Below, piece by piece: positions 1 to 64,000 of a DNA stretch of 64,000 nt. The stretch is taken from NCBI RefSeq assembly GCF_010389155.1, contig NC_057763.1, positions 41,832,645-41,896,644 of the forward strand, written 5' to 3'. The DNA is from Erigeron canadensis (taxonomy: Eukaryota > Streptophyta > Magnoliopsida > Asterales > Asteraceae). A model generated the notes under the pieces. That model was not told where the DNA came from and did not search any database. It saw only the letters and a list, made by a program, of their open reading frames with translations. The stretch's first letter is position 1, and every line of letters begins with the position of its first letter. Made by a program: the position numbers and the translations under genes.

Positions 1-245
1 GTACCCGCGCAATATGGCGGCGAACCGGCGATTACGGTAGTGGCGACATTTATTGGTGTAGGTAAAAGTATTTGATTTAAAGGAGTTAGTAGAGATATTT
101 TCTAATATAATGGACTAATGGTGTAATTTAATATTAATGGTTGATGATGATTTAATTCATTAAGGGTATTTTAGTCAATTCGCATGTCTCATTTATGTAA
201 ACTTTGAACATAGAGGTTATAATTTTTATATAGAAGTATAGATAG
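1..245. repeat. Dispersed GC-headed repeat, copy 1 (left-truncated by window edge)
   Basis: The window opens with a GC-rich head (gtacccgcgcaatatggcgg) followed by AT-rich sequence ending near tttttatatagaagtatagat. A similar head and tail occur at 19,905-20,213, and a related head in reverse orientation near 41,850-42,085. The three share a block rich in GGCGG/GTGGTGAC triplets and then a tract about fully depleted of GC. I infer a dispersed non-coding element, possibly Helitron-related because the third copy directly abuts a Helitron-like 3' end. No coding potential seen. Confidence 0.4.
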
Positions 246-585
246 AAAACAAAAACCTTGCCAAAGTAAAGAAAAGGCGGGGAAAATTGAATTTATTGTA
301 TTGTTTCCTTTTTCCAGGCTTTACTTGCATTTATTCGCAGACACTTCAATTATTACATTTTACCGCCTGAAGTTGAAAGCCTGTAGACACATACTGTACT
401 AAAGGACAATGAGTATAATACGGCAACATGTTACCATTGGATTAGGGATGTGATATTAGTATTATAATATTTGATAAAAATTAAGCATATAATGCATAGA
501 TGTGGTAAGTTAATAAATTTATATGGTATTAATATTAATTTTGGCGCCTGGTAATCTGACCACCTTTTTGGTAGTCCAATCAGAC

Positions 586-696
586 TTTTTGCAGCGACCC
601 TGACATGGAGTCCGCTTTTATTCTGTCATATTTATCATTATAGACATGGGGCCCGCATATTTTTCACTTTTTGCAGCGACCCTCGCTGCAAAAAGT
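586..696. repeat. Repeated 17-bp motif ending in a perfect 14-bp hairpin
   Basis: The motif actttttgcagcgaccc occurs at 586-602 and again at 666-682, 80 bp apart. The second copy runs straight into its own reverse complement: 666-679 and 683-696 are perfect 14-bp inverted repeats around the loop ccc. This looks like an element terminus or the junction of two inverted element ends. The short ORFs across it on both strands are by-products of the symmetry. Confidence 0.6.
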
Positions 697-3009
697 AGTA
701 GTGGTCGATATACCAAAAAATAGTGGTGGGGATATTGGGGGCGTTAATTTTCCTTGGGTTAATAGATCAATAGTAGTAAGTTTTTTGAGTTTGAATTTAG
801 AAAGACTTACGATAATATGTTGTCGTGCATTTGAGTTAACTATTAGGAGGTACACCTTCTATTAGGTACTAAGTAAAGGTATTTCAAATATAGTCATTAG
901 TTGGCATCTTAGCCTGTAACTTTCGGGTCATAGGTTCGAGTTCATTTGGTATATTTGAGATATAAATGTAGTCCTTCTATGAGGGTTTGGACTGGGTTAC
1001 ATAGGATCGAGTCTGAGAGGGCATGGTTACCCCTATTAGTCGTTGTGGCTTTAGGCGAATTAATAAGAGGTTTTCCTTCCATTGGGTACAGGTAGGAGGT
1101 GAGGGGGCTCTTTAGCACGAACTCAGTTAAGAGTTAAGACAACGTAAATTAAAATAGACTTTGTAAATTCAAAACTGGACAAATCTAGTGAGACAGATGG
1201 AGTATTAAATTAGGCTATTCTATTTGTTTTTTTTTCTTTTTATTTATTTCATACCTATTTATTTAGTTTTCAATTATTTATTATTTTAACAACATTCTAT
1301 CCTACCCCTACTCCTAAATTAAATGTATGCTTGGAAACCAGGACTCTCAAAAAACCCATATTAATCCATCTCACAAATGTGGGAAGTGATACTAAAACTC
1401 AGGTGGATCCTCCTAAGGTCAAAGACCTTACCAATAGGTCATTAACCCATTTTCATTTACATTTAAAATTTCATGAGTTTTTTTAAAATTAAAAACATGT
1501 TATATTTTAAAAGTATGATTTTGTTTTTAAAGAAACAAAAACTTTAACGACTTCATTTTCCTGTTAAAAATCCTAAAGGTTATTTTTTTCCCCACCTAAA
1601 ACACTACAAATTAGAAATAGCAACGGGTTCGGTTCAGGGTTGGTGCCAATTCCGAAGCCAAACCCGTTAAGGAATGGACCCGATACCCATCAAGTACCTT
1701 ATTAGGGACCCCAACGGGGATAAATTTATGTCAGAAACCCAAAATCTGATACGATAAGGATAGCTATTTTTTAAGAATAATTATCAAAACTTGTATGATT
1801 TGATAAATGATACTACTTGCTTTTGATTATTTGAGGAATATATATGCAAGTTGTGAAATATAGATACGAAATTTGTATCTACAGAGTTGTAATATACATT
1901 CAAAACTATCCGTTATAAGTATATAGATATAGATATCAATATCGGGTCGGGTCATGTCATGTCATGTCGAGTAGACATGCTCAGTCCTTGCTAGACAAAT
2001 TATTTCCCCATCTTTCTCAAATAATGAACCAATAACTCCAAAATGTTTCTCTTCTTATATTTATTAATTTAAATATTTCTACATAGTATACTTATAAATT
2101 ATAATATTCTTAATAAAAAAAAATATCCTTTACCTTTTAAAATAAATATAACACCCTCTTTAGACCAATTGTTTTTTATATTAATAACCACACTGCTAAC
2201 ACCACCACCACCCATCGCCACAACATACACCGCTCCGCATGGCACGCAAACTCATCTGGTTCTTACTAATAAAAAGTGGTAAAAGAAATATTTTACCAAA
2301 AAATAGATTTATAGGTATCTATATTGTAACAATCACCACTCATCAATAGATGGATTTGTATATGGTGAAACATAAGACCAAGAAGTTTTGTGTTCAAATC
2401 ATGGTATGAGTAAAATGATTTCATTAATGGAGGCATGAGTTTTCTAGTAAATTTTTTTCTAAAATCAAAGTTAGATGTGTGAAGAGGGATGTCGGTAAAC
2501 CCAAATTTGTCCATCAAAAAAAAAAAAACTCCGTAATAATTATTTTTAAATTTGACCATTAATATCATTTTAACCATGGATTTAAACTTGAAGGACCGTA
2601 CACTTCAAATTCTAAGAATTTTTAAAACGTGGATATGACAAGCAAAGGCATATTTCGAATATAGAGGAGTGAAAGTTCCCAACAACCAATGACTTTTTAA
2701 TTTCCTTAAATGAACCGTACGAGCACGCCCTTTGTCACCCCCCACCGCGCTTAGTCGCTTACGGCTCTATACTGCAACCCAACTTGCTTTGGCCTCGGGT
2801 CCTTCCTTTCTATTCCTCGGTGAAGGGACGATAAAATAACATTTTATCACTTTTGAAACGCGTATTTTAATTTGCGACAAACTTGAAATCTTACCAATGA
2901 TTGAATAGGTAGAGACTATGATCATGTACAACTCCGGTTGAACAGGTAGAAATTTTTTTTTTTTTTTGTCGAAAACTGAACTTACCATTTAATTAACCAC
3001 AAGTATTTT
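697..3009. other. Intergenic, repeat remnants, no gene seen
   Basis: No ORF with codon structure or splice context was found. At 895-1,110 there is a stretch with a tRNA B-box-like core (ggttcgagttc near 932), perhaps an old SINE. 1,335-1,450 resembles a stretch at about 52,250-52,380 (shared wording around cctaaggt...ccttacc). 1,620-1,990 holds GGGTTCGG/GGGTCGGGTC-type text typical of degenerate hAT MITE ends. The rest is AT-rich. Confidence 0.5.
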
Positions 3010-3400
3010 AACGGCCCGGGAGAAAAACAAAAGTCTCATAACAAAAGTTAAAAAACATTAAGCCGAAAAATAAAACTTTCGTGGCAAAAGTTAAGAATAA
3101 AAATTGTGGTCAAATGTAAAGAGAATGAAACTTTGGTAACAAAATTTGAAAACCAAAAGTTAGGTGGTAAAAAGCAAATAAAAAAACTTTCGGAGCGAGA
3201 AAAGTTTCCGTGACGCAAGTTAAAAAAGTAAAAGTTAAGTGGTAAAAAATAGAAATAAACTTTTGATGAGAAAAACTTAAAACCAAAAGTTATGTGGCAG
3301 AAAGTAACTAAAGCAAAACTTTAGTGGCAAAAGTTAAAAAACTTAAACTTGAAAACAAACTCCGTTAAATACCTTTTTGTAAGTACCATTAGTTAACCAA
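3010..3400. repeat. Degenerate short tandem repeat (AAAAGTTAAG/GGTAAAAA type)
   Basis: The stretch repeats variants of 'aaacttt-gtggcaaaagttaa' and 'aagttaggtggtaaaaa' about eight times at irregular 30-60 bp spacing. No coding frame survives. It looks like an old, diverged minisatellite. Confidence 0.45.
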
Positions 3401-3633
3401 ACAATACTTAACGGTCGTAAAGGGCGTTAGTTATTTTAGTTATGCAATAAGTACTTGTAACTTAAGCATGTAAGGATGTACTTTTAGCTACAGTACTCCC
3501 CCCTCACATACCAAAGTTACATTTTAGTATATATATATATAATTACTCAAGCTCAAAATTTTGTAGATACCCAAGTAAAGCATGAACATATATCTTAAGT
3601 TATCAATTCATGCTGACTTGTTAATAACGTTAT

Positions 3634-3946
3634 ACAACAACAAGAAGGTACTCAATCCCGACATAAGCCAGGCTATAAGAGAGGTATGATGTAGACAGAC
3701 CTTACCCCTACTCAAAGGTAGAGAGGTTGCTTCCAGGTCCACCGGAATGGAAGAGACCTCTGGCCAAAAAGTGAAAAATAAGGTTAGATCCACCGGAGTG
3801 AAAGCCTTAACCGGATAAAAATAATCTCAATCTCAATCCCACTCTTCGGATCACAAATTCAGATCTTAGATCTAGAAATTTGTTACCGTTAGGAAGAGGA
3901 AGAGGTTAGAGAGAACCCAGTCCAAAGAGTCGGTAGGAGAATATTT
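3634..3946 (-). mobile_element. Retroposon with RTE/TS-SINE-type 3' end and 20-bp target duplication
   Basis: Flanked by a perfect 20-bp direct repeat, tgacttgttaataacgttat, at 3,614-3,633 and 3,947-3,966. On the minus strand the insert contains the plant RTE/TS-SINE 3' text (ggaagcaacctctctacctt, then gtaggggtaaggtctgtcta) and ends in a short TTG tail (cttgttgttgtat). Long target duplications plus a TTG tail are the signature of LINE-mobilised retroposons. About 313 bp, so non-autonomous or 5'-truncated. Confidence 0.8.
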
Positions 3947-3966
3947 TGACTTGTTAATAACGTTAT

Positions 3967-6376
3967 CTACCTCCTAATCCTTGCACATGAGAATCACTTC
4001 AAACAAACCATAAATTCAGTCTCATTTTATTTTAACAGATCAATTCCAAACTTACTCACGAACCAAACATCACCTAGTATTTAGAATGTTTCAAGCCAAC
4101 CTGCTCGACCCAATTTGACGAAACAAACACATCACATGTATTTAGCTATCCAGGTAACTCACTCTGCCAACTCGACGAAAAACAATAAGTGACAGCATTT
4201 TCTATCTGGCGAAGATCTTCAAGCTAAGAGAACTCAGAATTGACTTGCACCTCAGGCAAAACCTTGTCAAGACAGAACTCGAATTTGGCCAGGGGTGAAC
4301 AATAAAAGACTGGAAAACAACTGGATGAAACTACACCCTAAAAAAATGAAGAAGTCATCAAAACAACTACTTGATTATCTAAAAGCATGCCAGACTCCTT
4401 TCCCGGTCCCCACAAACACAAAGCATCATATCTTTTAGTGATGCACTTCTTGGTTATCAACATGGTTCGAAATAGAAAACTTCCAATATCTTTTAAAGAA
4501 ATGACTCCTAAACTTTCCATCACAAAATAGCTCTGTTCTTCCAAAATCAAAGCGTTGTCTTCGAAGTTTCAGAGACTGTATCTATAACAGTTGACGGCTA
4601 CAACTCCAATTCTGAAATTAAAAAAAAATGAATAAAAAAATAAGATACGAAAAACATGAATCAATTATTTCTGGCAATGTGCGCACATAAAGCTTTTTGT
4701 AGCCTATAAAAATCAATCAGCATCATACATGAATAATTAACAAGCGTTAACAATGAAAATAGAACCACAAAAATGCACCACAAAGTGTTAAAATAAAAAA
4801 TTTCACGCATTTAGATGATGTTGGTTGTAGAAAACCCGCAATTAGTTTATCAAAATATAAAGCCCCAACTAGAGCTGAATTACAAGAATCCAGCAGATCC
4901 ATGCCAGTTTATTGGTCATTAAGATAATGGGAAAACATGTGACTTCACATGTTTGGAACTTGGAAGTAGTTTGTTCTGTAAAGTCGAACCAGGGACCTAA
5001 AAGTAATACCTTACATGAAGGGAATAAATTTAAGGGTCCACCATATGGGGAAGTTAATAGCGGAAACTACCATTACAATCGAAGAGTGACACGACAAAAT
5101 TATATTTCTACAACCAAGTATTTATACTCAAATAACTAGGGTTGACATTGACCAACTTTTGGATTTTGCACTTAAATATTTGCCATGTGACTCGCCACAT
5201 GCACCTGACCTAATGGAGGTATGCCCCAGTACAAAGTTATAACCCGTCTGTGTTTATACCAAGAAACATGAGCCAAAACAAGTATTGGAAAAATTGTAAA
5301 ACCAAAAGCAGCAGCGATTAGGCGGAGACCTTAGTGTCACGGAAGATGGCAGCATCAAAGTCTCATCCTATCTCTCTGTAAATGTAATTAAACTTGGGCC
5401 CGAATTATTTTGCTATTAATAGAATATCAAAAAAATGTTGAACAGGTATCCTTAAAATTAAATCAGGGAGTTCAATCAGCTAAAGACTAGGTGAAATAAT
5501 ACATATGTGAAATTCTCTAGCAATAGATAGATAGTAGATGACAATACAGTTGAGCAATCAGAAGCAGACAATTATGGGGGAATTTTCTTACGTGCAGTGT
5601 TCCTATCAAGCCACTTAACCACCTACACACCCAGAAAAGGAGATGATCCGGACACCATCTTTGTTAGCCATACACCACAAAACATGATTCACATTACTAT
5701 TAACTATTTTTATCCTCATACTATACTTTAGTATGCTTGTTTTCCAAATCGACAGATAAGAAAGGAAGGATATCCGTACACCACCTTTTTAGCCATACAC
5801 TCCAAGTTGGATGTTATTACATTATCTTTCAAACATTCATTACTTCAATATCTATACGTCTATTACGAAAACAAGCATACCAAGGCACTGTATTCTACTT
5901 ATACCAACTTTTCGGTTTCGTATGTTTACTTAGTTATATATTAGTATATTACATCTTTATGTATTACGATACGACGTTTCTACTTAACCAGATATTTAAA
6001 ATCTCCTTAGACAATCCAACACTAAAAGTCACTTAACTGTCTATATTCCACTCAAGGCTTTTTAAACACACTTGTTACATTAACAGATTCTGGATCTCAT
6101 ATCAGCAATATATCCAAGCAGATTGTATCATACTAAAAACATGATGAAAAAAAGGTACATGACATTATTAGAAAAAATTATAAAATGTATTCTCATTAAG
6201 CCAATGTAAGGTTTTATATCAACAACTTCATGCATCCAAACAAATGCAACAAGCCTTATCTAACATCCATACAAAAGAAGACAATACAGTTAAGACAATG
6301 ACTGGTCATTATTAAATTAAACTTACCAGTAACTATAACCAAGCGTCTTCCAAGTGGCCCTGGTTAGGTAGTCCAA
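3967..6376. other. Intergenic downstream of the helicase gene
   Basis: AT-rich sequence that must include the 3' UTR and polyadenylation region of the minus-strand helicase (its stop codon is at 6,377-6,379). I see no second gene. ORFs at 4,338-4,550 (minus), 4,912-5,139 and 5,737-6,036 (plus) lack family resemblance and supportive splice signals. Confidence 0.5.
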
Positions 6377-9300
6377 TCAACGACAATAAATAGCCTGATC
6401 AATGAATGGAGGAATTTGCTTAATCTCAGTACCAAGTTCTTGTTCAATCCTGTACCTGAGAAAACACAAAAAAAAATAGTTGATAACGGTGCAATCTTAA
6501 ACAGTAAACCCGTGCAAGTGTAAAGAAAAAAATATATACAGATTAAAGCGATCTTCATATGTGATCAGATTCACGGCTAACCCAAGGTGTCCAAATCTCC
6601 CAGATCGACCAACCTGTGTACAAAGTATTTGAGCATTAGATAATTATCATGCATGTATAAGTAGATAATTTGGTAATAATATATTCCAACCATACCCTGT
6701 GCAGATATGTTTCTGAGTTTTTTGGGAAGTCGAAATTTATAACAACATTTACTGCTTGAATATCAATACCCCTCGTGAATAAATCTGGAAACATCATATG
6801 TTACAGAGAAATAAGTTAACAAAATAGTTCAAAAACATAGACTTCAGGCTATAGTAAAATAGAAAGAAGATATACCCGTGCAGACAAGATTCCTGCAAGC
6901 ACCATTACGAAAATCATGAAATACTCTGTTACGATGATCTTGGAGCATTTTTGCATGAATGTAGAAGCAAGAGTAACCAAGCTCAGTAATTTTCTTAGCC
7001 AGTAGTTCAACTCGATTTACAGAATTGCAGAAAATGATTGATTGATTGATTTGGAGCTGCAAATAAAGAAACAAAGAGGTGATTTTCAAACTTGTAAAAT
7101 ACTAATACAGGGGGGGTTTTGATGCTTGTTTTGAAGGTGGTTATGCTATATAAAATAAATAACAAGAATAACCAGACATGATAATACGAAACGCAAACGT
7201 ATGGTCAAATATGGGTTTGCTAATTTGTTTGTTATGTAATTAGTAATGACCTTTGAAGGGTTGGAATATACGACTATTTTACAGCTCAATACTAATTACT
7301 CAATGCTACTAAGCAAACATTCACAAATTCACATTAGACAGGAAAAAATGCACTTTGCAAAATGAAGTTAGAAGTCACCAGGATAACCCCCCCCCCCCCC
7401 CCCCCCCAATTAAATAAATAAAAAAAACTCTTCTCAGTCAAACAGTTGCAATAATCAGTTTAAAAAGCAAAGTGAAACAACCCCTAAAGACATTTCATTT
7501 ACGGAGGAGAAACCTTTGAGAAAAGAGTGTTGAGGCAGTGAACTTTCTGCCTTTCTTCAACAAATGCATAGAACTGTGTTATTCCCTTAAGTGTAAGCTC
7601 ATCCATGAGGTTAATAACATACGGCTTCTGCAGAAATCTATCTTTGAATTCTTTAACGGTAACAGGAAATGTTGCTGAAAACATCAATATTTGACGATTG
7701 GTAGGCATGAAGTGAATCAGCTGCTCTACTGATGGCTGGAACTCAGGTGACAAGAGCTTATCAGCCTGCAAAAATAAAAACAGTGGTCAAACTTGGGACA
7801 AAAGCTTCTACGGTCATACAAGCAGAAGTTCTGCACTCTCATCAATTAGTATAAAAAATCAATGACCAGACCATGAAACTATCAAATAACTAATAAAAAG
7901 GCATTACAGAGGATATTATGTTTCACCTCATCCATGACAATCATTGCACAATTTTTCAAATCGCAGATTCCCTTCTTTGCAAGATCTAATATTCTTCCGG
8001 GAGTACCAACTAACAAATGAACTGGTTGATACAATCGCATGATATCATCTTTTAAACTTGTTCCGCCGGTGGTAACCATGACTTGAATGTTTAGGTGTTT
8101 TCCAAGTTCTTTGCAGACTTGTGATGTCTGAAGAGCCAATTCTCGAGTTGGAACAAGTATAACAACTGCAAGAAAATTCGAAAAGTTTAGAAACGGCACC
8201 ATAGAAGATATATAACATATTCGAGGTCTATGTTTTTATGACATGTTATCTTTAGGTACTTGTCGGTAGAGCAATAACTTTACAAAAAAGACTGTAACTG
8301 TAGAATGAACATTTTCGATCACGTTCTGCCATTTCATATGCAACAACACCCTTCACAAATAAAAATAACAAAAAGTATAGGATAGTATTCAAAAACCTTG
8401 AATAACATTGTTGTCGACATCAATTTTTTCTAAAGCAGGAATACAGAAAGCAGCAGTTTTTCCAGTTCCATTTTTAGCTCTTGCGAGAATATCGCTTCCT
8501 GTGAGAGCAATTGGGATGCTTTCCTCTTGAATTGGAGATGGCCTCTCAAATCCCTTTTCATATATCCCCATAAGCAACTCACGCTTTAGAAAATAATCTT
8601 CAAACTCATTCCCTTTTGTGGCTGTCACATCCTGAAAGCATAATAAATTAAAGACGATGCAAAAAAATACATAAAAAATACAGTAAAAACATTATTTCTT
8701 AGCAATTTTTCGCTCAATAAGATAAAAAGGGAACAAATGATGTGCAAACTCTTAATGGTGTACAGAAATAAACCAAGACATACTTCAGTCCTGTATCGAG
8801 TGTCAGCTGGTGGAAGCCTCAATTGTGCCTTCCAATCTTGGGACCTGCAAGTAGAAAAAAGATTAGACTTGGCTAAAGCATATAATAAAGTAGAATGTGA
8901 CTCGGCCATTCATTAATCAAAAAATAAAGACAGTACTTCGGTCATCATCATACATCAGGACCAAGCACCAACCTATTCCATATCTCACATGAATTAAAGA
9001 CTACAACAAAAGACCAAATCTAATCTTAAGATTCCTATCATGTCAGCTTGAGATTTTAGTTAAGTCAACGTTCTGCACTACTTGGAAGAAGTATGCCCTT
9101 GATGCAAAAAAGAATGAAGAAACAAAAACGACAAATGGAGTGTCTTTCCTTCGATTCATCGGGATCATTAAAAAAGCAAACAATAATCCATACATTGAAT
9201 TAACCTAACACCAAAACGATCACATTGGTATAACCCATATGTTTGAGACTTTGGGTGAAAAAAATCACATTTCATTCAAACTTTGTTTCTTCGAGGTTAA

Positions 9301-10002
9301 TTTATAAACAACTTCAAGCATATGAACAGATTCTACCACTTCAGGTATCAAAAACCGTTTAACAAACTTCAACCATTCAGCATTGGTTTTAAATCGTTCT
9401 AACTTATAACACCTAATACCAGAACTGTAGCGTACCTATAAACTAAGAACTAGATGCGACTAGTCGACTACATACATTTCTCCTTTTAACATGAAAGTAA
9501 CAATCAATTCCTTTAGCGGCCCAAACACAAGCACGTTGAGTAAGGTCAACGCTTTATGCAATCTACTCACCATTATCAATTAATCTCGACCCCTTACGCC
9601 ACTAAAAAGACTAACAAATGACTAAACACACAACGTACTACAATAAGCTATACTTCAAAACCAAACATATTCACATAAAAAAAAAACAACCGTAACATCA
9701 TGATCATAAATTCATAATAACATACTTATATAACAATATATATTATACCTAGAATCAGTAGCTTCTGACTGTTGTATGGTTTTCTCGGCGACCGCATTTG
9801 AATCGTTTCCCACCGGGTTTCTTCTCAGCCACTGCTGCTGCTGTTGAAACTGCACAGGATTCCTTTGTGCATACTGTGGTTGCTGTGCGTAATTCTTTTG
9901 TTGTTGTTGAAAATTAGGGTTAGGGTTTCCCTGGCCGCCTCGGCCAATTCCCGGCGGATACCTACCGCCACCACGTGCATAATTATTACTATTACTATTC
10001 AT
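6377..10002 (-). CDS. DEAD-box ATP-dependent RNA helicase, Dhh1/DDX6 family (plant RH6/RH8/RH12 type)
   Basis: Nine exons (minus): 9749-10002, 8784-8844, 8397-8631, 7927-8165, 7514-7765, 6876-7056, 6696-6784, 6540-6613, 6377-6455. They sum to 1,464 nt, an uninterrupted 487-residue protein; all junctions are GT-AG and keep phase. Residues 1-85 are a Gly/Asn/Gln-rich low-complexity N-terminus ([18 protein letters not shown]), usual for plant members. Then come the Q motif (GFERPSPIQ), motif I (AKNGTGKT), Ia (PTRELALQ), Ib (TPGR), II (DEAD, split between exons 4 and 5 as DE|AD), III (SAT), IV (IIFCN), V ([10 protein letters not shown]) and VI ([10 protein letters not shown]), ending QAIYCR. The family acts in mRNA decapping, translational repression and P-bodies. 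The start is the only ATG giving the typical N-terminus. A CT-rich tract about 280-310 bp upstream may be 5' UTR. The gene looks intact. Which of RH6, RH8 or RH12 it matches cannot be told by eye. Confidence 0.96.
7387..7407. repeat. Poly-C tract (21 C) in helicase intron 5
   Basis: An uninterrupted run of 21 C on the plus strand lies in the intron between helicase exons 5 and 6, so the pre-mRNA carries poly-G. Length is likely to vary between individuals and assemblies. Confidence 0.9.
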
Positions 10003-11331
10003 TACAAACTCAGATTAGATTAAATTCCTAGAGGGAAAATAGATGAAAGAGCCTAAATTAAATTTACAAATTAGTTATTAATTGATGAATTAGCCGCTAA
10101 GGAAAAAAACCCTAGAATTGTAAACTGGTGATATATGTACAAAAATGTTATGGCAAAATCGATTGGCGTGTAAAAAATATAAAAGCCAAAAGGGTTTTGC
10201 GAATTGAGAGATTGAATTTAAGAATTGAATAAGGATCTGAAGATGTTGTAAATTTTGACCTAAAAAGAGTATTTATTAGAAAGCGAGATATAGATATAGA
10301 TAGAGAGAAAAAGTAAGGCAGTGCAAATAATAATCGGTTTCTGATTTTAACTACAAAAGGGGATATCTATCTATATACATACATGTACATGTGTTTTTTT
10401 TTTTCATTTTTCTTTTTTTCTTAAAAAGGCGGATCAGTTGCTAACAACATGAGATTTGTCGTATCTGTACTAGAGAGCCTCTTTACCTTCAATACTTATT
10501 AAGAAAAAAAGCTCTCAATTAAACCGTCCTAAGACATAACATTTAATTGGAATAAACTCTTGCCCATTTTGTATGGCTCAAATATGTTTCATTGAAAAAC
10601 TTTATTGTAAAATTTTTTCAAATGTCATTTTTATGTCTCGAACTCAAGACTTCTAGTATGAAAAACTGGTATCATCTTTGTTCACTATAATAAAAACTAC
10701 ACATGTACATGTGTTATCATCTTTGTTGACTTTTTTTTTTAAAAGACAAAATTTTCTTAATGACAATTTTATAGGCGTAACATATAATTAACCATTTGGA
10801 AAAAAAAAATTATAAAATATAATATGATAAAATAAAAATATATATATGATAAATAAATAATTAGATAAGATTCATTCATAAAAAAATAAAGGTTTGACTA
10901 AACAAATAAATTAAATATAATTGATAAATAAATAAAAGTATTAATATATTAAATAAGATGTTTATGTTAAAAGTCATTTTTAAGTTTTCAGCATGTTACC
11001 TTGAAGGTGTAAAGGGGTTTAAAAGGTTTATAAACAAAAAATAACAAATAATAATTGAGTGATATTAATAAATTGTGAAATTAACCATATCTAAGATGGT
11101 ATCAAATAATTTTGTAAAAGTCTTCTTAAACATATTAAGATTGTACTATTTATCATGAAACTAAACTCATAACTTATAATATTGACAGATTATTCCGTGT
11201 ACTACATAAGTTTAAGATTAAACAGTTTTATATATTGATAATAGATTATATACCCGCGTAATACGCGAGTTAAACATATTAAGTTTTCATAATAACAGAA
11301 TTAATAATAAATAAGACATGTTGAAATATAA
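10003..11331. other. Helicase upstream region, then AT-rich intergenic DNA
   Basis: Immediately upstream of the helicase ATG lies about 300 bp that probably holds 5' UTR and promoter, including a GATATA/GAGA stretch at 10,283-10,314 (CT-rich on the transcribed strand). From 10,400 the sequence is very AT-rich with poly-T runs and no gene. At 11,252-11,270 acccgcgtaatacgcgagt forms a small CGCG hairpin of the kind seen in plant Helitron ends; a relative stands at about 51,810-51,832. Confidence 0.45.
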
Positions 11332-11944
11332 TCTCTTATATAAATAAAACAAGATTCTTATGACATCATAATTTTCTAAATAATGTTTATTTGTCATTAT
11401 TAGACTTATTTATATAATTTTTTTCTTTTTTATTTTCTTGATTTATGACATCATCCTATTCAAAAGTTTAAATCATTTTCTAAATGATTTATGATTTATT
11501 TCTTTTCAAGCGTAAGTCCAATGAAAATTAAAATGTAATTATCTAATTTGTTCTTTTTTAAACGACTATATGTCAATTTTCAAAAATAGCATCACTATTT
11601 TTTTTTCGTCTTAATATTAGCAATCAGCTCGGGTATATTAAATAAAAGAAAATTGTTATGACATCATCATTATATAAAAAGATCTTACTTGTCATCGATC
11701 TCCAAGTTCTTTTTAAAGTTTAGTTTTTCTTTTTTAATTTACTTATGATATTATAAACACTTTCCTTCTTTAAGTTTATTTCATTTTTATTTTTGTCATT
11801 TATGATATCCTTTTTATAAAAAAAAAATATTTTCTTTTGAAAACTTTAATATTTTATACATGGTGTGTTCAATTTTCATTATCTAAATAGTTTTATCATA
11901 ATAGATTTTTAAATTATCCGCATATTATGCGGGTTAATAAGCTA
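11332..11944 (+). mobile_element. Short non-autonomous Helitron(s), 3' end at 11,944
   Basis: The left part starts tctcttatataaataaaacaag, like plant Helitron 5' ends (TC...). A second start-like text (tatattaaataaaagaaaattgttatgaca) lies near 11,635. The right end has a hairpin (ccgcat-att-atgcgg) followed after nine bases by CTAA and then T, the canonical Helitron 3' structure. The same start and end texts frame 40,735-40,994. Either one 610-bp element or two nested ones; too short for RepHel. Confidence 0.6.
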
Positions 11945-11990
11945 ATTATATATATTCGATGTATGAGGTATACTATTTCGAGATTGTGAG

Positions 11991-14577
11991 TGTGACACCC
12001 GTCACCAAAACCGCTAATTTATTGTAGTCTCTAACTTGAATTCATAATTTTTTTATTTAATTAAAATTTCTTTTTACTAGTCGATGTGTTTATATGGTAT
12101 AACAAGCGTAGAGATGTTGTGATCATTCCAATATGTGACTTATATTACTTGAATTTTTAATAACTTATGAATTTAGCCACTCTATCTTCATAAATTTAAA
12201 CGTTATAATTAATTCTATTGATATCTAAACATATAAGTATATTTACAACTAATAATAGTAATAATAATTTAACTATAGTATAAAATTATTAGCTAACATA
12301 AAAATTAATAGAGAGACTATATCATAAGTATTAAAAATAAATAAACTCCATCTTAATTAGCCTAGAAACTTCGGCAATCAAAAAGGGATTAGAATCCCAT
12401 TCTAATTCATTTTATGATAAGGATAAAGATAATTCATCAAATCCTATTTGTACATAAACACTTCATAGATTACCATTTAAATATAAAATCCAAACTAAAT
12501 ATGCATATCATAAACCTAAACTAAATTTTGCTTCAGTCTCATGTAGATGGCCGACTTAAATCTACCATCCAAAAACTTTATATTCATATTTTTTTTATTC
12601 ATCAAAGAATTAGCCAAGACATTATTCTAAAGGTTTTGGTGATATAAAATCTATAGATAATAAAAAAATTCTTATAGTATTATATTTTATATTTGTCAAG
12701 GTATCTAAGGAGTGATCATCAATCTTAGGGTAAATTACTTATAACTATATTTTTTTATTGATCTTTTGTTTATAAGTAGCCTATTTGATGAATACATATT
12801 ATGGCAAATTTACAATAATGAATTAAAGTTTTTTTGTAGGGTTAAATCAAAAGCTTGAAGTATAAATCATATTAATGTTAAAACTCTACGTATTTATTGT
12901 ATCATAATAATTAATGTAATTAAAGAAATCCAATCATGAAGGCATGGAAATCATAATAACAGATGTAAATAGGTGTTGGAAAAATTTGAAAGTTTATATA
13001 TGTATATTAGTTGTAGTAGTCTTTAAAACAGTAAGTTTGAGTTATTTCAGAATCTGGACAGATTCTGTTTGTTAACTTTGAAAGGTCGTATCTTGGTCAT
13101 GGAAGATGGTTAAGTCACGTTTTTGGTGTCTAAAATTAGTTTCAGGAAGTCTACTTTCTGGTGGAAGTGGTTTCGTGTCAAAATATGAAGTTTAAGGTTG
13201 TCAAACGAATTTTATAACAAAACTGCGCAAAGCTGAGTTTTCAGAACAGATTTAGGTCGACTTCAAACATGTCATATCTTGGTCGATTTTATGAACTGGA
13301 AGATTATTTTTTTTCAGAAACATTTTTAAGATGTTAAGATTGTACAGTAAAACTTTGGATTTTTTTGAAGCTTCGAAGGCCCTTAACTTTTATAAAACTT
13401 TTTTGCGCGCAAACAGTGAATTTATTAACTAGTCTGTAATTATCGAATTTTTAAAAATAGTTCAAGTACAAAATAAATTCTATAAAAATTCATTTAAGTA
13501 TCTAACACATAAAAGTTATTGTGGTAAAAATTTAAGGACTTGGTTAGTTCGGGTGATCCAGAATAAAAATTGATAAAGTTACCGAAAATTCCAGTGAATA
13601 TGAGTTTGGAGAATTTAATCATAAATCATCAAAACAAATACTCTATATTAAGTTATATGACTTGTAACTTAATAAAATATGACAAATCATTTCATGAATA
13701 CTTTGAGTGTAGCCATATGTGTATTTCATCAAATGCGGGTTACAATGGACGGTTATTGACCATGTCCAATAATTGTAACTTGTACATGTATATGTTGTGT
13801 AGATTCCAGTGATCTTTTGGACTTTACACAACTGCTTGCTGATTGAGGTGATTTCGTGGCCCCTTTTTATTTTATTTATTTGGGGGAAAATGATGCTCAA
13901 AACACCTTTCATTTCTTTACTAGTTGTGTCAAAACTTGTTTGTTTTCTTGGACAAATACGTGTAATTATGAAATGTGTATGCTAGCTTGTTTGTGTTGAT
14001 TCTATGATGCAATAGATGTCTGTTGATATCTATTGAAGACTATTTGAAATCTATCGACCAACTATATACTCCAGCTGGTAGTTGTTGGTATTACAGTGTG
14101 TGATTGAGTTGTTGGCAGGAGTTATGGGGATTGTGTTGTTGGATAACTATGATGGCATTGATCAGTATTTGGATTGCATACAGGCTGCTACATGTTTATA
14201 TTTACAGTATTGTCCAAACCTCATATATCATGCACAACAAACTCATTTGTATTCCTTTAAACCTACGAACTCACCAACGTTATGTTAACATTTTCGAGCA
14301 TTCATTTTCAGGTAATAACAATGCTTAAGGAGAGTGTGCTTATGGACTTTAGGAAGACCAATAAAGAGATCCTTCATGGACTCCTAGATTGCATTTGAAA
14401 CATTGAACTCTATTTGCAATTTGCTACTTCTTTTGATATTTGAGGCGTGTTGCCTAGATTTTCCGCTTGTGGAATTTACATTTATTTGAATTTCATTTAG
14501 TCTGACTCTATTATAAAGTCCATGTGCTAATATCTTTTCGTCATATCCTACGATTCCGCCTAAGGTGGGGTGTGACA
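11991..14577. mobile_element. Probable solo LTR of a Ty3/gypsy element (Tekay-like)
   Basis: The segment begins tgtgacaccc and ends gggtgtgaca, perfect inverted termini of TG...CA type, typical of large plant gypsy LTRs. The flanking five bases are gtgag on the left and gtgcg on the right, a 4/5 match consistent with an aged target duplication. No integrase, reverse transcriptase or primer-binding site is seen inside, and 2,587 bp fits Tekay-like LTRs. The ORFs within (13,570-14,614) are non-coding. Family is inferred from length and termini; strand is unresolved because the termini are symmetric. Confidence 0.6.
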
Positions 14578-14647
14578 GTGCGTATGGTTGAACTATCTCA
14601 TAGTTCTTATACATCGACGTAACTTAATATTACAAAACTTTTTTTAA

Positions 14648-14682
14648 TAAGCCCGGGTTGAACTCGGGTTAATTAGCTAGTG
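14648..14682 (+). mobile_element. Helitron-type 3' terminus
   Basis: A hairpin (cccgggtt / aactcggg, one mismatch) is followed after nine bases by CTAG and T, matching Helitron 3' ends. The matching 5' end was not identified. It may close an older Helitron into which the solo LTR landed. Confidence 0.5.
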
Positions 14683-15894
14683 ATATTATTATTATTATTC
14701 AAAAGATTTTATGTATCGAAGTCATTTAGTATGGTATACATATAATTGATTAGATTTTTTTATAACAAACAATGTAAAAGATTTTTTAAGTCTTTAGTTG
14801 TAAGTTGAATTAGCTAATGCCCATCACTTAAGTTAGGTCAGCTTGGATGTTTAAGCCGGCCCAATATTCACATGTATCAATGTAATCTCTCTTAAGAGGT
14901 TATTTTTCAAAATTGCTTTAATGTGGATTATAACATTTGATCTAAGTCGTAGATGAAGCACGGAGATAGAATACAAGTTCGGTATAGGAGTCGGCTTCGA
15001 ATTACAATTAGTCAGGATGAACAACCTTGACACTTTTAATCGTACAAATTTCCTAAGTTGCTTTATTTATTTCTCAATCTTATTGGAATCAACCTTGAGA
15101 TTGAATAAACATGTAATATAAGAGGTACAAAGTGCCAATCTGATCCTCAAACATAGGAGGTTGTCCTTTATGTTAGATGTCATCTCTTTGGTTGACGATG
15201 AAAAGGTTTGTTATTAGTTATAGGGACCAATAGCACAAAGGGAGCTATCACATATTTCTGTTTATGCAAATATCACAAGATCATTACACGTAGTTAAGAT
15301 TGGACAACATTTAAGTAAAGATGTCTATATATAACTCACTTGATGTTTCATTTAAAGTGCGCATCCATAATATTAATTATTTCAAAATATTAAACTTTGT
15401 AAAAGTAGTCAGTTCAGGTTATGACGTTATGTTATAGATAAAAAAAAAAGTTTGGTGCTCATATCTAGATAAATTAATTCAAGATCATCTTTCATATATA
15501 TATATATTATAATATAATTATACTATATAGATGGTATTTATATGAAAATTTATGATTTGAACTTCAAAGTTTGAACTATTTTCTAGTGGTATTGTAATAG
15601 TTTTTACTCTTTATAATTAATAACACTTTTATATTATATTTTTTGTATTTGTGACTCGAAAAGTCGACCAGACCTATTATGGTAATTTAGGTAGATCTTA
15701 TAATTATTGGAAGATAATTAATCAGTTAACTCAATATACTTTTGAGGAAAAACATAACTCAGTATACTAATTAAATCACTTGTGAAAATTTATTATAATC
15801 TCTTTATTCGTTTACAATAGTTCTTTATTTGTTTATTTACAGATATTTACAAATACATATATTTCATTAAAATTATGTTAAACTCATTTATTAT
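14683..15894. other. AT-rich intergenic DNA, no gene seen
   Basis: Only short chance ORFs on both strands. No recognisable protein motif, RNA gene or element terminus found. Confidence 0.5.
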
Positions 15895-16200
15895 TCCAAC
15901 TTTAGATATATTTTATTATATTAAATACACAAAGTTTAATTATATAAGGTAAAAAAAATAATGTTGTACTACTTAATAATAAATTTGGTAATGAAACCAT
16001 ATACATTGATATTAATTAAATACATAATATTTAATTATATAAATTGGAAGGACTACATTGTATTTATTTGATAATAATTCCGATAGTGATACAATATACA
16101 TCGATATTAATTAAACAAAGTTTAATTGTGTAAAGTAGAAAGACTAATCTTGTATTTACTAAATAATAAATTTGATAGTAATACCATTATTTTCGCTCTA
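15895..16200. repeat. Tandem array of about 100-bp AT-rich units (three copies)
   Basis: Three consecutive diverged units carry the text 'atattaattaaa...aaagtttaatt...aaataataaattt' starting near 15,905, 16,008 and 16,105. A single related unit sits near 17,860-17,970, which also shares 'aaaagtttgaactcatctaacg' with the sequence after the array (16,215-16,240). Dispersed plus tandem copies suggest a mobile or satellite-like origin. Confidence 0.5.
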
Positions 16201-17147
16201 AAGGTTAAACTAAAAGTTTAAACTCATCTAACGATTGTTAAAAAAATATAAATATATAAAATAGAAGGTCTAATATTATGTTCAAAGAATAATAAAATCA
16301 ATGATGACATCAGCCTTTTGATATAAAGGTTGTATCTAACCACTTATTCAATAAATTAATAAAAAAAGTTTTTTTTTGGAAAAAGCTTCAAAAATAGTAT
16401 CTTTAAATATGTATAAAAGAGAAATCTTAATTTCAAATGGAAAAAGTTTTAATTAAAGTCATTAGATGAAAAGGATGATATCATATATCTTTTTAATTTT
16501 TTTAGATTTAATTTTAATTTAATAAATTTAAACATGATCATTAACTTTGGAAAGTAATTTCTACATTTTGTAATTATAGAAAAAGTGATTATTTTAATGA
16601 TATAATTATGAAAAATAACTCTTAAATTTATATTATACTTTTTAAATCAGTTTTTTTTATTTGTATGTTTTATTCAATTATTAGTTCATATTAGATATTT
16701 ATCATATAACGTAATAATTATTGGTTATAATTATTTAGTTTTTCATCATTTGTATGTTATGATATTTAAATAAAAGATATTACCGATAAGTATACTAAAA
16801 TAATTAAAAAGATAAAAGACTATAAAAATGGCAACGTCATTATTTTCTAACATCTTTTATCTATGTTTGTTAAATTACGATATTATAAACTATCTAACAT
16901 GTCATTAAATATCTTTATTATACGAAAATTTTAGTATATATATATATATAACTTTATACCGTCACAAAAGATATAATTAACATATGTATCCTACTAATAA
17001 CTTTTGATACAAAATATTTTTTAAAATAACAGTATCATCAAATTTCAACCTGTCTTATCAATAATTAATAATTTCATTATAAGCCCTAACGACAACTCAA
17101 TAAGTTTAACTTGCATATTACACAAGAAATAATCTAGCATTATTATT
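16201..17147. other. AT-rich intergenic DNA, no gene seen
   Basis: Nothing beyond short AT-rich ORFs and (TA)n tracts such as 16,936-16,950. Confidence 0.45.
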
Positions 17148-17292
17148 TTTTTTTTGACAAGTGAATTTTACCTCAGACGCGTATGATGTGTGCTAGTCGC
17201 ACAACTAAAGGGTCCTGCACTAAGCGGATCTTAAATAGCATTTCTCATCATACCACCTCCTTAATTGGAAAGTACCGTCGAGGAGAACCAAG
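17148..17292 (-). mobile_element. SINE, truncated copy (same family as 32,937)
   Basis: A poly-T stretch then tgacaagtgaattttacctc and text ending accgtcgaggagaacc match 32,937-33,075 almost base for base. On the minus strand this is the 3' part of the SINE with its A-rich tail. The tRNA-like head present at 33,075-33,165 is missing, so the copy is truncated. Confidence 0.7.
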
Positions 17293-18526
17293 AAAACGAA
17301 AACATATGCATATTTTTATCATTATTATTATATGGTGACTCATTGATAAGGTCTTAAACTTTGGAGAAATCTACAAAAGTGTGATTCTCACTTTCTATAT
17401 TTGTGGATGTGAATTATTGAAGGGAAAAGAGAAATTTCATTTCAGGCATGCGTGTTTGAACTCTATATACTATTCAACGAGATATCATTATGGTGTTTTG
17501 ATACCAACTATTAACTCGTTGTAAAAAAAAAAAACGGGATGGCCATGGTCTTAGAAGTCTTATCAAAAACTATATTTGTGTAAAATTGGTTTAGTTATTC
17601 GGAATGGAAACAAAAGTTGCTAATTAAGAACACATTACTTCATGAATATGCAACCAATCATGTTTGTGTGACTAGCGCAATTTTATTTTATATTGAAACA
17701 AACAAAAGTTACGTTTTCTTCTTTGTAGGGAAGCCAATATAATTTGTTCAATTTACATATTAGATTTTTAATCAAAACTTCCGTAAATAAGCAATGTGAA
17801 TTTAAGAAATTTTATAATATAAATTTATTAAATATTCTTAGATCTATTGATATATTTGACTAATTTAATAAAGTATAAGGACTAATATTGTGTTTTTTGA
17901 AAGTAAATTTAGAAACAACATCATTATCTTAATCTAAGGGCTGTGATTAAAAGTTTGAACTCATCTAACGGTCTTTGTTTTTTCATAAAGAAATTTAGCA
18001 CCTTGTTATATATATATTGGTAGATGATACTGATAATAGTCGGTCATGTTCTAAACTTGACAAGCGATATTTTAGATAAATTGTGAATGGGTTAAAAAAC
18101 CAGAAACAAAAATGACGACAACAACAACAACAACAACGTGTTATGACGCACGTATCATTAAGACTAGCTTGCATTTTGGAGGTGTAATGGGGAGGGTTTG
18201 ATAAAGGTCACATGGATACCAATAATATGATCTAATACACTTCCTAAATAACCTCCATTTTACATTTTCCCATAAGTCTTTGGTTAATATTTAACTTTTT
18301 TTTTTTTGACTTTATTAGCTAAATTTAAATCTTCTATATTTTTTTTAGTTTTAAAGATGGTTTAATTTCTTTTTTTTTTCCCCCAAATAAGTTACATCGT
18401 ATTAATTTTGTTCATATTAATTAATGGTTTATCTAATAATATTAGAGGTTGTGTTAGACTGTTAGAAACTATTTTGAAGAGAGACTTGTTTAAAGTCCTC
18501 GACTCCTTGTGATTATGTTTTACATC
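17293..18526. other. Intergenic; contains a CAA/AAC microsatellite
   Basis: No gene seen. 18,118-18,137 is a short (ACA)n microsatellite. 17,860-17,970 is a solitary relative of the 15.9-kb tandem array. Confidence 0.45.
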
Positions 18527-18529
18527 TAA

Positions 18530-18842
18530 GACCATCCACAACAAGGATGTCCATAAGAAATTTGTGGTGACATAGAGGGTGTTTGTAGGAAGACTATTGA
18601 TATGGGTGGTGACATGGAGGATGTCCATCCATAGTTGTTTGTAGAGAAAGATTGTGAAGGATGAAAAGAGATAAAGGTAAAAGACAAAAGTTACTTTAGA
18701 ATTTATATGGTTGTTTGTAAGAAGAATGAGTATATTATTATTGTGGGTACAAAGTGTTTGTGGGAAGGATGGATGAAAAGCTGACGTAGCATGTTAATTA
18801 GGATGTTTGTTAAAAGGATATCTTAAACTGATGCGGATAGTC
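18530..18842. mobile_element. PIF/Harbinger-type (Tourist-like) MITE with TAA target duplication
   Basis: 313-bp element starting gaccatccacaac and ending gcggatagtc, imperfect inverted ends flanked by TAA at 18,527-18,529 and 18,843-18,845. TWA target duplications are the PIF/Harbinger signature. Its interior (ggatgtccat, gtttgt repeats) recurs at 46,370-46,485, which ends gcggatggtc|taa, so a second, left-truncated copy exists there. Confidence 0.7.
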
Positions 18843-18845
18843 TAA

Positions 18846-19904
18846 TGTCAAACCAAGCTAGAAACTACTTTACGAGTTATTTGGTTAAAATCTTGTAAAA
18901 ATCATTATGGGTGTGAATGGGTTAAACCTACCAAGACTCCAACTCTCCAAGAGTGATAGGCTTTGACTTTTGAGCATGTACAAAGGGATGATTTGATTTC
19001 CATTTTACCAAAACAAATCTATTAACCAAATTATGTAAATAGCAATCAAACAAAATTTTCTCATTTTCATGCTTGTCAACCAAACACCCTGTACTAATGA
19101 TCGAGAGGATCTTTTGTATGGTTATAAATCTTATGCAATTAGATTGTTAGAATAAAATAAACTAAGATTGTCTCAAATCCCGTTAACAATGATCCAGATG
19201 ATTTTAGATTTGTTTTTTCATCCCCTTCATATATTAATTAGTATATTAATTAGTATTTGTATTTCAATATTCAAGTGAGCAGTTGGGCTTAATAAACCAC
19301 CACCACATATCAAGAGAGCCCAGTGAATTGTTATTTCACAAATAAGATGGGCTAGTAGAAGAAAAAAGAAAAGTTGCAGTTTGACTAATATACTACAAAA
19401 ATGACATAATTACTCTCCAAAGCTCATATATGATACTTGATTTTATCTTGAAAGAATAGTTTAGTCTTATGATAGATGTAGTACAGTAGTACCATCGATA
19501 TTGGTCGTAGTTTCGTTTATCATCATCATAATTTTATTTGTCCCAGACTTTGTCTTGATCATCTTTTCTATATAAGTTTATTAAGTTGTGCTTACAAAAA
19601 TTGTATATGAAGTTCTGAACTATGAACTAATTGTAACATTTTTTTGATAGGTGACATAACTTTTGTTGACATCTTGTTAAACTGGGCGACAAACAATAAT
19701 TCTTTTGTCTATTGATTTAATCATGCGCTTTTTTGCCATCATCAACTTAGAAAAACTGTGGACTTTATACACTCGCATAATGCTTGGAAGATAAACAAGT
19801 AAAGTATACGTTTATAACTGAACATCCTCTTTGTCCTCTTGTCATTATTGCCGTTGTTAATTAATGTAATTATTTTATACATGATGATACATATGATAGT
19901 AGAA
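18846..19904. other. Intergenic, no gene seen
   Basis: AT-rich sequence without recognisable coding or element structure. The ORF at 19,742-19,957 (minus) has no family resemblance. Confidence 0.45.
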
Positions 19905-20213
19905 GGGTACCAGCGCAAATGCGCAATAGGTGACAATGGTGACGACGACAGTGACAATTGATGGTGACAGCGTCAAGTAATATAGGTTGACATAAATGTA
20001 ATTGATGTAAAGATAATAATGAAACATTGTAAAAGATAAAAATTTAAAATGTAAATTAGTTCATTAAAGGCGATTGGATAAATTTTTATAACTCTTTCCA
20101 AAAAAGGGGTCATTAAAGGTCAAAATGGTCATTTCACATGTCTTTTTTTATACCTATTTTCAAAAGTGGGGAGCTTAGAATTTTTATATAATAGCATAGA
20201 AGTATAGATGATA
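19905..20213. repeat. Dispersed GC-headed repeat, copy 2
   Basis: Begins gggtaccagcgcaaatgcgc, continues through a gtgacaatggtgacgacgac block and ends tttttatataatagcatagaagtatagatg. Head and tail match the element at the left edge of the window; the middle is diverged. Confidence 0.5.
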
Positions 20214-20223
20214 TCATTTCATA

Positions 20224-20885
20224 TGGGTGAGCAAAAACCGAACTGAAAAACCAAAAACCAAACTGATCGGTTTGGGTTTCGGTTTCGGTTTCGTATACAA
20301 AAACCGATAGTTAAACCGAACCAAACTAAAACCATATTTATTTCAATATATCTTATATTTATAATGTTGTGAACAATGGTTGCCAATATATAGTCTTGAG
20401 TAGATTGCATATATGTAACATAAATCAAGATATTCAAATGCACATACATTTTGTGTAATGCTACCTTGAATAACCCTCCTGGAAGTGCTCGACAAGCATA
20501 ATTAAATAACTTAGGAATGGTATTGTAATTGGTTTTATGATACGAAGTAAATAATGTTACCAAGTTTGACACACTGTAATTGAAAAACCTCGAAATAAAG
20601 CCACATGTTACTTTATCCTTGTGAAAGGAATGATCTGCTATTACATACAAATATATTTCCTTTAAGAAGATTTGTGATAAAATAATTAGGCATCTTTTAA
20701 CACAACTATAGCACAAAAGGAAAAAAATAAAAACCAAAGCAAACCAAAAGCTGACTCAAACTGAACTAGAAAACCAACAAACGGAACCAAACCAAAACCG
20801 AATCCAACAGTTTCTGGTTTTTAAAAACCGAATGTTTCGGTTCAAGTTTCGGTTTTAGGTCAAAACCGACTCAAGCTCACCCCTA
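20224..20885. mobile_element. hAT-like MITE with AACCGAAAC-rich inverted ends
   Basis: The left end is gggtgagcaaaaaccgaact and the right end aaaccgactcaagctcaccc, inverted around GGGTGAGC. Sub-terminal regions on both sides carry many copies of ggtttcggtttcgg or its complement, typical of plant hAT MITEs. About 660 bp. Nearby tttcatat (20,216) and tttcgtat (20,890) might be an old 8-bp target duplication, but the right boundary is then offset. The 172-codon minus ORF inside is not a gene. Confidence 0.6.
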
Positions 20886-20889
20886 ATTG

Positions 20890-22694
20890 TTTCGTATATA
20901 ATTATCAGGTTAACTTTGTAAATTAGAGCATAAGTTCTATCTACGAATCTGGGTTATTTTATTTGAAATAGAATGTCAACACCAATCTTTGATACTCGTT
21001 TACATAGCAGTAAATAGAAAATGAAATTCTTATTTAGAAAAAAAACTATTTATCGGTACAGATTGAAAGGATATCAAAAATAATATATTATGTCAACGCA
21101 AAACAACTCTAATTAATCCAAGGCAACACAACAGCCTTCCTTGTATGGAAATCGATAATTTTAACATATCATTCGCATAAATAAGATACTTTTCATTACA
21201 AGATGTCCAATCACTATGCATATCATAAATTCATACATCACAAAATAAAAATAAAAATAAGAAAAAGAAACACATTAATCTATCCTCTACATGTAAACCA
21301 TCTAAAAAGGAAAAACATCTTTGGGTTTGCATCAAATTGCTTCTATATAAACTTTTGGTCCTCACACTTCATGCTTTTCCGAATCATGCCATCAATTTCT
21401 ATGTCATATATACCTTTTTTGCTTTTCTTCTTATTTGGTATACAAAGTAAGATATTACTAGTAAAAGTATATTTGACTTAGAAGCTAATGACTTGATTCG
21501 GAAAAAAATGAAGTTTGAGGACCAAAAAGTCTATAAAGAAACAATCTTATGCAAGTCGAAGATATTCTTCCTCTTAAGCTAAGAGAAATATCACATTAGT
21601 TAAAGTGTACATTTATATAGGAATCATAATAGCTACCTTGTACCTCTAAAACCAAGAAAGCTGGAAAAAGAAAGAGATAGGCAAAAAGTAGATACTAGAT
21701 CCCCCGAACATTTTAATTGTCCTATTTTGACTGATAAAGTCTTTTTTTCCGACTTTGACCGTAATTATTCTTGTTTGTGATATATATTAAAGAATAAACG
21801 AGAGCCAACTTTTCGATAACATTCTTTTACAGTTGTACCTATCAAGAGATAAGTGTTTCATATGTCAACTAAAGGTTAGAGAATACAAAAGGCGAATAAC
21901 CACATAAGAAAATTTAAAGATCGACTAATGTAAATGCATAATGCATAAAGAAGGTAGTTATATAGAGTAATTGGGGTTGGATTGAAGATCATGAAAAGAA
22001 TAAATCAACACGGAAAAAAAGAAGAATTTTGCCATTATGGTTTGAGAAACGTGAATACTTTCACATGCTTTTACGCCCTTATAGAATGATTAAACAATGG
22101 AAAGTATTTGAATTTTGAGCATGTGCTAAAAAATGTGACCCTATTCACATGATTTACACACTTCTAAATGTAACAATACTTTAATTTGATATTAAAGTAC
22201 ACAACAAGTGAACAAACATACACCTCCATATATCTCCTATTTCACACACACTATATTACAACAAATTGTGAAGTTGATAAACAATAACACTAAAGCATAA
22301 ACTTATCTTGACATTTACAATAGTTAACATAACAAAATAAAAGAAATTCAAATAATACCGTATATATCACATATTAATGGTAAGACTAGTATTTTTCATT
22401 TATCAAATACTAATTATTATATTGATAATTATAATCATATACATATCAACCCTATTTCAACCTTAAGTTTGTACGGGATTTAATTTTAATATGAGATATG
22501 TTTTTGTTATTAATTTTTTTTAATAATTTTGTGTCTATAAAGTGTTTATTTAATTTAATATATTAATTGTAAAAAAAAAATGAAAATGACACATAAGATG
22601 AAGTCTTAGGTGTCAAAGTTTTAACATAAGTTTAGTTTTGAATAGGTCTTTAGAAGAATAAGATTCTTACTCTTTTAATATATATATATATATA
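20890..22694. other. Intergenic, no gene seen
   Basis: AT-rich with scattered ORFs (for example 21,203-21,481 plus) that show no family resemblance. An (AT)n microsatellite at 22,679-22,700 abuts the next Helitron. Confidence 0.45.
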
Positions 22695-23440
22695 TATATA
22701 ATTATTAAAACAGTAGTTAACCTAGCCTTTTAAAGGCCTCTTCAAATTTAAAGCTATTTTTAAAATTTGTCACATAGGTTTTTATCCTATGTGACATCTT
22801 ATAATTTTTGACAATATTTATCTCTGTTTTATATATGTCTTTTACAAAATTCAAAAGCAAAGAAAAAAAAAACCATATAAACTTAAAATATACTTTTAAA
22901 ACTAGAAAATATTTAACTTTTAAAATAGTTATATTATATCCTACGTATTATAAACTCTAACCATATATCACATTTATCATTTCATATATTAATTTAGTTT
23001 TTTTATTATTTTTTTCTTGGTGACCATGTAAAAACAATTTTTTTAATTTAATATAAGGTTTTTTTAAAAATTTTTTATAAACATGGAGGACTTTTCTCTT
23101 TAATTTTTATATATGTTCTTATTATTATGATTAATGTTCATCAAGTTAGTTGGTAAAAACCTCCATAATGCCCAATGAACATTTTGAAAATATTCAATTG
23201 TAAACATCATTTTTTTTTTCATATTTATCTTTAATAACATTTTGATAGTGATATATTATACCTATATTTAACATTGTTTTATTTATATTCACATGCTTAT
23301 GAATTTAATAAGAACAATCACATTGAACTAATTAAACAAAATATTTGATATTGTGTATGTCTACGTCAAAATATTTAAATCAACACTAATTGAACAGTAA
23401 CTTATAATGATACGCGCATCGCGCGGGGTAAAAGACCTAG
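22695..23440 (+). mobile_element. Non-autonomous Helitron, family H1 copy 1
   Basis: Near-identical along its length to 44,034-44,807: both run from ataattattaaaacag/aatagttaacc to a 3' hairpin (cgcgc-atc-gcgcg at 23,413-23,425), then ggggtaaaagac and CTAG with T after it. The 5' TC of this copy is blurred by the adjacent (AT)n tract. No Rep or helicase coding; about 750 bp, so mobilised in trans. Confidence 0.75.
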
Positions 23441-23544
23441 TATATATATATATATAAGTTTTTGTCATTTTATTGATAAGTTTTGTTCATGATCTACATA
23501 GTTTTTAAATTATGATATAATTATAAAATAATGAAATCCGCTTC

Positions 23545-24375
23545 ATATTCATCATTATAAAGTCAACATAAAGTGATAAACTAACCTTTTGACGCAGCGA
23601 GAATAAAGGATAAATAATTGGACTTGTTGATTATAAGAATACTCAGGAACAACTCTTCTAACTATTGTTGATTCAAAAAAGAATACCGATAATTAGGCAA
23701 TTTCACACACACTAACACACACTTGTGTATAGAGAGGAAAAAAAATAACTCTCATCAAAAAAACTGTTTACTAACAAGACTTACATCATAATTTATAGAT
23801 GGATAAATGACAATAAAACTGAAATAATTAATAACCTAACTTAAATACATATGAAAGCCAAAGAATCATAGCTAATGAAAATATTAGGAAAAGTAGTTCC
23901 ACATCACCTTTTAATGGGTTATAGTAGTCGTAAGTCATAACCCATACAAGTGGTTCCCTTCGTCCTATGCACCACTACAGGTAGCTTTATTTGGAGCATA
24001 GAGTATCAATAAAGAGAAGAGAAAAAATGGGCCGGTTGAGACATGTAATAATAAAGTTTAAAGTCAGGTCGTGTTTAATTACTTTGTTTATTTTATAATA
24101 AAATAGATAACGAAACGGTGATTACAAACACTTATTTAAAAAAAAACTATATTTCTGGTTAGCACTTTGACACTACCTTGATCAACTAATGATTGAAATG
24201 AACCGTAACCAAAATAAGCCCATTCGACATGCATATGCATATATAAAACAACAAGGCCATAAGTTAGATGCAAAGTAAGCTTCAATTAACCTCAACTAGT
24301 TGTTCGACTGCAAGTTGGTGGAAAGAGTGACACTACATCCCAAGTTAGCGCTTTGCGAAGCCCCGTTGAATAAAC
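23545..24375 (-). pseudogene. Cystatin-like family remnant (copy A), 3' part only
   Basis: The sequence matches the 3' part of the copy at 28.3-28.85 kb in the same orientation: a broken C-terminal exon near 23,935-23,990 (complement of the ...ACCACTTG..GGTTACGACTACTATAACCC text), the following intron with the same 'agacatgtaataataaagttt' words, and the alternative terminal exon region near 24,300-24,372. About 320 bp (23,590-23,907) is inserted between duplicated ccttt text. No upstream exons follow; SINE sequence starts at about 24,385. The C-terminal frame is shifted by an extra copy of 'gttatgac', so this is a dead fragment. Confidence 0.7.
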
Positions 24376-24384
24376 AAGATATTA

Positions 24385-24560
24385 AAGTAAAATAACTTAT
24401 AATGCGTTCTTCTACGGGTATTGGGTCCTAATCACGTATTTGACGGTGTACGAGGGAGGTAGAGATGTAGACAAGTTTACCGCTACCAAAGGTAAAAAGG
24501 TTGCTTCCAAGTTTTACAAAAAAAGACCTCAAACCTAGCTGGACATAAAAAGCAAACCTA
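24385..24560 (-). mobile_element. SINE, old degraded copy
   Basis: Text such as acgggtattgggtcctaatc, gacggtgtacgagggaggt and ctaccaaaggtaaaaaggtt matches the copy just downstream and the one at 50.4 kb, with many substitutions and loss of the tRNA-like head. Confidence 0.55.
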
Positions 24561-24583
24561 GTATAGTGAGTAAATTTATTTAC

Positions 24584-24834
24584 CAAATGAATATAAAAGT
24601 AAAGTAACTCCCAATGTCGTCTTTCACGGGTTTTGGGTCCCAATACCGTCTTCGACGGTGTATGGGGGAGGTTGAATGTAGACAGCTTTACCCATACCAT
24701 AGAGAGACTGCTTCTAGGTTCTACCATAGGTAGAAAAGGACCTCCAGCCTTGCTGGGCATGAGGATCGAACCCATGACCTCTGTTTTCAGAGGCATGAGC
24801 TCCAATCACTGATCCAACCCAGTTGGTTATTTTC
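24584..24834 (-). mobile_element. tRNA-derived SINE, fuller copy
   Basis: On the minus strand it starts with an A-box-like ggttggatcagtgattggag and a B-box-like gttcgatcctc, followed by the ctggaagcagtctctctatg body and a tail cggtattgggacccaaaac. Closely related to 50,363-50,592. The 125-codon minus ORF here is part of the SINE, not a gene. Confidence 0.7.
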
Positions 24835-25356
24835 AAAAATATTTATCATTATGGGTTACCTAACTTGACACTTTATTTGTTAAATTTAAAATTAAAAAAA
24901 GGATCCTTAAGCTCTTAATTGATAAGTTTGGTTTTATATAAACGATTGCTTAATGACTGTCAACATAATTGTATATGTATGTATATTATTAGAGATTATA
25001 TATATTGTTTAAATTTACTTATTTGAAAAGCAAACGTACGTTCATGTGTTATATAATTGTTCACTTTTTTGTTTCAATAAAAGTTTAATTAATTTTGTCT
25101 TTCGATTGTTGGTTCACCTTCAATCAACATTGTTAATACAATGTAAGTTGTTTTTGATAATTCGTAATTTTGGAGTGGAAAAAACGTGCTTTATGAATAT
25201 TGAATCAAGACCCAACAACGCTAAGGTTCCATATATCTCATTTCGTTAATTATTTTGATAAAAAAAATAATAATATGTCTAAAAGTTCAGCCTGTTTATT
25301 GAAATTTATTGCTTACTAGTTTAGGAGTCTACAATAGCAGACGAGTTATTATTAAA
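24835..25356. other. AT-rich intergenic DNA, no gene seen
   Basis: Short AT-rich ORFs only (for example 25,046-25,249 plus). Nothing recognisable. Confidence 0.45.
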
Positions 25357-25912
25357 GGCAAATGATAAATCCTCTTAAACCGCATGTCTTGGTTATGATG
25401 TTCCTATTTTCGTATGTTGGTTAATATTTTCAAAATGGTTGCTATTGTATTTGTATTATCGAACTTGTGCTAAGGTATTGTTAGACCACATGCTTGCTAC
25501 TCTCCACTACTCTCAAACTAGATGGATTCAGTAGACAGGAATATACTCTTATGATATTATCGGTTATCGGCTGACAGGTATGGTTTCTATACACTTTAAA
25601 CTTTTCGACTTTTACTTTTTGTTAGCCGAAGGTCCTTATGGAACCAGTCTCTCTACCTTTGGGTAGAGGTATTGACTGTCTACACCTTACCTCCCCATAC
25701 CCCGCGCAAGGATTGGACACTGTTGTTGTTGTTGTTGTTGATAAATCCTCTTAAAAGATTAGTCTAAAAATCTTCCTAAACCGTAAGAAGGTGACATGTG
25801 GTATCCATTAATTCTCTTTCATACTCTTACCCCCTGATTTTTCCACATATCATCATCTCATTGTTAGAAGGATTTTTAAGTCATTTAGTTAGTAGGATTA
25901 TCATTTCTCATT
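25357..25912. mobile_element. MITE, family M1 copy 1, split by a nested retroposon
   Basis: The left piece (25,357-25,379: ggcaaatgataaatcctc) and right piece (25,740-25,912, ending tagtaggattatcatttctc) together form an element with inverted ends, TGATAAATCCTCTTAA against its complement. Related copies are at 38,395-38,575 and 42,093-42,275. Shared interior words include gacatgtgg and agaaggattttt. Confidence 0.65.
25380..25739 (+). mobile_element. RTE/TS-SINE-type retroposon with 16-bp target duplication and (TTG)n tail
   Basis: Flanked by a perfect 16-bp repeat, gataaatcctcttaaa, at 25,364-25,379 and 25,740-25,755, lying in the end of a MITE. The 3' part reads ggaaccagtctctctacctt, a gggtagaggtattgactgt block, then gggattggacac-like text and seven TTG units. 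This is the plant RTE LINE / TS SINE 3' end. The 5' 200 bp was not recognised. Confidence 0.8.
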
Positions 25913-26558
25913 ATTAAATTTTCCATGATTAATATAAATTCTTGTAAATTATAATCAGAAATTTGAACACTTAAGTATTCACATGTGAAACAAAAATTTA
26001 ATTAAAAAATACGTCAACTATATTTTTATCAACTTTTGTCATTGGATGTTTTACTGATAAGTTTTGTTCAGGATCCACATAGTTTTTAAATTATGATATA
26101 ATGAAAAAAATTCAACTCTTAGGTATTCATAATTGAAATCTAAATTTTGCTAATAGTATATCAAATTCTGACGTTGAACATGTTGAAAAGTTTTTAATAA
26201 TATGTTGAAAAGTTTTTAATGAACTAAATGGTGGGAAATTTATAACTATTCTCATTCTCATGTTGAATGTTACAAAATGTAATAATTATATTAATTAAGT
26301 ATTTAGTGGGATTTTTTTTTTTATGAAAGACTAACAGTGTACAATTAGTGATACAAAACAAAAAATGTAAATTATTTCATAAAATATAATTAAGGTTTAA
26401 TAAAGTAATATAATTGGTTAATAAGTGATAAAAATAAATGTATTTTCAGAATAATAAAAATAAAGTAATATATATTATCTAAACAATGAGACATAAGGCG
26501 TAAATAGTACATAACTACTTATTGACACCGCGCGTTGCTGCAGTTACGTCGTATAAAA
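25913..26558. other. AT-rich intergenic DNA, no gene seen
   Basis: Contains text resembling 23,460-23,540 (aagttttgttca.gat.cacatagtttttaaattatgatataat at 26,060-26,105), so part is duplicated from, or shared with, the region after Helitron H1 copy 1. Confidence 0.45.
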
Positions 26559-26622
26559 ATGACAACTTAACATCTAGCAATAACATTAAAAATGACAACT
26601 TAGCATCTAGCAATAACATTAA
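26559..26622. repeat. Two-copy 32-bp tandem repeat
   Basis: The unit 'atgacaacttaacatctagc...aataacattaaaa' occurs twice back to back with one difference (acttaac / acttagc). Confidence 0.75.
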
Positions 26623-26734
26623 AAATATTATAAAGGAATAATAAGTCGTATAAAAACACAAACAATAACTATATTAATGCTTTAAATGTTTCATTAATGT
26701 AAGACCTAAGCATGATGAAAATTATTATATATAT

Positions 26735-27245
26735 ATGTATAAAAACGGAAGAAAATAATTAAAAACCAAATCTTTAAAAGTAAAACCATAACCGTGTGCA
26801 AATTGTATGATAAAAACCTGAGAACCAAAAAATTTAGTGTCAATAAAAATGAGAACGAAATTTTTGGTGGGATACAAGTTAAAAGATGATAATTTTAATT
26901 AAAAAAAAAAAACTAAACGTGTAGCAATACAATAAAAATAATGTAAAAGAATATTAAGATGTATAAAAACAATATGAACGTAAGACGTAACGATAATAAA
27001 AGTTATTGTATAATAAAAACGTTATATGTATAAAAAGACAAATGAAAATAATCAAAGACCAAATGTTTAAAAGTAAAACCGTAACTGTGTAAATGTTGTT
27101 TGATGAATACATGAGAACCTAAAAGTTTAGTGTCACGAAAATGAAAGCGAAAACTTTGATGTGGGGTAAATGTTAAAAAATAGAAATTTTAGGGGATTAA
27201 AATGAAATTTGGTTAAAATTTAGGAGGTTAAAACGAAATTTAGTT
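26735..27245. repeat. Tandem duplication, unit about 290 bp
   Basis: The block from 'atatgtataaaaacggaaga' (26,735) through 'tttggtgggatacaagtt' recurs, diverged, from 'atatgtataaaaagacaaatg' (27,025) through 'tttgatgtggggtaaatgtt'. Shared words include ttaaaagtaaaacc.taac.gtgt and tttagtgtca. Neither copy is coding. Confidence 0.6.
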
Positions 27246-27529
27246 AAAATTAGTATGTGCTTTAAAAGCTTGTACATTTCACGCATAAAGTACTTATACA
27301 TTTACATAGGTTTTTAGTATATATATAATTTTAACGCTTTTGAACATTCATACTTCCATAGCACACTACACATATAAGTACAATTAAGAACACCCGGGTC
27401 TATGACAAAATGATACAAAAGATGAAAAATAATAAAAAACCATAGCAGCCTTAATTTTATAGGCCATTCCATCTAAATATAACCTGGACCCAACAATGCC
27501 CAAAGTTAAATTGTTAATTAGTGTAAACA

Positions 27530-27835
27530 AAAATACTTTTCTGACATTTTGTTTGGTCACTTTGGTTTCTTAAGACATGTCCCAGAAAACTGATTTGACT
27601 ATATGTACAAGTCTTAGTAATAAAAGGTAAATAGCTCTGTAATCATATTTAACCTGTCTATAATGTGTAGTTCAAATACTTTGTATCTGTTATTTGTTAA
27701 GTGGATAAAAATGTGCTTGTTGGGTCAACTTAACATGACTCTACCAAAGTATAAGAGAAACTACATGTTTCAATCCGCCCATTTTTCCTCTTCTAATAAT
27801 TTGACAGTATTCAAGTCCAATTCAATTAGTTCGCA
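27530..27835. mobile_element. hAT MITE relative (family of 61,668-61,955)
   Basis: 'aaatacttttctgacatttt', 'agaaaactgattt', 'caagtcttagtaat', 'aatgtgtagtt' and 'gcccatttttcc.cttct' occur in the same order as in the MITE in the last intron of the intact cystatin-like gene. Ends are too diverged here to place a target duplication. The 62-codon ORF is incidental. Confidence 0.55.
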
Positions 27836-28357
27836 TATGTTTTCAGTATAAATATTTAGACTAAATGTCACCACACTATTTTATATGTAATTTAGAGTTA
27901 ACTGGTCAGAGTAGGAGTAATTCATTAAACCGATAGGTAGCACAGAATAAACGGCGCAGAATAACTAATTGATCATAATAGACTAATAGTCATTTACCTC
28001 ACCACTACATATCTTAGCCTCCTAACAAGCTCCAAAAATTAGATGTTTTGGCAGAAAAAAACTTTAATCAACTCTAACGACCAACCAATCTGCATGTGAT
28101 CCTACTTTGTGTCGTGCATTAACTACCCGTAAAGTTTGCATACTACACATAATGGGGCCATCATATGTGATCACCAAAAATATTGCTCTATTCACATCCT
28201 ATGACTACCAATTTGTTCGACCCACACCCACACCATGTCAATCACCAAATCAAGGAAGGTCCAAATGCTGAAAATTGAAATCAGAAACCACATTATTATT
28301 CATAATGAAATCGACTTCATACTCATCATTATAAAGTCATCGTAAAAAGATAAGCAA
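27836..28357. other. Intergenic 3' flank of cystatin-like copy B
   Basis: No gene seen. The last 50 bp (from ataatgaaatcgacttcat) begins the homology shared with copy A at 23,540. Confidence 0.4.
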
Positions 28358-29166
28358 CTAACCTTTTAATAGGTTATAGTAGTCGTAACCCACACAAGTG
28401 GTTCCGTTCGTCCTACGCACCATCCCGGTATATTTGCCTGGATTAGTCCAGCCATCTACAGGTAGATTTATTTGGAGCATAGAGTATCAATAAAGAGAAT
28501 CGGCAGGATGAGACATGTAATAATAAAGTTTAAAGTCGGGTTGTGTTTACTTTGTTCAATTTATAGAAAAATAAATAACGAAAGGGATTGCAAAAACCTA
28601 TTTTAAAAAGCTACAATTTTGGTTGGCGCTTTTGCACTACCCAGTCCAACTAATGCTTGAGATGAAGAGTGACCAAAATCAGCCCATTCAGTATCCATAT
28701 ATAAAACTAGACCATAAATCTGATGCAAAGTAAGCTTCAGTTAATCTCGATTAGTTGTTCGACTGCAAGCTGGTGGAAAGAGTGACAGTATGCCCTGAGG
28801 TAGCACTTTGCGAAGCCCTGTTGAGTAAACAAGACAGTGTGGCTCTTAAGAGTAAAACATGTATGTACTAACCTTTTACAGCATTCTTGCTGTACGTTTT
28901 CAAGCGAATCAACTCAGCTGTTTTCATGTCTTTCGTCTTACCTGCAGATCCGAGATGACAAAAGTGATAAAGAGAAAATTACAAACACTATTTGGAAGGG
29001 TGCCATAACGACAAGACAGTAAGGGGTACCTTGCATAACTCTGACATATCTATGCCATAGTTCTAAAATGACATATTGATAAGATAACACAAAATTAAGT
29101 ATGCCTATTAAAAGAAGGCATACCACAAGCCTAGGACATTGCATCCAATCTGGCATGAATTCTCAA

Positions 29167-29189
29167 GGGGGGGGGGGGGGGGGGGGGGG
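29167..29189. repeat. Poly-G tract (23 G) in a copy-B intron
   Basis: Uninterrupted run of 23 G between the 54-nt and 69-nt exons of copy B. With the 21-C run at 7.4 kb these are the two longest GC homopolymers in an otherwise AT-rich window. Confidence 0.9.
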
Positions 29190-29869
29190 CAATTTACTGC
29201 ATACATAAATCGTAGATAAAATAAACAAACAACTCAGATATGCTTCCGCAAAGAATCATTCAAAATCAATAAAAAGGAGGAATAATATAAGACTAAGATT
29301 CGTGAAAACTGGTAATGGAAGAAAACAAGCAAGTTATCGAGGGAATTCAGGTAAACAATTACTACAGATATAGAGATAGGTTATATTATCACAACGTTAA
29401 CTATTATGTTTCACGAATGGAAGAGTTAAAAACCTTTCATATATTTGGGTGAAGTTTTCAAGTGGACCTTTATGTCATTTTTAAGACCTGCACAAAAACC
29501 ACATTGTTAGTGAATAAGGAAACCGGAACATAATTCTCCGGTGCAAACACAAGGTTCATAAAAGGCACATAACGCAATGCAAGATCTTTGATTGACCTTC
29601 AAAGTATAAGTAGATACAGCAAATAAGCATAGTGATTCTCTGCTTCCATATATTAAATCTATCCACAAGTTGGTATAGAAAAGAAAAATATAGCATTACA
29701 TGGAAGACTAACCTCTCAAAGTTTCATATATAGACGTCAAGCGAGACAAGTGAGATATTGACATTGCTTTATTACCTGCATGCAATAGAAGGCAATAAAA
29801 CTGGAGACACTGAGAAAAAAAGATTGAAATAAAATAGTTCCACTAATTTCAAGAAAAGGTGAAACACAA

Positions 29870-29931
29870 AGTAAACAAAAACAGCATTATGTATGGGCAA
29901 GCAAACAAAAACAGCATTATGTATGGGCAAG
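29870..29931. repeat. Two-copy 29-bp tandem repeat
   Basis: The unit 'caaacaaaaacagcattatg...tatgggcaag' occurs twice in direct succession without differences inside the intron between the two 63-nt exons of copy B. The 86-codon minus ORF here gains its repeated text from this. Confidence 0.8.
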
Positions 29932-31827
29932 GTAGGGCATGGTGAGTGATGAGTTGGGTTGGCTCACAAAACGTTTGATTCCTATCTTTTTTTTTTTTGA
30001 GAGTATAGAAGCTAGATGAATACATGGAAGATGAACCTTTCAAAATTCTGGGGATTAATTTCAGGCGAGACAAGCGAGATATTGCCATGGCTTTCTTACC
30101 TGCATGCAAGATAAGGCATTAAAGCAGGTGCCCCGAGATGGAAGGAAAACTTTGCAATATATGTGGTTTTTCCAAAAGCAGCATACATGAACAGAAGAAA
30201 AGCCAAAATGTTACTCGTATTAGTTTATGGTAACGATTAGAGGCTGCAAAATGGACCAATAAAGCACATTATGTCATGGGTACAATTATTAATATAAGTT
30301 GGGGTGGCCAAATTTTTTTTCATAATCCACCGATTTTTACATAAATGGTTACCAGCTCTGAGAATTGTTTCAGCATTTTAAAAGAATTGATAATTTATGG
30401 GCAACATCCTCTAGTACAAAAGTGTTGCATATTTGCAGTTGCAATGGGAATACAAAAGGGATTAAGGATTCTAAGAAGAATGTGATAACCAAATCAAAAG
30501 ATGAGAGATACTCTAAATAACCACATACCAACTGGTGTGCGGTTGGTAAGGACAAACTTGGTCAAGGTTTTCTTTCCATAATCACTCTTGCATACAACTT
30601 TGGCTTCGTAGACACCAAGGTCCCCTTCTTCAATGGCCTCTATGGTCAGTTAGAAGAAATAAGCCTTGGTAAGTTTGAGGTATTTGCACTCCAACATCTC
30701 AATATCATGAAGGTTGTTGTGTTCACTCGTTTTAACATGCTAATTATAAAGATAAATTAGTGTATAAAATAAAACAATGAATGATGAAAACAAAGTCTGA
30801 AAAGTTCCAAGCAGGTAGAATTAAACTATACCATCTGACAAACGTTGTTAAAAGCAGCAACGGCAAAGTCACCAACCACACGAGCAAAGGGATGATCGAG
30901 CTGAATAGACCTTTTATGTTGCTCAGCTAGCACTTTAGTTAGGTCGACAAGAGGACGCTACCACACAAATGAAATATGTATGTATCACAAACATGTATAA
31001 GACCAAATTAAAGAGAGATGTATATATATATGTTCTATACATACAGTCCCCTCATCAATTTGTTTAAACTCCAACCAACTTTTCTGCTCCTCATCTTTTA
31101 AGGGAACACCGTGTAATTCCGGGGTTTCTGAAGGATGATTATACACTGAAAAGGAAATCTGACCAAGTCACTAAATATTTATATACATGTCGTGTTGACT
31201 CAATATCTATATCTATAATCTCTTAATAACATATTGAAACTCTATTTTAAGTAATTTAAACACTTTTTTCAATATCCCCACATTGCCCCTAATTCACACA
31301 TTACCTTTAATTCTATATCTCTAAACACACAAACACCATACCATGATCTAACACGCAATAACTTTTTTCTCTTCTTCCTATTTACACACACGCTTATCAA
31401 TTCCTCCCCCACTGTTTTGTATCATCATTATCACCGTTTAACTGCTGACCAACCCTCGTATATGTAAACAGCATATACACCGCAACCCTGATGATTCATG
31501 TTAATCATACCCAAAAAACATAAAATCGCTTAAATTTGTTGGAATAAAAAGCAATATCCAAAATTTGGTTTCTTCTAACATCAAATTAGAAATAAACACC
31601 AGCGGAATTATTATATGTGTTTGCATAAACAAATATAAATATAAATTAATTAATAAAGGTGACAAAATTTGATAGTGAATCCAGCTGGCGTAAGTTTGAT
31701 CTCCTTTCTGAAATTAATATATTATATAAATTTACTCACAACATTAAACAAAACAAACTCACTCGCAGTCTTATATATATATATGTATACGATAGGATAT
31801 GAGAGAGAGATATAACTTACGAAGCAT

Positions 31828-32936
31828 TATCGCGCCTGTGTATCAAAGAGACGGAAACAATCGACTAATAAAAGTAAATGCAATTTTAATTTGCCGGGGA
31901 ACAACACATACATACACTCACACATAAGCATGTCCAACAGAAAAAGGAATTAAACCGACTCAAAAGTCAAAACTTTGGGTATTACATTTATTAAAGTCAA
32001 AGTCAAAACTTTGGGTATTACATTTCTTTTTATGGATTTTTATATTATAAACAAACAAAAATATCCGTTAATTCTTTATTTTTTATTTAATATATATCGA
32101 CAATATTTTTACATTCAATCATTTAATACACTTATCGTTTAATAATTAAAAAAATAAACAAGCCTCTAATTAATTCTTGTTGGAGCAATTTTTCATTGGT
32201 AAATGTATGTTTTTTTAAAAAACATTATTTAAAAATTTATTAAAAAATGCTAGTAAGAAAATAGCAAGCACAAGACACGATTCAACAAACAAATGAGATA
32301 AAAAGGAATAAATTCTAACGATACAATACAAACACGCAACATACGGGCGGGTACTAAAGTCGGAATGAAGATCCCAAGCAACGCCGAATGAATGATTTCT
32401 CAGAAAAGAAATTAACCGAACACCCGTTGCATCATAATACAAATTCAAAAGAATATCATTTTTTAATAAAAACTTCTTGGGTCCAAATGCCAAGACATAG
32501 ATTTTCCCCACATGAGTTTCTTACGAAATTGTAAAAGAATATCACTGGAAAAAACTGTAAAATCAACTCAAAACTTAGTTAATTATTATTGGAGCAAAAT
32601 CATTACTAGTAATTGTTTAAAAACAAATAAAATAAATTCTTGGGTTTCAATCCCAATGGTAAAGGTTTCCTGTACGAGTTGCTTTTAGAATTTTAGAAGC
32701 ATGCCGTCGAACATAAAATTCGTCGTTTAAAAAATTAATTGTTAAAATTGTTCTAGACTTATAGACTTGGTAGTATTTGACAGATGAAAAAAAAGTTTCT
32801 GCTAGATTTTTGTTATGGAATAAATAATGATACCCGACTCATTTTACAAGTATTATTATTCCGTAATATAAATGTAAGTTATTATATGGATATAATTTAA
32901 GATAAAGATTTTTTTAAGTTAAAATTTTTCAAAACT
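31828..32936. other. Promoter side of copy B and intergenic DNA
   Basis: Upstream of the copy-B ATG lies plausible 5' UTR; no clear TATA box was placed. At 31,955-32,025 the phrase aaagtcaaaactttgggtattacattt occurs twice in tandem (about 45-bp spacing). The 98-codon minus ORF at 32,215-32,511 shows no family resemblance. Confidence 0.4.
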
Positions 32937-33165
32937 TTTTTTGACAAGTGAATTTTACCTCAGACGCGTATGATGTTTGCTAATCGCACAACAAAAGGGT
33001 CCCGCACTAAGCGGATCTTAAATACCTTTTCTCACCATACCACCTCCTTAATTGGAAAATACCGTCGAGGAGAACCTCCCAAGGCTCGAACTCGAGACTT
33101 TAGAGTAAACTCTTCCGGAGCCCCACATAGCAGGTTTAATGAAACATCCCTGACCAATATAACTT
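32937..33165 (-). mobile_element. tRNA-derived SINE, full-length-looking copy
   Basis: On the minus strand the element starts near ttggtcagggatgtttcatt, has a B-box-like gagttcgagcc, then ggaggttctcctcgacggta, ggtggtatggtgag and ggtaaaattcacttgtcaaa with an A-rich tail. The plus-strand 71-codon ORF is the antisense of this. The truncated sister is at 17,148-17,292. Confidence 0.7.
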
Positions 33166-34039
33166 TATATTTTTATCTATGTTAAATGATGAGTTTATTG
33201 TTAATTAAAAAATTTGAAAGATTGTAACTTTGTAAACATGGAAGGAATTGTAATTATAAGATTACGATGGGTTTATTTTGCTTGGACTATTCATTAAAAG
33301 TTATTCCAAGTGATTTAGTTTAAGGTCTTGGGTGTAACAGCTCAGTTTGAAAAATCTATAGCCAATGATGAGCGCCCGGTTAAAGTTGCAATCGTCACAA
33401 GCATATATAAAGTGAATAAATGTTGTATACTTCTGGCTCAAAATCTAAAATGTTGATTTTTTTCATATATACAAACCTTTAATCATATCTTGAAATACAA
33501 TGGAGATGTCACAAAATTATACTACTAGAACATATATATGATTTAACTGTAAACCATAAGTAATTGGTCAAATTAACATCAGTTAACCATAATTAAGTAT
33601 AGAATATTGATCAAAGATGAGTACACCACATCTTCTCATAGGCTTTTCGTAGGTCTAACAAGTTCCAAAAATTAGGCAAAGATAGATATACATTGACAGT
33701 TTCAAATCTAACGGGTAACCAAATTGTAACTACGTTTGCATATATGACCCATGTTTAAGTATAAAATTACACGGCGCTTAATTAGGTATAATAATTATGC
33801 TTAAATTCAAGAAGGTTGACATTGTTTAGAACTACTAGGGCCATCCAATATCACCAAAAATCTACCTCTGGTTCTATCCCACAACTACCAGATTCATGAG
33901 TTCTTGTCTGCTCACACCACAAAGCCCAAGTCTAAACCTGGGAGGCAAAAAATATAAACTACATCAGAATTCATGTAAAATCCCACTTCAATACTTTCGT
34001 ATGTATTTAGTATTTACCATCGTAAACGACTTACCTCCT

Positions 34040-35501
34040 ACCAATGGGTTATAGTAGTCGTAACCACAGGTAGTGCCATCTTCCCTTCGTCCTACACACC
34101 ATCTCGGTATATTTGCCTGAATTAGTCCAGCCATCTACAGGTTATTCGGAGCATACAGTATCAATAAAGAGAATGGGCAGGTTGAGACATGTAATAATAA
34201 AGTTTTAAAGTCGGGTTGTGTTTACTTTGTTCAATTTATAGGAAAATAAATAACGCAAGGGTGATTGCAAAAACCTATTTTAAAAAGCTACATTTTTTGT
34301 TAGCACTACCCTGTCCAACCAATGATTCAGATGAAGAGTGACCAAAATCAGCCCATTCGGTATGCATATATAAAACAAGACCATAAATCCGATGCAAAGT
34401 AAGCTTTATTTAACCTCGATTAGTTCGACTGCAAGTTGGTGGAAAGAGTGACAGTATGCCCCGAGGTAGCACTTTGTGAAGCCCTGTTGAGTAAACAAGA
34501 CCGTGTAGTTCTTGCTAAGAAGATAAACCAATAAAAACATATAGCATAACTTCTAAATGAGGTCTTCATACCAATTAAAAGGTTATAAATACTCAAACTT
34601 TTCCTTAAGAGTGAAACGTGTATGTACTAACCTTTTACAGCATTTTCGTTGTACTTTTTCAGGCAAATCAACTCAGCTGTTTTCATGCCTTTCTTCTTAC
34701 CTGTAGATCCGAGATGAAAAAAATGATAAATAGAAAATTAGAAAAACTATATGGGAGGGTGCTGTAACGACAAGACTTTAAGGGGTACCTTGCATATAGT
34801 CCCAAAATGACATTCTAGAAAACAGTACTACAAAAGAGAGTACACACATGCCTTCTTATAAGATTTTCCAAATAATCACATACCAACGGGTGTGTGCCGG
34901 TACCTAAAAACACGAGCAATGTTATCCTACCATCATCACTCTCAAACTCAACTATGGCTTCATAGACGTCAAAATTGCCTTGCCCAATGGCTTCTATGAT
35001 GATATAGAAGTAATACCTCCCGGTTACTTTTATATATTTGAACTCCATAATTTCATACTCCTAAAGGATAACATGTTGCTCCTTGGCAAGCTATAACAAC
35101 AACAAAAAATCTGTTTATATACGATGACAGATGATTAATCAGTGATAAAATTTCCTAATCTAAAATCTCGAAAATAGGTGAAATGAAACTCATACCGTTT
35201 TATACGACTCATTAAAGACGTAAACGACAAAGTCGTCAGCAATTTTTACAATTGAATACTCGAGTCTAATTGGCTTTTTTCTTGCTTCAACTATTCGGTA
35301 AAGAAAGTGTAGAAAGTAGAGACTGCCATAAACATAAAGAAACGCATATACATAAAAACACATTCAAATACAAATGAGTAGAAACATATCAAAATATGAA
35401 TATACATACAACTCCCTCATCCAATTCTTTGAACTGTTGCCAACTATCCTGCTCCTCGTCTTTCAAGCCAACAAGGTATCTAATTCTTTGACGATGACAC
35501 G
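34040..35501 (-). pseudogene. Cystatin-like family, copy C (left palindrome arm)
   Basis: Recognisable exons (minus): 35410-35501 (LVGLKDEEQDSWQQFKELDE), 35196-35322 (EYSIVKIADDFVVYVFNES; 127 nt against 126 in copy B, a +1 shift), 34884-35090 (cystatin sheet exon), 34632-34700 and about 34040-34134 (DGWTNSGKYTEMVCRTKG, then frame lost through a net +4 insertion). In the sheet exon a TAG at 35,061-35,063 interrupts the frame, but the same TAG can serve as a new acceptor, giving EYEIMEFKYIKVTGRYYFY onward with the loop ahead of it deleted. One base is missing before its donor. The first exon (ATG) is absent, cut off by the inversion breakpoint. An alternative last exon is conserved at 34,483-34,410. 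Probably non-functional. Confidence 0.75.
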
Positions 35502-35894
35502 CTGAAAAGTAAAGGTTGTTACCATCCTTAATTTGTTTAACTTAAACTATATAAACGACCAATGGGTGAAATCATGTGTCCACACATGAAGACTAGAGGT
35601 TACAAGTTCAAAATGACAAATGGAGAAATTGAATTTGATCCAACATAATAGTTAGTTGCAGTATGAGCTTTAAGTATTAAAACATTATATCCAGATAAAC
35701 GACCTATAAAACAAATAATAAACACACATTAGTTAACTTAAAGCTCATACTACAACTAACTATTTGTCATTTTGAACTTGTAACCTCTAGTCTTTATATG
35801 TAGACACATGATTTCACCCATTGGTCGTTTATATATACATATATATCTATTTAAGGGTACACAAATTAAGGATGGTAACAACCTTTACTCTTCG

Positions 35895-37376
35895 GTGTGT
35901 CATCGTCAAAGAATTGGATACCTTGTTGCCTTGAAAGACGAGGAGCAGATAGTTGGCAACAGTTCTAAGAATTGGATGAGGGGGTTGTATGTATATTCAT
36001 ATTTTGATCTGTTTCTACTCATTTGTATTTGTATGCGTATATATGTGTGTTTTTATGTATATGCGTTTCTTTATGTTTATGGCAGTCTCTACTTTCTACA
36101 CTTTCTTTACCGAATAGTTGAAGCAAGAAAAAAGCCAATTAGACTCGAGTATTCAATTGTAAAAATTGCTGACGACTTTGTCGTTTACGTCTTTAATGAG
36201 TCGTATAAAACGGTATGAGTTTCATTTCACTTGTTTTCGAGATTTTAGATTAGGAAATTTTATCACTGATTAATCATCTGTCATCGTATATAAACAGATT
36301 TTTTTGTTGTTGTTATAGCTTGCCAAGGAGCAACATGTTATCCTTTAGGAGTATGAAATTATGGAGTTCAAATATATAAAAGTAACCGGGAGGTATTACT
36401 TCTATATCATCATAGAAGCCATTGGGCAAGGCAATTTTGACGTCTATGAAGCCATAGTTGAGTTTGAGAGTGATGATGGTAGGATAACATTGCTCGTGTT
36501 TTTAGGTACCGGCACACACCCGTTGGTATGTGATTATTTGGAAAATCTTATAAGAAGGCATGAGTGTACTCTCTTTTGTAGTACTGTTTTCTAGAATGTC
36601 ATTTTGGGACTATATGCAAGGTACCCCTTAAAGTCTTGTCGTTACAGCACCCTCCCATATAGTTTTTCTAATTTTCTATTTATCATTTTTTTCATCTCGG
36701 ATCTACAGGTAAGAAGAAAGGCATGAAAACAGCTTAGTTGATTTGCCTGAAAAAGTACAACGAAAATGCTGTAAAAGGTTAGTACATACACGTTTCACTC
36801 TTAAGGAAAAGTTTGAGTATTTATAACCTTTTAATTGGTATGAAGACCTCATTTAGAAGTTATGCTATATGTTTTTATTGGTTTATCTTCTTAGCAAGAA
36901 CTACACGATCTTGTTTACTCAAGAGAGCTTCACAAAGTGCTACCTCGGGGCATACTGTCACTCTTTCCACCAACTTGCAGTCGAACTAATCGAGGTTAAA
37001 TAAAGCTTACTTTGCATCGGATTTATGGTCTTGTTTTATATATGCATACCGAATGGGCTGATTTTGGTCACTCTTCATCTGAATTATTGGTTGGACAGGG
37101 TAGTGCTAACCAAAAATGTAGCTTTTTAAAATAGGTTTTTGCAATCACCCTTGCGTTATTTATTTTCCTATAAATTGAACAAAGTAAACACAACCCGACT
37201 TTAAAACTTTATTATTACATGTCTCAACCTGCCCATTCTCTTTATTGATACTGTATGCTCCGAATAACCTGTAGATGGCTGGACTAATCCAGGCAAATAT
37301 ACCGAGATGGTGTGTAGGACGAAGGGAAGATGGCACTACCTGTGGTTACGACTACTATAACCCATTGGTGGGAGGT
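35895..37376 (+). pseudogene. Cystatin-like family, copy D (right palindrome arm)
   Basis: Mirror of copy C with the same TAG/acceptor change and frame losses plus private damage: the first acceptor AG is lost (ttcggtg instead of ttcagcg), one G is missing in the DEEQDSW codons so the frame breaks, and the 69-nt exon has a new TAG (36,735-36,737) where copy C has GAG. The 36,361-36,594 frame still encodes the sheet text RYYFYIIIEAIGQGNFDVYE. More decayed than C, so a dead copy. Confidence 0.78.
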
Positions 37377-37962
37377 AAGTCGTTTACGATGGTAAATACT
37401 AAATACATACGAAAGTATTGAAGTGAGATTTTACATGAATTCTGATGTAGTTTATATTTTTGCCTCCCAGGCTTTGTGGTGTGAGCAGACAAGAACTCAT
37501 GAATCTGGTAGTTGTGGGATAGAACCAGAGGTAGATTTTTAGTGATATTGGATGGCCCTAGTAGTTCTAAAAAATGTCAACCTTCTTGAATTTAAGCATA
37601 ATTATTATACCTAATTAAGCGCCGTGTAATTTTATACTTAAACATGGGTCATATATGCAAACGTAGTTACAATTTGGTTGCCCGTTAGATTTAAAACTGT
37701 CAATGTATATCTATCTTTGCCTAGTTTTGGAACCTGTTAGACCTACAAAAAGCCTATGAGAAGATGTGGTGTACTCATGTTAATTATGGTTAACTGATGT
37801 TAATTTGACCAATAACTTATGGTTTACAGTTAAATCATATATATGTTCTAGTAGTATATTTTGTGACATCTCCATTGTACTTCAAGATATGATTAAAGGT
37901 TTGTATATATGAAAAAAATCAACATTTTAGATTTTGAGTCGGAAGTATACAACATTTATTCA

Positions 37963-38130
37963 TTTTGGCGTTCACGAAGCCAAAGTTGAGTTTGAGAGTG
38001 ATGATGGTGGGATGACATTGCTCATGGTTTTAGGTACCGGCCGCACACACGTTAGTATGTGAATATTTGGAGAATCTTATAAGAACGCATATGTGTACTC
38101 TCTTTTGTAGTACTACTAAGATGTAGGGTG
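37963..38130 (+). pseudogene. Cystatin-like sheet-exon fragment (copy E)
   Basis: Starting exactly where the right palindrome arm ends, this stretch repeats the second half of the sheet exon (EAKVEFESDDGGMTLLMVLG) and its donor region up to ctctcttttgtagtact. It lies in direct orientation 1.5 kb downstream of the same exon in copy D. Only about 165 bp is present. Confidence 0.75.
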
Positions 38131-38394
38131 TTGCCATAAGTTTGTGTTTATATACCCATGAGCACTAGCGGATGCAATACATTGCATGTTAGGGTGGGGA
38201 GGTAGACGTAGACCCCAGTCGTCTAAGCTAGCCCATCAATAGATATTTTGGTACATTATACATTTTGACTTCAACCAACAAAATTAAAGACCCCAACCCA
38301 TTATTAATTATGTAGAAGTCATGTAACAATATTGTCATTGAAACGTTATTGTTATTACTTTAATCATCATTTGTTGTTATTACTATTATTTTAG
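38131..38394. other. Intergenic, no gene seen
   Basis: AT-rich sequence between copy E and the following MITE. Confidence 0.4.
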
Positions 38395-38575
38395 GAAAAT
38401 GATTAATCCTCTTAACTAAATAGCCTCAAAATCTTCCTAACAATGAGATAATGATATGTATAAAATTAGGGGGCAAAATTATAAAAGAGAATTAGTAGAT
38501 AACACATGTCACCTTTTTATACTTTAAGAAGGATTTTTAAACTATTATTTAAGAGGATTTATTAGTTTCCTTGTC
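38395..38575. mobile_element. MITE, family M1 copy 2
   Basis: Inverted ends: ggaaaatgattaatcctctt at the left and aagaggatttattagtttcc at the right. The interior words 'gagataatgatatgt' and 'acacatgtcacctttttat' match copies at 25.4-25.9 kb and 42.1 kb. Confidence 0.65.
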
Positions 38576-38707
38576 AAAAACTAAGTTTTATATTAATAGA
38601 TAGCCATTTAAATTTTACAAATCTACTCAAAATTAACCATTTAAGTTGGAGACAATTTTGGCAAGATATAATCTATATATATATATATATGTATGTAATG
38701 AAAAAGT

Positions 38708-38880
38708 GAATATAAGGTTGTCCGGCACCTAGGTTTAGGTGTGGAACCTCTCACATACAAATTTTTTAATATTTTTTTATTAATGATGAAATGTTTGGGC
38801 CCCATGATTTTTATGGATTAAAAAAATAATATATGTTCTACAATTAAGCTTAGGTACCTAACAGTCTTATATTCTTATAT
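38708..38880. mobile_element. MITE, family M2 copy 1
   Basis: Starts gaatataaggttgtccggca and ends with the complementary text (cttaggtacctaacagtctt, atattc). Same family as 43,849-44,028. The left inverted end carries the words taggtttaggtgtgg. Confidence 0.6.
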
Positions 38881-40734
38881 ATATATATATATATAAAAGG
38901 TATATTAGCAAAAAATATACTAGGATTTATAAAGTTATGAGAGAGAGTAGCGAAAGAAAATTTATCTTAGAAAACTTGATTATCTGAACAGCCATGGATT
39001 TGGTCGGAACAACACACATCTGATGGAAAGTAGTTGTCATCACCGTTATAGATATGAAAGTCCGGCCCTATCACCATCAGTCGATCTGAAGCATTATAAC
39101 AACACAGACGGCAATTTTTTTTAATGAGAATTTTGAAGTCTAATCAACTGGAAAAAGTGTGAAATGTGAACACCTTAATTAATTTGCTTGTTTGAATGAA
39201 GTATTACCTCATAATGATATGCTCGATCCCATATTGAATCTCCAGCGTGAAATGTTGTTTAATTCTGATGTTGGACGGATGGGAAATTTTTATCAATGTT
39301 GGAATAACCAAAGAGTGGAAATGAGTGGAGCACAATCTTTGATATCCAACACCCATTATTATTATTAATGATATTGCAGTGAGTAGGTTGAAGGATTTAC
39401 ATGTTAATTGTCTTTTGCAATACTATTTCTTATTCCAAAGGTCTTACTCGGTATGTTATAACCTTAACACCGGATTCTCGAATTTTTATTAAAAGAAAAA
39501 AAATAAAAAATAGGATAGGTGAAGAATGGATAGATAATTACATAAAAAATAAGTATTCTCGAGTTGAAAGAAAAGAAAAGAAAGTAGATAGTTAAATGTA
39601 TTCTTGAGTTAGAAGGAAAGAAAAAAAAAATGATAAAAAGATACAATTTTACATTTATAGCATTGTAGTAATTAAAACCTTTATATAAGTTTGAGGGGTA
39701 TAATAATAATTTCACCACTTTTCCTTCCAAACTTACCAAAAGTGGCAAGAAAGTTTTGGGATCAAAACATCCTATTTTTCCTTTCTTTCCCTTTCATTTC
39801 TTTTAAAATAAAAACTCAAATATACAAAAACTAAAAGTTTTTTAGCCTTTCTTTTCTTATCTTTTCAGAATAAAACTCAAGAATGCACTCTAAGAATATG
39901 AAATCCTTTACGAGGAGTGTATACTCATGTTCAAGTTTGAGGGTCAGAGTTTAACCTAATTAATCGTCTTGCATTCAATCGGATTAGTAGGAGGTTTTTC
40001 CCATAGGGTATTTGACATAGGCAATTTTTACTTCGAGATAGCTCTCTAGCGCGCTCCTGGTTAAAACAATATATGCTAGACCACCTGCTTTCGAATTGCG
40101 ACACGAACGAAATTTCAAACGAAATTCACTTTTTAAAAAAAAAAACTCACATGTTAATTTACTCAGGTTAATTTTGTAGGTGTCACACGACCTCACTCAA
40201 CGTATATGTACGCGTGAATATGCTCAAATAAAAATGAATAAAGATTTTGCTATAAAAAGTTTTTTATATACTGATGAAATTAGATTAAATACGTGCGTTG
40301 TTGTACGGTTGAATATGCAATTAATAAGTACATCTAACTTTAAAATTTTCAAACATTGTTAGATATAATTTATTCGAAATTTATTCTTTCCAAATGATTA
40401 AAGTTACACCATATTATTTGACATTTGTAATTATAAAATTAAATTTGGCATTACATTAATTATAAAATACCTTTTTAAAAATGTTGAACCCTTATAATGA
40501 AGAATTTTAATGAATTGGGACCTTAGATCAAATAGGTGACATGTCTTTAATTAATAATTAATACTAATACTTTTAGTAATAATTTATTTATTAATGAAAA
40601 TAATGATTATAAAGCAGATTTTGGAGACAGCGACTCATTCAATCCAATTTCCCTTCATACTTTTTCAATTTCTTCATTCATCCATTATTCTTTGAATTTA
40701 TATTACAAAAAATAAATTTATTCATCTATCTTTA
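38881..40734. other. AT-rich intergenic DNA, no gene seen
   Basis: Includes (AT)n at 38,878-38,896 and A-rich purine tracts at 39,485-39,640 that create overlapping ORFs on both strands (39,401-39,748). These have low-complexity Lys/Ser/Phe translations and are not genes. Confidence 0.45.
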
Positions 40735-40994
40735 TCTCTATATTAAATAAAACAAGATTGTTATGACATAAGCATTTTTAAAAAATATTTATTTGTCGTC
40801 ACTATATTTTTTCTTAAAGATTTGTTCTTTTTTTTTAAAAACTTATTTGTGATGTCATAAAACACTTTCCTTTTTAAATTTTATTTTATTCTTCTTGTTA
40901 TTATTATTTATAATCTTTTAAATTTTTATTATCTAAATAGATTTATCATAACAGACTTTTAAGTTGTCTACATATTATACGGGTTAATAAGCTA
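40735..40994 (+). mobile_element. Short non-autonomous Helitron, family H2
   Basis: Begins tctatattaaataaaacaag with ttgttatgacata soon after, and ends with the weak hairpin text ctacatattatacggg, ttaataag and CTAA. Matches the 11.33-11.94 kb element in both ends. 260 bp, non-coding. Confidence 0.6.
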
Positions 40995-41239
40995 AATATA
41001 TTTATTTGAAACATAAGGTATATTATTCAAAGGTTATGAGTAATATATTTATGTTTGTTGTTTCCGCATAATAAGTAAGTTTGATACAAAAAAACTTGAA
41101 GATAGTTATATGCATTTTGATTATTAAAGCCTAAAAAATGTACGTTTTCGTAAGTTATCACATAGGTATTTAGGAATAGGCCCGATTAATATTCTTGTAA
41201 TTTCAATGATGAACATATTAGTATGCCCGTGATGATGTC

Positions 41240-41831
41240 ATTTTATACTATAGAAGACTTCTTAATATATAATTTTGATTTTTTATTACATCGTCCAATA
41301 ATAACTAAAAGTAGGCAAAAAAAAAAAGAATAATAGAAATTTATTCTAAAATATTATGACTTTTAAATATTTTTATTAGATAATCATACAAAGTTTCTAT
41401 TGAGATAGGAAACATATATATAGATCGAAATTGATTATTATAATATCAACTTACTCAAAATATACAATATAATAATGTTCAACGTAATAAAAAGTTAAAC
41501 ACGTATTAAAGAAGACTTCTTAATATATAATCTTGTTTTTTTATGACATCACCCAATAATAATTAAAAGTAGGCAAAAAATAAATAATGAAAATTTATTC
41601 TAAGATATTATGACTTTAAAATATTTTTAATAGATAATAATGGAAAGTTGTTTCTATTGAGATGGGAAACAAATATATAGATCGAAATTGATTTTTATAA
41701 TATCAACTTACTCAAAATATACAATATAATAATGTTTATCGTAATAAAAAGTTAAACACGTTCATTGTGGTATATCATTATAAAATCAAAATCTATTCAT
41801 ATGTCCGCATAATATGCGGGTTGATTAGCTA
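41240..41831 (+). mobile_element. Helitron-ended element with an internal 256-bp tandem duplication
   Basis: The 3' end is a hairpin ccgcat-aat-atgcgg followed by gttgattag, CTAG and T. Inside, 41,253-41,505 and 41,509-41,765 are two diverged copies of one unit starting gaagacttcttaatatataa and ending aaaaagttaaacacg. The 5' end near actatagaag is not sharply defined. Confidence 0.6.
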
Positions 41832-41849
41832 GTATTTCTATATTAAGAT

Positions 41850-42085
41850 TATACCCCTTATTGAAAATAAGAGTTACGAAATGATCATTTTACCCTTAAG
41901 GAATTAATTTACATCATGGGTCCTTAATATTCTAAATATTTTCACCACCATCTTTACATTTACATCAACCTGCACTATTCGACATTGTCACAACCACCGA
42001 TAGTCGCCACCATGACCATTCGTCGCCGACACCACCAACCGCCATCACGGTCACCGCCACATTGCGCGGGTACCGTGCTATATAT
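41850..42085. repeat. Dispersed GC-headed repeat, copy 3 (reverse orientation)
   Basis: Reading the minus strand from 42,085 gives ggtacccgcgcaatgtggcg, ggtgaccgtgatggcggttg and then AT-rich text, matching the left edge of the window. It abuts the end of the Helitron-like element, so one may have inserted beside or inside the other. Confidence 0.5.
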
Positions 42086-42092
42086 GTAACAT

Positions 42093-42275
42093 GAGAAATA
42101 ATTAATCCTTCTAACTAAATAGTCTAAAAAATTTCCAAATCATGAGATGATGACATGTGGAAAAAAACAGGGGACAAGATTAACAAAGAAAACTAGTGGA
42201 TATCACATGTCAACTTCTTATAATTTTAGGAGAATTTTTAGGCTAATCTTTAGAAAAATTTATCATTTTCCATGT
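42093..42275. mobile_element. MITE, family M1 copy 3
   Basis: Inverted ends from atgagaaataattaatcctt to aaatttatcattttccat. The interior gagatgatgacatgtgg and cacatgtcaacttcttata match the other two M1 copies. Confidence 0.65.
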
Positions 42276-43477
42276 AACATATATATCATAAAAGCAAAAT
42301 TTATAAAATATTCTTTGAGAGATACAAAAGTAAAATCAGATTTACCGATTAGAGGCGCAACACATAAAACTGGAAATCAACATAATTTCCCGATTTCATG
42401 AATGCTTACAATCAGATTTTGGATGTGTTGTTATTCAAGTTTTTGATTTTTTTCTCTTTATAATAATTTTAAGTAAATTTTCATTTTTCTTTAGGGTTCT
42501 TTTTAGTTTTATATTTTGTATCTTTACCTCTATTAATATCAAAATCAAATAATGATGTCTTCTTTGAGTAAACATTGAGATATACCCGAGATATTCCCTT
42601 GTTACAAATTTTGAATGTTTTTCCCCTTTTTTCTTAATGTTTGACCAAGGATAGTTCATGTGGTTTGTATAAGACGTTCAATTCGGCATGAAAATGTTGA
42701 GGTAGAAGTATATTTATATAACCCTTTTTGTCTCTCTTTATTGTTATTAAGTTGTTAGCTTTCTTCTGTTCATTGTAATGATTTTGTCGTACAATTGTTT
42801 TCAATTATATTGTAGAGAAATTGTTACAAATCGTCCTTGTAGTATCTTCGATTCGCATTTTCATCCATACTTATTTTTTTTCATTAGATATCCCTGAGCT
42901 TTTCATTTTCATTGTAAATCGTCCTTGACCCTAACGGACGTCACTTTTGCTCCTTTAAACTTGTCACATGCAAATCACATGAGGGTAGAATCGTCTTTTT
43001 ACCAGCCATGGAGATTGTTGTGACAAATATTTTTTCTTTTTAAACAAATTTATATCTCTATGGTCTATATCTAAATAAATCCCAATATTTACCAATAATA
43101 CTTATACGATTGGCTTAAACTCATGACCATTCATTCATGAACCAAACATCATCATCATCCTCCTCCTTAATTCTAAAAGTGAAAAAACCCATGGCCATGG
43201 AGAAAGGATCCTATGATTTCATACAATTCATCACATCATTCATTTTTCACTAGCAAACAACCCCCATCTCCTTATAATAATAATAGTAACAAGTAGTAGT
43301 AAATATAGTTTAGGATACACTTGGCACCTCTAATCTCGTCTATTGGATGGACTTGAACATTAGTTTAATATATTTGTACAAAATTTGGAGATGATAAATA
43401 TGATAAAATCCTAAGTGTCAATACTTTAATATATGTTTAGTTTTGAAAAGAGCTTTAAAAAGCTCGGTTAACTATTA
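42276..43477. other. AT-rich intergenic DNA, no gene seen
   Basis: Short ORFs only (for example 42,435-42,659 minus). The text at 43,400-43,445 resembles that just before the H1 Helitron at 22,600-22,650, so flanks may be shared or another old repeat is present. Confidence 0.4.
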
Positions 43478-43826
43478 TGGCTATGTTTGACACAAGCTTT
43501 TTAAGAGCTTTTCATGAGCTTTAGATTTTCATTTTAAACTAAAGCTCTTAAAATATTAAAAGCTTTGTTTGGATATAACTAGCTTTAGCTTTTATTAATA
43601 AACAAAAGCTCCAACATGAAACGCTAGTTGAAGTAGTGTTTCAGGAGCTTTAGCTTTTCGATGAAATTTTTACTCTTTAAAAGTTACACAAATGTCTTTT
43701 AAAGCTGCAACTACAACTACCATACCAAACACTTTTAAAATATAAAGGTTAGCTTACAGTTCCAACTAAAATATACAGTTACAAGTTACAGTTACCATCT
43801 ATAGTTATTTTTGTCAAACATACCCT
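43478..43826. mobile_element. MITE with GGSTATGTTTGACA inverted ends
   Basis: Starts ggctatgtttgaca and ends tgtcaaacataccc, 12/14 matching inverted repeats, flanked by TAT on each side. This suggests PIF/Harbinger. The interior is rich in aagctttt/aaaagctt words. Confidence 0.6.
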
Positions 43827-43848
43827 ATATACATATATATATGAGGAT

Positions 43849-44028
43849 GAGAATATAAGGTTGTCGGGTATTTAAGCTTAGGTGTGGACCACTCACATAT
43901 TGTTTTTTTAATCCATAAAAATCATGGAGGCCCATACATTTATTCATTAAATAAGAAATACTAAAATATTAGTATGTAGGGGTTCCACACCTAAGCTTAG
44001 GTGTCGAAAAACCTTATATTCCCTTTTT
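43849..44028. mobile_element. MITE, family M2 copy 2
   Basis: A near-palindromic element: gaatataaggttgtcggg and aagcttaggtgtgg at the left answer ccacacctaagcttaggtgt and aaccttatattc at the right. Foldback structure with a short loop region; 180 bp. Confidence 0.7.
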
Positions 44029-44033
44029 CCATA

Positions 44034-44807
44034 TCTATATAATTATTAAAACAATAGTTAACCTAGCCTTTTAAAGGCCTCTTCAAATTTAAAGCTATTT
44101 TTAAAATTTGCCACATAGGTTTTTATCCTATGTGGCATCTCTATAATTTTTGACAATATTTATCTCTATTTTATATATGTCTTTTATAAAATTCAAAAGC
44201 AAAGAAAAAAAAATCATAAACTGTATAAACTTAAAATATACTTTTAAAACTGGAAAATATTTAGTTTTCAAAATAGTTATATTCAATCCTACGTATTATA
44301 AACTCTAACTATATCACATTTATCATTTGATATATTAATTTAGTTTTCTTTTTTATTATCTTTTTCTTGGTGATCATGTAAAAACAATTTTCTTTTTTAT
44401 TTAATATAAGGGTTTTTTTTTTTAATTTTTTTATAAACATGGAGGACTTTTCTCTTTAATTTTTATATATGTTCTTATTATTATGATTAAGGTTGAAGGA
44501 AATGTTCATTAACTTAGTTGGTAAAAACCTCCATAATGCCCAATGAACATTTTGAAAATATTCAAGTGTAAACATCAATTGTTTTCATATTTATCTTTAA
44601 TAACATTTTGATAGTGATATATTAAACCCATATTTAACATTGTTTTATTTATATTCACATGCTTATGAAATTAATAAGAACAATCACATTGAACTAATTA
44701 AACAAAATATTTGTTATTGTGTATGTCTACATCAAAACATTTAAATCAACACTAATTGAACAATAACTTATAATAATACGCGCATCGCGCGGGGTAAAAA
44801 TACCTAG
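44034..44807 (+). mobile_element. Non-autonomous Helitron, family H1 copy 2 (clean ends)
   Basis: Starts TC (tctatataattattaaaaca) preceded by A and ends CTAG followed by T, i.e. inserted between A and T as Helitrons do. The 3' hairpin cgcgc-atc-gcgcg is followed by ggggtaaaaatac before CTAG. 774 bp, near-identical to 22,695-23,440, non-coding. Confidence 0.8.
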
Positions 44808-46369
44808 TGTATATATATATATAGAATACTCGTATAATATACATACTAGATTATACTCCGTGTGAAACGCGAAAAAAACTTATGAAAAATTACATTTTAT
44901 TCCTATAAAAAGTTAACATAATGGTATAATAAATACTTAAAAGCTATTAAAATTTACAGAATAATAAATAAAATAAGAATAATGAAAATGAACCGTTTGA
45001 TTTTTTCATAAAACAACCATACTATAAATATAATTTAAAAGACTAAGGTTTGACATTGGTTTTCCATCCACTTGACAAGTGTTTTTTAGTTTTATGTAGT
45101 ATCACAAATGATTATATTTTTAAATATTACAATACACGTTTTTTTCCCCAGTGAATTAAAGCTAAAACGGTTGGTCCAATGCATGTAGGTAGTTAACTAC
45201 GTATAATATAAAAATTTATAAGGATTCAAGGTATCCACAAAATAATTAAATACACAAATAGTAGTGGTTTTGTAGAAGCTGATTTTATGTCTATGATCCA
45301 CAACCATGTAATCTCCTTCATTGAAGCTATAGCGAAGTTATTGATTTTCCTAACACCTCCTTCATTAAAGATGAGGTCGAATGGGACAATTTTTGGGTTG
45401 TACGTGTAACAAATGTGGTTCTTGACTTTTGGACTATGTGTATTTTTGACTAAGTATTAGTTAATCAATATATGTTCTAGTGCAATTTAAGGTTCAATTG
45501 AGTGCAATGTGTTCATATGGGCCAATTTATTGTTCAAGTTGAGAATTATGTGCTAGTCGAGATCATTAATAGGTGCTAATCGGTTTTTCACTTAGATGAC
45601 TTTCAAGCTAACTAGTAAAATGTAAATGGATCTTACCCATGGGTTGTGCCCAGCCCATGACCCACCCAAGTTAACCCAACCCTATCCCCTTTCCCCCGTC
45701 CATTTCTCCATCTTTTTCTCTTTCTTATTTACTTACATCTCAGTCTTAAAAAACTAACTTCATCAATGAGAAAGGTAGCAAAAGTTGAAGGAAAGTATAG
45801 TGAACATTTGTTTTTATACCAATTTGTGTTAGGTAGACAAACTAAACATTTACTTGGTATAATTTAACTATTCAACAAAACCAGTCAATTTAATCATGAA
45901 AACAATTTTCCTTCATCTCCGCCGTTCAACGGACAGGTTTTAAGCCCTCGTTTAGATAACAAATAACTTTATAAAACTTCTTTATTTAATGATACAAATA
46001 AATCTCTGTACTCAAATTTTTCCTTTTTTTTAAAGGTCCTTATATAATAATTTGAAAACCCAATTACATAAATTTACAAGTTTTGTTTAAAAAAAATAAG
46101 TTTACAAAAATTTATTCTGTAGAGATATAGACAAACGAATATTAATTAATATATACTATATATATATATATATTAAAAGCATTGGTGATATACCCAATAC
46201 ATATCGATAATATCATGATACACTTTCAGGTATTGTTTATTATTCTTTTGTGTGTGTTTGATTTCTTGCAAAGTTGCAGGGGAGAAAAAGAAGAAATATA
46301 AAAGAGAATAAAACTAAACTAAACAAGACAAAACAAAAACCCATCATCATCATCCGTTCAAATCCGTTG
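44808..46369. other. AT-rich intergenic DNA, no gene seen
   Basis: No recognisable gene. At 44,845-44,870 actccgtgtgaaacgcg recalls the CGCG-type repeat heads at 11,250 and 51,815. Confidence 0.4.
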
Positions 46370-46485
46370 CCAAGGATGTCCACGGATGGACATTCTCCAC
46401 GTCATCACTCACAATGACATCCATCCCACAAACATCCTTCATCTCAGTTTATCTCTTCTATAGATGTTCCCGTTGCGGATGGTCT
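46370..46485. mobile_element. PIF/Harbinger MITE fragment (family of 18,530)
   Basis: Contains ggatgtccacggatggacat, tgacatccatcccacaaaca and the right end gcggatggtc followed by TAA. The left half is missing or unrecognisable. Confidence 0.55.
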
Positions 46486-47300
46486 AATAAAAGTAAATAA
46501 TAAAAGATATGGAGCATGTGGGGTAAAGTGGAAATAATATGATCTCTTTGAGCGGAGGCCACAACAGTTAACGTTTGGAAGTTGTATGAAGACAATTTTA
46601 CACATATATTATACTATTATGATGATGTATATACTATACATACATATATCATACCTACCATCCTACATAAAGACAATTATGACGATGTATGCTTATTGCA
46701 TCAAATCGATGCAAGTCATTTTTACCTAATACTTGCAGTCATGGGATGTCATTTTTTATTATTTAAACATTCAAAGTTAATGAGTATACATTCATACAGG
46801 GCGGTTGATATTTTTTTTCTTTTATGGTCAACCCCGTATTACACCTGTATACTACAATACGGGTCAATCAAGTGTTTATGTCGAATTGAAGGGTGTCCCA
46901 ATAGACACGCCCATCTATAATCCCTTGTAAGTATCTCATCCCTTTTTTAAGATAAGAAAAAATTGTTAAAATTATAGGCTAATCATAAGATATAGTGACA
47001 GAGAAACATATTTATATAGCTTTGGCCACCACCAAATAGTCTAGTGACAAAAAAAAAATCCCCTAACATTCATGATATAGTATAGTTAATCAGTTTGATG
47101 ACACTATTTATTTCATTAGAAGAGAGTTTTATTTTAATTATATTAGTTATAAATTGATTTAAGTTATGAAGGACTCATATAATGAACGTGCTAATGCGGT
47201 GGGATAAATATTTTTATTAGTAGCATCTAATATGAAAACATATCTTAATTTGTTACAATAGTTTTTTAATTTCTAAATACTCGTAATATCTTTTGTGGAA
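46486..47300. other. Intergenic, no gene seen
   Basis: The 112-codon ORF at 46,582-46,920 (plus) has a Tyr/His/Ile-rich translation without any family motif and lies in AT-rich DNA; I do not regard it as a gene. Confidence 0.4.
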
Positions 47301-47555
47301 AGTTAATTGACGTGCTAATAAGTCAGTGGTTCGAACCCTAGCAGTGATATCCAAGCGGACAGTATGCTAGCGGTTGAAACCCAATGGCACCCCTGGAGAC
47401 CAACAATACGATAACACGGCCCGCGCGCCTCTGAAGAGGTAAATGCCCGAAACCATGGGGAATTGAGATTCGATTTCTGGTTTCCAAGCCAACATCCTCT
47501 CTTTCTGAACCCCCAAAGAGGGCCTCAGGTGGCCACTTTGATCATAAAAAAATTT
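47301..47555 (+). mobile_element. Probable SINE
   Basis: A tRNA-like B box (ggttcgaaccc at about 47,328) lies near the left end, the body is much more GC-rich than its surroundings, and the right end is an A run (atcataaaaaaa). The minus ORF 47,367-47,600 arises from this. The A box is not obvious, so the class is tentative. Confidence 0.45.
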
Positions 47556-47558
47556 ATA

Positions 47559-47814
47559 CTCCCCCCGTCCCATTAGAATCGTCATGTTTTGAATTTTCAA
47601 AGTCTAACATTTGTAACTTTTACTTAAATAGTTTTATTTGTGTTAGATAACATGTAATGAAAGTTATATAAATTGATTGTTCTTTAAACGTGTCTTTTAA
47701 TGGTATAGTTTTTATCAAGTTTTATATAACACAAAAAAAATATATTTAAGGTCAAAGTTTAAAAATAAAGACTTTGAATATTCAAAATAAGACATTTTTA
47801 ATGGGACGAAGGAG
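47559..47814. mobile_element. Stowaway (Tc1/mariner) MITE with TA target duplication
   Basis: Starts ctccccccgtcccattagaa and ends ttttaatgggacgaaggag, the textbook Stowaway ends (CTCCNTCCGTCCCA), flanked by TA at 47,557-47,558 and 47,815-47,816. 256 bp. Confidence 0.88.
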
Positions 47815-48971
47815 TATATTTTTTTGTTAGACATTGTTGGGAAATGGATTCACTGTGATAACTTGTCGTTGATGTCAATTATCAGCAAGCACCAATGAAC
47901 ACACCAACGAGCCATCTTAAAGGAGTCAAAGTAAGTTCAATGACTAGTCATCCTATTTGTAAGTCAAATACGAGCGGAAAAAAAAGTGTAAAAGAATGAT
48001 TTGGACTTAAAGGGTCACATGGCTGACATGGACAAGTCATGTAACTCATCATATCTTCTTTGAGAATATATAAGTTTTTTTTTTTACTTAAAATGACGAA
48101 AGAATTAAAGGATATTTCAAAAGCATTAAATGTTAAAGTACTTCACCAATAAAATTGATAGATGAGATAATTATGGATAGTCATATATTTTACTTTTATA
48201 GCCGTTTTGTTTCATAGCCTATAAAGTTTACCTCTTATATATTTCTTTGTATGCTCATTTTTTACGTTTATGTTTTCATATCTATTTTAACGTACTTGTT
48301 TTTATTTTATTTTCAAAATAAATGTGCTTTTTAATTTATTAGAATATTAATTTTAATATCCGTGCGATGCATGATGAATGCAAACTTATTTTTACATATA
48401 ATGACTTTTCATAGAACATGTATTGTAATACTATCAACTACGATTTTTTTTAAAAAAAAGGTTGAGGGAATTATAATACCGGCACCACATTGAATAACCA
48501 TCATGATTTCCCACGTGTGTCTTTAGTTTAATTGGTGACGAATGCTATTCCATCTATTGATAGATCGATTGATTTTTAATACATGTAATTTGTTAGATAA
48601 TCAATAAGTGAATATTAACTTAAACGTTATGCTATCTAACAAGATTCTAAGATCTAAACATCAAGATATTCATACGCGAAATAATTATAACTTGCAATAT
48701 TTATTTTAGATTATTGATTTTGTTAGAAAAGCAATCACCAACAATAATGCTACTACAAAGAAAATATATAAGAGATATTATTCAAATTTTCCATGTACAA
48801 TCATGTTATAAATTAAATTATTAGAAAATCAAATTAAGATGAGGTGATTACTATTACTTTACTATATAGTATATACTATTACTATTAATTTAATAATAAT
48901 ATTAACTTGGTATAGGATATCCGTAATCAAAAATTATCCTTATACACCGGAGTATACTAACTATTATATAC
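47815..48971. other. AT-rich intergenic DNA, no gene seen
   Basis: Nothing recognised on either strand. Confidence 0.4.
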
Positions 48972-49357
48972 AGGGTGATCATCAAATGGAAACTAAATTA
49001 AAATAAAAACAAATAAGAACACCTAAAACTACATGCATTAAAAGGTTATAAAACTAACATAGTGTATAACTAATTATCATTATTTAAGTGTTTAACAACA
49101 CATTGGCATGTCAAAATCAAGAAAATCATGTTTTTGTTTTGTGCATCCATCTTGGATGCATATTCTTCAAAATGATGCATCCAACAAAAAACGTGATTTT
49201 TTCGATTTTGACGGATCAATGTGTTGTTAAACACTTAAATAATGATAATTAGTTATGCACTATGTTAGTTTTATGCACTTTTAATGCATCAAAATGATGT
49301 TTTTAACTGTTCTCACCGTTCTTATTTTAAAAGTGTTCTCACCGAAGTGTTACCCTA
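48972..49357. mobile_element. Long foldback MITE
   Basis: The arms from about 49,033 (ttaaaaggttataaaact...taacaacacattg) to 49,105 reappear inverted at 49,215-49,287 (caatgtgttgttaaacactt...), with an inner loop built on tgcatcc/ggatgca. The outer ends are cagggtgatca and gtgttaccctat. Transcription would give a long hairpin RNA. Superfamily not certain. Confidence 0.65.
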
Positions 49358-49572
49358 TATATTTAAAGGGACATTTGTGTTTAAAAAAGCTGTCATGTGT
49401 CACTCATATAAAGTCTTAGTCCTGTTTTAGTTTACTGGTATATGTTTTCAGTTTAATAGAATGTGATTTGTAATTTTTGTTTTCATGTTAGTATATTTTT
49501 GTTTTATTTAATATAATGCTTTTATTATTAAAAAAATTTCGAACATTTAGTCGGAACACGATATCATGGAAA

Positions 49573-49962
49573 CAATGACGGAACCAGAACTGGAAGTGAC
49601 CAGTAGAACAAATTTTTTTCCACTAGCATTGTATCGGCATAAAGTAACGATAACGACTAAATTTTAACGATTTGTAACATTTTTTAACAGATTTTTGGCT
49701 ATTTTTAATGAGTTTTTTTTAGAATTTTTGGCATTTTTAATAGTTTTTCTTTATTATTTATTTGTACAGACACATCTTTATAAGTTTTGTTGATAAAAAA
49801 AATGTTTCAAAAGTTTAAAGTTGGTTACAATACCGGTAACCCATATTTATTTGACCCGTAGTACCAATAAAAAATACAACAGTTTTTGAAAAATTTTAAC
49901 CACATGAATTTAGCGGACTCGTAGCCTAGGCTACCCCTTGTGTCAAGGTAGTTCCGCCCCTG
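49573..49962. mobile_element. hAT-type MITE with perfect 8-bp target duplication
   Basis: Flanked by catggaaa at 49,565-49,572 and 49,963-49,970. The ends are caatgacggaaccagaa and its imperfect complement gtagttccgcccctg. 390 bp, non-coding. Confidence 0.8.
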
Positions 49963-49987
49963 CATGGAAACCTCACAGTATAATTGT

Positions 49988-50150
49988 GAAGTCTTGCACG
50001 TACCCTAAATAACGAGAGGTTGACCATGAACCGTTACAAGTTTTCGGAGGGAAAAACCCGAAGGCTTGTCATCCTCATGATCAAACTCAAAACCTTAGAT
50101 AAAACCGGGCGTGTCTCTGACCAGCTGGGTTGTCATCATTGGCTTTTTTT
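49988..50150 (-). mobile_element. tRNA-derived SINE fragment
   Basis: On the minus strand: an A-box-like gatgacaacccagctggtc followed by cagagacacgcccgg, a B-box-like gtttgatcatg, then ccttcgggtttttccctccg. Its 3' tail is missing or diverged. Confidence 0.5.
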
Positions 50151-50362
50151 TATTATTAATGAAATGTCTTGTGATTTTTAATTAATATTGTGGTTTTTAA
50201 TATTATTAAAAATGATGATATGTCACTAATAAATTGAGATTTCAGTACGAAAACTAACAGTGAAAATTGTCACTATATTGATGATGTTATATTAATGTGG
50301 TGAGTTAATAATGGTCTTAAACTTCATTATATATCAAGTAGTATAATAATTGCAAAATACAA

Positions 50363-50592
50363 AAAAGTAACTCCCAATGCCGTCTTCTACGGGTTTTGGG
50401 TCTCAATACCGTTTTCGACGGTGTATGGGGGAGGTTGATATGTAGACAGCCTTACCCCTACCAAAGGTAGAGAGGCTGCTTCCAGGTTCTACCATAGATA
50501 GAAAAGGACCTTGCTGGGCATGAGGATCGAACTAATGACCTCTGTTTTCAGAGACATGAGCTCCAACCACTGATCCAACCTAGTTGATTATC
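50363..50592 (-). mobile_element. tRNA-derived SINE with 18-bp target duplication
   Basis: Flanked by aataattgcaaaatacaa at 50,345-50,362 and 50,593-50,610. On the minus strand: A-box region ttggatcagtggttggagct, B box tagttcgatcctc, the body ctggaagcagcctctctacc, and a tail cccgtagaagacggcattgg. Best-preserved copy of the family also found at 24,385-24,834. Confidence 0.85.
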
Positions 50593-50610
50593 AATAATTG
50601 CAAAATACAA

Positions 50611-53600
50611 TGAGAGTTAAATTTTTTATCTTTGACATCCAGTAACTTTTTATTTTCTTTCTCGCTGATAATTAAATATTTTCTTCACGCCACTATTGAT
50701 GAATGATGAATAATATGGTCTCACTTTATTGCGGATTTGTGAGAGTTTATTACTTGGATTTTCACATAGCCTAATTGTAACTTTTATTGTGTTGTAGTGC
50801 CTCCAACAAGAAAGTCATGATAAATAAATTATATATAAGTTAAGATAAAATAATATTTTTTAACTCATTTATTCCAACCAACTCTTGTAAAGCAAAGTGC
50901 AAATGTAGTTACGACATTAATATAAAGTACATATGAAATAAATAATAAAAATTTAAAAGTAAATAAGTAAAGTATACATTTAGTAATTTACCATAAAAGT
51001 ATATTCAAATTTTCTTTTATTATATCATTTTTTACTTTTTCCAATTTTATTTCTTGCTCAAAAATGCAGTAATAAAATAAAAACCATTGTCTCCAAAATG
51101 TTTTAATTAATAATTTAATATTGATGCTTGTAATTGTAGCAATATGAATGGTTAAGCCACGTGCCATGTGCCAAATAAAATTCGTCGGTTGCATCTTTTC
51201 TTCAATCCACATATTTATGTTTAAAAAATTTTCAATACATTATCTTTTCTTTTTTATCACTAAAATAAAATTATATTCTCTTTCATATATCTCCCTTGAT
51301 GTTGCAGAAAATCCAAAAGAAGAAATAAAAGCTCCAAAGTGATACATGATTTATGTGTGTGGGGGGTTTAAGTCTATATCTTAATAAAGTGCATATTTTT
51401 TTTAAGATTTAGAAAGTATTTAAGTGTTTATTTTTATTTCTTATAAAATTTTTTTATTAAATCTTTACACAGTGAATGGTCTTGTTTAGATCAATGTGTC
51501 TGTGTAGGTGACAGTATCACGATTTTCTCATACCGTGTAACTTTCGCCCAAATACATTGCTATAAAAGAAACGGAAAAACAAAGGTCCTCACATGGACTC
51601 ACCGAATATCATGCAAACTTGCCACGTCGTCGTTGGCAAACCGCAACCATACCTCCCAGACAACTTCCTATTCCTCATCACCGGTCACTGTTGTCATTAT
51701 TAACCGGAAAACCCAAAAAATAAAAATAGAAGGGTAACTATTAAAATAGAAAAATCTTTGTATAGGAATGTAGTATGTTTTTTGAATTCTAATATATCAA
51801 AACTAGATTATTGTCCCGCGTAATACGCGAGATAACATATTTAATTAGTGACAAGTTATCGTTTCACAATATCATACATTGACAACCATATATAAAAGAT
51901 GTTGAAAATAGATTAATTAGTATTATGGTGCCAAAGTTGTAAATTAATTAGTATCTTGTTGTTAATGTATATCTTTATATAGAAAAGAAAAAACATAAAA
52001 TTTCATGATTTTATGTTTCTATAAACAATTAATAACACTTCAAATTATTGTGTCAAGTGATAGTTTGAAATTCAATATAAACAGATTTGTTTAGCGGAAT
52101 ATAAATAAGAGCTCTATATGGATTTGACTTCTCTTTAATTAGTGTAACTATATTAGTCATTTTTTTACAATTTTCACGTAGTTTAATGTTTATATAAATA
52201 TACATATAAAGAAAATTTAACAAAACAAAAGTAGTTAGCATTTGAACCACGCATGTCTGAGATGGAACTCAGTATTATTGAAAACCCTCTTAATTATCCA
52301 CTCATACAAACTTCGAAAGTGTGATTTATATCCTGATGGATTTCCTTAAGGTTTAAGGCCTTGCCAGTAGTTCACCTTTTGAAAGTTTACTTTTTGTGTT
52401 TATAGTTAACCTTTTAAAATTTTTAAAATTAGTTTCACATCAATATATTGAGGTTTCGAAATATGTATTTATAGTTAAATTTTTAGAAATTTTCAAAATA
52501 TTTTTTTAAAATCATGGTTGAATTTTATTATTAATATTAATAATATTTGAAACAAATATTGGATTTATGTAACAAATTTAAAAACTAAAATATTTAGGAA
52601 ATTAAAATCTTAGACTTTTAATATTTACTTTAATTAACATAACTTATCTTTAAAGCAAATTATAATACAATAATTAAGATTTGAAAGTTCATAATATAAT
52701 CTTATAAGAGACCCTAAATTTCAACTTCTATATTTATTACGAAAAACATATAATTAATAACTTATTAAAAAGTGTCAAGTAAAAAGTTTTTCAATTTGAT
52801 AGGATCAACAATATAAGCAAATGTTAATTAAATGAAATAAAATATTTCAATTGGTTAATAATTATTTAAGAAAATCGTATTTTTGTATATATAAAAGTAA
52901 AATTATATTTTCTGTATATTACGCGAGACAATATAAATACGCGAAATAAACACAATAAGTTTTAAAAATAACATATTTATTAATTAGAGATAAAACATGT
53001 TAAAATACAATTGTATTGTTATTTAAAGTTTTATCTGCATCAAAAATGGCTAGTAAGATATATAAATTTTGGTATAATGACAATGTAATGTTAATACATC
53101 TAATACTGTTGAATATACTAATATTCAAAATTGCTCCTTGGTGTACCTGTTTTTTATAATATGGTTGTTATATATTTGTATAATGACGATATAAAAGTAA
53201 ATATAAACAAAACACTTTATCTACTATAATTAAATTAAAACCAACTCATTTAGGTGGGTTGACCACCATGACATCATTGAGAGTCTGTTGTCTTGATGGA
53301 CGCATGTTCAATTCTTGTCGTGGATAAAACTAGTAATGATAGCTAATCATTGATGCAAAAAAACTCAACATTGAGGTTTCGTAGGTACCAATTCGGTACA
53401 CGAGATCAAAGGGTTCCCTTCGATCTACCCTGTGATTTAAATGAAATTTCAAAAAAATATAATCTTCTTATTTATATAAAATCAAACACTCGATTATAAA
53501 TATTAAACTACATTATGTATCTATTTAATAAAATAACATATTTTTTTTATGTGTTTTGTTCGAATAATCTAACTTCAAATAATAAATTAGACAATCTAAC

Positions 53601-54484
53601 TTCCATATTTTGGTGTTTTGTTCTAGTATTTTTCTGTATTTTATAACTCTTTTTTAAAATTTTTTTTCTTGTAATATTTTGTCAAAATATAAAAGGTAAT
53701 TGTTCTTGCATTGAAATTTAAATATGCGTATGAAATTAAACTAAGTTAATAAAAAATTTAAGGCTTGTAATGAAAAATTCAAACTCATTATGTTTTTATA
53801 ATTATATATCATGTATTCAATCTCTCTATGTAACTAAGAGATGATAATTTCATAGGTGACATTTTTAGTTTTTTTGTCACATTAGATTTTTAATGAGGTA
53901 CCGTATTTTCCATTTAAATTGTTATATCTATGTTGCATGCCATGTACAATCTTTATCATCAATATGGTTGGGGTTGACTTTCTTTTAAAAAGGTTGTCAA
54001 CCATAACCATATGTATATTGTACGTAGTTGAAATAGTTTGAAATTATTATCAGATCTGGGCTAAGCTTAATATGGTGGCGGGCCTAACCCTGGCCCCTGG
54101 GAACATGGGTCCAAGTCCTTCCAATATTTTTGGCTATGGCAAACTTCTTATAAAACAAACCAGTAACACATTCAGACTTTTGACTCTCTTTTGACACATA
54201 TGGACTTTCAAGTACAAACACACCTATTTGCATTTAGAATGATAAATTGTATAAAGGCCCATTTATCCAAATAACTTGATCCATGAAATGAATAACGTAA
54301 CTAGCCTTTCTTGTTTAGTTACTACTACTCAAACATCCCTAAATATTCTGTCTTAGACAAAATGATGATCTATATTAAAGAACACCCATATGACATATGA
54401 CCTTAATAAAGCCAACAAAACACATCATAAGTTTATAGCTTCTTGAGCTTTAGAACAAGACCCTCGCATCCTTAAACTGCTTCT
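50611..54484. other. AT-rich intergenic DNA with faint repeat remnants
   Basis: No gene recognised. 51,805-51,835 (attattgtcccgcgtaatacgcgag) and 52,915-52,940 are CGCG repeat heads like that at 11,250. 52,250-52,380 resembles 1,335-1,450. 53,245-53,450 has tRNA-like words (gttgaccaccatgac, gcatgttcaattc) and may be an old plus-strand SINE. Confidence 0.4.
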
Positions 54485-54545
54485 TTATGCCATTATTTCA
54501 ATACCCCTCCTTTTTGTAAAAAACTCTGGCTTTTGCTTAGGAGCA

Positions 54546-55487
54546 CTACGACACCTTTGTTTCGCCGAAAATGACTTGTGTGTTCGCCATGTAACTTGGA
54601 TGGTTGTTCGTATAAGGCCTAAAATACCCTTCCCCGCATACACTTTGCGCACGTGTAGTGGGAGCAATTAACCGGTTCGACTTTGCAAAACGAGAACAAG
54701 TCTCTTGATCAAACCTCATCTCCTGGAATAATTATCAATGTGATACTTTAGTAAATAATAATAAAAACATTGGATTATCTACAAACTGAGCTAATTAAGT
54801 TGTAGATTAGCATACAAAGGGTCTTACAATGGATTTGCGATGACGGGTTACTCGATGATCTATGAAAGAGCAGCGAGCCCGTTGGGACAAAATAGCAGTC
54901 TGAGCTCTAAAGAGAGCTTGAATACTGTATAGAGTTGCAGCTGCTCTTTTCCTAACAAGGAATCCCCTAACAAGAGCCTGGAATTTCACCAGCCCTTTTA
55001 AAGCTCTTAGAGTCTTTCCTGCCTAAAAATACAAACCAAGATATTCATTAACTAAAGACGTAAACGTAAAGAATAAATATACGAGTATGTGGTAAGCCTT
55101 CATATATTCTATGCACTTATAAACAAAACCTAAACTTTTGTTAATTGGTCGTATTCATAAATGTGTACAAGTAGTAGTAAGTGCGAAAAAAAGTTACAAA
55201 TTTTATATTTAAAAGGTTTACGTACACCAATAAGGGTCTTACAGTGGATTTGCGATGACGGGTAATTACACGATGATCTGTGAAAGAGCGGCGAGCCCGT
55301 TGGGACAGAATAGCAGCCTGAGCTCTAAGGAGAGCTTGCATACTGTATATAGTTGCAGCTGCTCTTTTCCTAACAAGAAATCCCTTAACAAGAGCCTGGA
55401 ATTTCACCAGCCCTTTTAAAGCTCTTAAAGCCTTTCTTGCCTAAAAATGCAGACCATAATGTTCATTAGTTAAAGACATAAACATAA

Positions 55488-55547
<60 letters not shown>

Positions 55548-56374
55548 AATAGAAAATGACAAAGAGTCATTTTCATAACTTGCAATTATGTCACTAAAAT
55601 TATGTCACTAAAACAAATCAAGCTACTAGTTTAAAAGAAAATATATACAAATACGAGTATATATGCATGAGAAAAGTGAATATGTGCGTAACTGCATGTT
55701 AGGTACATAACCTTATATTATATATATATATTTTTTCATAACTAACATAAATAATCCAAAAGAAAATAAAATATCTATAATAATGCGCGTGCATATATAT
55801 ATATATATATATATTAATAAAAACACTACGTTACTACAGATTAATTAATAGTAGTATATATACCATGCAGACATGCATTAGTATTCATGTACGTACGTAG
55901 TACTAGTATTAAGTGATAGCAAAATGAAGGGAAATTAGTTAGTACTAAATAAGCTCTGAAGACTGTTTGAATCTTGAGAGCGGCGGCCCATCTTTCGCTG
56001 CCAGCACTAAGATCAAAAAGTGTTGCTTTGCCGTGGCTGCTGGTGAGTCTGACTACAGCCACGGCAGCTTCGGCGACAGCCAATGCAGCATCCACAACAG
56101 CAACTGCATGTTCTTTTTCTGGTGTGGGTAATATGTAATTAGTGGGATCATCATTAGTTGTTGGAGGACTAATATTGTTACTACTAACCACCTGCAGTAA
56201 TGGTGTCATTATGCTGGGCTTAACTTCTGTTAAGCAGCTGCTTGTTGTTTTCTTATCATTTTCTTTGTCCATATTTTTTTTCATATGTAACAACCCTTTA
56301 ACCCATTTTGAAGAAGCTTTTCCCATCTTTTTTACCCACGAGGAAACGTGTTTGGGGCCGGTTATACAACCCAT
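54546..56374 (-). CDS. IQ67-domain (IQD) calmodulin-binding protein with duplicated exon
   Basis: Exons (minus): 55946-56374, 55228-55440, 54816-55022, 54546-54722, all phase 0. Exon 1 has an N-terminal [16 protein letters not shown], an Ala-rich helix ([20 protein letters not shown]), then [15 protein letters not shown], the first 16 codons of the IQ67 domain up to its conserved phase-0 intron. Exons 2 and 3 are tandem duplicates, each carrying [19 protein letters not shown] IQ repeats and [18 protein letters not shown]. They could be spliced together (342 aa) or used alternatively (about 272 aa). Exon 4 encodes EMRFDQETC and the family signature HPSYMANTQ, then stops at TAG 54,546-54,548; a +1 shift would continue into RSAPKQKPE (to TAA 54,485-54,487). 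IQDs are scaffolds binding calmodulin at microtubules, plasma membrane or nucleus. Function of this truncated form is uncertain; it may be a young pseudogene. Confidence 0.85.
55488..55543. repeat. (AAT)n microsatellite in IQD intron 1
   Basis: About 18 perfect AAT units in the intron between the first and second exon of the IQD gene. The equivalent duplicated intron (55,023-55,080) lacks the expansion, so it arose after the exon duplication. Confidence 0.9.
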
Positions 56375-56490
56375 GATGATGATCGATCTTGATCAATAAG
56401 AAGACCAAAAATGAGCCTGTGAAAAAAAGATAGATAGGAACAGACGATCGACTTATAGGTAGTTGTCTCATTGATACTTTTGAGTCTTGA

Positions 56491-56500
56491 CTATATATAG
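56491..56500 (-). promoter_or_regulatory. Possible TATA box of the IQD gene
   Basis: ctatatatag, read on the minus strand about 120 bp upstream of the ATG at 56,374 and followed downstream by a pyrimidine-rich tract (tctctctc). The spacing fits a plant TATA box with a short 5' UTR; not tested. Confidence 0.4.
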
Positions 56501-57639
56501 AGAGAGAAATTCACAGGAAACTACCAATTACTCCTAATTATAGATATAAACCGATGACCAATCACTCCTAAAATATAGTATTTACTATAAGTAACACAAT
56601 TTGAAGATAACCATGAATCCATGATATTTATATAAAAAAAGGAAAGGAAATTTGATGAAAAGATACAAAAAACTTACATATATAGACACTATAAAGGTGG
56701 TGTATTGGTCGTTGTGGTGGTGGCGGTGACGGGTCGTGGTGGCGTGCAGCGGTAGTCAGACTGAACTTTGTTAAAAACCTTTCACATCTTGATTTTTTAT
56801 TTCATAAAAGTCATGGTGCCCAATTATTTATTAATTATACAAAAAACATATAAAAAAAGTATGAGAAAGATTTTTTACCTAAGTTGGACACTTATTTTTC
56901 TCATATTATCAAGTAAATTTTTTTTTATTATTGCAAGAATAAATTACATTTTTAGTCCCTGTGGTAAAGAAAAGACCGTTATACCCTTAATATGCGTCTC
57001 ATGTGGCCGCCAACTTAATGTCCGTTCAGGCCGTAGACCAATTTGTTAACAGAATTTCAAATTTAAGGATGAAACACGTAATTTTGTGGTTTAACGGTGG
57101 TATGTGAAAGTTAATGAACACCGCATGGACAAAAAGTGTATTAACTCTAAAAATAATTTAACATATGTTTGTTTGGTTTATTGAAAACCCGGGTTTGGGA
57201 TTATTGTCGGCAGCTGTGAAAGAAAGAAAGAAAGCAATGGCGTATCAAGTTAGGTATCAAGAAAGAAAGAGATGGTAAAATAAGCAAAATCTAGTTTTTA
57301 AGCAAAATAAATACAAAATTTATAAAAACACCATTTTGGTAAATATATTTTAAAAAAACACCATTTTAGCAAATATTTTTAAAAGTACACCATTTTGGTA
57401 ATTATTTTATTCAAATCCACCATTTTGGTCATTAACTCCATTTTTCTTTCCTCTCATTTTCCACATCACCATACGATAATTAAAGCTATTCCAATGGATA
57501 TATGGAATGTTTGAAAAATAACATATACTACGAGTATAATATGATAAGAATGACATAATACAGTGCATATATATCGGTATGGACTAAAATTTGATATCAA
57601 TTTTTAATTATTTTTGGAGCATTTTCTCAAATGACTTGC
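56501..57639. other. Intergenic between IQD and the copia fragment
   Basis: No gene seen. 56,700-56,760 is rich in GTGGTGGCGGTGAC words like the GC-headed repeats; 56,770-56,900 recalls the interior of MITE M2. ORF 56,768-57,049 is not recognisable. Confidence 0.4.
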
Positions 57640-58230
57640 AGAAAGAAAAACTTAATTAAGGTCTTTAACGATCTTTAACGGTACTGTAGCGCGGGGTGTT
57701 TGTCAGAAAAATTAAAAAGTGGGTTTTGACCGGAATTTAACGATCTTTTGAATGGTGTTGATGAAAGTTTCTGAAACGGCGAATTTTGGCCCAAATTGGA
57801 AGAATAAAAAACGGACTTTTAATTTTCCGTCGAACTTTCGGCAGCAATTGGCGGTGCGTCGGTCGAAGTTAGGAGTTGATTTTCGAGGGTTTTTCTTGGA
57901 ATTTGATTCCGATTTTAATGGTGTAGGAGGTGAGATTCAATTCGTCTGTTAAGACGATGAATTTATAGTTGCCGGAAAATTGGCCGGATTTTGGATTTCC
58001 GGCGATGGTTGTGATTAGATTTTTTTGTTTAGGTTTATTGGCTCTGATACCATATAAATCTTGTAATGATTATTGTATTGAATTGTAATTGATAGGGATT
58101 ACAAGAGATTATATTTATAAGGAAACTAATACTATGAAAATTAGATAAATGGAAACTAGATATATAGAAACTAGATATATGTCTAATACATGTTTATGCA
58201 CATATCTGCACACACACACATGTTTGATGC
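57640..58230 (-). mobile_element. Ty1/copia LTR end, primer-binding site and leader fragment
   Basis: On the minus strand the text ...acaagatttatatggtatca followed by gagcc contains TGGTATCAGAGC (58,041-58,052), the initiator-Met tRNA primer-binding site of plant copia elements. To its right (58,053-about 58,230) lies the LTR 3' portion; to its left lies leader-like sequence up to about 57,640. No gag-pol follows, so this is a truncated element. LTR outer boundary not determined. Confidence 0.6.
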
Positions 58231-58283
58231 ACATACATAGTTCATGACATATTTCATGTGTTTGGGAGCTTGAAGTTCAACCA

Positions 58284-61200
58284 ATGAGTTTTAATGTTGT
58301 CAAGGAAGTAGGAAGGTCAATTCAAATTGATCATCCCATTGTTAGTGTTACTGGTGGTTTTGCCGTTGCCGCTTTTAACGAGGCCTGTGAGATGGTATTG
58401 GCACATTCCACCTGCTTTGAACTATTGAGACTGCTTTTTGTCGTTCAATATTTACCTTTTTTTTTGTTTGTTTGCTAGTATGTTAAGAATGGTGAACCCA
58501 ACAACCTCCATGATTTCGAATTTATGGAGTGTAAATACCTGAAACTTTCCAAGACTTATTACTTTTACGTGATTATAGAGGCCATTGAAGAAGGAAATCT
58601 TGGCGTATATGAGACCCAAGTTGTGTGCAGTAGTGATGGCAACATGAGAACTTTGGCCAAGTTTCTTCTTACCGATTGGAAACCAGTTGGTACATAATTA
58701 TTTGCGGCATCATATCTTTTGTCCTGACTCTTGTCTTGATTTGGTTATGATTTTCTTATGGAACATTGCGCATAATTCCAAGAGCATTTAAATAAAATGG
58801 TTTAAGTTTGTTTTTGTTCTTTCCAAGGACGAGTGGCTACCATTAAAAACTACTTTTAAAAACTTAGCTTTAAATGAAATGGGTCAAAGTGATTGCCTGG
58901 TTTTTACAACTTATACCAGTAATAAACATGTTTGTTCTCTAAAATTCGTATAGTTATTATTCCAATAGAATTTTTGAAGCCACACTTAGTATAGTAGTTC
59001 TCGATAAAAAAAATCAAGTGTAAATTCATTAGGAAGTTATTGTAGGCCATCCTAACCTGTTTTAGAATAAGCACTTATTTTGACTAGTACTCGATCGGCC
59101 CTAACTGCTATTTACCAACCTCTAATAATTACCAAAACTAGTATATTGGTTTCTTTGTGATTATTAGAGGTGGCAAAATGTAAGGGTCGGATCGGGTTGG
59201 GTGACGGGTCAAAACGGTCCGGGTCAAAATGAATCACTTTGAAAACGGGTCGAAACGGATCCGGGTCAATACGGGTCCGGGTCGAAATGGGTCATTTCAA
59301 AAATGAGCTTAATTATATGTTTTCTTAATCATGGTTATTGTTTATTAAAAGCAATGTTAATATTTTTATGAAATAAAAGTATATCTTATATCTAAATGAA
59401 TTATTCAAAAGGCTGTGAATTTAATCTTTAGATCTCGTATTCGTTAATTATATGTGGTGTTGTGTGTTTGTCATATATTTTATATATAAATATGATATTG
59501 ATAATAACTTTAAGTATTATAAAAGCTTTTATTTTTAAATCGTAAATATCATAATAGGTAGCTAGCAGTGTAGCACTATAAAAGAAGCCCACTCTATCTT
59601 TTTAGCAACCTCTTTGTCCAATCTATTTCTCACCAAATCAGTGTACATATTTCTTTTTACAATGTACAATTTATTGTAGCACACTTTTCTTAAAGTTAGC
59701 AATATTAAATCTGGAAATAGTAATGTTTATATTCCACACACCTGTTTCACCACCACCATATGTCCGTATCCACACACCTGACTTATCTGGGATTAAAATG
59801 ATCCTCTCAACATCACCGTCCTTTTCTTTTCTCATTCAACCTTGTTGCCCATTCCAACCCATCCAGGCTAAAATTTTTACCCAATTAGATCCATAGTTTT
59901 TTTAAATGTATCTGTAGATCACTCAATTCCACCCGCTTATATAATGACTATCACCCATTCACACCCAATCAATTACTTTTGGGGAACTATTGCCATCTCT
60001 AGTGATTATATATGCTGCATTTTTTTGGATTCATTTACTTTTGCATGACAATTAGAATAGATTACAACCTTATTTTCCTTTTTTGGTGTCTTGTACTTTG
60101 ATACCTTATCTTCCTTGCAGGCACAAAAGCGATGGCAGTATATCTCTTTTCAAGTTTGAAATCTGTATGCAAAACTGTGGAAGGTTTGTTTTATGTGTAT
60201 GGTTATGATTTCAGTCGAACTTCCATACCAAGTTATTCGGGTTAATCAGAGAATTCTGCATTCATATTTGCCTCCTGCTAGGCTTGATTTTGTTAGCACA
60301 TTACGATTGGGTTCCAATAAAATGTTTTGTTACCAATTGAGGTTTATGTGCAGATGTTGCCGATGAAAAATGGAATGAGCTGAGAAAAGTACTAAGTCTT
60401 ATAGAAGGTTTTTGTTTCTCCCTTTGTTGAATCTGTTTTGTGATCGTCATCCCACTGGCTACACAAATTTTTGGCCTTGGTGCTGGTGGGCATGATCATT
60501 ATAGAAACTGAGATCCTGTCATAGTTGTCAAAGGTGAAAGCGAACTCAAAGCGCAATGACCCCAAATGGGGCCTAGGCGAGAGGCGCGAAAAAAAGCGCG
60601 GGCCCGAAAAAGAAAAAGCGCACTTAGGTAAAAACAAACCAATGTCATTCAAATTACTAAATACCATTTAAATAAACCATAGCATTCAACCAAAAAGTTC
60701 AAAAGACATTGTTTAAACCAAATTGTTCAAAACCATCGACCAAACTTAAGAAGAGAAGTCTTAATAATATAAAAATAGAAGAAACCTTAATTTTAGTTGA
60801 ATGAAAAATACTCTCTGATGAATGATGATATTGATATATATGGAACAAAGATTCTTCTGATATCCCCATAATATACGTGATGTTTTCTTTGACATGCATT
60901 ACAAGCTCCTTGAAATACAAAGGGTTTATTTATAAAGTTTAAACTGACGTACAGCTAGTGGGCCTTGGGCCCATGGTTTCAGGCGTTAAGGCTGGGCCTC
61001 GCCTGCGCTTTGCTCCTAGGCGCAAGAGGCTCTCACCTTTGACAACTATGGATCCTGTAGAAGGAAATCACGCTTGATTTATAATTTCTCATTGTTAAAT
61101 TGGAGACACAACTATGCCTGTTTAGGGCACCCTTCCATACAAGGCTTCTCACTTCCATCTTGTTGGATGCACAGATAGGGAACAAGGCTTACCAATCCAT

Positions 61201-62141
61201 AAGATGTGTTGCATTTCAGATTTGCGTACGGAGATTATCGAAGGTTAGGATTCAACATGCTATTACCCTTAGGCCGTACCCTGTAAATATTGTAAAATCT
61301 GATTTTTAAGCTGTTTTGTGACCTCTCAAATGGGGGGAAGAATCTATTCAATTGCAAATTGTATTATTAATATGTTATTTTCACATTAGGCCTTGACCAA
61401 TTGCTTTTTCTGGGCCATAACATGCTATTTTCACCAGATTGCAATCGAACCACTAATCCAGGTACTTCTAAGGTTATCTTGAGTACCATTTATCGTCTAC
61501 TTATATATAGATGGTTCTGATATAGGTGGCAAACTGAACTCATTTACTCGAGAATGGGTCGAAATACTTTTCTAACATTTCTTTTGGCACTTTCGTTTCC
61601 TAGGCCATGTTCTAAGGTTATCCTGAGTACCATTTATCGTCTACTTATATATAGATGGTTCTGATAGAGTTGGCAAACTCAACCCATTTACTTGAGAACG
61701 GGTCGAAATACTTTTCTGACATTTGTTTGGGCACTTCATGTTCCTAGAGCATGTCCTAGAAAACTGATTTGGCTATATACAAGTCTTAGTAATCGGTGGC
61801 AAAATAGTTTTATAATCATTATTGAACCTATTTATAATGTGTAGTTTAAGTATTTGTGATTTGTCAACTGGACAGAAGTGAAAAATGTGCTTGGATCAAC
61901 TTGACTCAACCAAAGTAAAAGAAACGACATGTCTCAGTTTGCCCATTTTGCCACTTCTGATAGCACGGTCAATTGTTTTCTTCTCGTTGATACTGTATAG
62001 TTTAAATATAAAAGTCTTCTTGCAGATGTTTGGTCTCATCCTGACAACACTTTCTATGACGTGATGGTGCGTAGGACCAACGGTACTCCTTGTAGGGGTT
62101 ACGACTACCACGATCCATATTCCATGGGTAGGGGTCACTAA
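58284..62141 (+). CDS. Cystatin-like protein with C-terminal WTGY module (copy F, intact)
   Basis: Exons 58284-58394, 58479-58689, 60121-60183, 60354-60407 and 62026-62141 join in phase (0, 1, 1, 1) through GT-AG introns into an open 184-residue protein. Exon 1 gives the helix text VSVTGGFAVAAFNEA, like the phytocystatin LARFAV motif. Exon 2 gives FMECKYLKLSKTYYFYVIIE then GNLGVYETQVVC, matching cystatin sheets 2-4, but the hairpin that would hold QxVxG is shortened and the motif absent, so cysteine-protease inhibition is doubtful. Exons 3-4 are short linkers; exon 5 gives DVWSHPDNTFYDVMVRRTNG, then GYDYHDP, shared with copy B. No signal peptide is evident, so it is probably cytosolic. Compared with copy B it lacks the first two exons, and a copia fragment sits just upstream, so the ATG (ccaATGa) may be secondary. 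A decayed 23-codon exon may lie at 61,180-61,250 (GNKAYQSIRC). Function unknown. Confidence 0.75.
59165..60001. mobile_element. hAT MITE in intron 2 of copy F, perfect 8-bp target duplication
   Basis: Flanked by gtgattat at 59,157-59,164 and 60,002-60,009. The ends are tagaggtggcaaaa and tattgccatctcta, inverted. The sub-terminal region repeats gggtcgaaacgg/gggtccgggtc. 837 bp, non-coding. Confidence 0.88.
60520..61050. mobile_element. hAT MITE in intron 4 of copy F, perfect 8-bp target duplication
   Basis: Flanked by gatcctgt at 60,512-60,519 and 61,051-61,058. The ends catagttgtcaaaggtga and tcacctttgacaactatg are perfect 18-bp inverted repeats. Sub-terminal parts are GC-rich (gcctaggcgagaggcgcg / cgcctgcgctttgctcctag). 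531 bp; young by its terminal identity. The short minus ORFs inside are not genes. Confidence 0.9.
61470..61757. repeat. Two-copy 144-bp tandem duplication
   Basis: The block 'aaggttatc.tgagtaccatt...gaacgggtcgaaatactttt...' occurs at about 61,470-61,613 and again at 61,614-61,757. The second copy runs into the rest of the MITE below, so the MITE's left end and its flank were duplicated together. Confidence 0.75.
61668..61955. mobile_element. hAT MITE in the last intron of copy F, 8-bp target duplication
   Basis: Flanked by tctgatag at 61,660-61,667 and 61,956-61,963. The ends are agttggcaaa and ttttgccact, imperfect inverted repeats. Related to 27,530-27,835. 288 bp; its left end is also present in the upstream tandem copy. 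Confidence 0.75.
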
Positions 62142-63286
62142 CCCATTTGGTGTAGCCAGGTTAGTTGTTTCTGATGTTAGTTAGTTTCACTGGAAAAATA
62201 TTCGATCTATGTACTCACACTTGAATGAGCTTATGTTGTTTGTATGTGCCTGATGATTTCTATTTCCAATTAAACTTGATTAGTAGGAGTGAGTGGTACA
62301 AGCATTCCATTCGACTTCATAATATAAGAAGTTGCTTGTGTTTTCCTGCATTTTGGTGTCATCTTGTTTACGTGTGCTAACTTAATATTCTTAACGTTTC
62401 CAGTATATAGTGGTGCTGTCTCGGAACAAATTAGCGCGATGCAGGGAACCGGACTATCTGCCTGTGAATAGCAACTTTTGAAATCTCAGTATTGTAGTTT
62501 GTTATTATTTCTGGTAGTCTTTTGGATGGTTACTAGAGTTGGTTTCGGTTTTTAAATGCTTCATGATGTATGTTACTTTGCTCAAGTTAATATTTTTGGA
62601 ATGGCAAGTGTTTTAAATCTTCGCTCTTAAGGTTTGAAGGGTAGCAAAATGAATCCAGTTTTCTTTGGTTTTTCCAAGCTTTAGCCTTGAACAACATTTT
62701 TTAGGTATTATATATTTTGCTTTCCGGGATTTGATGTCAAAAGAAGTTACTAAAATAACAATGGGTTTCGATTTTGGTTATCTACATTTATTGGTTTGGT
62801 AGTGATGGGCTAGATGAGCGAAGCCCAAGCCCAAACTTTAAAGGTTGAATCATGTATGCCCGATGTACCGGAGCAAGTCGTACACCCACCATTTTTTGTT
62901 GTATGACAGTAATGACACTAGATATGTTTTACCGTATTCTTTTTGAAACAGAAAATTATAATTTTCTAACCATTTTTATGTTTTACTATGTTAATATCAT
63001 ACTGTACGTTTACAACAAATATATGTACGGATCACCTCTTGTGCATACGGTAAAGATGAATATGTGCATCCAAAAGGATTGTTCACATATAGTTTAGAAG
63101 AAACTGGTATATCTGTAGAAATGAGTTGCAACTGAAATCTATTCATGGTTTGTCTAAACCATGCATAGTTGGACACAAATAAGGACATGCTACAGCACGG
63201 GTTAATCAGATTATTATTTGAACAGGTCTGGTGGTGGTTGGGCCAAACAAATAATCCAGTGCAACAAAATTCAATATCGAAACTTT
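62142..63286. other. Downstream of copy F; no gene seen
   Basis: Includes the 3' UTR of copy F. ORFs at 62,852-63,097 (plus) and 62,997-63,314 (minus) lack any motif. Confidence 0.4.
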
Positions 63287-63619
63287 TCATAAATACTTTA
63301 TCAGAGTATTCCAATGTTCATCTGTATATTTAAACGTGATAAATTTTAATTTTTTTGTCTTTTGGTTAAACGTGAACTCCATAGCCCATAGTGCTTTGCT
63401 TTTATGTTTGCAGGTACACTTCCATAGTCTTGCACTTCCATTCTCGTAAAGTCGTTTGGTGAAATCCATATTGACATTGTTACCATTCTTTCTATCAAAC
63501 AATTGTGGGAAGTCTTCCCGAATCCGTTTCTTAACTTCCTTTCCATTATACCAAACACCGCTAAGGGTCATTAAATTAACAAAATTAATTACTTGTTGAA
63601 CAAGATTCTCAAATGACAA
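63287..63619 (-). CDS. Unrecognised 110-codon ORF
   Basis: An ATG-to-stop frame with a balanced composition that is less AT-biased in translation than the neighbouring chance ORFs: charged and aromatic residues alternate (KEVKKRIREDFPQLF, ARLWKCTCKHKSKALWAMEF). No known domain, signal peptide or membrane segment is recognised. It may be an exon of a larger gene, a transposase or MuDR-like zinc-finger remnant, or chance. No TATA box or splice context supports it. Confidence 0.3.
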   Translation of the reverse strand: MSFENLVQQVINFVNLMTLSGVWYNGKEVKKRIREDFPQLFDRKNGNNVNMDFTKRLYENGSARLWKCTCKHKSKALWAMEFTFNQKTKKLKFITFKYTDEHWNTLIKYL

Positions 63620-64000
63620 AATTTAAATTGTTAGAAAATGAGCATCGCAGTTACGGTTTAACATAAACTTTTTGTTGTGTTAATTTTAATTTGTTTGGAA
63701 AAACCATCTACACTAATATTTATTTATGTCATTGGCATCCATTATTGATACTAGAATGCATGACCTGTGAGTTGATGGGTGACCCCAATGGCCAATACGA
63801 TTAGACTAAAATCTCATTGATGACTCTTGTGTTACTTGTGATGGCGTACTCTCGTGTGTCACTTGTGCTTGAGTAAACTTTACTTATTCAAATCGTTCTT
63901 ACCTAAGTATTGGTTTCAGGTTTAACTAGAGAATAACAGCAAATAGTGAACTGTGGTCAATTCAGGTTGGGAGGAGATTCCCTCAAGTTGGCTGGCCCTT
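63620..64000. other. Right edge, nothing recognised
   Basis: AT-rich sequence without recognisable gene or element to the end of the window. Confidence 0.35.

What the first reader, a model, noticed from the sequence alone, without database searches (positions are those of the whole stretch)
33413..37962. A 4.5-kb near-perfect palindrome carrying two mirrored cystatin-like copies
Seen directly: two arms of about 2.25 kb are reverse complements with a 60-bp spacer, and the 77-codon ORFs they carry differ at one residue. Palindromes this long are unstable, so it is recent, maintained by gene conversion, or an assembly artefact such as a folded-back read. Small differences and private mutations in the right arm argue against a pure artefact. 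Transcription through it would make long double-stranded RNA able to silence the sister genes at 28 and 58 kb.
Basis: partly seen in the sequence, partly recalled or inferred. Interest (0 to 1): 0.85.

Follow-up and report, generated by a model that had tools for sequence, protein, structure and literature searches.

The report
Inverted duplicate of a dead cystatin-like gene
In what looks like a daisy-family plant genome, a stretch holding a broken protease-inhibitor-like gene has been copied in mirror image beside itself, probably one to two million years ago, giving a 4.6-kb palindrome of a known kind that could produce silencing RNAs but is not shown to.

Summary
The palindrome is in the sequence: arms 33409-35675 and 35736-37966 around a 60-nt spacer. 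It is not near-perfect: 48 substitutions in 2204 aligned columns (97.8% identity) and 9 indels. Of 23 differences that could be compared with outside copies, 11 are derived in the right arm, 6 in the left, 6 undecided, so a folded-back read is unlikely. The mirrored genes belong to a cystatin-like family and run head-to-head outward from the centre. Both look dead: read like the 30-kb sister they share a frameshift and an in-frame stop; the '77-codon ORF' is an exon piece run into intron. The right arm ends within 5 nt of the start of a third, truncated cystatin-like exon (37962-38114), which marks a real junction and suggests the right arm is the inverted copy. Mid-arm is unusually similar (5 of 844) against 3.5-6% at both ends, suggesting partial gene conversion. 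Long dsRNA is possible but undemonstrated: the arms share exact 21-mers with pieces at 24, 28 and 38 kb, but at 58 kb none within 3 mismatches. Verdict: a new example of a known kind.

The parts
33409..35675 (-). Left arm (gene sense on minus strand), 2267 nt; probably the original copy
   Evidence: 'original' is inference
35676..35735 (.). 60-nt non-palindromic spacer
   Evidence: (I13)
35736..37966 (+). Right arm (gene sense on plus strand), 2231 nt; probably the inverted copy
   Evidence: 'copy' is inference
35410..35501 (-). Left-arm exon A (N-terminal part of the cystatin-like protein), frame kept to its donor
   Evidence: borders by hand on AG/GT, checked
35896..35986 (+). Right-arm exon A: acceptor CAG reads CGG (35893-35895), 1-nt deletion near 35947
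35196..35322 (-). Left-arm exon B, one nt longer than in the 30-kb sister (frameshift shared with right arm)
   Evidence: (126 against 125 nt to the same cut)
36086..36212 (+). Right-arm exon B, same extra nt
34884..35090 (-). Left-arm exon C with in-frame TAG (35061-35063) in the sister's reading frame
36319..36525 (+). Right-arm exon C with the same in-frame TAG (36346-36348)
36361..36594 (+). Right-arm '77-codon ORF': exon C piece plus intron read-through
34815..35048 (-). Left-arm '77-codon ORF', one residue different
34632..34700 (-). Left-arm short downstream exon D, no private stop
36709..36777 (+). Right-arm short downstream exon D with a private stop codon (TAG at 36735-36737; GAG in the left arm)
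37962..38114 (+). Third cystatin-like piece (3' half of exon C plus start of the intron), truncated at the right end of the palindrome
30505..31120 (-). Sister gene (exons A-C), with an in-frame stop in exon C
28361..29041 (-). Downstream part of the 30-kb sister unit, 89-90% identical to the arms over aligned columns
23900..24385 (-). Downstream part of a further copy, 83-84% identical to the arms
58275..58690 (+). Sister gene, exons B and C, about 60% identical in DNA to the arms over the exon C block

Best explanation
This is a genuine inverted segmental duplication inside a local cluster of cystatin-like genes in a plant, probably of the daisy family. Proposed steps: (1) A minus-strand copy that had probably already lost its frame lay left of a plus-strand relative (the 38-kb piece). 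(2) In one repair or replication-switch event, synthesis running rightward folded back near 35.7 kb, copied the left arm in reverse out to 33409, and rejoined within exon C of the 38-kb relative, deleting its 5' part and whatever lay between. (3) Both arms then gathered their own changes for about 1-2 million years, with partial homogenisation of the middle of the arms by conversion. It probably makes no protein. Any effect would come from siRNAs if a transcript crosses the centre. Shown from sequence: the arms, orientation, shared and private lesions, the junction, the uneven divergence. Inferred: order of events, template switching, conversion, age, inertness.
For: Arms and spacer. Family: the five named hits of eight are from Tanacetum coccineum; a profile of ten sequences matches PDB multicystatin 4lzi at E 2.2e-8 and other cystatins or cystatin-derived binders at 0.005 or weaker. 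Exon B frameshift and exon C TAG shared by both arms. Of 23 compared differences 11 are right-derived, 6 left-derived, 6 undecided; the right arm alone has lost the exon A acceptor, has a stop in exon D and a 1-nt deletion in exon A. The right palindrome end (37966) and the start of the truncated exon (37962) fall within 5 nt, with about 1 nt of overlap. Relatives lie on the minus strand to the left (24, 28-31 kb) and on the plus strand to the right (38, 58 kb), so orientation flips at the palindrome centre. Emptiest 860-column stretch has 4 substitutions against a permuted mean of 13.4, P 3e-4.
Against: The variance-to-mean test in 250-column bins was not significant (P 0.08), and the stretch lengths of the scan were chosen after seeing the alignment, so conversion is suggested only; local constraint or mutation-rate differences could contribute. 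The direction (right copied from left) rests on the junction argument; the 11:6 split does not decide it. Shared lesions could also have been spread by conversion rather than predate the duplication. Alternative splicing could rescue a frame: an AG at the exon C stop exists in both arms, and the right arm's 1-nt deletion brings its exons A and B into one open frame. No reads, second assembly or relative's locus was examined.
Confidence: 0.68

Rival explanations
1. An older head-to-head gene pair, not a fresh inverted copy: the right gene already stood in tandem with the 38-kb piece, and the arms look alike because conversion between them has homogenised an ancient pair.
For: Divergence is lowest in mid-arm and higher at both ends, as conversion would leave it. 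In Arabidopsis the VIM4-VIM2 pair is described as a likely ancient inverted duplication with near-perfect homology across the region (PMC13213937, sections 6 and 9).
Against: Conversion does not explain why the homology stops within 5 nt of the truncation of the 38-kb exon. The homology also runs on past the last recognised exon to sharp ends.
Confidence: 0.17
2. A natural hairpin-RNA locus: transcripts that start in one arm and cross the 60-nt spacer fold into long dsRNA, are diced to siRNAs, and silence or methylate the arms and close relatives. (Compatible with the duplication origin above.)
For: The stem is long enough: 1968 aligned columns lie in perfect runs of 21 or more, longest 257. 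A head-to-head 6.4-kb repeat with a 50-bp spacer is reported to do this at VIM4-VIM2 in Arabidopsis Cvi-0 (PMC13213937). Exact arm 21-mers start at 54 of 880 positions at 28-29 kb, 18 of 1780 around 24 kb and 7 of 313 at 38 kb.
Against: Gene sense runs outward in both arms, so the genes' own transcripts are not complementary to each other. At 58 kb 0 of 880 positions are within 3 mismatches; in 29.1-31.3 kb, which holds the sister's exons A-C, 0 of 2180 are within 1 mismatch and 6 within 2. No RNA data.
Confidence: 0.13
3. Assembly artefact: a folded-back read, or an inverted misjoin of two haplotypes.
For: About 2% arm divergence is within the range of heterozygosity of an outcrossing plant (recalled). 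Artificial palindromes in long reads after whole-genome amplification are documented (PMC6218980, listing and start of abstract only). No reads were available.
Against: A folded molecule would not give 48 substitutions, 31 of them transitions, and five indels of 12 nt or more, nor private derived changes in both arms. Two misjoined haplotypes would not be expected to end their homology at a truncated gene piece.
Confidence: 0.06
4. A foldback-type transposon whose long terminal inverted repeats are the arms.
For: Long inverted arms with a short spacer.
Against: The arms hold exons and introns of the cystatin-like family. No word longer than 4 nt is shared between the short flanks compared at the two ends, so no target-site duplication is visible. 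No further copy of the outer arm (33409-34000) lies elsewhere in the window (at E 1e-10; 0 shared 30-nt words); the rest of the genome was not searched.
Confidence: 0.02

Closest known systems
VIM4-VIM2 inverted repeat of Arabidopsis thaliana Cvi-0 (PMC13213937; outline, passages, sections 6 and 9 seen)
   Same: Head-to-head related genes, arms of kilobases, 50-60-nt spacer, uneven similarity along the arms.
   Different: There the two genes are 99.86% identical from start to stop codon and siRNAs are measured. Here the genes look dead, the arms are 97.8% identical and no RNA data exist.
PAI4-PAI1 inverted repeat of Arabidopsis (as described in PMC13213937)
   Same: Gene-derived inverted repeat with siRNAs and DNA methylation.
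   Different: Tail-to-tail there, so readthrough of one gene can enter the other (inference); head-to-head here.
Arm-to-arm gene conversion in Y-chromosome palindromes (PMC3403216, listing and start of abstract only)
   Same: Possible arm-to-arm homogenisation.
   Different: Far shorter and more diverged (recalled comparison); no evidence of sex linkage or of preserving a function.
Plant cystatins (multicystatin 4lzi and others)
   Same: The family profile matches them.
   Different: No member of the alignment matched a Pfam cystatin family at E up to 1; the arm copies have broken frames.

Membership tests
Inverted segmental (gene) duplication | Two reverse-complement copies of a gene-bearing segment adjacent to each other | tested here: met
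Inverted segmental (gene) duplication | Defined breakpoint against unrelated or truncated sequence | tested here: met
   right end at the truncated exon
Inverted segmental (gene) duplication | Absence of the second arm in an outgroup locus | not testable with these tools
   no outgroup plant locus was reached; the genome search on the window's own genome did not complete eight times
Natural hairpin-siRNA locus (PAI, VIM4-VIM2 type) | Long stem with short loop | tested here: met
Natural hairpin-siRNA locus (PAI, VIM4-VIM2 type) | Transcript crossing the centre and 21-24-nt siRNAs | not testable with these tools
   no RNA reads
Natural hairpin-siRNA locus (PAI, VIM4-VIM2 type) | siRNA-length identity to a coding target | tested here: inconclusive
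   exact 21-mers at 24, 28-29 and 38 kb, in pieces whose coding status is unclear; none within 3 mismatches at 58 kb
Conversion-maintained palindrome | Stretch of the arms more alike than the rest of the arms | tested here: inconclusive
   scan tests P 3e-4 to 1e-3, bin test P 0.08
Cystatin family | Sequence match to solved cystatins | tested here: met
   family profile E 2.2e-8 to multicystatin; the single arm ORF alone matched nothing at E up to 10
Cystatin family | Pfam cystatin model match | tested here: not met
   of 10 members scanned none matched a family named cystatin at E up to 1; one matched SQAPI weakly (0.017)
Foldback transposon | Target-site duplication at both ends | tested here: not met
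   longest word shared by the short flanks compared is 4 nt

The most novel reading that the evidence does not exclude
A head-to-head palindrome made of a dead cystatin-like copy has become a trans-acting siRNA source that dampens or methylates the most similar members of its own protease-inhibitor-like cluster, kept effective by conversion in the middle of the arms while its proteins decayed.
Probability: 0.08. Interest if true: 0.55.

Novelty: new member of a known kind. Interest (0 to 1): 0.3.

Why it matters
Gene-derived inverted repeats are a proposed birthplace of silencing RNAs in plants (recalled). This one shows its breakpoint, its broken source gene and its relatives within 64 kb, so it could be used to ask whether a head-to-head palindrome of pseudogenes yields siRNAs and whether its arms are still being homogenised.

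Tried and rejected
A folded-back read was rejected on the substitution and indel pattern. A transposon origin was rejected for lack of a visible target-site duplication and because of the gene content. Rfam gave 0 families at gathering score over the whole window. Pfam scans of ten single ORFs gave no cystatin match, nor did the ten family members; a single-sequence PDB search gave nothing; only the family profile did. The best-named relative of the IQ-motif neighbour was Tanacetum coccineum (46% identity over 73% of the query), which did not fix a genus. The 77-residue ORF found no candidate in the protein database. My early view that head-to-head orientation excludes a hairpin was dropped after reading parts of PMC13213937. 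My early reading of a stop in right-arm exon A was dropped: after the 1-nt deletion it is out of frame.

In one search one printed translation of the 30-kb exon B was in a wrong frame (my anchor word was absent); one search replaces it. The 11:6 split uses 23 of the 48 substitutions, those inside blocks with an outside copy; 6 of the 23 were undecided and all indels were left out. Two of the 11 (34039, 35387) lie in poorly aligned context. Exon A-B sites rest on one outside copy (30 kb) that is about 40% diverged. Paper searches were read as listings, with only PMC13213937 opened.

Full report
What is there. The window holds an inverted repeat with arms 33409-35675 and 35736-37966 around a 60-nt spacer. 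A dedicated alignment gives 2204 aligned columns, 48 substitutions (31 transitions, 17 transversions; 97.8% identity) and nine indels of 1, 19, 1, 13, 1, 12, 1, 14 and 28 nt. The whole-span BLAST figure of 94.0% is lower because it aligns through the spacer and counts gap columns. 'Near-perfect' is too strong.

Setting. ORFs towards the two ends of the window read as a DEAD-box helicase (7.9-8.2 kb, Pfam E 3.4e-18) and, below the family cut-off, an IQ-motif protein (55.8-56.4 kb, E 0.011); the latter's best-named relative is an IQ-DOMAIN 31-like protein of Tanacetum coccineum. The family in the palindrome gave eight database hits, five of them named, all five from Tanacetum coccineum. The species was not identified; a plant of the daisy family is an inference.

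The gene. Comparing the copies in the window gives a multi-exon gene: exon A, exon B, exon C, then short downstream exons, of which one (D) is placed here. Exon borders were set by hand on AG/GT signals and checked. A profile of ten sequences matches PDB multicystatin 4lzi (E 2.2e-8) and other cystatins or cystatin-derived binders at 0.005 or weaker. None of the ten matches a Pfam family named cystatin at E up to 1, and the single arm ORF matches no solved structure at E up to 10. 'Cystatin-like' is thus a fair name for the family. Both arm genes read outward from the centre: head-to-head.

The genes look dead. Spliced like the 30-kb sister, both arms have an exon B one nucleotide longer, which breaks the frame after exon A in the left arm, and both have an in-frame TAG in exon C. 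The right arm alone has CGG for CAG at the exon A acceptor, a 1-nt deletion in exon A and a stop in exon D. Cautions: the right arm's deletion brings its exons A and B into one open frame, and the AG of the exon C stop could serve as an alternative acceptor.

Is it an artefact? In blocks where an outside copy aligns, 23 of the 48 substitutions could be compared: 11 are derived in the right arm, 6 in the left, 6 undecided. Two sequences have thus diverged independently. A folded molecule would not do this. Two misjoined haplotypes could, but would not be expected to end their homology at a gene break. No reads were available.

The junction. The right end of the palindrome (37966) lies within 5 nt of the point (37962) where a 153-nt piece of exon C and intron, 88-89% identical to the arms, begins on the plus strand. 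Its own 5' half is missing. The two sequences overlap there by about one base. The simplest reading is that the right arm is the inverted copy and that its far end was joined into this third gene, as expected from template switching with end joining. Minus-strand relatives lie to the left (24, 28-31 kb, left arm) and plus-strand ones to the right (right arm, 38, 58 kb).

Age and conversion. K2P distance is 0.0221. At recalled plant rates of 5-9e-9 per site per year this gives 1.2-2.2 million years if there was no conversion. Divergence is uneven: 18 of 518 (outer), 8 of 560, 5 of 844 (core) and 17 of 282 (nearest the centre). The emptiest 860-column stretch has 4 substitutions against a permuted mean of 13.4 (P 3e-4, 3000 permutations); lengths of 600 and 1300 gave P 1e-3 and 3e-4. 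These lengths were chosen after seeing the alignment. A variance test in 250-column bins gives P 0.08, so the evidence is suggestive, not firm. The blocks 34043-34513 and 34604-34796 both differ from the 28-29 kb copy by 11-12%, so in the part with an outside copy constraint is not an obvious cause; the outer and central parts could not be normalised this way. The excess near the centre would also fit rearrangement of an unstable palindrome centre.

Silencing. The arms could form a stem with 1968 columns in perfect runs of 21 or more. The published VIM4-VIM2 locus of Arabidopsis Cvi-0 (PMC13213937; outline, passages and sections 6 and 9 seen) reports that a head-to-head 6.4-kb repeat with a 50-bp spacer yields siRNAs, probably through transcripts that start across the centre. 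Here 21-mers common to both arms match exactly at 18 of 1780 positions around 24 kb, 54 of 880 at 28-29 kb, 7 of 313 just right of the palindrome, 0 of 2180 at 29.1-31.3 kb, 0 of 880 at 58 kb and 0 of 880 at 61.4-62.3 kb. Within 3 mismatches the counts are 12 at 29.1-31.3 kb, 3 at 61.4-62.3 kb and 0 at 58 kb, as in a control stretch at 45-47 kb (0 of 1980).

Verdict. A legible gene-cluster rearrangement: an inverted duplicate of a pseudogene, about 1-2 million years old, possibly touched by conversion. New example, known kind.

Noticed in passing
29167-29189: A run of 23 G on the plus strand (C in gene sense) inside the 28-31 kb sister unit; another run of 21 C lies at 7387-7407. Such runs are often unreliable in assemblies (recalled).
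   Followed up: no
22690-23456 and 44031-44823: A direct repeat of about 0.8 kb at 91% identity, 21 kb apart.
   Followed up: no
21302-21578, 22573-22809, 49033-49289: Self-complementary stretches of about 240-280 nt, like small inverted-repeat transposons.
   Followed up: no
32936-33076 and 17149-17289: A 141-nt dispersed repeat at 94% identity, one copy just left of the palindrome.
   Followed up: no
29717-30103: The 30-kb sister unit seems to carry repeated short exons of similar sequence (GKKAMAISRLSRL... and GNKAMSISHLSRL...), suggesting exon duplication.
   Followed up: partly
35365-35675: The innermost part of the arms is the most diverged (17 of 282 columns) and holds two of the larger indels, with a third at its edge, as if the palindrome centre has been rearranged.
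   Followed up: partly
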